Assembly: GCF_003024805.1 (NCBI RefSeq)
Contig: NZ_PUEC01000028.1
Span: 1-47,542 of the forward strand
Source: Duncaniella muris
GTDB taxonomy: Bacteria > Bacteroidota > Bacteroidia > Bacteroidales > Muribaculaceae
Direction of reading: 5' to 3'
DNA length: 47,542 nt
The translations under genes and the position numbers were made by a program. The notes beneath the pieces are model-generated. The model ran no database searches. It was not told the DNA's origin and worked only from the letters and a program-made list of their open reading frames with translations. Shown here piece after piece: positions 1 to 47,542 of this stretch (positions are counted from its first letter, which is position 1; each line of letters begins with the position of its first letter).

Positions 1-25
1 ATAAAAAGCCGATAAGACAAAATAA

Positions 26-110
26 AATTGACCCCGTCGGCCAGAACGTTTTCAGGGGTCAATTCAAAATATTTTCAGGGGTCAATTCAACCTTGGTCTA
101 AGGGGTCATC
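26..110. repeat. Direct and inverted repeats, possible insertion-sequence end
   Basis: A 19-bp unit (core CAGGGGTCAATTCAA) occurs twice as a direct repeat, at 49-67 and 72-90. The inverted core AATTGACCCC lies at 26-35, and a degenerate copy (AAGGGGTCA) begins near 100. Multiple terminal repeats of this kind are typical of IS21-family ends, but no istA/istB coding sequence is in the window. This is either an element end extending left of the window or a decayed remnant. The repeats are seen directly; the IS assignment is a guess. Confidence 0.4.
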
Positions 111-331
111 CGAGCCTGGGTTTTCCAACTTAGGTTGATTTTAACATTGAGGACATTTTCAAGACACTATATAATTCCATACTTTCAAAAGAATTAAATC
201 GGAATATCGGAAATAGTGTCGGACACCCGTTTTAACACCCACAATCCAATGGGTTAAAATGTCGCCTGTTTTCCGACTTTCTTCCGAGTTATGTCTTTGT
301 AAGTATATGGCATTAAGATTATTAGATGCGT
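110..331. other. Gene-free spacer
   Basis: No open reading frame of convincing length or composition is present on either strand. The sequence is AT-rich with short GTTTTAACACCC / GGGTTAAAAT inverted words near 221-260. Nothing can be assigned. Confidence 0.4.
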
Positions 332-392
332 TTTAGGCACTATTTAGGCACTAAAAAGATTTTTGAAATCTTAGTGCCTGGTTAGTGCCTAA
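332..392. repeat. Long imperfect hairpin built from four TAGGCACTA words
   Basis: The left arm carries TTTAGGCACTA twice (332-352) and the right arm carries the complementary TTAGTGCCT twice (371-392). The inner part is closed by AGATTT/AAATCT. The arms match with about three mismatches and a three-A bulge. The element lies downstream of the tmRNA terminator on the same gene-free stretch as the 49-90 repeats. It could be a recombination site, a small mobile-element remnant or a terminator of something left of the window. Confidence 0.5.
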
Positions 393-452
393 ACTCTGTC
401 CGGGGATGTCCTTTTTGCGTCTTTTTTCGGTCCTGAATCGAAAGGATTAGAT

Positions 453-491
453 AAAAGAAAACCCCGGAACTACTTGATAGTCCGAGGTTTG
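453..491 (-). terminator. Rho-independent terminator of tmRNA
   Basis: Read on the minus strand, AAACCTCGGA pairs with TTCCGGGGTTT across a 10-nt loop and is followed by TTTTCTTTT. It starts about 35 nt past the tmRNA 3' end. Confidence 0.8.
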
Positions 492-526
492 TCTCGTTAA
501 GTCCGAATTAGTTCGGTAGTACATAG

Positions 527-922
527 TGGAGCTGGAGGGACTTGAACCCTCGTCCAAACGTGGAACTAATGAGCTTTCTACATGCTTAGTTTCTTCTTGG
601 TTTTCGAGTTGAGACAGGCAAGAAACGACCAATCTCAGCCTTATCCTCTAAGTGTCTCGGCGAGTCGCGAGGCTTTCATCGCCATATTTCCGATTTATCT
701 GCACCACCGGGTCGATCCGTCTCGGAAAAAGGACAATCGGGTGATGTCTCGTTTCGGCAACTGTTGCCGAAATAAAGCTAATCTACTGTGCTTCGATTAG
801 GCAGCGAGAGCGTAGTTGTTTTCGCCATTTGAAATTTTGATGTCCCTGATTAAAGAGCGTAGCCATCATTGCTCTGCATGCTTACACACCACTTCTACAC
901 GCTGTCAAAACCGGTCAGCCCC
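527..922 (-). tRNA. ssrA: Transfer-messenger RNA (tmRNA)
   Basis: tmRNA rescues stalled ribosomes with SmpB and tags the nascent chain for proteolysis. Read on the minus strand, the 5' end is GGGGCTGACCGG at 922. It pairs with CAGCTCC near the 3' end (534-528), leaving discriminator A at 527; CCA is not encoded and must be added. A tRNA-like T arm (GAGGGTTCAAGTCCCTC) precedes the 3' stem. The tag frame at 826-797 reads GGC GAA AAC AAC TAC GCT CTC GCT GCC TAA, giving GENNYALAA, a tag known from Bacteroidales. Length is about 396 nt, normal for one-piece tmRNA. Open reading frames inside it on either strand are not genes. Confidence 0.95.
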
Positions 923-989
923 GTTTCGTGGTTGTATGTGTGATCAGAATTCCGGATTGAAAATCCATGTCTTCTGATACTCTAATTTG

Positions 990-1021
990 CAAATTTATGT
1001 TGTTTTGCGGTAAAATGCAAG
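990..1021 (-). promoter_or_regulatory. Candidate tmRNA promoter
   Basis: On the minus strand TAAATTTG (997-990) fits the Bacteroidetes -7 element, with TTG (1020-1018) about 20 nt upstream in place of TTTG. Transcription would start near 983, leaving roughly 60 nt to be removed from the tmRNA 5' end. Confidence 0.45.
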
Positions 1022-1045
1022 ACCGGAGATTGTATTTAATCTTAA

Positions 1046-2146
1046 TTAACTGTTTTGGTCTGGCTGATTCTGTGAGTCAGGAAGCGGGGAGGCGGGCGGA
1101 AGTGTGCGGTCGAGCCAGTTGAAAATATAGCGATATAGTGGCTCGCGTATTTCCGGCGCCGACAGCACGAGGTCATGCAGCCCTCCGATGACTTTGACAC
1201 ATGTGACGTCCGGTCCAAGTTCGCGCCCGAATTTCTTGATGTCGCTGACGTCAAGCACTCCATCGGCGCGGTTGTGGGCCGGTGTCCATTCCGAACCGCT
1301 GATGCTTTCAGAGGAGTAGAGCAGGAGGATTGGGATGCGGATGTCGGCATGTCCGTCGCGGAGCGCGTGTTGTGCTTCTGTGATGGCGCGTATCCAGCCG
1401 GCGGTGACGGGTGGAGACTGAATCAGTTTCCACCCGGTGTTGTAGGTCCATTCTCCGTGATATCCTTTGAGGAGGCTTTCGGCATAGGCTGTTGACGTGC
1501 CCTGTGAGATGGGGAAGTCGGGAAACAGTCTGCCGAGCATCCCGACGGCAGGGATGAGCCGTTCTTTCCATCCCTGGTTCCAGTCGAGGAAGGGGCTGTT
1601 CAGGATGAGCGCTTTGATGATTTCAGGGTGGCGGCGGCTTTCGAAATAGGCGGTGGTCAGGCCTCCGGTGGAATGGCCCATGAGTATGACTTCGCTGATG
1701 CCGTTGTGCTGCATTTCGACGAGTGCCGAGTCTATGTCGGGGAAATAGCTGGCCATGTCGCGTACGTCAAACGGTTTCTGTCCGGCGGTCAGCGAGCGTC
1801 CGTAGCGGCGCAGGTCCACGGCATAGAAGTCGTAGCCGTGGTCAACAAAGCGGTCGCCCATTTCCTGCTGGAAGAAGTAGTCGTTGAAGCCGTGGACATA
1901 CAGCACTCCGCGGCGCACGTCAGAAGCCGTCGCGGCCGAGTCTCTGTGGCAGACTTTGCGTATGATGGTTGAGATCACGGGGCCGGTGTAGTCTGAGCCC
2001 TGGTCTACATGGCGCATCTCATAACCGTCGCCAAGTATGTCGGGCTGCCATTTCTCCGGTGTCTGTGCGTGGCTGCCTGCGCTGAAAATCGCAAGAGTCA
2101 GCAGTAGCAGCGTTGAAAATAATGTGCGTTTTTTCATCGTGGTCAT
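1046..2146 (-). CDS. Secreted alpha/beta hydrolase, lysophospholipase/S33-like
   Basis: 366 aa. Residues 1-27 form a signal peptide (basic MKKR, hydrophobic core, SHAQ end), so the enzyme is exported. The nucleophile elbow GHSTGG lies in the ILMGHSTGGLTT stretch, and the motif YVHGFNDYF upstream is the HG oxyanion loop. A late GGLHD supplies the likely catalytic histidine. The layout matches serine aminopeptidase S33 / monoacylglycerol-lipase-like hydrolases, which cleave acyl esters or small peptides; the substrate cannot be read from sequence. It lies downstream of rprY in the same orientation, and a strong hairpin (2166-2210) separates them. Expression therefore depends on read-through or on an unseen promoter. 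Confidence 0.8.
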   Translation of the reverse strand: MTTMKKRTLFSTLLLLTLAIFSAGSHAQTPEKWQPDILGDGYEMRHVDQGSDYTGPVISTIIRKVCHRDSAATASDVRRGVLYVHGFNDYFFQQEMGDRFVDHGYDFYAVDLRRYGRSLTAGQKPFDVRDMASYFPDIDSALVEMQHNGISEVILMGHSTGGLTTAYFESRRHPEIIKALILNSPFLDWNQGWKERLIPAVGMLGRLFPDFPISQGTSTAYAESLLKGYHGEWTYNTGWKLIQSPPVTAGWIRAITEAQHALRDGHADIRIPILLLYSSESISGSEWTPAHNRADGVLDVSDIKKFGRELGPDVTCVKVIGGLHDLVLSAPEIREPLYRYIFNWLDRTLPPASPLPDSQNQPDQNS

Positions 2147-2165
2147 GGTCCGGGAGGTTGAAAAT

Positions 2166-2210
2166 TCACCGGACCGGCGCCGTTATGGACTGTTGGCATC
2201 GGTCCGGTGA
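2166..2210 (-). terminator. Terminator after rprXY
   Basis: TCACCGGACCG (2166-2176) and CGGTCCGGTGA (2200-2210) form an 11-bp perfect stem. It is followed on the minus strand by ATTTTC. It would end the rprX-rprY transcript just before the hydrolase gene. Confidence 0.75.
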
Positions 2211-2251
2211 TATGGATGGTGGCGAATCCGTTTTCTCAGACGGAAATCGGA

Positions 2252-2959
2252 TCAGTTCGAGCTTTCGAGTTCCGGGGCGATGAGCTTGTAGCCTTTGCCG
2301 TGGATGTTGATGATCTCGATCGAGGGATCGTCTTTAAGATGCTTGCGCAGCTTGGTGATGTAGACGTCCATAGAGCGGGCGTTGAAATAGTTGTCGTCGA
2401 TCCAGATGGTCTTGAGCGCAAAGTTACGTTCGAGGATCTCGTTGACATGTGCGCAGAGAAGACTGAGGAGTTCCGACTCCTTGGTGGTGAGCTTGGTCAC
2501 TTTGTCGTCGATCAGCAGCACCTGTTTCTGGGTGTCGAAAGTGAATTTGCCGATCTTGTACATTGTGATCTCCTTGCCCTTCTTGCCTTTGACGCGGCGC
2601 AGGATGGCTTCGATGCGGAAGACGAGCTCTTCCATCGAGAACGGTTTGGTGATATAGTCATCGGCTCCGATCTTGAAGCCTTCGAGGATATCTTCCTTGA
2701 TTGATTTTGCGGTCAGGAAGATGATGGGGACTTCAGAGTTTACGGTACGTATTTCCTGAGCGAGTGCGAAACCGTCTTTCTTGGGCATCATCACGTCAAG
2801 GACGCAAAGGTCATATTTACCTTTGAGGAATGCTTTGTAGCCGCTTTCCCCGTCGGCGAAGAGATCGGCGTTGAAGCCTTTGGCCTGCAGATATTCGCGG
2901 AGCAGCATGCCGAGGTTCTCGTCGTCTTCGCAAAGTAGTATGCGCAAACGTTCTTCCAT
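2252..2959 (-). CDS. rprY: Response regulator, OmpR/PhoB family (RprY)
   Basis: 235 aa. The receiver domain (about 5-120) has the acidic pocket E11/D12/D13, phospho-acceptor D55 in LCVLDVMMPKKDG, the switch Thr in FLTAKS and the late KPF lysine. A winged-helix DNA-binding domain (about 135-230) follows, with TTKESELL and the RSMDVYITKLRKHL recognition helix. Sequence and pairing agree with Bacteroides/Porphyromonas RprY, linked in the literature to stress and redox-related gene control. Six bases separate it from the upstream kinase gene, so the two are co-transcribed. Divergent ahpC, an oxidative-stress gene, is the nearest plausible target, but that is inference. Confidence 0.9.
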   Translation of the reverse strand: MEERLRILLCEDDENLGMLLREYLQAKGFNADLFADGESGYKAFLKGKYDLCVLDVMMPKKDGFALAQEIRTVNSEVPIIFLTAKSIKEDILEGFKIGADDYITKPFSMEELVFRIEAILRRVKGKKGKEITMYKIGKFTFDTQKQVLLIDDKVTKLTTKESELLSLLCAHVNEILERNFALKTIWIDDNYFNARSMDVYITKLRKHLKDDPSIEIINIHGKGYKLIAPELESSN

Positions 2960-2965
2960 AGTTCT

Positions 2966-4462
2966 TTAATTTTTAGTTATTGGTAATGTTATTGTAAATT
3001 TTGTTCCTACATTGAGTTCGCTCTCCACGCTGATTTCGCCGCCGAGCTCGCCGACCATCTTCTTGACATAGGCGAGGCCGAGGCCGAAGCCTTTGACGTC
3101 GTGGCGGTTGCCGGTGGAGACGCGATAAAATTTCTCGAAGATCTTTTTGAGGTCTTCGCGTTTCATGCCTATGCCGTTGTCGCGGATGGTGACTGCTATG
3201 CGCTCGTCGCCGTGCTGGCTTACATTGCGGGTGCTGACGGTGAGCCTCAGCGGTTCTTCCTCGCGGCGATATTTGACGGCATTGTCGAGAAGGTTGAAAA
3301 TCACGTTGGTGAAGTGCATTTCATCGACATTGACGGTCGACTCTTCGGCATCGAGCACGGCTTCGATCTTGCCGCCGTATTTCTCGACCTTGAGTTTGAA
3401 AGTGCTCGTGATATTGGCTATAAGCACGTTGGCATCGACGTTCTGAAGGCGCAGGGTGGCTTTCTGGCGCTCGAACATCGACATCTGCAACACTTTTTCT
3501 ACCTGGAAGCGCAGGCGCTTGGTTTCATCGTTGATCACGGTGGAGATATGGCTGAGCATGGCCGGCGATTTCAGCACGGCTCCGTCGTTGAGCATCTGTG
3601 CGGCGAGCGAGATGGTCGAGATCGGAGTCTTGAACTCGTGGGTCATGTTGTTGATGAAGTCGTTTTTCATTTCTGTCAGTTTCTTCTGGCGGAATGCAAG
3701 GATGATTGTGCAGAGGAAGGTGACAAGCAGAATGAATGTGAAGATGAACGATGGGATCATGAAGCGGATCGACCCGAAGATGTAGTCGCTCTTGGTCGGG
3801 AAATAGACTTTGAGGTAATACATTTTGTTTTTCGGATCGTTGGGGAAGAGGGTCTGAATGAACATCGAGTTCTCGTCACCCGGTGTCGGATGGTAGTTGG
3901 CCGAACGGTAGACGATTCCGCCGACGCGGTTGACCACGGCGAATTCAAACGGCAATGTCAGTCCGTTGTTGTCAAGTTCGGATCTAAGATATGATCTGAC
4001 ATCCGCCGAGTCGGCGCGCTCGCTGATAGGGCGGTTGCTCGACCGGGTGATGATGTTGAATATCACCTCGTCAAGCAGTCCTTTCTGATAGAGATATTTT
4101 CCGCGCATTATCTCGCGCATAGAGGCGGTGGTGTTGCGCTGATCGATGTTTCCTTTGAGGGTGAGATCATAGTTGATGCCTTCGGGTGTGGTGAAGTTGT
4201 AGTTGATGCCCACCGATCCGTCAGCATTGGTGCGTGGATAGAACTGCGTCTCCATCGTGGCGAGGTCTTCTTCAAGGAAATGTTTGGTCTCGTCTTGCTC
4301 GAGGCGGGTGCTGACGGCATAGAGAGAGCGCTTGACCCCCTCGGCAAACTGGTCGTCACGCATTTTCTTCATGTTGTTCATGTACATGATCTGTACATAA
4401 AGCAGCCCGATGAAGGTCAGCGCCATTATGATGGTCAGAAACCATATAGTCGATTTTTTCAT
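2966..4462 (-). CDS. rprX: Membrane sensor histidine kinase (RprX)
   Basis: 498 aa. TM1 lies at about 6-28 and TM2 at about 233-256, enclosing a periplasmic sensor region of roughly 200 residues without a recognisable fold. The cytoplasmic part has HisKA with phospho-acceptor H275 in NMTHEFKTPIS and a HATPase_c domain. That domain has the N box (NLLDNAVKY), G1 (DNGIGM), the F box (FEKFYRV) and G2 (GFGLGLAY). It is the first gene of the rprX-rprY operon and would phosphorylate D55 of the neighbouring regulator. The start at 4462 gives a proper basic N-terminus (MKKS) before TM1. Confidence 0.9.
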   Translation of the reverse strand: MKKSTIWFLTIIMALTFIGLLYVQIMYMNNMKKMRDDQFAEGVKRSLYAVSTRLEQDETKHFLEEDLATMETQFYPRTNADGSVGINYNFTTPEGINYDLTLKGNIDQRNTTASMREIMRGKYLYQKGLLDEVIFNIITRSSNRPISERADSADVRSYLRSELDNNGLTLPFEFAVVNRVGGIVYRSANYHPTPGDENSMFIQTLFPNDPKNKMYYLKVYFPTKSDYIFGSIRFMIPSFIFTFILLVTFLCTIILAFRQKKLTEMKNDFINNMTHEFKTPISTISLAAQMLNDGAVLKSPAMLSHISTVINDETKRLRFQVEKVLQMSMFERQKATLRLQNVDANVLIANITSTFKLKVEKYGGKIEAVLDAEESTVNVDEMHFTNVIFNLLDNAVKYRREEEPLRLTVSTRNVSQHGDERIAVTIRDNGIGMKREDLKKIFEKFYRVSTGNRHDVKGFGLGLAYVKKMVGELGGEISVESELNVGTKFTITLPITKN

Positions 4463-4833
4463 TCCTTGGTACTCTCTATTATATTAAGGTGGGCCTTGAC
4501 GGTCACCTCGGTTTTAGTGGATACGCTTACAATGTTAACAACCGTAATGTATAATTGTTGTAAAAATTTTCAAATAAGACAAAAGTCAATTAACATTTTG
4601 CGTCAAAATTAACATAAAAATGTGAATTCCGCAATAAATATTCTTGGATTAATCGTGGAATTTATGATTTTTTTAGTCTGAAACAGACGTGGTTATTGAA
4701 TGCCGGTGAACATTCGGCCTGCCGTGGCGTTATAAGATAGGTGTCTTTAGGAGGCTTGTATTGCCGATTCCATGAAGTCACCGCCAGACTTGAATCTACT
4801 CTAAAACAAACCGAATATATCTACTAAAAAACT
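4463..4833. other. Divergent rprX / ahpC control region
   Basis: 371 bp without a gene. It is AT-rich, with ATTGTTGTAAA and TTACAATGTTAAC words near 4528-4562 that form a loose inverted repeat. TAACATTG on the minus strand (near 4530-4537) is one mismatch from the -7 consensus and could serve rprX. No clear TTTG/TAnnTTTG pair is seen before ahpC, which fits activator-dependent expression. Confidence 0.4.
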
Positions 4834-5400
4834 ATGCAGACAATCATCAATCAGCAAATACCCGAATTTTCAGTCGATGCATTTGTCAACGGCGATTTCA
4901 AAACCATAACATCAGAGGATCTGAAGGGCAAATGGGCCATTCTGTTCTTCTATCCGGCCGATTTTACATTTGTGTGTCCTACCGAACTTGTCGACATGGC
5001 TGAGTCCTACGATAAATTCAAGGAACTCGGTGCCGAAGTCTACAGTGTCAGTACTGACAGTAAGTTTACTCATAAGGCCTGGCATGATTCAAGCGATTCG
5101 ATCAAGAAGGTCAAGTTCCCGATGCTTTCCGACAAGACCGGAGTGCTCAGCGAGTATTTCGGCGTGATGAATCCTGCCGATTTCATGGCCTACCGAGGCA
5201 CATTCGTGATCAATCCCGAAGGTAAGATCAAGATTGCGGAGATCCAGGACAACGGCATAGGACGTAATGCCGAGGAACTTCTACGCAAGCTCGAAGCTGC
5301 GCAGTTTGTGGCCGAACATGGCGATCAGGTCTGTCCTGCCCGCTGGCGTCCGGGTCAGCAGACCCTCAAGCCCGGCATCGATCTCGTCGGCAAGATCTGA
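4834..5400 (+). CDS. ahpC: Peroxiredoxin AhpC, typical 2-Cys
   Basis: 188 aa, the usual AhpC length. It reduces H2O2, organic peroxides and peroxynitrite in the cytoplasm. The peroxidatic cysteine is C48 in FTFVCPTEL. The resolving cysteine is C167 in QVCPARW, in the C-terminal arm, and the enterobacterial-like ending LVGKI is kept. The gene stands alone: no ahpF (the NADH-dependent reductase usually beside it) follows, and a terminator hairpin ends the unit at 5443-5497. Its reductase must lie elsewhere. It is divergent from rprXY. Confidence 0.95.
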   Translation: MQTIINQQIPEFSVDAFVNGDFKTITSEDLKGKWAILFFYPADFTFVCPTELVDMAESYDKFKELGAEVYSVSTDSKFTHKAWHDSSDSIKKVKFPMLSDKTGVLSEYFGVMNPADFMAYRGTFVINPEGKIKIAEIQDNGIGRNAEELLRKLEAAQFVAEHGDQVCPARWRPGQQTLKPGIDLVGKI

Positions 5401-5442
5401 GACGGATATCATTAAAAGGTTTTTAACGACCTCTAAAAATGA

Positions 5443-5497
5443 AAGGGCCACGCTGCTGTCATCGTCTTTTATGGGCGGTGTCAGTTGCGTGGCTCTT
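5443..5497 (+). terminator. Terminator after ahpC
   Basis: AAGGGCCACGC (5443-5453) pairs with GCGTGGCTCTT (5487-5497) around a loop of about 33 nt, followed by CCGTTTTG. The first part of 5401-5442 holds AGGTTTTTAACGACCT, a small additional hairpin. Confidence 0.6.
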
Positions 5498-5599
5498 CCG
5501 TTTTGTCCGGAGTGTGAGTCTTCGGATGTGTGTGTTCAGTCGCTGTTGATGGAAAGACGTGAGGTTTAAGATGTTGAGTATGAGAATTTGATTGAATAT

Positions 5600-7093
5600 T
5601 TATGACGTGGCATTGAGCTTTTGCAGGAATTCATCGCGGTCTATAATTGCCTCTGATGAGCTGATTCGTGTTATCAGTCGTGTCCGTTTGGTGTAAAACG
5701 ATTTCAGCTTTATTCCAGTGAACATGCACACCGCTCGCGGAGAGAAGCCCGCATAGATCAGGACTATGAACCGGATGTCATCTTCTTTGAGCAGGGTGGC
5801 GCATTGACTGCGCAGGCGGCTGGCTATGGAGTCCATACACTCGTCGACCGAGGCCTCGATCTGACGTAGCTTGAGGGGCGTTTTAAGCCGTTCTATCTCT
5901 TTTTCGACCTCCTTTATGATGAAGGCGCGGGTCTTTTCCGAATCGCCTTTTTCGAAAAATTCGTTGCAGAGGAAATTGATGGTCTGCCAGCGCTCATGGA
6001 AGAGGTTTTCTATGCGCGTGGTAAGGACGGATGACGATGCATGTCCGCGTGCTATCTCGTTGCTCAGATTGGCGAGCGATTCCATCTGCGCTTCGATTTC
6101 GGCATTTTTCACTTTCATGCGCAGGCGGTAGTAAGCATAGCCCGCGGCCACAATGACGATAAAGAGCAGTGTGACACAGATGAGTATTGTCTGCAGGCTT
6201 GAAGCCCGCGAGTGTTGTTCGGTGGCGCGGTCTGACTGGAAATCGCGTTGGGCACCTACAACGGTCTCGGACGCTGTGGGCTGTCGGCCATAGAGCCGTT
6301 GTTCGCAAAGGCTGTCGGTGTAGCTTTTCCAAAGTTCCGGCTCTCCGGCGTTTCTGTAACATTCGGCTGTGGCCCAGTCGATCAGCTTGTATTCCGATTC
6401 GGTTCTCGCTATCGCGCGAGCACTGTCGAGATAGAGGCCGTAGTCTGCCGGCTCTGTCTCGATCTCGGCGGCTATTTCGGGCATGGCGTGGCGATAGCGT
6501 TCGGCCTTGGCTTTCATAGTGCTTTTGCTGATGGCGAGATAGGCATAGTCTGCAGCTGTCGGAGTGAAGAAACGGCGGTATTGTTTCAGTTTGCGGCTGT
6601 CGAATTCCCGGAGACCGTCGAGCCTTGCAGTGATGCGCATTGATGCCCGCAGGCAGTTGGCTGTCAGAGCCGAATCGCTGCCGGCTATTGACCGGATGCT
6701 GTCCAGCAGAAACATTCCGAGGCGCAGGCTGTCGTTGTTGGCGTGGGCTATTGCCACATCCAGGAGTGCATAACGGTGTGCCCTCACGCTGTCGGCCTGT
6801 AGATAGTGGTCTGCTGCGTTGAGCCGATGCTCCACCACTTCATGTCCGCCGTAAGTCGCGGCTATTATGTCGGCAAGCAGGTCTTCGGCCTGCCCGCAAA
6901 GATAGTGGTCTCCATCTTCGCGGGCAAGTTCCAGAAGCTGCATCGCAGGCGTGACCGCCGCGCTGTATTCCCCTGCCCGATAGAGCGAGTCGGCAGACTC
7001 TATAAGTTCCTGCTTTTCACCACCAAGCCTATGAGAACATCCGACAAGGATGACCATTGTTAATAGACTCAGTAGTTTATGGAATAGCAACAT
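5600..7093 (-). CDS. Lipoprotein-signal TPR protein with TM helix and C-terminal HTH-like region
   Basis: 497 aa, function unknown. The N-terminus has a lipobox (LVGC, C19). Residues 25-290 are helical and TPR-like (for example AGEYSAAVTPAMQLLELA). One TM helix spans about 300-322, then a coiled coil (about 325-345) and a helical domain of about 120 residues. The end (IRFIVLIYAGFSPRAVCMF...LKSFYTKRTRL) resembles the LuxR-type helix-turn-helix seen at the C-termini of Bacteroidales TPR-TM regulators. This predicts a periplasmic TPR sensor joined through the membrane to a cytoplasmic domain. The lipobox may be fortuitous, since lipidation plus a later TM helix is unusual. It probably shares a transcript with the lipoprotein gene 50 bp upstream. 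Confidence 0.65.
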   Translation of the reverse strand: MLLFHKLLSLLTMVILVGCSHRLGGEKQELIESADSLYRAGEYSAAVTPAMQLLELAREDGDHYLCGQAEDLLADIIAATYGGHEVVEHRLNAADHYLQADSVRAHRYALLDVAIAHANNDSLRLGMFLLDSIRSIAGSDSALTANCLRASMRITARLDGLREFDSRKLKQYRRFFTPTAADYAYLAISKSTMKAKAERYRHAMPEIAAEIETEPADYGLYLDSARAIARTESEYKLIDWATAECYRNAGEPELWKSYTDSLCEQRLYGRQPTASETVVGAQRDFQSDRATEQHSRASSLQTILICVTLLFIVIVAAGYAYYRLRMKVKNAEIEAQMESLANLSNEIARGHASSSVLTTRIENLFHERWQTINFLCNEFFEKGDSEKTRAFIIKEVEKEIERLKTPLKLRQIEASVDECMDSIASRLRSQCATLLKEDDIRFIVLIYAGFSPRAVCMFTGIKLKSFYTKRTRLITRISSSEAIIDRDEFLQKLNATS

Positions 7094-7143
7094 AAATATG
7101 GGAAATGCAAATTGATATGTGTGCCAAATGGAGTTTATTTAGT

Positions 7144-7704
7144 CTATTTACGATCTCTGAGAGCAGGTGCATCGGGACGTTCGGAATGATTTTTATTCAG
7201 ATATTTGTAATATTCATGTGTCCCGTTGCGTGCACTTTCAAATGCTTCTTCCATTAGACTATGATTGATTCTATAAATGGATGATTCAGTTCTTAATGCT
7301 ATAATGCTGTCAGTGTGATTATTGGTCTGCTGAAAGGAGTCTAATGTCCTATCGTAGCATTCTGCCGAGATGCCGAGATGCAGGGCCTCTGCTTTGCTTA
7401 ATTTTAGGATAAGATGTTCGTTTTCAACATAGCAATGTTTTAAAATGAGCATTCTTTCTTTCATTTGTGCACGGCCTTCGGGGGTTGATGCTAATTCGTG
7501 AAGCCTCTTTTGGTTGATTTCTGCAATTTGAGCGCGGCGTTTTTCCCAGTTTCTTTCAAATTCATCGGCTATGCGCGCTCTGTCGTTCGCTTCGATTGAT
7601 TCCCGGATTTCGTTGGCCTGATCGTTTTCTTCCGATTGTGTGCAGGATGCCATTCCCGCCGAGAGCAGCAGGGAGAGGATGAGGTGGGTGAGTGTCGCTT
7701 TCAT
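7144..7704 (-). CDS. Small predicted lipoprotein, charged and helical
   Basis: 186 aa, family not recognised. The lipoprotein signal ends GMASC, with C21 as the lipidated residue. The mature part is strongly charged and predicted helical, with NDRARIADEFERNWEKRRAQ forming a likely coiled coil. The start at 7704 is favoured because it opens a basic, hydrophobic signal. A good promoter lies about 70 bp upstream. The following TPR/TM protein probably belongs to the same transcript, suggesting an envelope-located pair. Confidence 0.6.
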   Translation of the reverse strand: MKATLTHLILSLLLSAGMASCTQSEENDQANEIRESIEANDRARIADEFERNWEKRRAQIAEINQKRLHELASTPEGRAQMKERMLILKHCYVENEHLILKLSKAEALHLGISAECYDRTLDSFQQTNNHTDSIIALRTESSIYRINHSLMEEAFESARNGTHEYYKYLNKNHSERPDAPALRDRK

Positions 7705-7771
7705 GTGATAATGTTTTTGGAGAGGTTAGACATGTGGCGGAATTCGGTCTGCAGCCTCGATCCCGACAATG

Positions 7772-7804
7772 CAAAGATACGACACGAATTGTGGTTTATG
7801 CAAA
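7772..7804 (-). promoter_or_regulatory. Promoter of the lipoprotein/TPR unit
   Basis: On the minus strand TTTG (7804-7801), a 21-nt spacer and TATCTTTG (7779-7772) match the Bacteroidetes primary sigma consensus exactly. Transcription would start near 7765, about 60 nt before the start codon. Confidence 0.75.
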
Positions 7805-7954
7805 TTTCGAGGGGGGCTGAATATTCTTCAGCCTGTTTTGTCGGGCGTTGAAAATCAGTGCGTTAGTCTGCGTTTTGTCGACGCGATTTTCTTCACCTCT
7901 CCGAAAGGGCTTTTTTCGCCCCGGAATCGGGAAGGAAAAAGCAGTCGGTCGGGC

Positions 7955-9865
7955 CTAATTTCTTTTTGATTTCTGATAGGGATAGGTGGCCTGGCGAGGG
8001 AATAGGCGCTGGAGCAGATCGGGACGCCGCAGGCGCTGAAGAGAGCGGATGAGGTCTGGCCGGTAGGCGCGGTCATACCAGAAGAAATATTTTCGCTGTG
8101 CCTGCTTTTGCTCAGGGCTGACGGCTGTGAATACTCTTTCGCCTGTGTAAGGATGGTAGCCGGTATAGTAGATCTCGGTCGAGAGGGTCATCGGGGTAGG
8201 GGTGAAGTCCTGAATTTGTTCGAGATGCAGATTGAGTTCTTTGGTCTCGGCGGCAAGCTCGGCCATGTCGACTTCGCGGCATCCGGGATGGGAGGATATG
8301 AAGTAGGGGATCAGCTGCTGTCGGAGCCCGTGGCGCGAGTTTATGCGGTCAAAGAAGCGGCTGAATTCATGATAGAGCTGGAAAGAGGGCTTGCGCATAA
8401 GGTTGAGCACAGTGTCGGAGGTGTGTTCCGGCGCCACTTTCAGACGTCCGGAGACGTGGCGGGTGATCAGCTCTTCATTATATGTGCGGTTTGTCTCGTC
8501 TATGCGGCGGTCGCCAGTGTGGTGCATGGAAAGATCATAGCGCACGCCGCTGCCGATGAATGATTTCTTTATGCCCGGCAAGCTGTCTATGGCATGGTAG
8601 AGGTCGAGCAGCGGCCCGTGGTCGGTGTTGAGATTCGGGCAGACTTTGGGGTGCAGACACGAGGGCTTCAGACACTTGGCGCAGATGCTTTTGTCTTTGC
8701 CTCCGAGGCTATACATGTTGGCGCTCGGACCGCCGATGTCGCTCAGATAGCCTTTGAAGTCGGGCATCCGGGTGACTTCGCGGGCTTCGCGGAGCACAGA
8801 CTCCTTGCTCCGTGAGGCTATGAACTTGCCCTGATGGGCTGAGATGGTGCAGAACGAACATCCGCCGAAACATCCGCGGTGGATGTTGACCGAATGTCGT
8901 ATCATCTCATAGGCCGGAATGCGCTTGTCCTTGTAGCGCGGGTGGGGCAGGCGGGTGTAGGGGAGGTCAAACGATGCGTCGATCTCTCCGGTGGTCATGG
9001 GCGGATACATCGGGTTGACTTTCACCCAGAAGCCGCCGTCGTGGCGCTGCCAGAGCACACGTCCGTTCATCGAATTGCTCTGCTGCTCGATGTGGCGGAA
9101 GTTTTCGGCCTGCAGGCGCTTGTCGCGCAGGCAGTCGGCAAAGGAGTGGAGTACTATGTCATCATCGCCTGCCCGGAAATCGGCATCGGGGATGCGGACC
9201 ACTGTCTGCGGTAGATCGCGGAGCGAGTCCACGCTCTCTCCGGCTTCCAGACGGCGGGCTATCTCTATGACTGACTTTTCGCCCATGCCATAGTTTATGA
9301 GATCGGCCTTGCAGTCGGCGAGCAGCGACGGGCGCAGGCGGTCTTCCCAGTAGTCATAGTGTGAAAGCCGGCGCATCGACGCCTCGATGCCTCCGGCTAT
9401 TATGGGGGTGTCGGGGAAGAGGTCGCGGAGGATTGCCGAGTAGACTATGGTCGGATAGTCGGGGCGGGCACCGTGGCGTCCGCCGGGGGTATATGCGTCG
9501 TCGCTGCGTCTGCGGCGGGCGGCGGTGTAGTGGTTGACCATCGAGTCCATTGCTCCGGCCGATACACCGAAGAATAGACGCGGGGCGCCGAATTTACGGA
9601 AATCGCGCAGATCGTCCTGCCAGTTTGGCTGGGGGACAAGCGCCACATTGTAGCCGGCGGCCTGGAGCGTGCGCCCAATGACGGCTGCCCCGAAAGAAGG
9701 GTGGTCTACGTAGGCATCGCCTGAGAAGATGACCACATCGACGTGGTCCCAGCCGAGAGCCTTCATTTCCTTGACCGAGGTGGGCAGATAGCGGTCGGCG
9801 CCGGGATATATGATTCGCTGCTGTGAAGCAGCTGCGGTTTTTATGTTTTTTTTCTGTTCGTTCAT
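7955..9865 (-). CDS. ygiQ: YgiQ family radical SAM protein
   Basis: 636 aa. The N-terminal region (about 35-290) resembles a B12-binding-like fold. The radical SAM core follows, with the 4Fe-4S motif C332-x3-C336-x2-C339 in GCFGGCSFC. Later cysteines ([17 protein letters not shown]) may hold a second metal site. The start of the conserved part ([20 protein letters not shown]) is characteristic of YgiQ. The substrate is unknown in all members I know of. Its start overlaps the uvrB stop by 4 bp (ATGA), so translation is coupled; a repair link is not established. The gene end lacks a clear T-run terminator. Confidence 0.9.
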
Positions 9866-11976
9866 TTTGATTCTTCCTTCTGCGGTTCAGCTGACATTTT
9901 TGCAAGGCGCTCCTCCATAGCGAGGACCTCGTCGCGCAGGCGGGCGGCATCGATGAAGTCCATGCGTCTGGCAGCCTCGACCATTTCGAGGCGCTTGGTG
10001 GTGATGAGCTTCTGCAGCGCATCGGCGTTGAGGTAGGGGATTACCGGATCGGCAGCGAGATTGACCTTTGTGCTGTATTCCTCGGCATAGGGTATGGATT
10101 TTGCCCGTCCGGTCTTTGATGTGCTTTCCCGGCGTGACGGCTGCTTGCCGCGGCTGCTGTCAGCTGTTTCGTCGGCATCGGCTTCAAGGCCGATGATCGA
10201 GTTGCGGGCTTTGATGATGGCCTGCGGGGTTATGCCGTGCTCTTCATTGTAGGCAAGCTGCATTGCGCGGCGGCGCGACGTCTCGTCGATGGTCTGCTGC
10301 ATGGAGTCGGTAATCTTGTCGGCATACATTATGACAGTGCCGTTGAGGTTTCGGGCCGCACGTCCGACAGTCTGCGTCAGAGATCTGTGGCTGCGCAGGA
10401 AGCCTTCCTTGTCGGCATCGAGTATGGCCACAAGCGATACTTCCGGCAGGTCGAGGCCTTCGCGGAGGAGGTTCACGCCGACAAGCACATCGAATTCGCC
10501 GGCCCGCAGCCCGTCGAGAATCCTGATGCGGTCAAGGGTGTCGACATCGCTGTGGATGTAGGCAGTCTTTATGCGGATCTTTGTCAGATAGTCGTTCAGC
10601 TCCTCGGCCATGCGCTTGGTCAGGGTGGTGACCAACACGCGTTCGTCACGCTCGATGCGCAGATTTATCTCATGGAGAAGGTCGTCGATCTGGTTGAGTG
10701 ACGGGCGCACTTCTATCACGGGGTCGAGCAGACCGGTAGGGCGGATGATCTGTTCCACTACCACGCCTTCGCATTTCTCCAGCTCATAGTCGGCCGGCGT
10801 TGCGCTGACGTAGAGCACCTGAGGAGTCAGGCGTTCGAATTCCTCGAATTTCAGCGGACGGTTGTCAAGCGCCGCAGGCAGACGGAAGCCATATTCCACA
10901 AGATTCATCTTGCGCGAGAGGTCGCCGCCATACATGGCGCGGCATTGCGGCAGAGTGACGTGGCTCTCGTCAATGATGGTCAGGAAGTCCTGGGGAAAAT
11001 AGTCGAGGAGACAGAAGGGGCGCATGCCCGGCTGACGGCCGTCGAAGTAGCGGCTGTAGTTTTCGATTCCTGAACAGTGGCCCACTTCGCGCAGCATCTC
11101 GACGTCGTAGGTGACACGTTCCATCAGACGTTTGGCTTCAAGTTCCTTGGCCTCGCGCATGAAGTAGTTGTATTGCTCGCCGAGATCAAGTTCGATCTGA
11201 CCTATTGCCGAGCCCATGCGTTCGGGCGATGTGACAAAGAGATTGGCGGGGTAGATCTGGAATATGTCGTGAGTGCCGAGCGAGACATTGTCAGACGGGT
11301 GGAGGGTCTTGATCGACTCGATCTCATCGCCCCAGAAGGTGACGCGCACAATAATTTCTTCATAAGCGAGCCGAATGTCAACGGTGTCGCCTTTGACACG
11401 GAATGTGCCACGCGACAGTTCCAGCTCGTTGCGCGAGTAGAGCGAATTGACGAGCGACCGCAGGAATTTGTTGCGTGTGATTTTCTGTCCGACTTTCACA
11501 GTCACCACATTGCTGTCGAAGTCTTCGGGGTTGCCCATGCCGTAGAGGCATGACACTGAAGAGACCACAACCACGTCCTTGCGCCCTGACAGGAGTGCCG
11601 AGACGGTCGACAGTCGCAGTTTTTCGATCTCGTCGTTGATCATGAGATCTTTTTCTATGTATTTGTCGACAGTGGGTATATAGGCCTCCGGCTGATAGTA
11701 ATCGTAGTAGGAGACAAAATACTGCACCGAGTTGTTCGGGAAGAATCCCTTGAACTCGCTGTAAAGCTGTGCGGCGAGAGTCTTGTTGTGGCTGAGGATG
11801 AGGGTCGGCTTTCCAACCTGCTCGATGACGTTGGCCATCGTGAATGTTTTGCCTGAGCCTGTGACGCCGAGAAGCGTCTGGGCTTTCTCACCCGCCCTGA
11901 TGCCTGCCACGAGCTGTTCGATTGCTTGCGGCTGGTCGCCCGTGGGCTGATATTGTGATGTAAGCTGGAAATCCAT
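9862..11976 (-). CDS. uvrB: Excinuclease ABC subunit B
   Basis: 704 aa. UvrB is the damage-verifying helicase-like subunit of nucleotide excision repair, loaded by UvrA and handing DNA to UvrC. Walker A is GVTGSGKT (37-44), and the beta-hairpin region [12 protein letters not shown] follows the early motifs. DEXD-like DESHVTL is present, then helicase motifs through QTVGRAARN. The C-terminal UVR domain ([23 protein letters not shown]) contacts UvrC. Between motif VI and UVR there is a charged, low-complexity insert ([19 protein letters not shown]). The start codon at 11976 abuts a 20-bp-stem hairpin. ygiQ overlaps its stop. Confidence 0.97.
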
Positions 11977-11977
11977 G

Positions 11978-12026
11978 ATAAAGGGAATTTTTCGTAACTT
12001 ACAAAATTACGAAAAATTCCCTTTAT
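11978..12026. promoter_or_regulatory. Perfect 20-bp inverted repeat abutting the uvrB start codon
   Basis: ATAAAGGGAATTTTTCGTAA (11978-11997) and its exact complement (12007-12026) surround a 9-nt loop. It lies between the pyrF stop and the uvrB ATG, one base from the latter. It could terminate pyrF (no good U-run on the minus strand), block uvrB initiation, or be an operator. The repeat is certain; its role is not. Confidence 0.7.
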
Positions 12027-12056
12027 ATGCAATAAGCTGTCTGTTTTCGGCCCGGA

Positions 12057-12887
12057 TCAGATTACTCCGTAGGTCGAGAGCAGGATTGTCATGTGGTCGC
12101 GGAGCTTGCGGGCTTCGGCGGCGGCGGCATCAGCGAAATCTGTGCCTGAAGAGGCATAGATGATGCCGCGCGAAGAGTTGACGAGCAGTCCGCATTCGGG
12201 TGTCATGCCCCATTTGGCCACTTCTTCGAGGCTGCCGCCCTGGGCGCCTACGCCGGGCACGAGCAGGAAGCTCCGGGGTGCTACACGGCGCACTTCGGCA
12301 AACATTGCGCCCTGAGTTGCACCGACCACGAACATGAGATTCTCAGTGGTACCCCATTTCTGGGCGGTCTCCAGAACGTGTTCGAAGAGGCGTGTGCCTG
12401 TCATGTCGGTCAGGAACTGGAAGTCGCGGCTGCCGGGGTTGGAAGTCAGGGCAAGGAGGATCACCCACTTGCCTTCGTAGTCCATGAATGGCTTCACGCT
12501 GTCAAATCCCATGTAGGGAGCCACCGTGATGGCATCTACACCCATGTTCTCGAAAAATGCGCGGGCATAGAGCGAGGAGGTGTTGCCGATGTCACCGCGC
12601 TTTGCGTCGGCGATGATGAAGTGGTCCGGATAATTGGTGCGCAGGTAGTTGACGGTGCGTTCCAGGGTCTGCCAGCCTTCTGTGCCACGGCTTTCATAGA
12701 AAGCGGTATTGGGCTTGTAGGCTACGCAGTAGGGGGCGGTAGCGTCAATAATGGCCTTGTTGAAGGCGAACATCGGGTCTTCCTCCGTCAGAAGATGCTC
12801 CGGGATTTTCTTGATGTCAGTGTCGAGTCCAACGCAGAGAAAGGTGCCCTTCTTGCGGATTTGTTCGATGATTTGCTGTCTGTTCAT
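12057..12887 (-). CDS. pyrF: Orotidine 5'-phosphate decarboxylase
   Basis: 276 aa, the long (type 2) form. It decarboxylates OMP to UMP, the last step of pyrimidine synthesis. The catalytic D-x-K-x-x-D signature is [21 protein letters not shown] at the N-terminus and [11 protein letters not shown] in the barrel are family hallmarks, and VPGVGAQGG forms the phosphate-binding loop. It begins 27 bp after prfA in the same direction and is probably co-transcribed with it. A large hairpin separates it from uvrB. Confidence 0.95.
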
Positions 12888-12914
12888 ATTTTTGATAGCT
12901 TGTTTTGTTTGCGG

Positions 12915-14024
12915 TTAGAGTTCGGCAGCCTTGAGTTTTTCGGCGTTTTCGGCTATGGTCAGCTGGTCGATCACATCCTGGATCTCTCCGTCCATGAAAG
13001 CCTGCAGGTTATAGATGGTGTAGTTGATACGGTGGTCGGTGATGCGTCCCTGCGGGTAGTTGTAGGTGCGGATTTTGGCCGATCGGTCGCCGGTCGAGAC
13101 GAGGGTTTTGCGCCGTGAGGCTATGTCGTCGATGTATTTCTGGTGTTCCTTGTCATAGATGAATGTGCGCAGGCGGCTGAGTGCGCGCTCCTTGTTCTTG
13201 GGCTGGTCGCGGGTTTCGGTACATTCGATCAGAATCTCTTCGCTCTCGCCGGTATTTGGGTTGCGCCACATGTAGCGCAGGCGCACACCTGATTCAACCT
13301 TGTTGACGTTCTGACCGCCTGCTCCGCCCGAACGGAAGGTGTCCCATTTGATCTCGCCCTCGTTGATTTCCACATCGAAGGCCTCTGCTTCGGGTAGCAC
13401 AGCTACAGTGGCGGCCGATGTGTGGACACGTCCCTGGGTCTCGGTTGCCGGAACTCGCTGCACACGGTGCACACCGCTCTCGTATTTCAGTGTGCCGTAA
13501 ACGTTGTCGCCTGTGACTGCAACCACAATTTCCTTGAATCCTCCGGCTGCCCCTTCGCTGAAACTGGTGACAGCCACATTCCAGCCTTTTGACTCGCAGT
13601 ATTTGACATACATCTTGTAAAGATCACCGGCAAAGATGGCGGCTTCGTCGCCTCCGGTGCCGCCGCGGATTTCGAGAATGGCATTCTTGCCGTCTTCCGG
13701 ATCGGCCGGAATCAGCAGTAGTTTTATTTCTTCCTCAATGGCCGGTATGGCCTCGGTGGCTTCGTCAAGCTCCTCTTTGGCCATGTCGCGGAGTTCAGGG
13801 TCATTTTCAGACGCAAGCACCTCGCGGGCTTCGTCGATGTTGCCTAAAAGCGCGCGGTAACGGCGTGTCACAGCCGTGAGTTTTTCAAGATCCTTATACT
13901 CTTTGGTCAGGCGGACATAGCGTTTCATGTCCTGGATCACAGAGGGGTCTGTGATCAGAGTTCCCACTTCCTCGAAGCGGGCCTCGATGCCGTCCAGCCG
14001 GGTCAAAAGGGAATTTTCTGCCAT
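12915..14024 (-). CDS. prfA: Peptide chain release factor 1
   Basis: 369 aa. RF1 reads UAA and UAG and triggers peptidyl-tRNA hydrolysis. The GGQ loop is [11 protein letters not shown]; its Gln is normally N5-methylated by PrmC. The PAT tripeptide in [11 protein letters not shown] identifies RF1 rather than RF2 (which has SPF). The N-terminal helical domain and [16 protein letters not shown] are standard. It is the first gene of a minus-strand group with pyrF, transcribed away from thrA. On the minus strand TACCTTTG (14052-14045) gives a good -7 element, but no TTTG stands at the right distance. Confidence 0.97.
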
Positions 14025-14156
14025 ATATCAAATGCTTTTGACTGCAAAGGTACGAAAAAAATGCCGAAAAGCCCGCAGCGAAACAAATCGTGAAACAAAT
14101 CGATACGATCTATTTTATTTTATTGCAAAACTGTGGTGGAGAATTGGAAATTTGAT

Positions 14157-14164
14157 TATCTTTG
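14157..14164 (+). promoter_or_regulatory. -7 element of the threonine operon
   Basis: TATCTTTG matches TAnnTTTG exactly. No good TTTG stands 19-21 nt upstream. Transcription would start near 14171, about 100 nt before the chosen thrA ATG. I see no leader peptide rich in Thr/Ile codons and no convincing attenuator. Confidence 0.5.
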
Positions 14165-14270
14165 TCATTTGAATAAAAACTAATCCTAATTTTGAGCAAA
14201 GCCGATGGCTGACGATCCGTTTGTCTGGATGTGGCCACCGGCGGAAACCATTCAACCACACATTATTATA

Positions 14271-16703
14271 ATGAAAGTATTAAAATTCGGCGGGACATCC
14301 GTAGGTTCCGCGAACAGTATTCTTAATCTGAAGAATATTGTTGAGAGTCAGGATTTCCCGGTTGTTGTAGTAGTGAGCGCCCTTGGAGGTGTCACAGATC
14401 TTCTCATCAAGACGGCAAGAACAGCGTCAGAAGGCAATGAGGCCTATAAGGATATGTTTCAGGCCATAGTCCGCCGTCATCATGACATGATCAATGATGT
14501 GATAACAGACGGACGGGAGGATCTTCTTCTGGAAACAGATGCGTTGCTTGCAGAGCTTTCATCGATATATCATGGGGTGTATCTCATCCGTGATCTCAGC
14601 CCCAAGACTCAGGCTACCATAGTCAGCTATGGCGAGCGGCTGAGCAGCCGTATTGTGGCACGCCTGATCACAGACGCAGAGCTGCACGATTCACGGACTT
14701 TTATAAAGACAGAGCGCAAGCATGGCCGTTCGCTGCTTGACAGTGAGCTGACACGCAGACTTGTGGTTGAGGAATTCGGACCGAAAACGCTTTGCGGGAA
14801 AATACACATAGTGCCGGGTTTCATCAGTTCGGATCGCGATTCAGGCGAAGTGACAAATCTCGGTCGAGGCGGCAGTGATTACACGGCTTCGATCATAGCG
14901 GCGGCGCTTGGTGCGGAAGCTCTTGAGATATGGACCGACGTTGACGGATTCATGACCGCAGACCCGCGTGTCATTCCGACGGCCTACACAATCAACGCGC
15001 TCAGCTATGTCGAGGCTATGGAACTTTGCAACTTCGGCGCGAAGGTGATCTATCCGCCTACCATATATCCGGTTTGTGTCAACAATATTCCCATCTATGT
15101 AAAGAACACGTTCAATCCGCAGCTTCCGGGCACCGTTATCCGCAATGAGATAGAGGATGACCGCAAGCCGATCAAGGGTATATCAAGCATCAGCGGCACC
15201 TCGCTCATAACCGTGACAGGTCTGTCGATGGTCGGTGTGATCGGTGTGAACCGCCGCATCTTCACAGCTCTGGCCGACAATGGCATCTCAGTCTTCATGG
15301 TCAGCCAGGCTTCATCTGAAAACTCGACTTCGATCGGTGTGCGTGACGAGGATGCCGCTGCCGCCGTAGAGGTTCTTGATAATGAGTTTGCCAAGGAGAT
15401 CGAAGAGGGGGCCATGTTCCCTATGCACGTTGAAAGCGGTCTGGCTACAGTGGCGATTGTGGGTGAGAACATGAAGCATACTCCAGGTATAGCCGGCAAG
15501 CTGTTCGGCACTCTGGGTCGCAGCGGCATCAGCGTAATTGCCTGCGCACAGGGCGCCAGCGAGACAAACATCTCGTTTGTGGTTCATGGAGACTATCTGC
15601 GCAAGTCGCTCAACGTGATTCATGACTCATTCTTCCTGAGTGAATACAAGGAACTCAACCTCTTTATATGCGGTGTCGGCACTGTAGGCGGTATGCTGAT
15701 AGAGCAGATCCGCAGCCAGCAGGAAAAACTGATGCAGACCCACCGGCTGAAACTCAATGTGGTCGGAATCGCCTCAAGCCACAAGGCTGTGTTCAGCCGC
15801 GCAGGCATTGATCTGGCAACCTACAGAGAGCAGCTTGAGGCGAGTCCCGAAAGTTCGCCCGAACGTCTGCGCGACGGAGTTGTGGGTATGAATATCTTCA
15901 ACAGCGTCTTTGTAGACTGCACCGCAAGCAAGGAGGTGGCCGAACTTTATCAGACATTCCTTGACAACAACATCTCGGTTGTCGCGGCCAACAAGGTTGC
16001 GGCATCGAGCAGTTATGAGACTTACCGCAGGCTGAAATCCACAGCTCTTCAGCGTGGCGTGAAATATCTTTTCGAAACGAACGTTGGAGCGGGTCTGCCT
16101 ATTATCGGCACCATCAACGATCTCGTTTCGTCAGGCGACCGCATTCTGAAAATCGAGGCAGTGCTGAGCGGAACACTCAACTTCATCTTCAATGCCATTT
16201 CAGATAAGGTTCCTTTCTCCGAAACAGTGCGTCTGGCCAAAGAACTCGGCTACAGCGAGCCTGATCCGCGTATAGACCTCAGCGGTCAGGACGTGGTGCG
16301 CAAGCTGGTGATTCTTACCCGTGAAGCCGGCTATAAGGCCGAGCAGGACGAAGTGGAAAAGCACCTTTTTGTGCCTGACGAGATGTTTGGCGGTTCGCTT
16401 GAAGACTTCTGGAGGAAACTCCCTGAGCTTGATGCCGATTTCGAGGCGCGCCGTCAGGTGCTCTCGGCTGAAGGCAAGCGCTGGAGGTTTGTGGCGAAGA
16501 TGGAAAACGGAGAGATGAGCGTAGGCCTGCAAGCCGTTGACAGCAGACATCCGTTCTACGGTCTTGAAGGTTCCAACAATATAGTTCTGCTCACCACCGA
16601 GCGCTATCATGAATATCCGATGCTCATCCAGGGTTACGGAGCCGGAGCCGAGGTGACAGCGGCAGGCGTGTTTGCCAACATAATGTCAACCGCCAACAAC
16701 TGA
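14271..16703 (+). CDS. thrA: Bifunctional aspartate kinase / homoserine dehydrogenase I
   Basis: 810 aa, close to E. coli ThrA (820). It carries out the first and third steps from aspartate to threonine. The kinase domain begins at once with MKVLKFGGTSVGS and continues through GRGGSDYTASI. Two ACT domains follow (about 310-450; VTGLSMVGVIGVNRRIF, VAIVGENMKHTPGIAGKLF), the usual site of threonine feedback. The dehydrogenase has the NAD(P) loop LFICGVGTVGGML and catalytic-domain VLSGTLNFIF. An in-frame ATG 22 codons earlier (14205) would add an unrelated MADDPFVWMWPP tail; the 14271 start fits the family. It leads the operon with the PGM-like gene and thrC. Confidence 0.96.
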   Translation: MKVLKFGGTSVGSANSILNLKNIVESQDFPVVVVVSALGGVTDLLIKTARTASEGNEAYKDMFQAIVRRHHDMINDVITDGREDLLLETDALLAELSSIYHGVYLIRDLSPKTQATIVSYGERLSSRIVARLITDAELHDSRTFIKTERKHGRSLLDSELTRRLVVEEFGPKTLCGKIHIVPGFISSDRDSGEVTNLGRGGSDYTASIIAAALGAEALEIWTDVDGFMTADPRVIPTAYTINALSYVEAMELCNFGAKVIYPPTIYPVCVNNIPIYVKNTFNPQLPGTVIRNEIEDDRKPIKGISSISGTSLITVTGLSMVGVIGVNRRIFTALADNGISVFMVSQASSENSTSIGVRDEDAAAAVEVLDNEFAKEIEEGAMFPMHVESGLATVAIVGENMKHTPGIAGKLFGTLGRSGISVIACAQGASETNISFVVHGDYLRKSLNVIHDSFFLSEYKELNLFICGVGTVGGMLIEQIRSQQEKLMQTHRLKLNVVGIASSHKAVFSRAGIDLATYREQLEASPESSPERLRDGVVGMNIFNSVFVDCTASKEVAELYQTFLDNNISVVAANKVAASSSYETYRRLKSTALQRGVKYLFETNVGAGLPIIGTINDLVSSGDRILKIEAVLSGTLNFIFNAISDKVPFSETVRLAKELGYSEPDPRIDLSGQDVVRKLVILTREAGYKAEQDEVEKHLFVPDEMFGGSLEDFWRKLPELDADFEARRQVLSAEGKRWRFVAKMENGEMSVGLQAVDSRHPFYGLEGSNNIVLLTTERYHEYPMLIQGYGAGAEVTAAGVFANIMSTANN

Positions 16704-16720
16704 TTTCTCTTCCTCTCCCT

Positions 16721-17977
16721 ATGAAGCATCTTATCATACTCGGCGACGGGATGTCAGACCATCCCATCGCCCGGTTTGGTGGAAAAACACCTCTCCAACA
16801 GGCTTCGACTCCCAATCTTGACCGTCTGGCCCGTGAAGGCCGTTGTGGACGGCTTGTGACCATTCCTGACGGCTTTGCTCCCGGCAGCGAAGTGGCGAAC
16901 ACCGCCATCCTCGGCTACGATCTTAATGAAGTCTATGAAGGGCGCGGGCCTCTCGAAGCCGCGAGCATAGGCTATGAAATGGAACCCGGCGACATGGCTA
17001 TGCGGTGCAATATCGTCAGTCTCGGCCGGGGCGGAGAAATCTGCGCTCATCATGGCGGACATCTGACCACCGAAGAGGGCGCGGAACTCATATGCTATCT
17101 TGACCGGCATCTCGGCAGTGAACGGGTTAAGTTCATCCCCGGCATACAGTATCGTCACCTCCTTATTATAAAAGGTGGCAACAAGAATATCGAATGTGCG
17201 CCTCCGCATGATCATCCGGGAGAACAGTGGCGCGAACTGCTGGTCAGTCCGGTGGCTGAAAGCGGTGAAACCAATGTCGAGAACGGCCGCATGACCGCTG
17301 AGGAGACAGCCGCTCTTCTCAACGATCTGATACTGCGGTCGCAGGAACTCCTTGCATTCCATCCGCTCAATCAGCGTCACCGCGAACAGGGCCGTCTGGA
17401 AGCCAATTCCATATGGCCTTGGAGTCCGGGCTACAGGCCGAATATGCTGACTCTTCAGCAAATGTATCCTCAGATCCGGACCGGTGCTGTCATCACGGCG
17501 GTCGACCTCATCCGTGGCATCGGGCATTATGCCGGACTCAGGAGCATAGTGGTCGAGGGAGCCACAGGCCTTGCCGACACCAATTATGAAGGGAAGACCG
17601 CAGCTGCCCTTGAGGCCCTGCGCAGCGATGATTTTGTGTTTCTTCACCTTGAAGCAACCGATGAAGCAGGCCATGACGGCGATGTGGATCTTAAAGTGAA
17701 AGCTATAGAATATCTTGACAGCCGGGTTGTCGGCCCGATCATGCAGGGACTTGCATCATGGAATGAGCAGGTCTGCATAGCCTTGCTCCCGGACCATGCG
17801 ACGCCCGTCGAAAAACGCATTCACATGGCAGAGCCTGTGCCGTTTGTAATCCATACGCCCGGAGCCGAGCCTGACAGCGTCGACCGCTACGATGAAGAAA
17901 GCTGCGCGTCAGGCTGCTATGGCCTTTTGCGGCTCAGTGAATTTATGGACCGATTCATGAACCCAGAAAATCAATAA
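16721..17977 (+). CDS. Phosphoglycerate mutase-like protein, probable homoserine kinase
   Basis: 418 aa. It is related to archaeal-type cofactor-independent phosphoglycerate mutase (ApgM) of the alkaline-phosphatase superfamily. Metal-site motifs are LGDGMSDHP at the N-terminus, the nucleophile Ser region PGSEVANTAILGYD, DEAGHDGD, and PDHATP near the C-terminus. It lies 17 bp after thrA and 6 bp before thrC, exactly where thrB belongs, and no GHMP-type homoserine kinase is in the operon. Such proteins are known as the proposed or experimentally supported homoserine kinase of Bacteroides and some other bacteria (non-orthologous to ThrB). That role, phosphorylating homoserine, is more likely here than glycolysis. 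Confidence 0.85.
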   Translation: MKHLIILGDGMSDHPIARFGGKTPLQQASTPNLDRLAREGRCGRLVTIPDGFAPGSEVANTAILGYDLNEVYEGRGPLEAASIGYEMEPGDMAMRCNIVSLGRGGEICAHHGGHLTTEEGAELICYLDRHLGSERVKFIPGIQYRHLLIIKGGNKNIECAPPHDHPGEQWRELLVSPVAESGETNVENGRMTAEETAALLNDLILRSQELLAFHPLNQRHREQGRLEANSIWPWSPGYRPNMLTLQQMYPQIRTGAVITAVDLIRGIGHYAGLRSIVVEGATGLADTNYEGKTAAALEALRSDDFVFLHLEATDEAGHDGDVDLKVKAIEYLDSRVVGPIMQGLASWNEQVCIALLPDHATPVEKRIHMAEPVPFVIHTPGAEPDSVDRYDEESCASGCYGLLRLSEFMDRFMNPENQ

Positions 17978-17983
17978 TTGCAA

Positions 17984-19288
17984 ATGAAATATTATAGTAC
18001 TAACCGGGCTACGCCCGTAGTGGATCTAGAAGAAGCAGTGGTCAAGGGACTGGCCGCAGACCGCGGACTTTTCATGCCTGAGACCATCAGACCCCTTCCA
18101 AAAGAATTTTTTGACACGATTGACCGGCTCTCGTTTCATGAGATAGCCTGCCGTGTGGCCGAAGCGTTTTTCGGTGAAGACATTCCTAAGGAAGACCTCG
18201 ACCGTATTGTCTGTGACACCCTGGCTTTTGACTGCCCGGTAGCCGAAGTGGAGGACCGCATCTACAGTCTCGAACTTTTCCACGGCCCCACACTCGCATT
18301 CAAAGATGTCGGCGCCCGTTTCATGGCGCGTCTGCTCAGATATTTCATAGGCAAGCGCGGAGCCGGACGCACGGTCAACGTGCTTGTGGCCACAAGCGGT
18401 GACACCGGATCGGCCGTGGCCAACGGCTTTCTCGGCGTAGACGGCATCCATGTCTATGTGCTTTACCCCAAAGGGAAAGTCAGCCCGATTCAGGAATGCC
18501 AGTTTACAACCCTCGGCCGCAATGTCACGGCAGTCGAGGTCGACGGTGTGTTTGACGACTGCCAGCGTCTTGTCAAAAGCGCCTTCATGGACAGCGAACT
18601 TTGTGAGAAGATGACACTGACCTCAGCCAACTCGATCAATGTGGCCCGATTCCTGCCGCAGGCATTCTATTATTTCAATGCCTACGCCCGTATGAAGGCT
18701 CTCGGAAAGGCATCGGAGCTCGTGATCAGTGTGCCGAGCGGCAATTTCGGCAATATAACCGCCGGACTTTTCGCTCACCGGATGGGGCTTCCGGTCAAAC
18801 GCTTCATTGCCGCAAACAATTCCAACGATATATTCTATAACTATCTGTTCACTGGTACATACTCGCCGAAGGCAAGTGTGCAGACCATTGCAAACGCGAT
18901 GGACGTAGGCGATCCGAGCAACTTTGCCCGCATCCTGGATCTGTATGACAACTCTCATGAGCGGATTTCATCGCTGATCAGCGGATTCGCATATCCTGAC
19001 AGCCGTATCCGCCTGACCATGCACGACTGCTATGCCGCTACCGGCTATCTGCTTGATCCGCATGGAGCCTGCGGCTATCAGGCGCTGAAAGACGGCCTCC
19101 AGCCCGGCGAGACAGGCATATTCCTTGAAACAGCCCATCCGGCCAAATTCAAGGAAACTGTAGAAGCGGCCGTCGAAGCTCCCGTAGCCATTCCTGACCG
19201 CCTTGCCGCATTCATGAACGGCGAGAAGAAGTCAGTGGCCATGAGCGCCGACTTCTCTGACTTCAAGGACTTTCTGATGCGACAATGA
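17984..19288 (+). CDS. thrC: Threonine synthase
   Basis: 434 aa. PLP enzyme converting O-phosphohomoserine to threonine and phosphate. The PLP lysine is in GPTLAFKDVGARF, the phosphate-binding SGDTGSAVANGF follows, and SGNFGNITAGL is the glycine-rich cofactor loop. The N-terminal domain MKYYSTNRATPVVDLEEAV is typical of the E. coli-like type. ATG at 17984 is chosen over TTG at 17978, which lies directly after the upstream stop. It is the third gene of the threonine operon. Confidence 0.96.
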   Translation: MKYYSTNRATPVVDLEEAVVKGLAADRGLFMPETIRPLPKEFFDTIDRLSFHEIACRVAEAFFGEDIPKEDLDRIVCDTLAFDCPVAEVEDRIYSLELFHGPTLAFKDVGARFMARLLRYFIGKRGAGRTVNVLVATSGDTGSAVANGFLGVDGIHVYVLYPKGKVSPIQECQFTTLGRNVTAVEVDGVFDDCQRLVKSAFMDSELCEKMTLTSANSINVARFLPQAFYYFNAYARMKALGKASELVISVPSGNFGNITAGLFAHRMGLPVKRFIAANNSNDIFYNYLFTGTYSPKASVQTIANAMDVGDPSNFARILDLYDNSHERISSLISGFAYPDSRIRLTMHDCYAATGYLLDPHGACGYQALKDGLQPGETGIFLETAHPAKFKETVEAAVEAPVAIPDRLAAFMNGEKKSVAMSADFSDFKDFLMRQ

Positions 19289-19295
19289 AGGTATG

Positions 19296-19327
19296 TTTGG
19301 CAGATATGCTATAAAACCTTAAATTTG
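19296..19327 (+). promoter_or_regulatory. Promoter of the GYF/TM2 gene
   Basis: TTTG (19296-19299), a 20-nt spacer and TAAATTTG (19320-19327) fit the consensus. Transcription would start near 19334, about 43 nt before the ATG. The promoter starts 8 bp after the thrC stop, so no separate thrC terminator fits here. Confidence 0.75.
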
Positions 19328-19376
19328 CATTTGATAGTAAAACAGAAAACAAACCACAATAACAATATCAATCATT

Positions 19377-19964
19377 ATGGCAACCTGGTACGTTTATCAG
19401 AACAATGTCCAGACAGGCCCTGTGAGCGAAGATCAGCTTTCAGGCATGGGACTTACGCCGGCCACTCTGGTATGGCGCGAAGGTATGGAACAATGGCAGC
19501 CGGCCGGGCAGGTGCCCGAACTGTCATTCCTGTTTGAAGCTCCTGCAGGTGAAGGATCATCCTTCACAACCACGCCCCCTCCCTCGCCCGGAGCAGAGGC
19601 TTATGCCGGAACCAGACAGTATCAGAACGCACCCGGCGGAGCGCAATATCAGGGCGCGCAAGGCGGTCAGCAATATCAGAATGCCCCCGGCGCAGCCTAT
19701 CCACCCGCAGGTGCTTACATACCCGCCTCCGGCAAGGACAAGACCACAGCCGGAATCCTGGCCATACTCCTTGGTTTCTTCGGTGCGCAGTATTTCTATC
19801 TCGGCAAAATCGGAGCCGCGATACTGACTATCGTGCTCTCATTCGTCACCTGTGGTATCTGGAATCTGCTGACATTCGCACAGGGCATTGTCATGCTCAC
19901 AATGTCTCAGGAACAGTTTGACCGGAAATACGTCTATACCAACAGCACCTTCCCCTTGTTCTGA
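19377..19964 (+). CDS. GYF_2 and TM2 domain membrane protein
   Basis: 195 aa. Residues 1-50 form a GYF_2 domain (ATWYVYQNNVQTGPVS...WREGMEQWQPAG), a likely protein-interaction module. Residues about 60-118 are a low-complexity linker with repeated QYQNAPGG / QYQGAQGG units rich in Pro, Gly and Gln. Residues about 120-175 are a TM2 domain: GKDKTTAGILAILLGFFGAQYFYLG, then a second hydrophobic helix. The GYF part should face the cytoplasm. The combination is common in Bacteroidetes, but no molecular function is known to me. It is a single-gene unit with its own promoter. Confidence 0.8.
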   Translation: MATWYVYQNNVQTGPVSEDQLSGMGLTPATLVWREGMEQWQPAGQVPELSFLFEAPAGEGSSFTTTPPPSPGAEAYAGTRQYQNAPGGAQYQGAQGGQQYQNAPGAAYPPAGAYIPASGKDKTTAGILAILLGFFGAQYFYLGKIGAAILTIVLSFVTCGIWNLLTFAQGIVMLTMSQEQFDRKYVYTNSTFPLF

Positions 19965-20041
19965 AAGAGGCCTGCGGTCCGCTATTCGGGCTGCAGATAT
20001 GTTTAAAAACATAAAATTGTCAAAAACAGACATATGGCATT

Positions 20042-20083
20042 GCAAATAGCGCCTCCACGGGCGCTGTTTCTGCTTATTTTTCT
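20042..20083 (+). terminator. Terminator after the GYF/TM2 gene
   Basis: AGCGCC (20048-20053) pairs with GGCGCT (20060-20065) around TCCACG. Flanking GCAAAT / GTTTCTGC extends the stem imperfectly, and TTATTTTTCTTTC follows. Confidence 0.6.
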
Positions 20084-20093
20084 TTCTATTTTC

Positions 20094-20124
20094 TTTGCTT
20101 TTAGGAAGTTTCCAATTATCTTTG
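20094..20124 (+). promoter_or_regulatory. Promoter of mutAB
   Basis: TTTG (20094-20097), a 19-nt spacer and TATCTTTG (20117-20124) form a textbook Bacteroidetes promoter. Transcription would start near 20131, giving a leader of about 85 nt. Confidence 0.8.
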
Positions 20125-20158
20125 CACGAAGATTGTTAACCTCTCAGGTTGCTTTCTA

Positions 20159-20182
20159 AGAGGTTGTTTAAAAACAACCTCT
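20159..20182 (+). promoter_or_regulatory. Hairpin in the mutA leader
   Basis: AGAGGTTGTTT and AAACAACCTCT pair perfectly (11 bp) over a 2-nt spacer, so the tip must open. A partial copy, AACCTCTCAGGTTG, lies just upstream (20138-20151) and could pair alternatively. It sits between the promoter and the mutA ATG. It does not resemble a cobalamin riboswitch, which would need a much longer leader. Its role is unknown. Confidence 0.5.
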
Positions 20183-20214
20183 AAACCCTGAACAGTATAT
20201 TTAATACCATAATC

Positions 20215-22077
20215 ATGGCAGAAAAGAAAGAAAAATTGTTTGAACAGTTTCCTCCCGTGAGCACCGCAGAGTGGAAAGCCAAGGTGGAAGCTGACCTTAA
20301 GGGCGCACCGTTTGACAAGAAACTCGTGTGGCGCACCAACGAAGGCTTCAATGTTCAGCCGATGTATCGTCTGGAGGACATCGAAGATCTCAAGACCACC
20401 AATTCGCTTCCCGGTGAATTTCCCTATGTGCGAGGAACACGCACTGACAATGACTGGCTCACCCGCCAGGAAATCATCGCCGAGACTCCCGCCGAAGCAA
20501 ATGAAAAAGCACTTGATGTCCTGACCAAAGGTGTCACTTCACTCGGTTTCCATGTTGACGAACCGACTGCCGAAACACTTCAGATTCTTCTCAAGGGCAT
20601 TGATCTCGGCAAGGTTGAGGTAAACTTCACCTGCTGCATCAAGAAGGCCCTTCCTCTGGCAAAGGCTCTTGTCGAATATATCAAAGCCAACGGCTGTGCC
20701 GAAACATTCAAAGGCTCGATTGATTTCAATCCTTTCCGCAAACCCCTGCGCAAGGGTGTGGCGTTCGAGGCTGCGGTTCTCGCTTCAATGTCATGCGAAC
20801 TGCTTGACGCTGTCAAGGAAGTTGCCGGTCTCCGTGTCCTTTCAGTTGACAGCGACATGCTTTCCAATGCCGGAGCTTACATTTTCCAGGAACTCGGCTA
20901 TGCTCTTTCATGGGGCGCACAGTGGCTGACACTCCTGACCGAGGCTGGCCGCAGCGCCGACGAGGTAGCTGCCCGCATCAAGTTCAACATGGGCATCTCG
21001 TCGAACTTCTTCATGGAACTCGCGAAGTTCCGCGCAGCCCGTATGCTCTGGGCCCAGATTGTCAAGCAGTATGGCGCGTCAGACGAAGCCGCAAAGATGA
21101 TGGCCCACGCCTCTACCTCACGCTTCAATCAGACTCTTTACGATGCACACGTCAACCTGCTCCGTTCTCAGACCGAGGCCATGTCAGCAGCTCTTGCCGG
21201 TGTTGACTCCATCACATCGCTTCCCTTCGATCTTCCCTATAAGACACCCGATGAATTCTCTGAACGAATTGCCCGCAACCAGCAGTTCCTTCTGAAAGAA
21301 GAAAGCCATCTTGACAAGGTGATCGACCCTGCCGGCGGCAGCTACTATGTGGAGACCCTCACTGTCTCAATCGCGAAAGAAGCCTGGAAACTCTTCCTTG
21401 AAGTAGAAGACAAGGGCGGCTTCCTTGCCTGCTGCAACAATGACGAGGTTCAGAAAGTGATCCGTGAAAGCGCCGAAAAGCGTCACACCGACGTGGCCCG
21501 CCGCAAAGAGATACTTCTCGGAACCAACCAGTATCCCAATATCAACGAAATGGCTGCCGACAAGATCGTGGATCTCAAAGGCTCGCTTGCCTGCGCCTGT
21601 GGCGGTCAGGGCGACGGATGCGAAACTCCCGCCGGACTCCCCACCAAGCGCGCTGCAAGTGACTTTGAATCACTCCGTCTTGCCACAGAAGCCGCTTCAA
21701 ACCGTCCGAAAGTGTTCATGCTGACCATCGGAAATCTTGCCATGCGTCTTGCCCGCGCGCAGTTCTCCACCAACTTCTTCGGCTGTGCAGGCTATGAGAT
21801 CATTGACAACCTTGGCTTTGACACTGTAGAACAGGGCGTTGACGCAGCTCTTGAAAAGGGTGCCGACATCGTGGTGCTCTGCTCAAGCGACGACGAATAT
21901 GCCGAATTCGCACCCGCTGCATTCAAATATCTCGACGGACGCGCTGAATTCGTAGTTGCCGGCGCACCTGCCTGCACCGACGATCTCAAGGCAATCGGAA
22001 TCAACGACTTCGTTCATGTGCGTTGCAATGTGCTCGACACACTCCGCGCTTTCAATGACAAACTCCTCAAGAAGTAA
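20215..22077 (+). CDS. mutA: Methylmalonyl-CoA mutase, small (beta) subunit
   Basis: 620 aa. Non-catalytic partner of MutB in the heterodimeric mutase, which interconverts succinyl-CoA and (R)-methylmalonyl-CoA during propionate formation. The TIM-barrel part matches MutB-like sequence (GGSYYVETLT, SNFFMELAKFRAARMLWAQIV). The C-terminal B12-like domain lacks the DxHxxG cobalt-ligand motif, as expected for the small subunit. A Cys-rich linker (ACACGGQGDGCETP) joins the domains. It has a consensus promoter and leader hairpin, and mutB follows after 27 bp. Confidence 0.95.
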   Translation: MAEKKEKLFEQFPPVSTAEWKAKVEADLKGAPFDKKLVWRTNEGFNVQPMYRLEDIEDLKTTNSLPGEFPYVRGTRTDNDWLTRQEIIAETPAEANEKALDVLTKGVTSLGFHVDEPTAETLQILLKGIDLGKVEVNFTCCIKKALPLAKALVEYIKANGCAETFKGSIDFNPFRKPLRKGVAFEAAVLASMSCELLDAVKEVAGLRVLSVDSDMLSNAGAYIFQELGYALSWGAQWLTLLTEAGRSADEVAARIKFNMGISSNFFMELAKFRAARMLWAQIVKQYGASDEAAKMMAHASTSRFNQTLYDAHVNLLRSQTEAMSAALAGVDSITSLPFDLPYKTPDEFSERIARNQQFLLKEESHLDKVIDPAGGSYYVETLTVSIAKEAWKLFLEVEDKGGFLACCNNDEVQKVIRESAEKRHTDVARRKEILLGTNQYPNINEMAADKIVDLKGSLACACGGQGDGCETPAGLPTKRAASDFESLRLATEAASNRPKVFMLTIGNLAMRLARAQFSTNFFGCAGYEIIDNLGFDTVEQGVDAALEKGADIVVLCSSDDEYAEFAPAAFKYLDGRAEFVVAGAPACTDDLKAIGINDFVHVRCNVLDTLRAFNDKLLKK

Positions 22078-22104
22078 TACGTCAACCCCCATCAACATTC
22101 AGAC

Positions 22105-24240
22105 ATGAAACCCAATTTCAAAGAAATAGACATCGTTAACGACGCTTTCGGCGATCTCCGTGTCCCCGAAACTCAGGGGGAAGACTGGATCACCCCGGAA
22201 CTTATCCCCGTCAAGCCCATCTATACCAAGCAGGATCTTGAAGGACTCGAACACCTCAACTACGTGTCAGGTATTCCTCCCTTCCTCCGTGGCCCGTACA
22301 GCGCCATGTATCCTCTGCGCCCCTGGACCATCCGCCAGTATGCAGGCTTCTCCACCGCAGCTGAGTCAAACGCCTTCTACCGCCGCAACCTTGCAGCCGG
22401 TCAGAAGGGTCTGTCAGTGGCCTTTGACCTTGCCACACACCGCGGCTATGACGCAGACCACGAACGTGTGGTAGGTGACGTGGGCAAAGCCGGCGTTTCG
22501 ATCTGCTCGCTTGAAGACATGAAAGTCCTTTTCGAGGGAATTCCCTTGAACAAGATGTCAGTCTCCATGACAATGAACGGAGCCGTTCTCCCCGTGCTCG
22601 CATTCTATATCAACGCAGGTCTCGAACAGGGAGCCAAACTCGAAGAAATGGCCGGTACCATCCAGAACGACATCCTAAAGGAATTCATGGTGCGCAACAC
22701 CTATATATATCCGCCGGAATTCTCGATGCGAATCATCGCCGACATCTTCGAATACACTTCGCAGAACATGCCCAAATTTAACTCGATCTCCATCTCCGGC
22801 TACCACATGCAGGAAGCCGGTGCGACATGCGACATCGAGCTTGCCTACACTCTCGCTGACGGTCTCGAATATCTCCGTGCCGGTATCAATGCAGGCATCG
22901 ACATCGACGCCTTCGCTCCGCGTCTGTCGTTCTTCTGGGCTATTGGCATGAACTACTTCATGGAAGTGGCCAAGATGCGTGCGGCCCGTCTTCTCTGGGC
23001 CAAGATCGTCAAGCAGTTCAACCCGAAGAACCCTAAATCGCTTGCCCTGCGCACCCATTCTCAGACTTCAGGCTGGTCGCTTACCGAGCAGGACCCCTTC
23101 AACAACGTGGGCCGTACATGTATCGAGGCAATGGGTGCCGCTCTCGGCCACACCCAGTCGCTCCACACCAACGCGCTTGACGAAGCCATCGCCCTCCCGA
23201 CCGACTTCTCCGCCCGTATCGCCCGCAACACCCAGATCTACATCCAGGAAGAGACTATGGTCACCAAGCAGGTCGATCCCTGGGGCGGCAGCTACTATGT
23301 GGAAGCCCTCACAAACGAGATCGCACACCGTGCCTGGGAACACATCCAGGAAATCGAGAAACTCGGCGGTATGGCCAAGGCCATCGAATCAGGTCTGCCC
23401 AAAATGCGTATCGAAGAAGCCTCGGCCCGCACTCAGGCCCGTATCGACTCAGGCCGTCAGACAATCGTTGGTATCAACAAATACCGTCTCGACCACGAAG
23501 ATCCCATCGACATCCTTGAAATCGACAACACCGAAGTGCGCAAAGACCAGGTGGCCCGTCTCGTCGACCTCAAGGCTCATCGCGACGAAGAGGCAGTCAA
23601 GAAAGCCCTCGCCGCCATCACCGAGTGTGTCCGCACCAAGGAAGGCAACCTCCTCGACCTCGCTGTCAAGGCTGCCGGTCTGCGCGCCACATTGGGCGAA
23701 ATCTCCGATGCCTGCGAAGACGTCGTAGGCCGTTACAAAGCAGTAATCAGAACCATTTCAGGCGTGTACTCATCAGAAACCAAGGCTGATCCTGACTTCG
23801 TGAAGGCTCAGCAGATGTGCGAAGAATTCGCCAAGCGCGAAGGACGTCAACCCCGTATCATGATCGCCAAGATGGGCCAGGACGGTCACGACCGCGGTGC
23901 CAAGGTGGTAGCCACCGGCTATGCCGACTGCGGTTTTGACGTTGACATGGGCCCGCTGTTCCAGACTCCCGCCGAAGCAGCCCGCCAGGCGGTTGAGAAC
24001 GACGTCCACATTCTCGGTGTCTCTTCACTTGCAGCAGGTCACAAGACCCTGATTCCGCAGGTGATCGAGGAACTCAAGAAACTCGGCCGCGAGGACATCA
24101 TGGTGACTGCCGGCGGTGTTATTCCCGCTCAGGACTATGATTTCCTTTACAAGGCAGGTGTCGCCGCAATCTTCGGCCCCGGTACCCGCATTCCGGTTTC
24201 GGCAATCAAGATGCTTGAGCTTCTTGAAGGAGAAGAATAA
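22105..24240 (+). CDS. mutB: Methylmalonyl-CoA mutase, large (alpha) subunit
   Basis: 711 aa, normal length. The catalytic adenosylcobalamin subunit. The barrel has the substrate-site stretch [20 protein letters not shown] and the [15 protein letters not shown] region. The C-terminal cobalamin domain starts near 585 with the histidine-ligand motif [11 protein letters not shown], followed by GVSSLAAGH. Both halves are intact. It ends the mutAB operon; no epimerase or meaB-type chaperone gene is adjacent, so these must be elsewhere. Confidence 0.97.
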
Positions 24241-24291
24241 TAGAATTTCCCTGATGTTTTCCCTGATTGTTTGAATCAATGGAAAACATAT

Positions 24292-24381
24292 CGGCAGGGG
24301 GACGCATTTCAGAGCGCCCGCGCAGACGGCCGATTACCGGTCGCCTGCTGTGGAGGCGCTTTGAAAAGCGTCCCTCTGTCG
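24292..24381 (+). terminator. Large branched hairpin after mutAB
   Basis: CGGCAGGGGGACGC (from 24292) pairs with AGCGTCCCTCTGTCG, continuing inward through GAGCGCC/GGCGCTTTG. The loop holds a second stem, CGGCCG/CGGTCG around ATTAC. GTGTTTATTGTTTTT follows, so it works as a terminator on the plus strand. The outer arms resemble the hairpin at 28189-28224, so both may belong to one repeat family. Confidence 0.65.
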
Positions 24382-24421
24382 TGTTTATTGTTTTTAGACA
24401 ACCTCTAATAATGTATGACCA

Positions 24422-25594
24422 ATGGATAATTTCACTTTTTGCACCCCTACGCGCTATCTGTTTGGCCGAGGGGTTGAGAATGAAGTGGGACGCCTTTGCA
24501 AAAACGCGGAGTGGAAAAACGTCATGATCGTCTATGGCGGCGGCTCTGCGGTGAAGAGCGGACTGCTTGACCGCGTTACTGCATCGCTCGACGCTGAAGG
24601 CATTTCTCATATCTCCCTTGGAGGCGTGAAGCCCAATCCGACTGACGATCTGGTCTATGAAGGCATAGACCGTTGTCGACGGAGTGGGGCAGATGCCTTG
24701 CTCGCTGTAGGCGGAGGCTCTGTGATTGACACTGCCAAGGCTATAGCCTGCGGAGTGCCTTATGACGGAGACTTCTGGGACTTCTTTGCCGGAAAAGCCG
24801 TAGTCGGACCGGCCTTGCCTCTCGGAGTGGTGCTCACCATTCCCGCCGCAGGCAGCGAGGGGAGCGGAAACTCAGTGATAACCCGTCTTGACGGACTGTT
24901 GAAACTCTCGCTCAGGACCGATACAGCTTTGCGGCCGAAATTCGCCTGCCTGAACCCGGAACTGACATTTACTCTTCCGCCCTATCAGACGGCAAGTGGC
25001 ATCGCCGACATGATGGTCCACATCATGGAGCGTTATTTCTCCCCTACGGAAGATGTAGAGGTGACCGACCGCTTGGCCGAAGGGCTGCTGAAAGCCATAA
25101 TAGCGGAAGCCCCCAAGGTCATGGCCTGTCCTGACGATTACCAGGCCCGCGCCAACATAATGTGGAGCGGCACTCTCGCCCACAACGGCATCTGCGGTTG
25201 CGGACGGCGTGAAGACTGGGCCTCTCATTTCATGGAGCATGAGCTGAGCGCCATCTACGGAGTGACTCACGGAGCCGGACTCGCTGTAATAGTGCCTGCA
25301 TGGCTCGAATATGTGTCACGCATCAAGCCTGCCAAAGTGGCGCAGTTCGGCCGCAGGGTCTTTGACGTGAACGAGCATGATGACACAGCCGCGGCCACCG
25401 AGACCGTCTGCTGCCTGCGCGGATTCTTCAGCTCGATCGGTCTGCCAGTCACCATGAAAGCACTCGGCATTGAAGCGCCTGATTTTAACCTGCTCGTCAG
25501 CAAGCTTCATGAAAACAAAGGCCCGCAGATAGGTGGCTATATCACTCTTGGCAAAGAAGACACCGAGGCTATCTACCGTCTCGCCGCGGAATGA
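24422..25594 (+). CDS. Iron-containing alcohol dehydrogenase, YqhD/BdhA-like
   Basis: 390 aa. NAD(P)H-dependent reduction of aldehydes or oxidation of alcohols in the cytoplasm. The N-terminal nucleotide-binding part has VYGGGSAVKSGLL and the GGGSVID(T)AKAIA signature of group III dehydrogenases. Metal ligands are seen as D and H in ASGIADMMVHIMERY, H in HFMEHELSAIYGVTHG, and the final H of that motif. The opening FTFCTPTRYLFGRG is typical of the YqhD/butanol dehydrogenase branch. The substrate is uncertain. It is a single gene between the mutAB terminator and the lyase pair; no consensus promoter is obvious. Confidence 0.9.
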   Translation: MDNFTFCTPTRYLFGRGVENEVGRLCKNAEWKNVMIVYGGGSAVKSGLLDRVTASLDAEGISHISLGGVKPNPTDDLVYEGIDRCRRSGADALLAVGGGSVIDTAKAIACGVPYDGDFWDFFAGKAVVGPALPLGVVLTIPAAGSEGSGNSVITRLDGLLKLSLRTDTALRPKFACLNPELTFTLPPYQTASGIADMMVHIMERYFSPTEDVEVTDRLAEGLLKAIIAEAPKVMACPDDYQARANIMWSGTLAHNGICGCGRREDWASHFMEHELSAIYGVTHGAGLAVIVPAWLEYVSRIKPAKVAQFGRRVFDVNEHDDTAAATETVCCLRGFFSSIGLPVTMKALGIEAPDFNLLVSKLHENKGPQIGGYITLGKEDTEAIYRLAAE

Positions 25595-25694
25595 GAGGTC
25601 TTTCAATATCCTCCAGACGCATCTGAAAGCAATTCTTAATAAACATCAAAACTGCGGATTTTGATGCGAAAAATGCGGGAAATGGTAGATTTTA

Positions 25695-25726
25695 TTTGAT
25701 TGTGGCCGAAAAATCATCTATCTTTG
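25695..25726 (+). promoter_or_regulatory. Promoter of the lyase pair
   Basis: TTTG (25695-25698), a 20-nt spacer and TATCTTTG (25719-25726). Transcription would start near 25733, leaving a leader of about 67 nt. Confidence 0.75.
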
Positions 25727-25799
25727 CATACTGAGAAAGAATGCCTTAAATTAAAACTCTATACCTTATACAACAAATTTACCCCCTTATCTACACAAC

Positions 25800-28148
25800 A
25801 TGAAAAGATTTGCAATATTCACCTTGGTGGCATTGCTCTGCTCTATGTTCGGATTTGCCGAGACCATAGATCGTCTTGAAGCATTTCCGGGAGCCGAGGG
25901 CTATGGCCGCTACACGTCAGGTGGTCGCGGTGGAAAAGTGCTTAAAGTAACAAAACTAACCGATGACGGATCTGAAGGCACATTGCGTTGGGCCTGCAAT
26001 CAGGCCGGTGCAAGAACAATCGTTTTTGAAGTGTCAGGAAACATTCATCTTGAAAGCGCTCTTGATCTGAAAAACGGAAATGTGACCATCGCAGGCCAGA
26101 CCGCTCCCGGTGACGGCATCTGCATTACCGACTATCCGTTTTCAATCAAGGCCAATAATGTGATCATCCGTTATATCCGTTTCCGTCTTGGTAACAAAAA
26201 CGTGACCAAAGATGGTGCAGACGGCTGGGATGGACTTGGAGCCCTTGATCAGCGCGACATCATCATTGACCATTGCTCGGTGAGCTGGAGTATTGATGAA
26301 TGTCTTTCGTTCAGCGGTACTCATAACACAACAGTCCAGTGGTGTATCGTATCTCAGAGCCTTGTCAATTCGGGCCACAGCAAAGGCAATCACGGATATG
26401 GTGGCAACTGGGGTGGCGAATATGGTTCATATCACCACAATCTTCTTGCTCACCACACATCGCGTGCTCCGCGCCTTGGCCCGCGTCCCACCACTCAGCT
26501 CAATGAGGTGATGGACATGCGTAACAATGTCATGTTCAACTATTCTGGCGAAAGTTGCTACGGCGGTGAGGGCATGAATGTCAACATTGTCAATAATTAC
26601 TATAAGCCCGGACCTGGAAATAAGTATGTCAATGGCAGCAACAATAAGAGATTCCGCATTGCCGGAATCGGAATCCGCACTGTGGATTATGTGCTTGACA
26701 AAGACAAGATCGCAGCGTCTTATAACAGTCTGATGGGTACCTCTATCAATAAAGGCAATGTAGAAGGCTATTTCAGCAAAGGCAGACCCGGAGTTCAGAT
26801 TGCAGGACGGTCATATGACATAGCGGATGACAATACAATCAATATAGATGGCAAGATTCTTACTATCACCTGGAATGCCTATAAGCCCGCATTGCACAAG
26901 ATCGGCACATATTATGTCGATGGAAACAATAACTCGAATTTCGGGCAGGTGGAAGGTGATAACTGGGGTTTGGGCATATATAACCAGATCACCTGGAGCG
27001 AATGGGACGGACTTGCTTCGGTAAGCTCTTCTCAGAATAATATCAAAAATGATATGAAGCTTGACCGCCCGATTGAATATGTCTATACCACCACCCATAG
27101 TGCTAAAGATGCCTATGCTAAAGTGCTTGATCATGCGGGAGCTTCTCTGAAACGTGACGCTCTTGATAAAATGATCATCGAAGAGGCTCGAAATAATAAA
27201 GCAGCTTCTACAGGATCAGGCCTTGACGCAGGTTTTATCAACACTCCTGATGATATAGTATATCCTGCCGGAACCGCACTGGAAGAAAATGGCAAACTTC
27301 CGATACTTGCTAATGTGGCTGCGCCTGTAGATACAGACGGCGATGGCATGCCTGACAAGTGGGAGCAGGAAAATGGCCTTGATCCCAATGATCCTTCTGA
27401 CGGAGCCAAAGCCACGGCATCAGGATTTACTAATCTTGAGATTTATCTGAATTCTTTGGTTGAACATATCACCGCCTCTCAGAACGAGGCCGGCAAGATG
27501 CTCAACGGCGATCTGACTTTCGCTGACGATGCTGTCGAGCTCCCGAAATACGAGGCGCCTGTTGTAGAGACTTTCGAATATGAAATCTCAAAATCTACCA
27601 GCCATATGATGAGAGACGATCCCCAGCCTTTCCTTTTCAGTGATGGAATCTCAGTCTCTTGTACAGATGCCAGCCGAAAATATTCAAACGGCTCATCTGC
27701 AACAGCTGACTATGTGAAGTTTGGCTCAGGAAGCAACAGAACCTGGACAATAAAGCTTCCGGAAGGAAAGGTTGCGACTGAGCTGACCTTTATCGGCTGG
27801 GCCAACAATGACAATAATCAGTCATATGTGGCTTCAGTTAATAATGATAAATTTGCTGCTGACGATTATGTTTTTCCGATCAGAAATATCAATGAGGCGG
27901 CAAAGCACACAATCAATGTCACAGAACCTTCAAATGAAGTCAAAGTCATTTTCGGTGGCTCGGAAGTCGTTATTCAGATAATGATCAAGGCTAAGGAAGC
28001 AGACCAGTCAGGCATCGAGGACATCGTCATTGATCCCGCCAAGCCTCAGGGCAACGGTAAGATCTACAACATCATGGGTGTCGAAGTCAAGGAGCCCCTG
28101 CTCCCCGGCATTTATATCCGTGACGGAAAGAAGTTCATTGTGAAATAA
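25800..28148 (+). CDS. Secreted pectate lyase-like protein (PL1-type) with C-terminal sorting-like tail
   Basis: 782 aa. Signal peptide 1-20. Residues about 28-440 are a right-handed beta-helix of the PL1 pectate-lyase type: FPGAEGYGRYTSGGRGG start, TIAGQTAPGDG, IDHCSVSWSIDEC, HGYGGNWGG, and HHTSRAPRLGP with the likely catalytic Arg. Family enzymes cleave uronate polysaccharides by beta-elimination. A Ca-binding DTDGDGMPDKWE linker of the thrombospondin type-3 kind starts at 511. A beta-sandwich-like region follows. The end (KIYNIMGVEVKE...GIYIRDGKKFIVK, about 748-782) resembles T9SS type-A-like tails. No SusC/SusD genes flank it. Codons are more A/T-ending than in the neighbouring metabolic genes. 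Confidence 0.85.
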   Translation: MKRFAIFTLVALLCSMFGFAETIDRLEAFPGAEGYGRYTSGGRGGKVLKVTKLTDDGSEGTLRWACNQAGARTIVFEVSGNIHLESALDLKNGNVTIAGQTAPGDGICITDYPFSIKANNVIIRYIRFRLGNKNVTKDGADGWDGLGALDQRDIIIDHCSVSWSIDECLSFSGTHNTTVQWCIVSQSLVNSGHSKGNHGYGGNWGGEYGSYHHNLLAHHTSRAPRLGPRPTTQLNEVMDMRNNVMFNYSGESCYGGEGMNVNIVNNYYKPGPGNKYVNGSNNKRFRIAGIGIRTVDYVLDKDKIAASYNSLMGTSINKGNVEGYFSKGRPGVQIAGRSYDIADDNTINIDGKILTITWNAYKPALHKIGTYYVDGNNNSNFGQVEGDNWGLGIYNQITWSEWDGLASVSSSQNNIKNDMKLDRPIEYVYTTTHSAKDAYAKVLDHAGASLKRDALDKMIIEEARNNKAASTGSGLDAGFINTPDDIVYPAGTALEENGKLPILANVAAPVDTDGDGMPDKWEQENGLDPNDPSDGAKATASGFTNLEIYLNSLVEHITASQNEAGKMLNGDLTFADDAVELPKYEAPVVETFEYEISKSTSHMMRDDPQPFLFSDGISVSCTDASRKYSNGSSATADYVKFGSGSNRTWTIKLPEGKVATELTFIGWANNDNNQSYVASVNNDKFAADDYVFPIRNINEAAKHTINVTEPSNEVKVIFGGSEVVIQIMIKAKEADQSGIEDIVIDPAKPQGNGKIYNIMGVEVKEPLLPGIYIRDGKKFIVK

Positions 28149-28188
28149 TAAGGGGGTGACAATCCCTTGGACATGAAATATTAACTCT

Positions 28189-28224
28189 CACGGCAGGGAC
28201 GCTTTAAAAGGCGTTCCTGCCGTG
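28189..28224 (+). terminator. Hairpin between the two lyase genes
   Basis: CACGGCAGGGACGC (28189-28202) pairs with GCGTTCCTGCCGTG (28211-28224), with one G-T pair, and is followed by AATTTT. It probably attenuates transcription into the downstream fusion gene. It excludes GTG 28222 as that gene's start. Confidence 0.75.
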
Positions 28225-28242
28225 AATTTTATGAAAGTGTAT

Positions 28243-31221
28243 ATGATGAAACGGATTAATTTGCTGACAGCCGCCATACTGCTGGCATCAAGTGGCTATG
28301 CCTTGCCTCCTGACGGATTCCCGCGTTCGATGCAGCCTGACCGTCAGCGTAAGGTGATGCAAAAAGAAACAGTGCCCTCCGTATGGATCAGACCTTCGGT
28401 AGCCGCTTTTCCAGGTGCAGAGGGTTTTGGCATGTGGACCACCGGCGGCCGTGGGGGGCGGGTGTATCATGTCACGACTCTTGATGACAATGACCGGCCC
28501 GGTTCATTCCGCTATGCCTGCAATCAGGCCGGTCCGCGGACAATCGTTTTTGATGTCGACGGCACTATTTTCCTGAAATCGCCCCTGCGGCTTGAAAACC
28601 CAGATGTGACGATAGCCGGACAGACCGCACCCGGCGATGGTGTCTGCATTGCCGACTATCCGTTTCTCATCCAGGCCGACAATGTGATAGTCCGTTTCAT
28701 GCGTTTTCGTCTCGGCGACCGTGAAGTGGCCCATCACGAAGGCGACGGACTCGGCGGAAGCGGTCATCGCAATGTTATGGTTGACCATTGCTCTGTGAGC
28801 TGGAGCATAGACGAGTGCATCTCGGTCTACGGTATGACCGACTTTACCGTGCAGTGGTGCATCGCATCCCACAGTCTCCATAACAGCGGCCATCAGAAAG
28901 GAGCCCACGGCTACGGCGGAAACTGGGGTGGCAGCGGCGCGAGCTATCATCACAACCTTGTGGCAAACCATACGTCGCGCACACCGCGTCTCGGTCCGAG
29001 CCCGCATACCCAGACTGACGAGCGCATGGATCTGCGTAACAACGTGATCTATAACTACGGTTCAAACGGGTGTTATGGAGGCGAGGGCATGACAGTGAAC
29101 ATAGTCAACAATTATTTCAAACCCGGCAAGACCACAAACACCATGCCTGAGCGCATAGCCGGTCCCGGAATCCGCACCGTGCAGTATTGTCTCAACGGCC
29201 GCGGTCTTGCTGAAGACTATAACCGTCTGTTCGGCACAAGCCTGAGCCGCGATGATGTCAAAGGCTTGCGTGATGGCAAGGGGCGCAAGGGTGTGAACCG
29301 CGTGAGTGTCGGCGGCCGCGTTTTTGAGATTGACATGGCCGACAACAGTATCGAAGTCGACGGACATAAACTGAAAATCGGTTGGAACGTATGGCGCCCG
29401 ATGCTTCACAAATGGGGCCGCTTTTATGTGAGCGGCAACGAGAACCACGACATTGCGGCAGTCGGAGCCGACAACTGGGGCGTAGGTGTCAGACGCCAGA
29501 TAAAACCTGCCGGCTGCGATGGTTATTGGGATAAATCCATAGCAGATGAAATCCGTCTCAATGAGCCTATGGACTTTGAGACGGTGACTACCCATACGGC
29601 GCGTGATGCCTATGAACGGGTGCTCGACTGCGCCGGAGCTTCGCTTCGCCGTGATGCCTATGACAGTCTTGTCATCAGTGACGTGCGTGAGGGCAATGCG
29701 TCATTCGGGAAAAACGGCATCATTGACACTCAGGATGAGGTTGTCTATGCCGACGGATCGCGCGGCTGGCCTGCCCTGAACAGCGGTGTGGCTCCGGCTG
29801 ACACTGACGGCGATGGAATTCCCGATGACTGGGAGAGGGCCAACGGACTTGATCCGGATAATGCTTCTGACGGCAGTCTCATTGGTAAGTCAGGCTACAG
29901 TAATCTTGAACTCTATATGAATTCTCTGGTTGCCGAAGTAATGGAGGCCGGACTGAAGGGAGGAGCACAAAGCGCCCAGATCCGCGAGACATCTTCTTCT
30001 GATTTCGGACGTAGGTTTGAAGACCGCACTCTGCGTGTCGACTATCTCTTTACTGCCACTCCGGCCGGTGACAGGGGTGTTTCTCTTGCCGGTCAGTCAG
30101 GTATCGACGGATGGGCCGGCCGACGCCATAGAATGTCGGAACTGCCGTTGCTCGGAAACGGCACGGTCACAATGGTCTCGGAGGCAGACGGTGACACGCT
30201 CTACCGCACATCCTTCTCATCTCTTTATCATGAATGGCTTACCACCGCAGAGGCTTCAGAAGTGGCCAAGGCTTTCGAGCACACGGTGCTTCTGCCTTAT
30301 CCGGTCTCACCTGCCCGCATAAGCATCGAGCTGCTTGACAACCGCCATAAGCCTATTGCCTCGATGACCCACAGGCTTGATCCGAAAGATATTCTGATTA
30401 CAAGGAAAGGCCACGGCCGGGTGGCGGAGCACCGCTATATCCACCGTGGGGGTGATCCGAAGAACGCCATAGATGTGGCTATTCTTGCAGAGGGCTATAC
30501 AAGAGCGGAGATGGACAGTTTCTATCGTCATGCCCGTACGGCTGTGGATGCCATACTTTCCTACGAACCGTTCAAGTCGCGGGCCGACAAGTTCAATTTT
30601 GTCGCCGTGGCCACTCCTTCGGCTGACTCAGGAGTCAGTGTGCCCCGTCTGGGCGAATGGAAGTCGACAGCATTCTCTTCGCATTTCAGCACATTCTATT
30701 CAGACCGCTATCTGACGAGCCTGCATGTCAGGGATATTCATGACTCTTTGGCCAGAATACCCTATGAACATATCATAATTCTGGCAAACACTCCGGAGTA
30801 TGGCGGCGGAGGCATATATAACAGCTATACGCTGACCACATCGCGACATGCGAATTTCCGGCCTGTGGTTGTTCATGAATTCGGCCATAGTTTCGGCGGT
30901 CTGGCCGATGAATATTTCTACGAGACCGAGGCCAATGACGAGGCCTATCCCGCAGATGTGGAGCCTTGGGAACCGAACATCACCACACTTGTGGATTTTG
31001 AAAGCAAGTGGAAAGATCTGATTCCCAAAGGAACGCCGCAGCCCACACCGGTATCGGAAGCGTCGAAATGGCCGGTAGGACTTTATGAAGGAGGGGGGTA
31101 CTCTTTTCATGGAGTATATCGTCCGGCCGATGACTGCCGCATGCGCACCAACACAGCTCCGGACTTCTGTCCGGCCTGCCGCAGAGCCATGAGCCGCCTG
31201 ATCGATTTCTACACAGAATAG
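28243..31221 (+). CDS. Secreted fusion: PL1-type lyase plus M64 (IgA-type) metallopeptidase
   Basis: 992 aa from ATG 28243; 28231 and GTG 28222 are in-frame alternatives, the latter inside a hairpin. A signal peptide comes first (MMKRINLLTAAILLASSGYA). A beta-helix lyase of the same type as the preceding protein spans about 55-470: FPGAEGFGMWTTGGRGG, TIAGQTAPGDG, DHCSVSWSIDEC, HGYGGNWGG, HTSRTPRLGP. DTDGDGIPDDWE starts at 520. The rest has the layout of a whole M64 peptidase: an N-terminal beta domain (about 592-720), then the catalytic domain with zinc motif HEFGHSFGGLADEY (H878, H882, D889; base E879). Four Cys flank the end region (CRM...CPAC). The frame is open across the junction. The T9SS-like tail of the first lyase is absent. 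Confidence 0.85.
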   Translation: MMKRINLLTAAILLASSGYALPPDGFPRSMQPDRQRKVMQKETVPSVWIRPSVAAFPGAEGFGMWTTGGRGGRVYHVTTLDDNDRPGSFRYACNQAGPRTIVFDVDGTIFLKSPLRLENPDVTIAGQTAPGDGVCIADYPFLIQADNVIVRFMRFRLGDREVAHHEGDGLGGSGHRNVMVDHCSVSWSIDECISVYGMTDFTVQWCIASHSLHNSGHQKGAHGYGGNWGGSGASYHHNLVANHTSRTPRLGPSPHTQTDERMDLRNNVIYNYGSNGCYGGEGMTVNIVNNYFKPGKTTNTMPERIAGPGIRTVQYCLNGRGLAEDYNRLFGTSLSRDDVKGLRDGKGRKGVNRVSVGGRVFEIDMADNSIEVDGHKLKIGWNVWRPMLHKWGRFYVSGNENHDIAAVGADNWGVGVRRQIKPAGCDGYWDKSIADEIRLNEPMDFETVTTHTARDAYERVLDCAGASLRRDAYDSLVISDVREGNASFGKNGIIDTQDEVVYADGSRGWPALNSGVAPADTDGDGIPDDWERANGLDPDNASDGSLIGKSGYSNLELYMNSLVAEVMEAGLKGGAQSAQIRETSSSDFGRRFEDRTLRVDYLFTATPAGDRGVSLAGQSGIDGWAGRRHRMSELPLLGNGTVTMVSEADGDTLYRTSFSSLYHEWLTTAEASEVAKAFEHTVLLPYPVSPARISIELLDNRHKPIASMTHRLDPKDILITRKGHGRVAEHRYIHRGGDPKNAIDVAILAEGYTRAEMDSFYRHARTAVDAILSYEPFKSRADKFNFVAVATPSADSGVSVPRLGEWKSTAFSSHFSTFYSDRYLTSLHVRDIHDSLARIPYEHIIILANTPEYGGGGIYNSYTLTTSRHANFRPVVVHEFGHSFGGLADEYFYETEANDEAYPADVEPWEPNITTLVDFESKWKDLIPKGTPQPTPVSEASKWPVGLYEGGGYSFHGVYRPADDCRMRTNTAPDFCPACRRAMSRLIDFYTE

Positions 31222-31306
31222 CAGCCGCCCGATTGAGTCTACAATCCGCAATTGCCTGCAAATTCTTGCACAATAATAATTTCTCGGTTCATAATGGCAG
31301 AAAAGT

Positions 31307-31337
31307 TTTGATAAATAAATTAAAATCCTTACCTTTG
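31307..31337 (+). promoter_or_regulatory. Promoter of rpmE2
   Basis: TTTG (31307-31310), a 19-nt spacer and TACCTTTG (31330-31337). Transcription would start near 31344, with a leader of about 67 nt. Confidence 0.8.
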
Positions 31338-31410
31338 CACCGCCATTACGAATCTACGCGTCCTACCAGCGCAACGATAACTTCTGACAACAAAAAAATC
31401 ACGAAATAAA

Positions 31411-31665
31411 ATGAAAGCAGATCTCCATCCTTCCAACTACCGCGAAGTAGTATTCAAGGACATGTCGAACGATGAAATCTTCATCACTCGTTCCACTGTA
31501 GCCTCAAAGGAAACAATCGAAGTTGACGGCGTGACCTATCCCCTGGTTAAGCTTGAAATCACCAGCTCGTCACACCCCTTCTTCACCGGTAAGCAGAAGC
31601 TTGTCGATACCGCCGGTCGCGTGGACAAGTTCATGAGCCGTTACGGCAACCGCAAGAAGAAATAA
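31411..31665 (+). CDS. rpmE2: 50S ribosomal protein L31, type B (zinc-free)
   Basis: 84 aa. Large-subunit protein bridging to the 30S head. It starts [19 protein letters not shown] and ends with a basic RYGNRKKK tail. There is no cysteine, so it is the C-minus (type B) form that does not bind zinc. In many bacteria this paralogue replaces the zinc form under zinc limitation; in Bacteroidetes it is often the only one. No Zur box is evident. It is a single-gene unit with a strong promoter and a perfect terminator. Confidence 0.95.
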
Positions 31666-31693
31666 TTCATTCTTCACGGATTCAAAGAATCAA

Positions 31694-31735
31694 CCGGCGT
31701 CCTGCAGCATTTGTCTGCAGGACGCCGGCTTCTTT
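31694..31735 (+). terminator. Terminator of rpmE2
   Basis: CCGGCGTCCTGCAG (31694-31707) and CTGCAGGACGCCGG (31715-31728) form a perfect 14-bp stem over 7 nt, followed by CTTCTTTA. Confidence 0.9.
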
Positions 31736-31780
31736 ATATATATGTGATGTTTTTGAACCGGTCTTGCGTAGCCATCCGGG

Positions 31781-31820
31781 GCGGTAAATCGGTGTCCGGT
31801 CGAGGACACCGATTTACCGC
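31781..31820. repeat. Perfect 17-bp inverted repeat in the rpmE2-LysM intergenic region
   Basis: GCGGTAAATCGGTGTCC (31781-31797) and its exact complement (31804-31820) enclose GGTCGA. No T-run follows on either strand, and a proper rpmE2 terminator is already present upstream. It could be an intergenic repeat unit or a structured leader. A TATCTTTG at 31872-31879 without a matching TTTG lies after it. The remaining bases of 31666-32015 carry no gene. Confidence 0.6.
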
Positions 31821-31960
31821 TCCGAATAGGGTGCCTTCGCTTTATCGCTCTCTTTCGGGAGGGCGGGGGTGTATCTTTGCAGAAGTTCTTTTCGATGTGG
31901 ATCTTAACCCCCCATTTTTTTATTGACTCCAAAAAATTCCGTATAATCGGTGTTAAAAGT

Positions 31961-31992
31961 AAAGATACATCAAAGAATTTGATGTATCTTTG
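31961..31992 (+). promoter_or_regulatory. Palindromic operator covering the LysM-gene promoter
   Basis: AAAGATACATCAAA (31961-31974) and TTTGATGTATCTTT (31978-31991) are perfect 14-bp inverted repeats around GAA. The right arm contains the -7 element TATCTTTG (31985-31992). The left arm lies where the -33 TTTG should be and lacks it. The geometry suggests a dimeric regulator binding over the promoter. Transcription would start near 31999, about 17 nt before the ATG. Confidence 0.6.
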
Positions 31993-32015
31993 TGGAAGTT
32001 TTTAGCCATAAGCAC

Positions 32016-33857
32016 ATGAAATTTCGTAGACTGACCATATCTGCCCTCTGTTCTCTTGCATTGGCTGCAGGCATTACGGCTGACGCCGCAGTGAAAGATC
32101 TGCCTGTCAAAGAGATAAACGGACGTTCATACCATTATTATACCGTAGAGAACAAGGAGACCATTTATTCTCTCTGCCATAAGTTCGGCATCAGCAAAGA
32201 CGAGCTTGTGAAGTTTAACCCCTCAGTGGCCGACGGACTGAAGTCAGGCTCGATGCTGTTCTTCCCGGTTGAAGAGAGCGAGGTGCTGACTCCGGACAAT
32301 GCCAACCGTCACGGAGTGCGTATGCTGAGCCATACCGTGGCAAAAGGGGAGACTATCTATGGAATCGCTAAAAAATACGGAATAAGCACCGAAGCGCTGA
32401 TCGAGCAGAACCCCGTGGTCCGCGAAGGGCTGAAGGCCGGCCAGACTCTTCATCTGACCGCTCCGGTTGTCGGCGAAGATAATTCTGCGGCCAATACGGC
32501 GGCTCCCGGAGCAGCCTCGCAGGGCACCACGGTAATCCGCACAGCTCCTGAAGGCTATATAGTAAAGAAGAAAGAGACGTTTTATTCCATAGCCAATGCC
32601 CACGGAATCACTGTGGAGCAGCTTGAAGCCGCCAATCCGGGTATTACGATCCTGAAAGAAGGCCAGGTGCTGAGCATTCCGGCTCCGCAGGGAGCAGTAG
32701 CGGCAGAGCAGCAGGCTTCTCCATCAGGCCTGATTCCGGTCGGAACTGACGGCACGGTCTCAGTCGATGACCTTGCCCGTGCATCCGGTGTGACTCCGGA
32801 GGCTAAAGAGGAGCTTTCGGTAGCGGTGGTATTGCCGTTTATGCTCAAGGAAGAAACACCCTCAAAGAGCGCGCAGCGCTACACTGAATTCTATAAAGGA
32901 TTTCTGATTGCCGTAGACAGTATGCGCCACAATGGAGTCCCGGTAAAAGTGACTGCCTATGACACTGAAGGGTCCACTGCGAAAGTCCGTCAGCTGACTT
33001 CTGACAGCACCTTGAAAGCTCATCGCATGATAATAGCCCCCGATTCGTCAGACCAGCTGGCTATACTCGGTGAATTCGGGCGTGATAACGGCATAAAAGT
33101 GCTCAACGCTTTTATAGTCCGCGATGAATGCTATCAGACTAATCCTGCCGTGATGCAGGGAAACATACCTTCGCAGCAAATGATTGACAAAGCCGCCGAA
33201 GCAATTGCCGGACGGCTGGCATATTCAACTCCCGTCTTTGTATCTCTGGCAGACGGCGCGAATGCAGACAAATCTGATTTTATCTCGGCGCTCAAATCGC
33301 GTCTTGAGTCAAAAGGAATTGAGTGGAAGACCATCACAGCCGAGGCGAAACTGACTCCGGCTGATCTTAAAAGCCTGAAGTCTGACGGGAACTATACGTT
33401 TATACCACTGTCGGCCCGTCAGAGCGATCTCAACCGCATAATGCCCGCTGTCATAGAGTGGCGCGACGAGGCCGGACTCCCGATGGTCAAGCTTGTCGGC
33501 TATCCGGAGTGGGTGACATTCCGCGGCGAGACTCTGCAGAACATGCACAATCTCAACACCACGGTGTATTCGCGTTTCTTTGTCGATGATGACAATGTGC
33601 GCACACGTCGCATGGAAGACCGTTTCAAAGGCTGGTATGGAGCCGGAATGGAAAATGCCATACCGCGTCAGGGACTGCTCGGTTTCGATACAGGCATGTT
33701 TGTGCTGGATTATCTCAAGAACCCGGTGGCACGCTATGACGGTGTGCAGAACGGCTATTCGTTCACAACCCCGGAAGGAGCCGAGGGACAGTGCAACAAT
33801 GTGCTCTATCTGATCAACTTCCGCACCGGCGGTTTAATTGAAAAAATCAATCTCTGA
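32016..33857 (+). CDS. Periplasmic protein with three LysM domains and a ligand-binding domain
   Basis: 613 aa. ATG 32016 opens the signal peptide MKFRRLTISALCSLALAAGITADA; GTG 31992 would fall in the promoter. LysM domains lie at about 41-86 (YYTVENKETIYSLCHKFGI), 105-149 (HTVAKGETIYGIAKKYGI) and 179-223 (YIVKKKETFYSIANAHGI); these bind peptidoglycan. From about 266 (LSVAVVLPFMLKE) to the end is a periplasmic-binding type-1 fold like that of amino-acid ABC receptors (YKGFLIAVDSMR). No transporter genes adjoin. The stop overlaps the next ATG by one base, so it acts with the barrel protein. The ligand is unknown. Confidence 0.8.
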   Translation: MKFRRLTISALCSLALAAGITADAAVKDLPVKEINGRSYHYYTVENKETIYSLCHKFGISKDELVKFNPSVADGLKSGSMLFFPVEESEVLTPDNANRHGVRMLSHTVAKGETIYGIAKKYGISTEALIEQNPVVREGLKAGQTLHLTAPVVGEDNSAANTAAPGAASQGTTVIRTAPEGYIVKKKETFYSIANAHGITVEQLEAANPGITILKEGQVLSIPAPQGAVAAEQQASPSGLIPVGTDGTVSVDDLARASGVTPEAKEELSVAVVLPFMLKEETPSKSAQRYTEFYKGFLIAVDSMRHNGVPVKVTAYDTEGSTAKVRQLTSDSTLKAHRMIIAPDSSDQLAILGEFGRDNGIKVLNAFIVRDECYQTNPAVMQGNIPSQQMIDKAAEAIAGRLAYSTPVFVSLADGANADKSDFISALKSRLESKGIEWKTITAEAKLTPADLKSLKSDGNYTFIPLSARQSDLNRIMPAVIEWRDEAGLPMVKLVGYPEWVTFRGETLQNMHNLNTTVYSRFFVDDDNVRTRRMEDRFKGWYGAGMENAIPRQGLLGFDTGMFVLDYLKNPVARYDGVQNGYSFTTPEGAEGQCNNVLYLINFRTGGLIEKINL

Positions 33858-34570
33858 TGGCAGGTAAGGTATTTCGTATGATTGCCGGACGGGTGCTTGT
33901 TGCGCTGGCACTTCTGCTGCCTGTCAGTGTGATGGCCCAGAGAGAATATTCGCCCAACTTTTCGATAGGAGGAAAGGCCGGAGCGACATTGTCGCGCATG
34001 TCATTCAGCCCTGAGGTGCATCAGAAGTTCACCCAGGGGCTCACTATGGGCCTTGCCTGCCGCTACACGGAGGAGAAGATCTTCGGTCTGATCGGAGAAA
34101 TCAACGTGACGCAGCGTGGATGGGCCGAGGATTTTGCCAAGGACGAGGCGCCGGAGTTCAGTTATTCACGCACTCTGACCTATGTCTCTATTCCGGTGAT
34201 GACACATATCTATTTCGGGTCACAGAAATTTCGCGGTTTTTTCAATCTCGGACCGGAGGTGGGATTTTTGCTCGGCAGTTCGATCGATGCAAATTTCGAT
34301 TATGACAACTATAAAAATATACCTAATTTCCCGCAAGGCTCTCGAACTAATGAGCAGTTGGCAATGGCTGTAGACCGCAAGTTTGACTACGGTATTGTCG
34401 GTGGGGCCGGTATGGAGATTGTGATAAAGCGCCGACACTCCATAATGCTCGAAGGCCGCTACTATTTTGGCCTGGGAAATATCTTCAAGGATTCAAAGCG
34501 TGACTTCTTTGCTGCCTCACGTAATAATTCGATCGAGATTTCACTGAAATATATGATTCGTGTGAAATAA
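33857..34570 (+). CDS. Outer-membrane beta-barrel protein, PorT-like
   Basis: 237 aa. Signal peptide ends near VSVMAQ (about residue 28). The mature protein has alternating hydrophobic strands such as FSIGGKAGATLS, YVSIPVMTHIYFG, FRGFFNLGPEVGFLLG and IMLEGRYYFGLGNIF, with a terminal strand SIEISLKYMIRVK. This fits the 'outer membrane beta-barrel / PorT family' of Bacteroidetes. Whether it serves type IX secretion or only shares the fold cannot be told. Translation is coupled to the LysM protein (TGATG overlap), suggesting a peptidoglycan-outer membrane pair. Confidence 0.75.
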   Translation: MAGKVFRMIAGRVLVALALLLPVSVMAQREYSPNFSIGGKAGATLSRMSFSPEVHQKFTQGLTMGLACRYTEEKIFGLIGEINVTQRGWAEDFAKDEAPEFSYSRTLTYVSIPVMTHIYFGSQKFRGFFNLGPEVGFLLGSSIDANFDYDNYKNIPNFPQGSRTNEQLAMAVDRKFDYGIVGGAGMEIVIKRRHSIMLEGRYYFGLGNIFKDSKRDFFAASRNNSIEISLKYMIRVK

Positions 34571-34600
34571 GCGGCTTCCGGACACAATATATACCACACG

Positions 34601-34653
34601 ACATCCCCCGCACATTCAACCGTGATCTGATTCCGGCGATGTGCGGGGGATGT
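34601..34653. terminator. Bidirectional hairpin between the barrel and SDR genes
   Basis: ACATCCCCCGCACAT (34601-34615) and ATGTGCGGGGGATGT (34639-34653) form a perfect 15-bp stem over 23 nt, between convergent genes. T-runs are weak on both sides. Confidence 0.7.
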
Positions 34654-34665
34654 GGTTATGATGCC

Positions 34666-35511
34666 TTATGCGGTTACGCTTTTATCTATCGGATCTTTGA
34701 CTTCGGCTGGCGGTTCCGGCTGGCTGAGCGACTTTTCGACGGATGCGTCTGTTTTCTCCTGGGCAGGAGTGGCGGGAGCGGAGACATTGACCGGAATGCG
34801 CTCCCAGATGCGGTCGGGGAGGAGACTCCAGAGTCTGACTGCAAGATTCCATCTCCAGTCCACGATACACAGCCTACGGCGCTTTATTATAGCGCGGACA
34901 ATGCTTGCAACTGCATGGTCAAGGCTCATTGTCATCGGGTAGACTCTGTCAGGGTTAAGCAGCGGGGTGCGTATCCATCCTGGGCGGATGTCAGTGAATG
35001 AAATGTCGAGATTCTGCATCCCGGCGAGCTGGTCGAGAGCGGTCAGATAAGCCTGCTGATATTTTTTGGATGAAGAATAGGATGCGAGCTGTCCGATTCC
35101 TTTGGTGCCGGCCACGGATGTCACGGCTGCGATGCGCCCGCGGCCTCCGTGTTCACGGAAATATCTGAAGGCAGTGTCGATCATGCGGGTGAAGCCGACC
35201 ACATTAGTCTGTGCGGTGGCCACATCATGGTCTGTCACAAGAGTCTCGTTTTCATATCCGATGCCTGCCACATGAAGATATATGTCCATTCCGCCGAGCC
35301 TTCCGATGAGATCACGGAGGTGGGAGGGAGATGCAGCGTCGTCAATGTTGATCCGCGCATAGCGGATGCGGTCAGGAAAGTCTGACTGAAGTTTGCGCAT
35401 GACTTTCTCATTGCGCCCTGCGGCTCCTACGAGCCAGCCGGCTTTCGCGAAGATTTCTGCCACACGGAGTCCGATTCCGGATGTGGCGCCCATGATTACG
35501 ATTCTCTTCAT
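34666..35511 (-). CDS. Short-chain dehydrogenase/reductase
   Basis: 281 aa. Rossmann NAD(P)-binding loop GATSGIG sits right after the start. The structural DxxVAG-like motif reads HVAGIGYEN. The catalytic set is S in VTSVAGTKG with Y and K in SYSSSKKYQ. RPGWIRTPLL is the usual post-catalytic segment. The C-terminal 60 residues are an added hydrophobic and Pro/Glu-rich tail, possibly membrane-associated (AVRLWSLLPDRIW). The substrate cannot be assigned. It is a single gene, convergent with the barrel gene. Confidence 0.85.
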   Translation of the reverse strand: MKRIVIMGATSGIGLRVAEIFAKAGWLVGAAGRNEKVMRKLQSDFPDRIRYARINIDDAASPSHLRDLIGRLGGMDIYLHVAGIGYENETLVTDHDVATAQTNVVGFTRMIDTAFRYFREHGGRGRIAAVTSVAGTKGIGQLASYSSSKKYQQAYLTALDQLAGMQNLDISFTDIRPGWIRTPLLNPDRVYPMTMSLDHAVASIVRAIIKRRRLCIVDWRWNLAVRLWSLLPDRIWERIPVNVSAPATPAQEKTDASVEKSLSQPEPPAEVKDPIDKSVTA

Positions 35512-35659
35512 TTTTTTCTGATTTGCTCAAAAGCGGATAATAGTTTGACAAGTGACTTGTCTGTTTAACACTTGGAGTCATCAGATGGTTTAAAAGCGGT
35601 CAGAGCCTGACGTTTGAGTGTGGTTTTAGTTAACTTAGGTTAAAAGATCGGGTGGAGTG

Positions 35660-35857
35660 TAACTTTGGACATGGTACTTTCGTCTTATAAACAGCACAAC
35701 GAGAAATCGCGATGGTTTGAATCGCGAGAAGTAAAAGATAGTACGAATGCAATATTAGTTAAAGCTTCTATTTTGTAATTAGTCCGTCTTTATTAGCTTT
35801 GGACGGAGAAGGTATAAAGCAATGCAGGGTTGGTCGAGATGACCGGCCCTGCATTGT
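35660..35857 (+). ncRNA. Candidate small RNA in a 400-bp gene-free stretch
   Basis: 35512-35912 has no open reading frame. It holds a -7 element TAACTTTG (35660-35667; only a poor TTAG upstream). Two clean hairpins follow, TCGCGAT/ATCGCGA (about 35706-35727) and TCCGTC/GGACGGA (about 35781-35805). The last is a 15-bp terminator-like stem (35821-35855). Promoter, structured middle and terminator together suggest an RNA of roughly 180 nt from about 35674. The last hairpin may instead just end the convergent LytS/LytTR operon. No known family is recognised; a 6S-type RNA is a possibility not supported by a visible long closing stem. Confidence 0.35.
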
Positions 35858-35862
35858 TTATG
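35819..35862. terminator. Terminator-like hairpin downstream of the LytTR gene
   Basis: AATGCAGGGTTGGTC and GACCGGCCCTGCATT (35821-35855) pair over 15 bp with G-T pairs around GAGAT. It lies 57 bp past the stop of the minus-strand regulator gene. Confidence 0.65.
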
Positions 35863-35912
35863 GCTGCTTCTGCTCTGCGCCGTAAAGTAGGGGGGAGTGG
35901 GGAAGGGCGGTT

Positions 35913-36659
35913 TCAGCCCAAAGTGCGCCTGGATATGAATTCTGCGAAAGTGTCTTTGTAGCTTTCGGATACCGGGATCTGTGTGCGCCCGAAAATGATG
36001 CGGTTGCGCTCAATTACTTTGATCCTGGATAGATTTACAATGTATGACCGGTGGACACGCATGAATAAGTCGGAAGGCAGCGTCTGTTCGAGCGCTTTCA
36101 TACTCAGGAGTGTCATTATGGATTTCTCTGATCCTTCGACGTAGATTTTGACGTAGTCTTTCAGGCCTTCGATATAGAGGATGTCGGCGATGCGGACCTG
36201 CACCAGCTTGTATTCGCTTTTGACGATTATATATTCTCCTGCCTTTTCCGGTGAAGAGACCTGCGATTGCAGTTTTGAGGAATCGGACTGGTGTTTCATC
36301 TCGTACCAGGCAAGGGCGCGCCTTGCGGCTGCAAGAAATTCCTCGTAGCTGACCGGTTTGAGCAGATAGTCGAGTGCGTTGACCCGGAAACCTTCAACCG
36401 CGTAGTCTGAATATGCCGTAGTAAATATGATGCGGGTGTCGGCAGGGATGATCCGGGCAAATTCGATGCCGTTCAGCTGGGGTATCTGTATGTCGAGAAA
36501 TACGATGTCGATATCGTTGTTGAGAATGGTGTAGATAGCGTCGCGAGGCGATGAAAATTCGCCGGCGATTTCAAGAAACGGTGTCTTTTCGATATATGAA
36601 CGGATGAGGCCTGATGCCAGGGGCTCGTCGTCGATCACGCAACAGCGAAGGGTCTGCAT
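35913..36659 (-). CDS. LytTR-family response regulator
   Basis: 248 aa. The receiver (about 5-120) has DDE near residue 10, phospho-acceptor D56 in IVFLDIQIPQLNG, and the switch stretch IIFTTAYSDYAVEGF with a late KPVS lysine. A linker with S/Q residues leads to a LytTR DNA-binding domain (about 145-245; IVKSEYKLVQV, DILYIEGLKDYVKIY, FMRVHRSYIVNL). It forms an operon with the sensor gene 33 bp upstream. The target genes are not evident here. Confidence 0.92.
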   Translation of the reverse strand: MQTLRCCVIDDEPLASGLIRSYIEKTPFLEIAGEFSSPRDAIYTILNNDIDIVFLDIQIPQLNGIEFARIIPADTRIIFTTAYSDYAVEGFRVNALDYLLKPVSYEEFLAAARRALAWYEMKHQSDSSKLQSQVSSPEKAGEYIIVKSEYKLVQVRIADILYIEGLKDYVKIYVEGSEKSIMTLLSMKALEQTLPSDLFMRVHRSYIVNLSRIKVIERNRIIFGRTQIPVSESYKDTFAEFISRRTLG

Positions 36660-36692
36660 AGGTCGGTGGTTTATTGAGATGGGAGACTGATT

Positions 36693-37781
36693 TTATTTGA
36701 GAGTTGACGGTATGCTCAGCCAGACCTGATAGAGGCCGTCGGCAGTAGTGACTTTCAGCTCGGCTGCCTGGCCGTAGATCAGGTGTAGCCGACGGCGAAG
36801 ATTGACCATGCCGATTCCTCCTGACGGGGTGGATGTGTTGTGCTCACGGTTTTTGTCTGATGGGATGTGTCCGTTGGATGTATGGCATTCTATGCGGTTG
36901 CCGTCAGCGCGGATGTGGATGGTCAGAGGTATTTCGGGTGTATGGATGCCGTGTTTGAATACGTTCTCAATGAGTGTGATGAACAGCAGGGGGGCAACTC
37001 GCATGTCCTGTCTGCCATTACTGTCGATGTCAAGCCTGACATCGAGTTTGATAGCGGAGTTAAGTCTGAGCCGCATGAGGCTGATATAGTTCGTGATAAA
37101 GTCAAATTCCTGCTTTATTGAGACTGAGGTGGGATTGTCATAAAGCACGAAACGCAGCAGCCTGCTCAGTTTGTGGACTGCTTCCTGGGCCTTTTCCGGG
37201 GAGATGGCTATGAGTGCGTAGATTGAGTTGAGTGTGTTGAATAGAAAGTGGGGGTTGAGCTGGCTTTTCAGGTTTTTCAGTTCCTCTTCATGCTGTGCGC
37301 TGATCAGGTCTCTCTGTTTGCGGTCAAGCATAAGCCATTTGTCGCCGAGACGCAGAGCGGTTGCGAGTCCGATGACGAGGATCACCATAACCAGGTCGCG
37401 CGACATGATGCTGACCCATTTTGCTATGTAGATTCCTTCTGACAGATGAAGATGTTTGGTCTTCGGTGCTTTTCCTCCGAGAAATTCACGGAAGCGCCAC
37501 ACCAGATAGATGAGGATCATGGCTACAATTATAAGCAGTAGGTTTGATGCCACGAACCTGACAACCCGATGAGGCTTGTCAAGCGACTTTTCAATGATCC
37601 AGTAATAATTTATGTAGAAAACAGCGATATACACAAGGGCTTTGGCATAGACCCATAGTCGCAATGGATGGGCCGGAGAGGAGAGTGAGGTCAGCACCTC
37701 CGGAAGTATGAACAGTATGGTTATGCAGAGCAGGTGAGTCAGGAATGTGGTGATGCGCTGCCGGGTAAGAATTTCACTCAT
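36693..37781 (-). CDS. LytS-like (His_kinase/HPK7) membrane sensor kinase
   Basis: 362 aa. About four hydrophobic helices lie in residues 10-145 (two near 12-62, one near 77-96, one near 128-145), without a large periplasmic domain. A His_kinase motif follows, LKSQLNPHFLFNTLNSIYAL, with phospho-acceptor H178. The ATPase end has LIENVFKHGI and GGIGMVNLRRRL. This is the short sensor type that partners LytTR regulators; its operon partner is next. On the minus strand ATTG, 19 nt and TAATTTTG upstream give a plausible promoter. Confidence 0.92.
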   Translation of the reverse strand: MSEILTRQRITTFLTHLLCITILFILPEVLTSLSSPAHPLRLWVYAKALVYIAVFYINYYWIIEKSLDKPHRVVRFVASNLLLIIVAMILIYLVWRFREFLGGKAPKTKHLHLSEGIYIAKWVSIMSRDLVMVILVIGLATALRLGDKWLMLDRKQRDLISAQHEEELKNLKSQLNPHFLFNTLNSIYALIAISPEKAQEAVHKLSRLLRFVLYDNPTSVSIKQEFDFITNYISLMRLRLNSAIKLDVRLDIDSNGRQDMRVAPLLFITLIENVFKHGIHTPEIPLTIHIRADGNRIECHTSNGHIPSDKNREHNTSTPSGGIGMVNLRRRLHLIYGQAAELKVTTADGLYQVWLSIPSTLK

Positions 37782-37815
37782 AGATCACAAAAATAATTAT
37801 TTTTGACCAAAGTGG

Positions 37816-37846
37816 CAAAATTATTGGACGTCACAGGATTTTCAAT
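37816..37846 (-). promoter_or_regulatory. Promoter of the LytS/LytTR operon
   Basis: On the minus strand ATTG (37846-37843), a 19-nt spacer and TAATTTTG (37823-37816). Transcription would start near 37809, about 28 nt before the ATG. The rest of 37847-38006 carries no gene. Confidence 0.6.
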
Positions 37847-38006
37847 CGACAAAAGTATCGTGAAAGCATCGTGATGACAAACCGGGTCATGAAGTCGCAG
37901 AGAGATGTGGTGATAAGGTGATTTAGAGTAACTGTTCAGCGAATCGAACACCCCTCTTATTGTGGAGCGGGGTCTGAGTGAATCGTATAAGCTGCCCCGG
38001 AAATGA

Positions 38007-38041
38007 TGAACGGGTGCCGACATTCGGTCAGCACCCGTTCA
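38007..38041 (-). terminator. Terminator of the rplM-rpsI-rpsB-tsf operon
   Basis: TGAACGGGTGC (38007-38017) and GCACCCGTTCA (38031-38041) form a perfect 11-bp stem, about 40 nt past the tsf stop. Confidence 0.8.
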
Positions 38042-38080
38042 CGGAGTATTGCGTTGTTATGACTTTCTTGGCCGGGAGGA

Positions 38081-39073
38081 TTAGTCCTGGTTGAGGTTTA
38101 CGCGCTTGAACGCAACAGCGACAAGGCCTTTGCGGGTCTGTTCGAGGAACTGACCTACAGAAAGCTTGCTGTCCTGAACATATTCCTGTTCCATGAGGCA
38201 GCTTTCTTTGAAGAACTTGTTGAGACGACCGTTGGCGATGTTCTGGATCATGGCCTCAGGGAGGTTGGCAGCTTTTGCTTCAGCTGTTTCTTTCATGATC
38301 TGACGAGCCTTGGTTGCATCTTCTTCAGTGATCCAGCCCTTGGTGATGTTGGATTCGATGTGGTCTTCAGAGTCGAAGTGGTTGGGGTTGAGACCAGCTT
38401 TCTTGAGAGCGGCTTCAACGGCCTTCTTGATCTGTTCCTGCTTGGTCTTTTCAACGGCGACGGCGATTTCCTGGTCGATAGTGGCCTGGGGAACGTCTTC
38501 GCGGCTGCAGGCAACGGGGTTCATAGATGCGATCTGCATGCAGATTTCGCGGCCTACCTGGGCGTCAACGTCGGGGAGGTTGAAGCCTACGATAGCGGCG
38601 AGCTTGTTGTTGAAGTGGTTGTAAGCTGCGGTAGTGGGAGCTTCAACTACTTCATAAGCGCCGATTTCGGTCTTTTCGCCGGTTTTGCCTGACTCTTCGG
38701 TCACGAGGTCGGCGACAGTGATGCCGTCAACGGTGATGGCCTTGAGTTCGTCGACAGTCTTGCAGCGGTTTTCAACTGCGATGTCGAGGAGTTTTTTGGC
38801 GAGAGAAACGAAGCCTTCGTTCTTGGCAACGAAGTCAGTCTCGCAGTTGAGGGCGAGGATAGCAGCGAAGTTTCCTTCGTTCTTTGAGAGAACGCATCCT
38901 TCTGCGGCGTTGCGGTCTTCACGCTTTGCTGCTACAGCCTGACCTTTCTTGCGGAGGATCTCAACGGCTGCTTCGATGTCGCCGTCAGTTTCGGCGAGGG
39001 CCTTTTTGCAGTCCATCAAACCGGCGCTTGTGAGGTGGCGCAGTTTGGTGATTTCTGCCATTGTAACTGCCAT
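38081..39073 (-). CDS. tsf: Elongation factor Ts
   Basis: 330 aa. Exchanges GDP for GTP on EF-Tu. The N-terminal UBA-like domain reads ITKLRHLTSAGLMDCKKALAE, and the core motif TDFVAKN is present (CETDFVAKNEGF). The start at 39073 (MAVTMAEITK) is chosen; the upstream ATG at 39145 adds 24 residues overlapping rpsB and unlike the family. It is the last gene of the ribosomal operon, 43 bp after rpsB, followed by a good terminator. Confidence 0.96.
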   Translation of the reverse strand: MAVTMAEITKLRHLTSAGLMDCKKALAETDGDIEAAVEILRKKGQAVAAKREDRNAAEGCVLSKNEGNFAAILALNCETDFVAKNEGFVSLAKKLLDIAVENRCKTVDELKAITVDGITVADLVTEESGKTGEKTEIGAYEVVEAPTTAAYNHFNNKLAAIVGFNLPDVDAQVGREICMQIASMNPVACSREDVPQATIDQEIAVAVEKTKQEQIKKAVEAALKKAGLNPNHFDSEDHIESNITKGWITEEDATKARQIMKETAEAKAANLPEAMIQNIANGRLNKFFKESCLMEQEYVQDSKLSVGQFLEQTRKGLVAVAFKRVNLNQD

Positions 39074-39116
39074 AGTATAGTGTGAGTTTAGAATGTTTGT
39101 GAAAAGAGTGGATTGA

Positions 39117-39947
39117 TTATTCGGCTGCTTCGGCAACTTCGGCAACTTCAGTTTCAGCTACTTCAGCTTCGCCTTCGCCCTTGCGGCTCACGCGGCGACG
39201 TTCGCGGCGGGGAGCTGCGTCAGAGTTTTCAGCAGATGCTTTTTCGTCAGCCTTCTCTACTTTGCGTTCCTCAAGACCTTCGCTGATTGATTCGCATACG
39301 GTTGAGAGGATGAGGTCGATAGACTTTGATGCGTCATCGTTTGCGGGGATAACGAAGTCTACGTTTGAAGGATCGGAGTTGGTGTCGACGATAGCGAAAA
39401 CGGGAATACCGAGACGGTTTGCTTCGGCAACGGCGATGTGCTCCTTGCAAACGTCAACTACGAACAGAGCCGAGGGAAGACGGTTGAGGTCAGCGATTGA
39501 GCCAAGGTTCTTTTCGAGTTTGGCGCGCTGACGGGTGATCTGGAGTTTTTCGCGCTTCGAGAGGTTGTCGAAAGTGCCGTCTTTTGTCATCTTGTCGATG
39601 GCGGTCATTTTCTTCACGGCCTTGCGGATGGTCGGGAAGTTGGTGAGCATACCGCCGGGCCAGCGTTCGATGACGTAGGGCATGTTGACGCTCTGAGCCT
39701 TGTCGGCGATGATTTCCTTGGCCTGCTTTTTGGTAGCTACGAAGAGGATCTTCTTGCCGCCCTTGGCGATGTTGCGGAGAGCTGCAGCAGCTTCTTCAAG
39801 TTTGGCCTGGGTCTTATAGAGGTCTATGATGTGGATACCGTTGCGCTCCATGAAGATGTAGGGCGCCATTGCAGGATTCCATTTTCTTTTCATGTGGCCA
39901 AAATGGCAACCTGCTTCGAGGAGTTGGTCAAAATTGGGTGTTGACAT
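39117..39947 (-). CDS. rpsB: 30S ribosomal protein S2
   Basis: 276 aa. Starts MSTPNFDQLLEAGCHFGHMKRKWNP; GIPVFAIVDTNSDP and RWPGGMLTNF are S2 signatures. Residues from about 230 form a charged, Ala/Glu-rich extension (RRERRRVSRKGEGEAEVAE), longer than E. coli S2 (241 aa) but usual for this phylum. It lies in rplM-rpsI-rpsB-tsf, with 114 bp between rpsI and rpsB. Confidence 0.97.
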   Translation of the reverse strand: MSTPNFDQLLEAGCHFGHMKRKWNPAMAPYIFMERNGIHIIDLYKTQAKLEEAAAALRNIAKGGKKILFVATKKQAKEIIADKAQSVNMPYVIERWPGGMLTNFPTIRKAVKKMTAIDKMTKDGTFDNLSKREKLQITRQRAKLEKNLGSIADLNRLPSALFVVDVCKEHIAVAEANRLGIPVFAIVDTNSDPSNVDFVIPANDDASKSIDLILSTVCESISEGLEERKVEKADEKASAENSDAAPRRERRRVSRKGEGEAEVAETEVAEVAEAAE

Positions 39948-40061
39948 GATTTGTTGTTGGGTTGTTTACGTTCTTTTGACAAATTACAACCGGAGAGTAG
40001 GGAACGTGTCCATCTCAGCGGTTTAGATACTAAACACTTGAGGAGAGTCTGAAATTGAATA

Positions 40062-40448
40062 TTAACGCTTGGAGAACTGGAAGCGCTTGCGGGCTTTGGG
40101 ACGACCGGGCTTCTTGCGTTCAACAACGCGCGGGTCGCGGGTCATGAAGCCTTCTACGCGGAGTGTGTGCTTGTCTTCGGGGTTGATCTTGACGAGAGCG
40201 CGGGCAATAGCGAGACGGAGTGCTTCAGCCTGGCCTTTGTAACCGCCGCCGTTGAGGTTGACCTTGATGTCATACTTTTCAACAACGTCAAGTGTTGACA
40301 GAGGCTGTTTGACGATGTACTGAAGGATGGAAGAGGGGAAGTACACATCGAGGGCGCGTTTGTTGATGGTGATTTGACCGTTTCCTTCTTTAACGATCAC
40401 GCGAGCTACGGCTGCTTTACGGCGGCCAACTGCATTAACTGATTCCAT
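40062..40448 (-). CDS. rpsI: 30S ribosomal protein S9
   Basis: 128 aa. Begins MESVNAVGRRKAAVARVIV and ends with the conserved basic tail RKRFQFSKR, which reaches the P-site tRNA anticodon. It follows rplM by 7 bp. Confidence 0.97.
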   Translation of the reverse strand: MESVNAVGRRKAAVARVIVKEGNGQITINKRALDVYFPSSILQYIVKQPLSTLDVVEKYDIKVNLNGGGYKGQAEALRLAIARALVKINPEDKHTLRVEGFMTRDPRVVERKKPGRPKARKRFQFSKR

Positions 40449-40455
40449 TCTTCAA

Positions 40456-40935
40456 TTATTTAATTTTGTTGATGTCGATAACTACGGGATTCTGTGCTTC
40501 GTGGGGGTGGTTGGGACCATTGTAAACGTGCATGTTTTCAATGATGGCACGGCCCATGCGGTTTTTGGGGAGCATACCTTTCATCACTTTGGTGAAGAGG
40601 GGATGGTAGCCGGGTTTGATGTGCTTGTTCAGAGACTTCTTCATCATGATTTCGGGAGTAGCCGTGCGCTGTCCGCCGGGATAGCCGGTGTATGAGAGGT
40701 ATTCACGGTCAGTCCATTTCTTGCCGGTGAGGCGAACCTTGTCGGCGTTGATGATGATGACGTTGTCGCCACACTCGATGTTGGGAGAGTAGCTGGGTTT
40801 GTTTTTGCCACGGAGAATGAGGGCAACTTTTGCACAAAGACGGCCGAGCACTTGGTCGGTAGCGTCAACAACGACCCAGTTGCGTTCAACGTTTGCTGCG
40901 TTGGGGGTAAGGGTCTTATAACTTAAAGTATCCAC
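40456..40935 (-). CDS. rplM: 50S ribosomal protein L13
   Basis: 159 aa. Signatures: WVVVDATDQVLGRLCAKVALILRGKNKPSYSPN, the GYPGG loop and KGMLPKNRMGR. It is the first gene of the operon, with a structured leader upstream that may allow feedback by L13. Confidence 0.97.
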   Translation of the reverse strand: MDTLSYKTLTPNAANVERNWVVVDATDQVLGRLCAKVALILRGKNKPSYSPNIECGDNVIIINADKVRLTGKKWTDREYLSYTGYPGGQRTATPEIMMKKSLNKHIKPGYHPLFTKVMKGMLPKNRMGRAIIENMHVYNGPNHPHEAQNPVVIDINKIK

Positions 40936-41076
40936 GTTAAATGTTTAATTAATAGATAGTTACTTTTTGACTGCATCAGGGCTTCGCTTGGCCAAAAGCT
41001 TGGTCCTGAAACTGTCTGGTTTATTAATTGGACATAATCGGTGTGCAAAGGTAGTGATTTTGTGTGGATTGACAAT
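40936..41076 (-). promoter_or_regulatory. rplM promoter and leader, possible L13-type ribosomal leader
   Basis: On the minus strand ATTG (41076-41073), 19 nt and TACCTTTG (41053-41046) form the promoter, with start near 41039. The leader of about 104 nt contains CAGGACCAAGC/AAGCGAAGCCCTG, a stem with internal repeats of CCAAGC, about 40-70 nt before the ATG. L13 leaders are known from Bacteroidia; I cannot confirm the motif by eye. 41077-41249 carries nothing recognisable. Confidence 0.45.
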
Positions 41077-41249
41077 CGGGGTTTATGTTTTTTTAACAAA
41101 CGCTTTGTTCTATAGACGACTGATTCTATATTGTGGGGTGTGCCCGACGGGCGATGATAATATAGCGTAAATCGGGTTGATTTTATTTCATATTATTATA
41201 ATGTGTTATTCCGCCGGTCTGTCCGGTGGAAAATTTGCCTGCAAAATGG

Positions 41250-41281
41250 TTTGGAGGGAATTATAATTTAAGTTAAATTTG
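41250..41281 (+). promoter_or_regulatory. Promoter of the YitT gene
   Basis: TTTG (41250-41253), a 20-nt spacer and TAAATTTG (41274-41281). Transcription would start near 41288, about 16 nt before the ATG. Confidence 0.7.
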
Positions 41282-41303
41282 CGCTGTTATAATTCTATTG
41301 ACA

Positions 41304-42239
41304 ATGACTTTTTCAAAAACGAAACTCTGGATGTCGAGCCGTGATTATATCATGATCACGCTTGCCGCTTTGATTTATGGTTTTGGCTTCTCGGCTTTTA
41401 TTCTTCCGGAGAAGGTTGTGATAGGTGGTGTCACCGGTCTTGGTACGATTGTCTATTTTCTTACCGGGAATCCTTATCTGATCGGTATCACACAGTATGC
41501 CATAAACATAGTGCTGCTTGTGATTGCCTGGAAGGTTGTCGGCCGGGCCTTTGTCTATAAGACTCTTTACGGTGCTACTGCGATTTCGCTGGTGGTCACT
41601 CTTATGCCTCCGCTATTCTCGGGTGCATTGGTGCCGGGCCAGCCGTTTATGAATGTGTGTATCGGTTCGGTTCTGTCGGGCATAGCCCTTGGTATTGTTT
41701 TCACTCATAACGGCAGTACGGGTGGAACGGATATCGTTGCGGCTATTGTGGCGAAAAAGACTAATGTGACTGTGGGCCGTACTATGCTTTATGTCGATTT
41801 TGCGATCATTTCTTCAAGCTATCTGTTTTTCCATGATATAACAAGGGTGGTCTACGGCTTTATTGTGCTGTTTATTCTGACCTACATGCTGGATCTGATT
41901 ATAAACTCAAACCGTCAGGCGGTTCAGTTTATCATTGTTTCCAAGCACTGGGAGCGGATTGCAAATGCTATAAACAAGTATCCGCGACGCGGTGTGACTG
42001 TGCTTGACGGTATGGGCTGGTATTCAAAGCAGCCGGTCAAACTCTTGCTGGTGGTGTGCCGCAAAATGGAGGCTGTGACAGTGTTTCGTGTGGTCAAGGA
42101 TCTTGATCCGAATGCTTTCATTACCCAGGCTAATGTAAACGGTGCTTACGGCGAGGGGTTTGATCAGCTGAAATTTCGGCCTGATCATGAGCTGAGCCGT
42201 AAGCTTGAGGCTGACAAGAGCTGCGGGACGCCGGAATAG
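41304..42239 (+). CDS. YitT family membrane protein with DUF2179 domain
   Basis: 311 aa. Five or six hydrophobic helices occupy residues about 15-205, with family motifs FILPEKVVIGGVTGLGTI and THNGSTGGTDIVAAI. The C-terminal cytoplasmic DUF2179 domain (about 215-290) includes GVTVLDGMGWYSKQPVKLLLVV and DPNAFITQANVNGAYGEGF. The family's substrate is not established. ATG 41304 is preferred over TTG 41298. It is a single gene ending at a long bidirectional terminator. Confidence 0.9.
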   Translation: MTFSKTKLWMSSRDYIMITLAALIYGFGFSAFILPEKVVIGGVTGLGTIVYFLTGNPYLIGITQYAINIVLLVIAWKVVGRAFVYKTLYGATAISLVVTLMPPLFSGALVPGQPFMNVCIGSVLSGIALGIVFTHNGSTGGTDIVAAIVAKKTNVTVGRTMLYVDFAIISSSYLFFHDITRVVYGFIVLFILTYMLDLIINSNRQAVQFIIVSKHWERIANAINKYPRRGVTVLDGMGWYSKQPVKLLLVVCRKMEAVTVFRVVKDLDPNAFITQANVNGAYGEGFDQLKFRPDHELSRKLEADKSCGTPE

Positions 42240-42400
42240 ATAGCAAAGCATTACTGCCGCGGTATTGGCTATTTGCGGTAGTAGTAACAAATGTTGGTAT
42301 AACTTTATCTTGGTCTGATTATATTTGTTTATGGATATTTGGATTGTCTATGATTCACTTATTTTTTTGAGTATTTTCTGACCGGTGATGGTATGACGGT

Positions 42401-42453
42401 ATAAAACCACAGCGGCGTAATCTCGGTTGATGATTACGCCGCTGTGGTTTTAT
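42401..42453. terminator. Bidirectional terminator with a perfect 22-bp stem
   Basis: The arms are 42401-42422 and 42432-42453, ending in ATAAAACC and GGTTTTAT, so a T-run is present in both directions. The 9-nt loop is TCGGTTGAT. It separates convergent yitT and the palmitoyltransferase gene; 42240-42400 is otherwise empty. Confidence 0.9.
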
Positions 42454-42473
42454 GTGTTGCGCTTATCGCTTTT

Positions 42474-43661
42474 TTACGGAAGCAGGTTGTATTTGCGGAA
42501 TATTTTTGTTATTGTTTCGAGTGCGCGGTCCACCTGCTCCATTGTGTGTGTGGCCATCAGTGAGAAGCGGATGAGTGTGTCGGTGGGGGCTACGGCAGGC
42601 GAAACTACCGGATTGACGAAGATTCCTTCTTCAAGAAGATCGCGTGTGATGGCGAATGTCTTGAAGTCATCGCGGATGAAGAGCGGAATGATGGGGGTCG
42701 ATGTGTTGCCGATCTCGAATCCCATGTTGCGGAATCCGTCAAGCGCATGGTTTGTGAGTTTCCAGAGGTTTTCCTGGCGTTCGGGCTCGGCTTTCATTAT
42801 CTCCAGAGCTTTGAGGGCTGCGGCGGTAGATGCCGGGGTGATGCTGGCGGTGAAGATGTAGGAGCGTGAATGGTGGCGCAGGAAGTTGGTGATCTCCTTG
42901 TTTGTGGCTATGAAGCCGCCGAGTGATGCGAATGACTTGGAGAATGTGCCCATGATGAGATCTACGTCATCGGCCACTCCGTAGTGGTGGCATACTCCGC
43001 GGCCGCCTTCGCCGAACACGCCGATGCCGTGGGCTTCGTCCATCATGACGCTGGCGTTGTATTTCTTCGCAAGTTTTACGATTTCGCGCACATTTGCCAC
43101 ATCGCCTTCCATTGAGAAGACGCTGTCGCTGACGATGAGTTTGACCTTGTCGGGGTCACATCGCTGGAGCTGCTTTTCGAGCGACTCCATGTCGTTGTGC
43201 TTGTATTTGAACTGCTGGCTGAATGACAGGCGGCGTCCTTCTATGATCGAGGCATGGTCCTGTTCGTCCCACAGGATGTAGTCTTCGCGTCCGGTAAGGG
43301 CTGAGACTACTCCGAGGTTTACTTCGAATCCGGTTGAGTAGACCATTACGTCTTCTTTGCCTATATATTCAGCAAGAGCTGCTTCGAGCTGCTTGTGGAG
43401 ATCCAGGGTTCCGTTTAGAAACGGAGATCCGGCGCATCCCGTGCCGTATTTGCGGGTGGCTTCGATGGCTGCTTCTTTGATGCGGGGGTCATTGACGAGA
43501 CCGGTGTAGCAGTTTGATCCGAACATCAATACTTTCTTGCCGTCAATGATTACCTCAGGATCCTGTTCGCTCGAAATGGCGCGGAAGTAGGGGTAAACCC
43601 CGGCGGCTTTTGCTTCCTGAGGAGCTGTGTATCTGGATAGTTTTTGTTGTAGTAAGTTCAT
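42474..43661 (-). CDS. spt: Serine palmitoyltransferase (alpha-oxoamine synthase family)
   Basis: 395 aa. PLP enzyme condensing L-serine with an acyl-CoA to 3-ketosphinganine, the first step of sphingolipid synthesis. PLP lysine K242 is in GTFSKSFASLGG. The cofactor-stacking His is H137 (DHAS), and DEAH carries D208 and H211. RSYIFTASITPAS matches the SPT subgroup better than KBL or BioF. The stretch GCAGSPFLNGT has Pro where related enzymes usually have Arg. Annotation pipelines often call such genes 2-amino-3-ketobutyrate CoA ligase; without thr dehydrogenase or bio genes nearby, SPT is favoured. TACCTTTG on the minus strand (43731-43724) is the likely -7 element. It is divergent from a lipid acyltransferase gene. 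Confidence 0.82.
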   Translation of the reverse strand: MNLLQQKLSRYTAPQEAKAAGVYPYFRAISSEQDPEVIIDGKKVLMFGSNCYTGLVNDPRIKEAAIEATRKYGTGCAGSPFLNGTLDLHKQLEAALAEYIGKEDVMVYSTGFEVNLGVVSALTGREDYILWDEQDHASIIEGRRLSFSQQFKYKHNDMESLEKQLQRCDPDKVKLIVSDSVFSMEGDVANVREIVKLAKKYNASVMMDEAHGIGVFGEGGRGVCHHYGVADDVDLIMGTFSKSFASLGGFIATNKEITNFLRHHSRSYIFTASITPASTAAALKALEIMKAEPERQENLWKLTNHALDGFRNMGFEIGNTSTPIIPLFIRDDFKTFAITRDLLEEGIFVNPVVSPAVAPTDTLIRFSLMATHTMEQVDRALETITKIFRKYNLLP

Positions 43662-43723
43662 AAAATAGTAAGAAAACGCTTATGCCGCGATTGTGAATAT
43701 TTTCTTGGTCTTTTTGCAGTGTG

Positions 43724-43878
43724 CAAAGGTAGAAAAATTTTCACACTTTTATACAATTGGCGATTGCTTTTGGGTGTTAATTTTGCTAAACGAGGCTTCT
43801 CGATGGCTATTTTTCTTGTGTTTTTGGTGCTTATAGGTAACAATGTGTCGGGTTTTACCTATATTTTTCTTAATTTTG
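43724..43878. promoter_or_regulatory. Divergent promoters for spt and the acyltransferase
   Basis: Minus strand: TACCTTTG (43731-43724). Plus strand: TAATTTTG (43871-43878), with start near 43885, 18 nt before the acyltransferase ATG. Neither has an ideal -33 TTTG. Nothing else is seen in the 240-bp gap. Confidence 0.5.
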
Positions 43879-43902
43879 CACTTGCTCTAAACTTGAACTA
43901 TA

Positions 43903-44751
43903 ATGGAACAAACTCAAAATAAGGAAATCAAACGCACGGTTCTTGATTATGATGACATTGTCGGTATGGCTCCTTTTCTGAAGGGGAAGAGGCGTCTGGT
44001 CGGCTGGTTGATGAAGCTGCTCTCTGTCGATAAGGTCAACTGGATTCACAGTCATAACTTCGACACTCCGGGGCCGCAGTTCTGCCGCGGTCTGCTTGAA
44101 GATCTCAATATAAAGCTGCGTATCGACAATGAAAAGGTGCTCGATAATCTGCCTGAAGGAGCATTCATAACCATAAGCAATCATCCGTTCGGCGCGCTTG
44201 ACGGAATCACGCTTATTGATATAATCGGTCGTCGCCGCCCGAAATTCAAGGTAATGGTGAATATGATCCTGAATTATATCGTGGCGATGCGTCCCAATTT
44301 TATTGCGGTCGACCAGACGGCGAGCGATGATCCGGCCAAGAAGGCAGTGTCGATGAAGGGTATAAAAGAGGCGATAATGCAGGTGCGCAGGGGGGAGCCG
44401 ATCGGGTTCTTTCCGGCGGGAGCTGTTGGCAATTATAACAAGCATCTTAAGTTTGAGGATCGCGAGTGGCGCGAGTCGATCATCCGTCTTATCCAGCAGC
44501 TGAAGGTGCCGGTGATTCCGATTTTCTTTCATGGTTACAATAGCTGGTGGTTCCGTTTCCTTGGTATAGTCTCATGGCAGATCCGCACTCTGAGATTGCC
44601 GGCCGAGGTGTTCCGCAGGAAAAACAGCACGATCCATATCTCGGTCGGAGATCCGATTACACCCGAAGAAATCGAAGCTCATTCAGGTTCGATAAAGGAG
44701 CTTGGGGATTTCTTGCGTGAGAAAACCTATTGCCTGCAGTCAATCAAATGA
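43903..44751 (+). CDS. Lysophospholipid acyltransferase family protein
   Basis: 282 aa. PlsC-like fold. The acyltransferase box is SNHPFGALDGI, with H and D separated by five residues instead of the usual four; this variant resembles the NHPLGGLDG box of the OlsF/'hemolysin' acyltransferases of Bacteroidetes lipid synthesis. Later boxes are GFFPAGAVG (block III-like) and VIPIFFHGYNS (block IV-like). No long TM helix is obvious, so it probably sits peripherally on the inner membrane. It may act in glycine/ornithine-type aminolipid or phospholipid synthesis. It is divergent from spt and 49 bp ahead of a sigma-54 activator. Confidence 0.82.
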   Translation: MEQTQNKEIKRTVLDYDDIVGMAPFLKGKRRLVGWLMKLLSVDKVNWIHSHNFDTPGPQFCRGLLEDLNIKLRIDNEKVLDNLPEGAFITISNHPFGALDGITLIDIIGRRRPKFKVMVNMILNYIVAMRPNFIAVDQTASDDPAKKAVSMKGIKEAIMQVRRGEPIGFFPAGAVGNYNKHLKFEDREWRESIIRLIQQLKVPVIPIFFHGYNSWWFRFLGIVSWQIRTLRLPAEVFRRKNSTIHISVGDPITPEEIEAHSGSIKELGDFLREKTYCLQSIK

Positions 44752-44800
44752 TGACTGGCTTTGCCTCTGATTGTATCGTCTAATTTTTGAAGAGTTACTT

Positions 44801-46066
44801 ATGCAGATTAATCTTCAGGAACTGCCTGATGAGATAGTTCAGGCCAAACAGCGCTATGGGATTGTCGGCAATGCGCCCGGCCTTTTGGCTGCGGTGTCGC
44901 GGGCCATCCAGGTTGCGCCGATTGATCTTTCGGTTCTTGTGACCGGCGAGAGCGGTACCGGCAAGGAGTTTTTTCCGAAGATAATTCACGGTTTCTCGCC
45001 ACGGAAACATAACAAATACATAGCTGTCAACTGCGGGGCCATTCCGGAGGGTACGATTGATTCGGAACTTTTCGGTCATGAGAAAGGCTCGTTTACCGGT
45101 GCGGTCTCTTCGCGAAAAGGATATTTCGAGGAGGCCGATGGCGGCACTATATTTCTCGACGAAGTGGCGGAGTTGCCTCTCACCACTCAGGCACGACTGT
45201 TGAGAGTGCTTGAGAGCGGCGAGTTCCTGAAAGTGGGTTCTTCTACAGTTCAGAAGTCAAACGTGCGCATTGTGGCGGCTACTAATGTTGACATGGCAAA
45301 AGCCGTAGCTGATGGTCGCTTCAGAGAGGATCTGTATTATCGATTGTCAACGGTGTCTATTCACATCCCTCCGCTTCGCGACCGTGGGGCGGATATCGCA
45401 CTTCTGGCGCGTAAGTTTGCCTCGGATTTTTCTGAACGCTATGCGATGCCGGCGGTGGCGCTTGACGAAAGCGCGCGCGGGGTACTGATGAGATATCGCT
45501 GGCCCGGCAATGTAAGGCAGCTGAAAAATGTGGTCGAACAGATTGCCTTATTCGAGTCAGGTCGTGAAGTCGGAGCTGACGATGTGATGTCGTTCCTTCC
45601 AGCCGGAAGTCTCAATTATGTCCCTGTGGCCTCTTCTGTTGATCCGCATCATGACTATGCTTCTGAACGCGAAGCTCTTTTCGGGATGATATTGCGTCTT
45701 CAGCAGCAGATCGAGGCTCTTAATTCGCGGATTGAGGCTCTGGATAATGGCGGATCTGCTTCTCGTGGCACATCATATCAGTCTATCGAAGAGGTTGAAC
45801 CATCTGAGAGCCTGGTAAGGTCGATAGTGAAGTTTCAGCCCTTTGCTTCGCCATTGAACCGTGACGTTATAGTTGCAGACTCTGTTCCGTCTTTCCGCTC
45901 CGGTGGGATGGGAGATGTTGTGCCTGCTACTCTTGAAGAAACCGAGCGTGACACAATCCGTCGGGCTCTTGAGCGTAATGGTGGAAAGCGCAAAGACGCT
46001 GCCAGAGAACTGAAAATATCCGAGCGTACTCTCTATCGCAAAATCAAGGAGTATGGCATTGAATAG
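44801..46066 (+). CDS. Sigma-54-dependent transcriptional activator
   Basis: 421 aa from ATG 44801; TTG 44771 is a less likely start. There is no receiver or other sensor domain: the AAA+ domain begins at about 20. Walker A is GESGTGKE (K55), Walker B is GGTIFLDEV, and the sigma-54 contact loop reads GSFTGA (96-101) in place of GAFTGA. The arginine-finger region FREDLYYRL and the sensor-2 WPGNVRQLKN follow. A linker with coiled-coil heptads (LRLQQQIEALNSRIEALDNG) leads to a Fis-type HTH (GKRKDAARELKISERTLYRKI). It shares a transcript with the acyltransferase. Targets are unknown. Confidence 0.92.
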   Translation: MQINLQELPDEIVQAKQRYGIVGNAPGLLAAVSRAIQVAPIDLSVLVTGESGTGKEFFPKIIHGFSPRKHNKYIAVNCGAIPEGTIDSELFGHEKGSFTGAVSSRKGYFEEADGGTIFLDEVAELPLTTQARLLRVLESGEFLKVGSSTVQKSNVRIVAATNVDMAKAVADGRFREDLYYRLSTVSIHIPPLRDRGADIALLARKFASDFSERYAMPAVALDESARGVLMRYRWPGNVRQLKNVVEQIALFESGREVGADDVMSFLPAGSLNYVPVASSVDPHHDYASEREALFGMILRLQQQIEALNSRIEALDNGGSASRGTSYQSIEEVEPSESLVRSIVKFQPFASPLNRDVIVADSVPSFRSGGMGDVVPATLEETERDTIRRALERNGGKRKDAARELKISERTLYRKIKEYGIE

Positions 46067-46087
46067 AGATTTGGATGGTATTTGGAA

Positions 46088-46134
46088 AAAAGCAGGGCCG
46101 AAATTTCACGGATGAAATTTCGGCCCTGCTTTTT
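46088..46134. terminator. Bidirectional terminator
   Basis: AAAAGCAGGGCCGAAATTTC (from 46088) and its complement (to about 46134) form a perfect stem of about 21 bp around CGGA, with A and T runs at its foot. It separates the convergent sigma-54 activator and DUF1460 genes. Confidence 0.9.
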
Positions 46135-46149
46135 ATATTATGGTGTTGA

Positions 46150-47028
46150 TTACTGTGTCTGCAGACGCAGTACCCGGATGCCTGTCAGTTGGTGGGCTTT
46201 GCGCATGTATTCTGTCAGCGGGAGCTTATCGATGACAACTTTGTCTTCTTTTGATGATGCGTGTAGCAGATGTGGGCCGTCTTTTTCTATTACGAGTATC
46301 CCAACATGGCTCACGTCAAGACCGTTTGTTTTTGTGGTGAGTGCCACTATGTCACCTCCTTTGAGTGCGTTGATGATTGGTTTGCTTGAGAGGCGGGCCG
46401 ATTTGATGTAGGGGAATCGGTGAGATCTGTAGCCAACCTCCATGTTCTTGATTCCTTCAAATGTGGCGGAGTCGCTGAGAGCCGGGTATTTTGAACGGTT
46501 GCGCGACATAAAGTCGAGGGTCTTGATCTGAACGTCTGATTGAGGTATTCTGCCGGTTACATCTTTTATATAGCCACGGTGTGTATTTGTTATCACCCAG
46601 TCACTGATATAGTGTAGGCGCGAGGCATATCCGTCGGCGTATCCGTTACGATAGCGGATTGTTTCAAGCATGTCCAGAAAGTCAATCCATGAGCAGCGGT
46701 GGTTTTCTACCGTTAGCGCCAAGGCTACTACCGTTTCCACGAAAGTGGTACAATCCATTTCTTCCAGATTTACCGTGAGCGCTTCAGGTGATCCTTCGAG
46801 TGTTCCGGATTTATATGGAGTGCCTATAAATTCGCGACCGATGAATTCGACTAACTGATTCGGATTGCTGGCGCATAGATCGGTGGCTTTGACCAGGATT
46901 CTGGTTATGGTTGTGGTGTCGGCCGCTTCATTGTGCCATCTCACTTCGTGTGGGTCTGCTGCGAGAACATTGGCGGGCAATATAATAAGTAATAATATAA
47001 ATATAATATAGGTGTAGGCTTTGTTCAT
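46150..47028 (-). CDS. DUF1460 / NlpC-P60-type cell-wall amidase
   Basis: 292 aa. Signal peptide 1-23 (ends VLAAD). Catalytic Cys C93 is in EEMDCTTFVET and the His is H241 in LDVSHVGIL, the order expected of papain-like NlpC/P60 amidases. Characterised DUF1460 members in Bacteroides cleave the N-acetylmuramoyl-L-Ala bond of anhydro-muropeptides, so periplasmic murein recycling is likely. It is a single gene with its own promoter (47093-47124). Confidence 0.9.
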   Translation of the reverse strand: MNKAYTYIIFILLLIILPANVLAADPHEVRWHNEAADTTTITRILVKATDLCASNPNQLVEFIGREFIGTPYKSGTLEGSPEALTVNLEEMDCTTFVETVVALALTVENHRCSWIDFLDMLETIRYRNGYADGYASRLHYISDWVITNTHRGYIKDVTGRIPQSDVQIKTLDFMSRNRSKYPALSDSATFEGIKNMEVGYRSHRFPYIKSARLSSKPIINALKGGDIVALTTKTNGLDVSHVGILVIEKDGPHLLHASSKEDKVVIDKLPLTEYMRKAHQLTGIRVLRLQTQ

Positions 47029-47092
47029 GGTTGCGCTTGGCTTTCTTGGTTCTTTTATTGTATTGTTGAGTTGAATGCGGAATTGTGTAGCC

Positions 47093-47124
47093 CAAAATTA
47101 CTCAAAAGTTCCGTCTTAGCCAAA
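47093..47124 (-). promoter_or_regulatory. Promoter of the DUF1460 gene
   Basis: On the minus strand TTTG (47124-47121), a 20-nt spacer and TAATTTTG (47100-47093). Start near 47086, about 58 nt before the ATG. Confidence 0.7.
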
Positions 47125-47149
47125 TTGAGATGTCGTTTTGGAGCGTATT

Positions 47150-47254
47150 TGTTAAAATAGGGTGGGATAAAACCTCAAAATCGCGCTTAAGTGTTAAAAT
47201 TCTGTTAAAACATCGTGAGATATTTGGAAGGAATTGGGGAAATGTCTACCTTTG
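47150..47254 (+). promoter_or_regulatory. Upstream promoter P1 with AT-rich upstream region
   Basis: TTTG (47223-47226), a 20-nt spacer and TACCTTTG (47247-47254). Three GTTAAAA words at about 47150-47212 could act as an UP element. A second promoter follows 147 bp on. Confidence 0.75.
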
Positions 47255-47369
47255 CACTCGCTTTTGAGAAGCAAGGCCTGCAGCGGCAGACTGATAGAAG
47301 ATATAACGCTGGAAATGGTAGATCGGTTCGCCGATCAAATCTTAAGAAAGGTTAAAATCTTCAGAAAAA

Positions 47370-47401
47370 TTTGCGAGATTCAAATAAGGGTTGTACCTTT
47401 G
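47370..47401 (+). promoter_or_regulatory. Downstream promoter P2
   Basis: TTTG (47370-47373), a 20-nt spacer and TACCTTTG (47394-47401), again a perfect match. Between P1 and P2 lies a short UUCG-loop hairpin, GATCGG/CCGATC (47321-47336). Confidence 0.75.
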
Positions 47402-47542
47402 CAAAGTTTTCCACTGGCCGCCACGGCGATCGAGAAAGCAACGAGAGAACATTGAAAGATTTACAATAGACATGAAAGTAGTACAAGAGTCATTTTTAGG
47501 AAATGCACTCTGTCAATTTCAAAGTTAGATCGCAATAGATTG
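47402..47542 (+). other. Probable rRNA operon leader, cut by the window end
   Basis: After P2 the sequence has no start codon opening a credible gene. It contains GAACATTGAAAGATTTACA and GTAGTACAAGAGTC, which resemble sequences I recall just upstream of 16S rRNA in Bacteroidales. No 16S start (AGAGTTTGATC) is reached. Tandem perfect promoters support an rRNA operon, but this is inference. Confidence 0.5.

Follow-up and report, generated by a model that had tools for sequence, protein, structure and literature searches.

A polysaccharide lyase of the PL1 subfamily 2 type and a complete M64 peptidase of the CL-I type are encoded in one reading frame in Duncaniella muris. The window analysed here, a stretch of 47,542 nucleotides from this genome, contains on its forward strand an open frame (28222–31221) with zero internal stops, which gives a protein of 992 residues from the ATG at 28243 (gene 28243–31221; alternative starts at 28222 and 28231). 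An earlier note on this DNA had proposed the fusion, and the uninterrupted frame is confirmed, with HGYGGNWGG, HTSRTPRLGP and HEFGHSFGGLADEY all present. In the domain searches M64_N and Peptidase_M64 were above their cut-offs, while PL1 was recognized through NCBIfam PelZ and the structure 9BUJ and not through Pfam. The same architecture was sought in other genomes and found in four more of the genus (G019, G020, G005 and G008). The catalytic residues of the M64 half are kept, and R246 and R249 of the lyase are conserved. Both halves are known kinds of enzymes with solved relatives and the joined architecture is new to the open-access literature searched; among the titles and abstracts listed from that literature, a body that leaves subscription journals mostly outside, there is no PL1–M64 fusion, in agreement with the note.

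The peptidase was recognized by two Pfam models. The M64_N domain (PF16217, 2e-32, 111.8 bits against a cut-off of 27) covers residues 587–708 (30001–30366, + strand). The catalytic domain covers residues 734–992 (30442–31218, + strand), where PF09471 matches 734–940 (3.5e-63, 214 bits against a cut-off of 26) and the alignment to 4DF9 reaches residue 991. The suggestion of a full M64 peptidase therefore holds. The HEXXHXXXGXXD motif is present as H878-E-F-G-H882-S-F-G-G886-L-A-D889, and alignment of the segment HEFGHSFGGLADEY (residues 878–891; 30874–30915, + strand) gives H878, H882 and D889 as zinc ligands and E879 as the base. With BF3526 of Bacteroides fragilis (PDB 4DF9, 9QDI) the M64 half shares 58% identity. 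That protein has the same M64_N and M64 domains, the same zinc, base and contact residues and a signal peptide; BF3526 stands alone, whereas the fusion has an entire PL1 enzyme in front. The second zinc site (E890, C965, C976 and C979) and the peptide-contact residues E664, R822, Y823, Y853, G857 and Y891 are identical to those of BF3526, the roles being taken from a 2025 study (PMC12402451). In the numbering of BF3526, E97, R255, Y256, Y286 and Y324 as well as E323, C398, C409 and C412 are retained, and two loop residues are changed (D329 to E896 and M331 to N898). Thirteen zinc, base and peptide-contact positions of BF3526 are identical throughout the 22 M64-only and four fused rows of alignment A1. 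Judged by sequence, the half would belong to cluster CL-I as that study delimits it, with 39–99% similarity within the cluster and with the BF3526 contacts and second zinc site (PMC12402451).

The earlier note had also pointed to IgA-type proteases. In the 2025 study, BF3526 is in cluster CL-I and the IgA protease ThomasA of Thomasclavelia ramosa in the separate cluster CL-V; BF3526 leaves intact IgA1, IgA2 and IgG1 uncut and trims pre-digested proteins close to their N-termini, predominantly after proline (PMC12402451). ThomasA has the M64 catalytic motif in common with the fusion; it differs in its weak similarity (E ~1e-5), its cluster and its mode of substrate use (PMC12402451). IgA-protease chains match the fusion at E ~1e-5, with a best stretch of 57 residues. 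The M64 half groups with BF3526, and the IgA link is not upheld. By analogy, the family name "IgA Peptidase M64" is misleading for this half, because BF3526 cuts pre-digested proteins and not intact IgA or IgG1. Direct attack of the M64 half on intact glycoproteins is likewise unlikely, since BF3526 acts near the N-terminus of proteins already cut.

The lyase half spans residues 53–572 (28399–29958, + strand), as given by the match to 9BUJ and by stand-alone PL1s, from which its end was placed. Its match to 9BUJ, the structure of PfPL1 from Pseudoalteromonas fuliginea, had E = 1.2e-64 over residues 53–318, and 5.4e-77 with an eight-row profile. PfPL1 is presented as the first PL1 subfamily 2 enzyme with a structure (PMC11229556), and this match to a PL1_2 structure is the ground for the subfamily assignment. 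The match to VexL (PL1_13) was much weaker (4.2e-10), and NCBIfam PelZ gave a partial match (1.5e-31, 109.7 bits against a cut-off of 840). No Pfam PL1 or pectate-lyase domain was matched at E up to 1 in the fusion or in PL1A, the neighbouring stand-alone paralogue, and no Pfam pectate-lyase domain at E up to 0.01 in the four other PL1 frames of the genome. The Pfam model seems to miss this branch of PL1, because those other frames are also without a match.

In the same PfPL1 report, Arg220 is proposed to abstract the C5 proton, Arg220 and Arg235 are the catalytic arginines, and pectins are the substrates of PL1_2 enzymes (PMC11229556). Alignment to 9BUJ makes R246, in the segment R246-T-P-R249 (28978–28989, + strand), the equivalent of Arg220; Arg235 did not coincide with an arginine in the 9BUJ chain numbering and is left unmapped. 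R246 and R249 are conserved in 9/9 PL1 rows of alignment A1, and together with the DHCSVSWS.DE motif they are invariant in all eight rows of alignment A3, which includes fused and stand-alone lyases. PfPL1 resembles the fused lyase in its beta-helix core, the Arg220 equivalent and a probable pseudo-EF-hand; it differs in being stand-alone and encoded in a pectin locus, whereas the 24 window proteins scanned include no SusC or SusD. AlphaFold models of the full-length protein and of its lyase half had mean pLDDT values of 54.6 and 36.2 and were too poor for use.

The "Ca-binding linker" that the note had placed at residue 520 should probably be reassigned. The DTDGDGIPDDW motif (residues 520–538; 29800–29856, + strand), where TSP3_bac stayed below its cut-off, more probably belongs to the lyase, as its C-terminal pseudo-EF-hand, because stand-alone PL1s carry the motif and the corresponding DKNKDGINDRW of PfPL1 aligns with it, as a second segment whose i-Evalue (1.1e+03) is not significant alone. 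The true linker is at residues ~573–586 (~14 residues; 29959–30000, + strand) as given by the alignment of the five fusions and by stand-alone PL1s. Many stand-alone PL1s continue after the pseudo-EF-hand with GGKMLTG or a related sequence. A tail like YN.MG.EV..PL.PGIYIRDGKKFIVK closes 18 of the 22 PL1 ends compared, the other four, from a more distant branch, ending differently. In the fusions of G005, G008 and G020 a trace of this stretch is seen as GGKLMGG, GGKVMGG and DGKLMDG, followed by the mature M64 start. The stand-alone PL1s of the genus (PL1A and PL1B type) are the same lyase, 55–63% identical; where most of them have the shared tail, the fusion has the peptidase. Both the lyase tail and the M64 signal peptide are absent from the fusion. 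A deletion between adjacent PL1 and M64 genes would leave M64 where the PL1 tail had stood.

This absence bears on where the protein resides. The note had called it secreted, and the signal-peptide-like N-terminus (residues 1–20; 28243–28302, + strand), recognized by eye and without a lipobox cysteine, supports export. What calls for caution is release, as the fusion is without the C-terminal tail of PL1A, a paralogue of 782 residues encoded directly upstream (25800–28148, + strand; 55% identity to the fused PL1). That tail (28008–28145, + strand) resembles a sorting signal and other protein ends in the same genome: searched against the genome, it had ten additional matches with E of 1 or below (one at 5.4e-7, nine weak ones at 0.007–0.64), all ten sitting 0–11 residues before a protein end. 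The genome encodes an SprA_N protein of the type IX translocon (3.9e-187), absent from 14 control genomes. The type IX tail model TIGR04183 has seven matches over cut-off in the genome, PL1A not included; the model also matches in 3/14 controls, in one of them over cut-off. The SprB family search, with zero matches in the genome and in the controls alike, is uninformative. The PL1A tail is a candidate sorting signal, and if it is one, the fusion, being without it, may stay in the periplasm.

The fusion is found in five of 27 genomes of the genus, its own included (G000, G019, G020, G005 and G008), at 75–97% identity. The M64 half is matched in 12 of these 27 genomes, five of them with a frame above 900 residues. 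At the family level, 116 of 297 sampled genomes match M64; the same five have frames above 900 residues, and in the other 111 the frame is 625 residues or shorter. In the order, 266 of 393 genomes hold an M64 relative, and among the matches listed only the frame of the window exceeds 900 residues. In the source genome M64 is matched once and PL1 in six frames, including the two of the window. Stand-alone PL1s, 58–63% identical to the fused PL1, occur without an M64 match in 11 other genomes of the genus, several of them incomplete. No relative of either half was found in the viral contigs scanned.

Among 80 named M64 loci (of 314), three are fused, namely the contigs of G019, G020 and G005, and two, the contigs of G002 and G017, have PL1 just upstream of a separate M64; in the remaining 75 no PL1 frame was found near M64 in the flanking DNA examined, which is short for some. 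The nearest named locus, L038, is 97% identical. In 57 of the 80 loci the flanking DNA has one or more of five housekeeping-type genes, which we take to be AsnC, ThyA, FolA, GNAT and ExbD. The 2025 study reports M64 homologues of CL-I as unassociated with carbohydrate genes (PMC12402451). The housekeeping neighbours fit this statement, and the fusion clade is an exception to it.

The history of the gene was examined in two trees. In the M64 tree (90 rows, after removal of seven loci duplicating the window or named loci and of frames with less than ~360 matched residues), the window, G019, G017, G002, G020, G005 and G008 form a clade with support of 100/99. Within it, the window and G019 are split from G017, G002, G020, G005 and G008, the placement of G002 being weak (97/53). 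The fused state requires two changes on this tree, and shuffled labels do equally well. In the PL1 tree (26 rows), from which pieces below 350 residues were excluded, among them part or all of the split neighbour of G008, the five fused PL1s are one clade (100/100).

The M64 protein of G017 begins with a signal-peptide-like stretch, followed by VASPGAEGSDRYATG.R, like a mature PL1 start, and then M64. This scar, the opening ~16 residues of a lyase ahead of M64, scored 53 against 14 PL1 starts, in a sequence rich in Ns, the scar included; the maximum of the shuffles was 35 and none of 5000 reached 53. Among the 88 unfused M64 frames, which include mutual copies, only the two copies from G017 score above 16. 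As signal peptide and lyase start remain before M64, a lyase formerly stood at this place in G017 and was removed by an in-frame deletion. In G002, M64 is a separate, scarless gene immediately following a PL1 gene, probably a second loss; in both genomes a PL1 gene is still directly beside M64. A single origin of the fusion, in the ancestor of the seven sampled genomes and with loss in two, is supported, not proven, and it rests on the G017 scar because the M64 tree alone does not favour it. Two independent fusions without loss are compatible with the tree at two changes and are disfavoured by the scar. Two further candidates were rejected. An apparent read-through in G017 (open frame of 1136) is ended by a TGA that closes the PL1 gene, leaving an M64 frame of 463, and an apparent M64 remnant at the PL1 end of G004 (match to residue 617) is the usual C-terminal tail in a chance alignment.

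Strong purifying selection acts on both halves, and neither is decaying. For the window and G019, dN/dS was 0.054 in the lyase and 0.039 in the peptidase. Over the ten pairs of fused genes both halves lay between 0.039 and 0.127, values of which only the low level is usable since dS exceeds 1.6 in every pair except window–G019, and whose inputs include approximate starts for G020 and G005 and a G008 gene cut at an internal Met (425 against 533 PL1 codons).

The gene order PL1, PL1–M64 fusion, LysM, barrel, SDR and response regulator is found in 5/5 fusion genomes. In the window PL1A is the upstream neighbour and a LysM protein the downstream one; the frame at 20215–24240 is presumably a methylmalonyl-CoA mutase, and that at 35913–36659 we take to be the response regulator. 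The remainder of the 24 proteins scanned are housekeeping, membrane or regulatory genes, with one matchless. As no SusC or SusD occurs among them, the scan shows no adjacent pair of the kind that marks a PUL. Elsewhere the genome has PL1 and pectinesterase in a single frame, a PL1 adjoining SusC/SusD-type genes and a PL1 adjoining a GH28-esterase. Because of these other pectin-type genes, the use of pectin by the organism appears plausible. Co-transcription of PL1A and the fusion is unsure, because a terminator-like hairpin separates them, one of nine such sites found against 5.1 expected. Examined as a possible dispersed repeat, this hairpin has one place in the genome at two mismatches. A second place in the window was found at three mismatches, where none is expected.

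We favour, at about an even chance, an exported two-enzyme protein, a pectin lyase and a peptide trimmer in one compartment, whose link is useful and not essential. It would be exported by its signal peptide. The lyase half would cleave homogalacturonan through beta-elimination, Arg246 serving as the base, and the peptidase would remove short N-terminal pieces, often after proline, from proteins already cut. The two reactions would proceed independently in the same compartment, either the periplasm or the space just beyond it, with a mixture of plant cell-wall debris as substrate, and the tether would secure equal amounts of both enzymes at a single location. The covalent link is not essential because it was lost in G017 and probably in G002; the protein is likely exported to scavenge pectin and peptides, with a dispensable tether.

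It is possible, if somewhat doubtful, that the fusion is neutral, a chance deletion having joined neighbours whose old, unrelated jobs continue while the link is useless; this explanation ranks not far behind the two-enzyme scavenger. It agrees with the short M64 frames of the other 111 family genomes, with the housekeeping-type genes (labels as assumed above) near M64 in the named loci and with G017, which deleted the lyase half yet kept M64. It accords poorly with the retention of the fusion in five species under constraint alike on both halves, and with the PL1 gene retained directly beside M64 in G002 and G017.

Plant wall proteins are (hydroxy)proline-rich and partly bound to pectin. It could be thought, in line with the target that the note had suggested, a protein carrying a uronate polysaccharide, that the fusion has one joint substrate, pectin-linked proline-rich wall glycoproteins, from which the lyase clears pectin while the peptidase joined to it trims the proline-rich peptide. 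This coupling is attractive because of the proline preference described for BF3526 (PMC12402451), and the reported activity of PL1_2 enzymes on pectins agrees with it (PMC11229556). It is nevertheless unlikely, as BF3526 acts near the N-terminus of pre-digested proteins (PMC12402451) and G017 and probably G002 have lost the link. A lyase half that serves the peptidase only as a module for pectin binding or anchoring is very unlikely: the missing Pfam PL1 match and the second catalytic arginine of PfPL1 (Arg235) without a mapped equivalent would fit such a module, but R246, R249 and DHCSVSWS.DE are invariant in fused and stand-alone lyases alike. That the fusion is a protease for IgA or host glycoproteins whose head is carbohydrate-active, as the title of the Pfam family might suggest, is highly improbable given the 58% identity to BF3526, reported as inactive on intact IgA1, IgA2 and IgG1, and the match of IgA-protease chains over at most 57 residues. 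An assembly chimera, conceivable in an assembly of 79 contigs, is rejected with hardly any residual doubt because the identical architecture is present in the assemblies of four other species, and the G+C content is even over the junction (0.50–0.57 per 300-base block).

Returning to the two-enzyme scavenger, the fusion physically links pectin breakdown to the CL-I M64 peptidases, which are common in Bacteroidales. If the joint-substrate alternative were true, the enzyme would yield sugar and amino acids from one substrate through one protein. The clade itself is a natural experiment: among close species, the same genes occur fused, side by side or with a scar.

The PL1-M64 fusion of the window and that of G019, another genome of the genus, are 97% identical, while the PL1 genes lying directly upstream of them (25800-28148 in the window and L038:5741-8149 in G019) are far apart. 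In a PL1 tree of 26 rows, the closest relative of the window's upstream gene is that of G005 (73%), and the upstream PL1 of G020 groups apart from the others. Near-identical fusions behind such divergent neighbours, together with the G020 outlier, suggest that the upstream gene was replaced or recombined. In the G008 locus (L131), the upstream PL1 and a LysM gene are broken across frames at 7410-9799 and 13367-15263, perhaps through read errors of that assembly.

Between the window's upstream PL1 and its fusion, immediately ahead of the start codons of the latter, a 17-pair hairpin followed by ATTTT was located at 28188-28225. It has a near-identical copy in L038 and a related sequence behind a different gene at 24352-24375, and may be a terminator, a leader element or a short repeat. 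Elsewhere in the window, a 27-base unit is repeated in tandem about 2.9 times within the GYF_2/TM2 gene (19620-19696).

Ten frames of the window's genome (loci L145 and L148-L154, on contigs C9, C12, C18, C23, C39, C45 and C79) terminate in a tail somewhat resembling that of the window's upstream PL1, with the pattern SGI.DI..D...EYYNLQGVRV....L.PGIYI...G.KV.KVLVK, possibly a short sorting tail of this group.

In an M64 tree of 90 rows, the genes of L072 and L051, from records titled Enterocloster and Lachnospiraceae, clustered with Bacteroidales M64s; these records are probably mislabelled or misbinned. The window's genome also holds a 1399-codon frame (L144:9290-13486) that combines a PL1 match with a pectinesterase domain, a further multi-enzyme PL1 protein.
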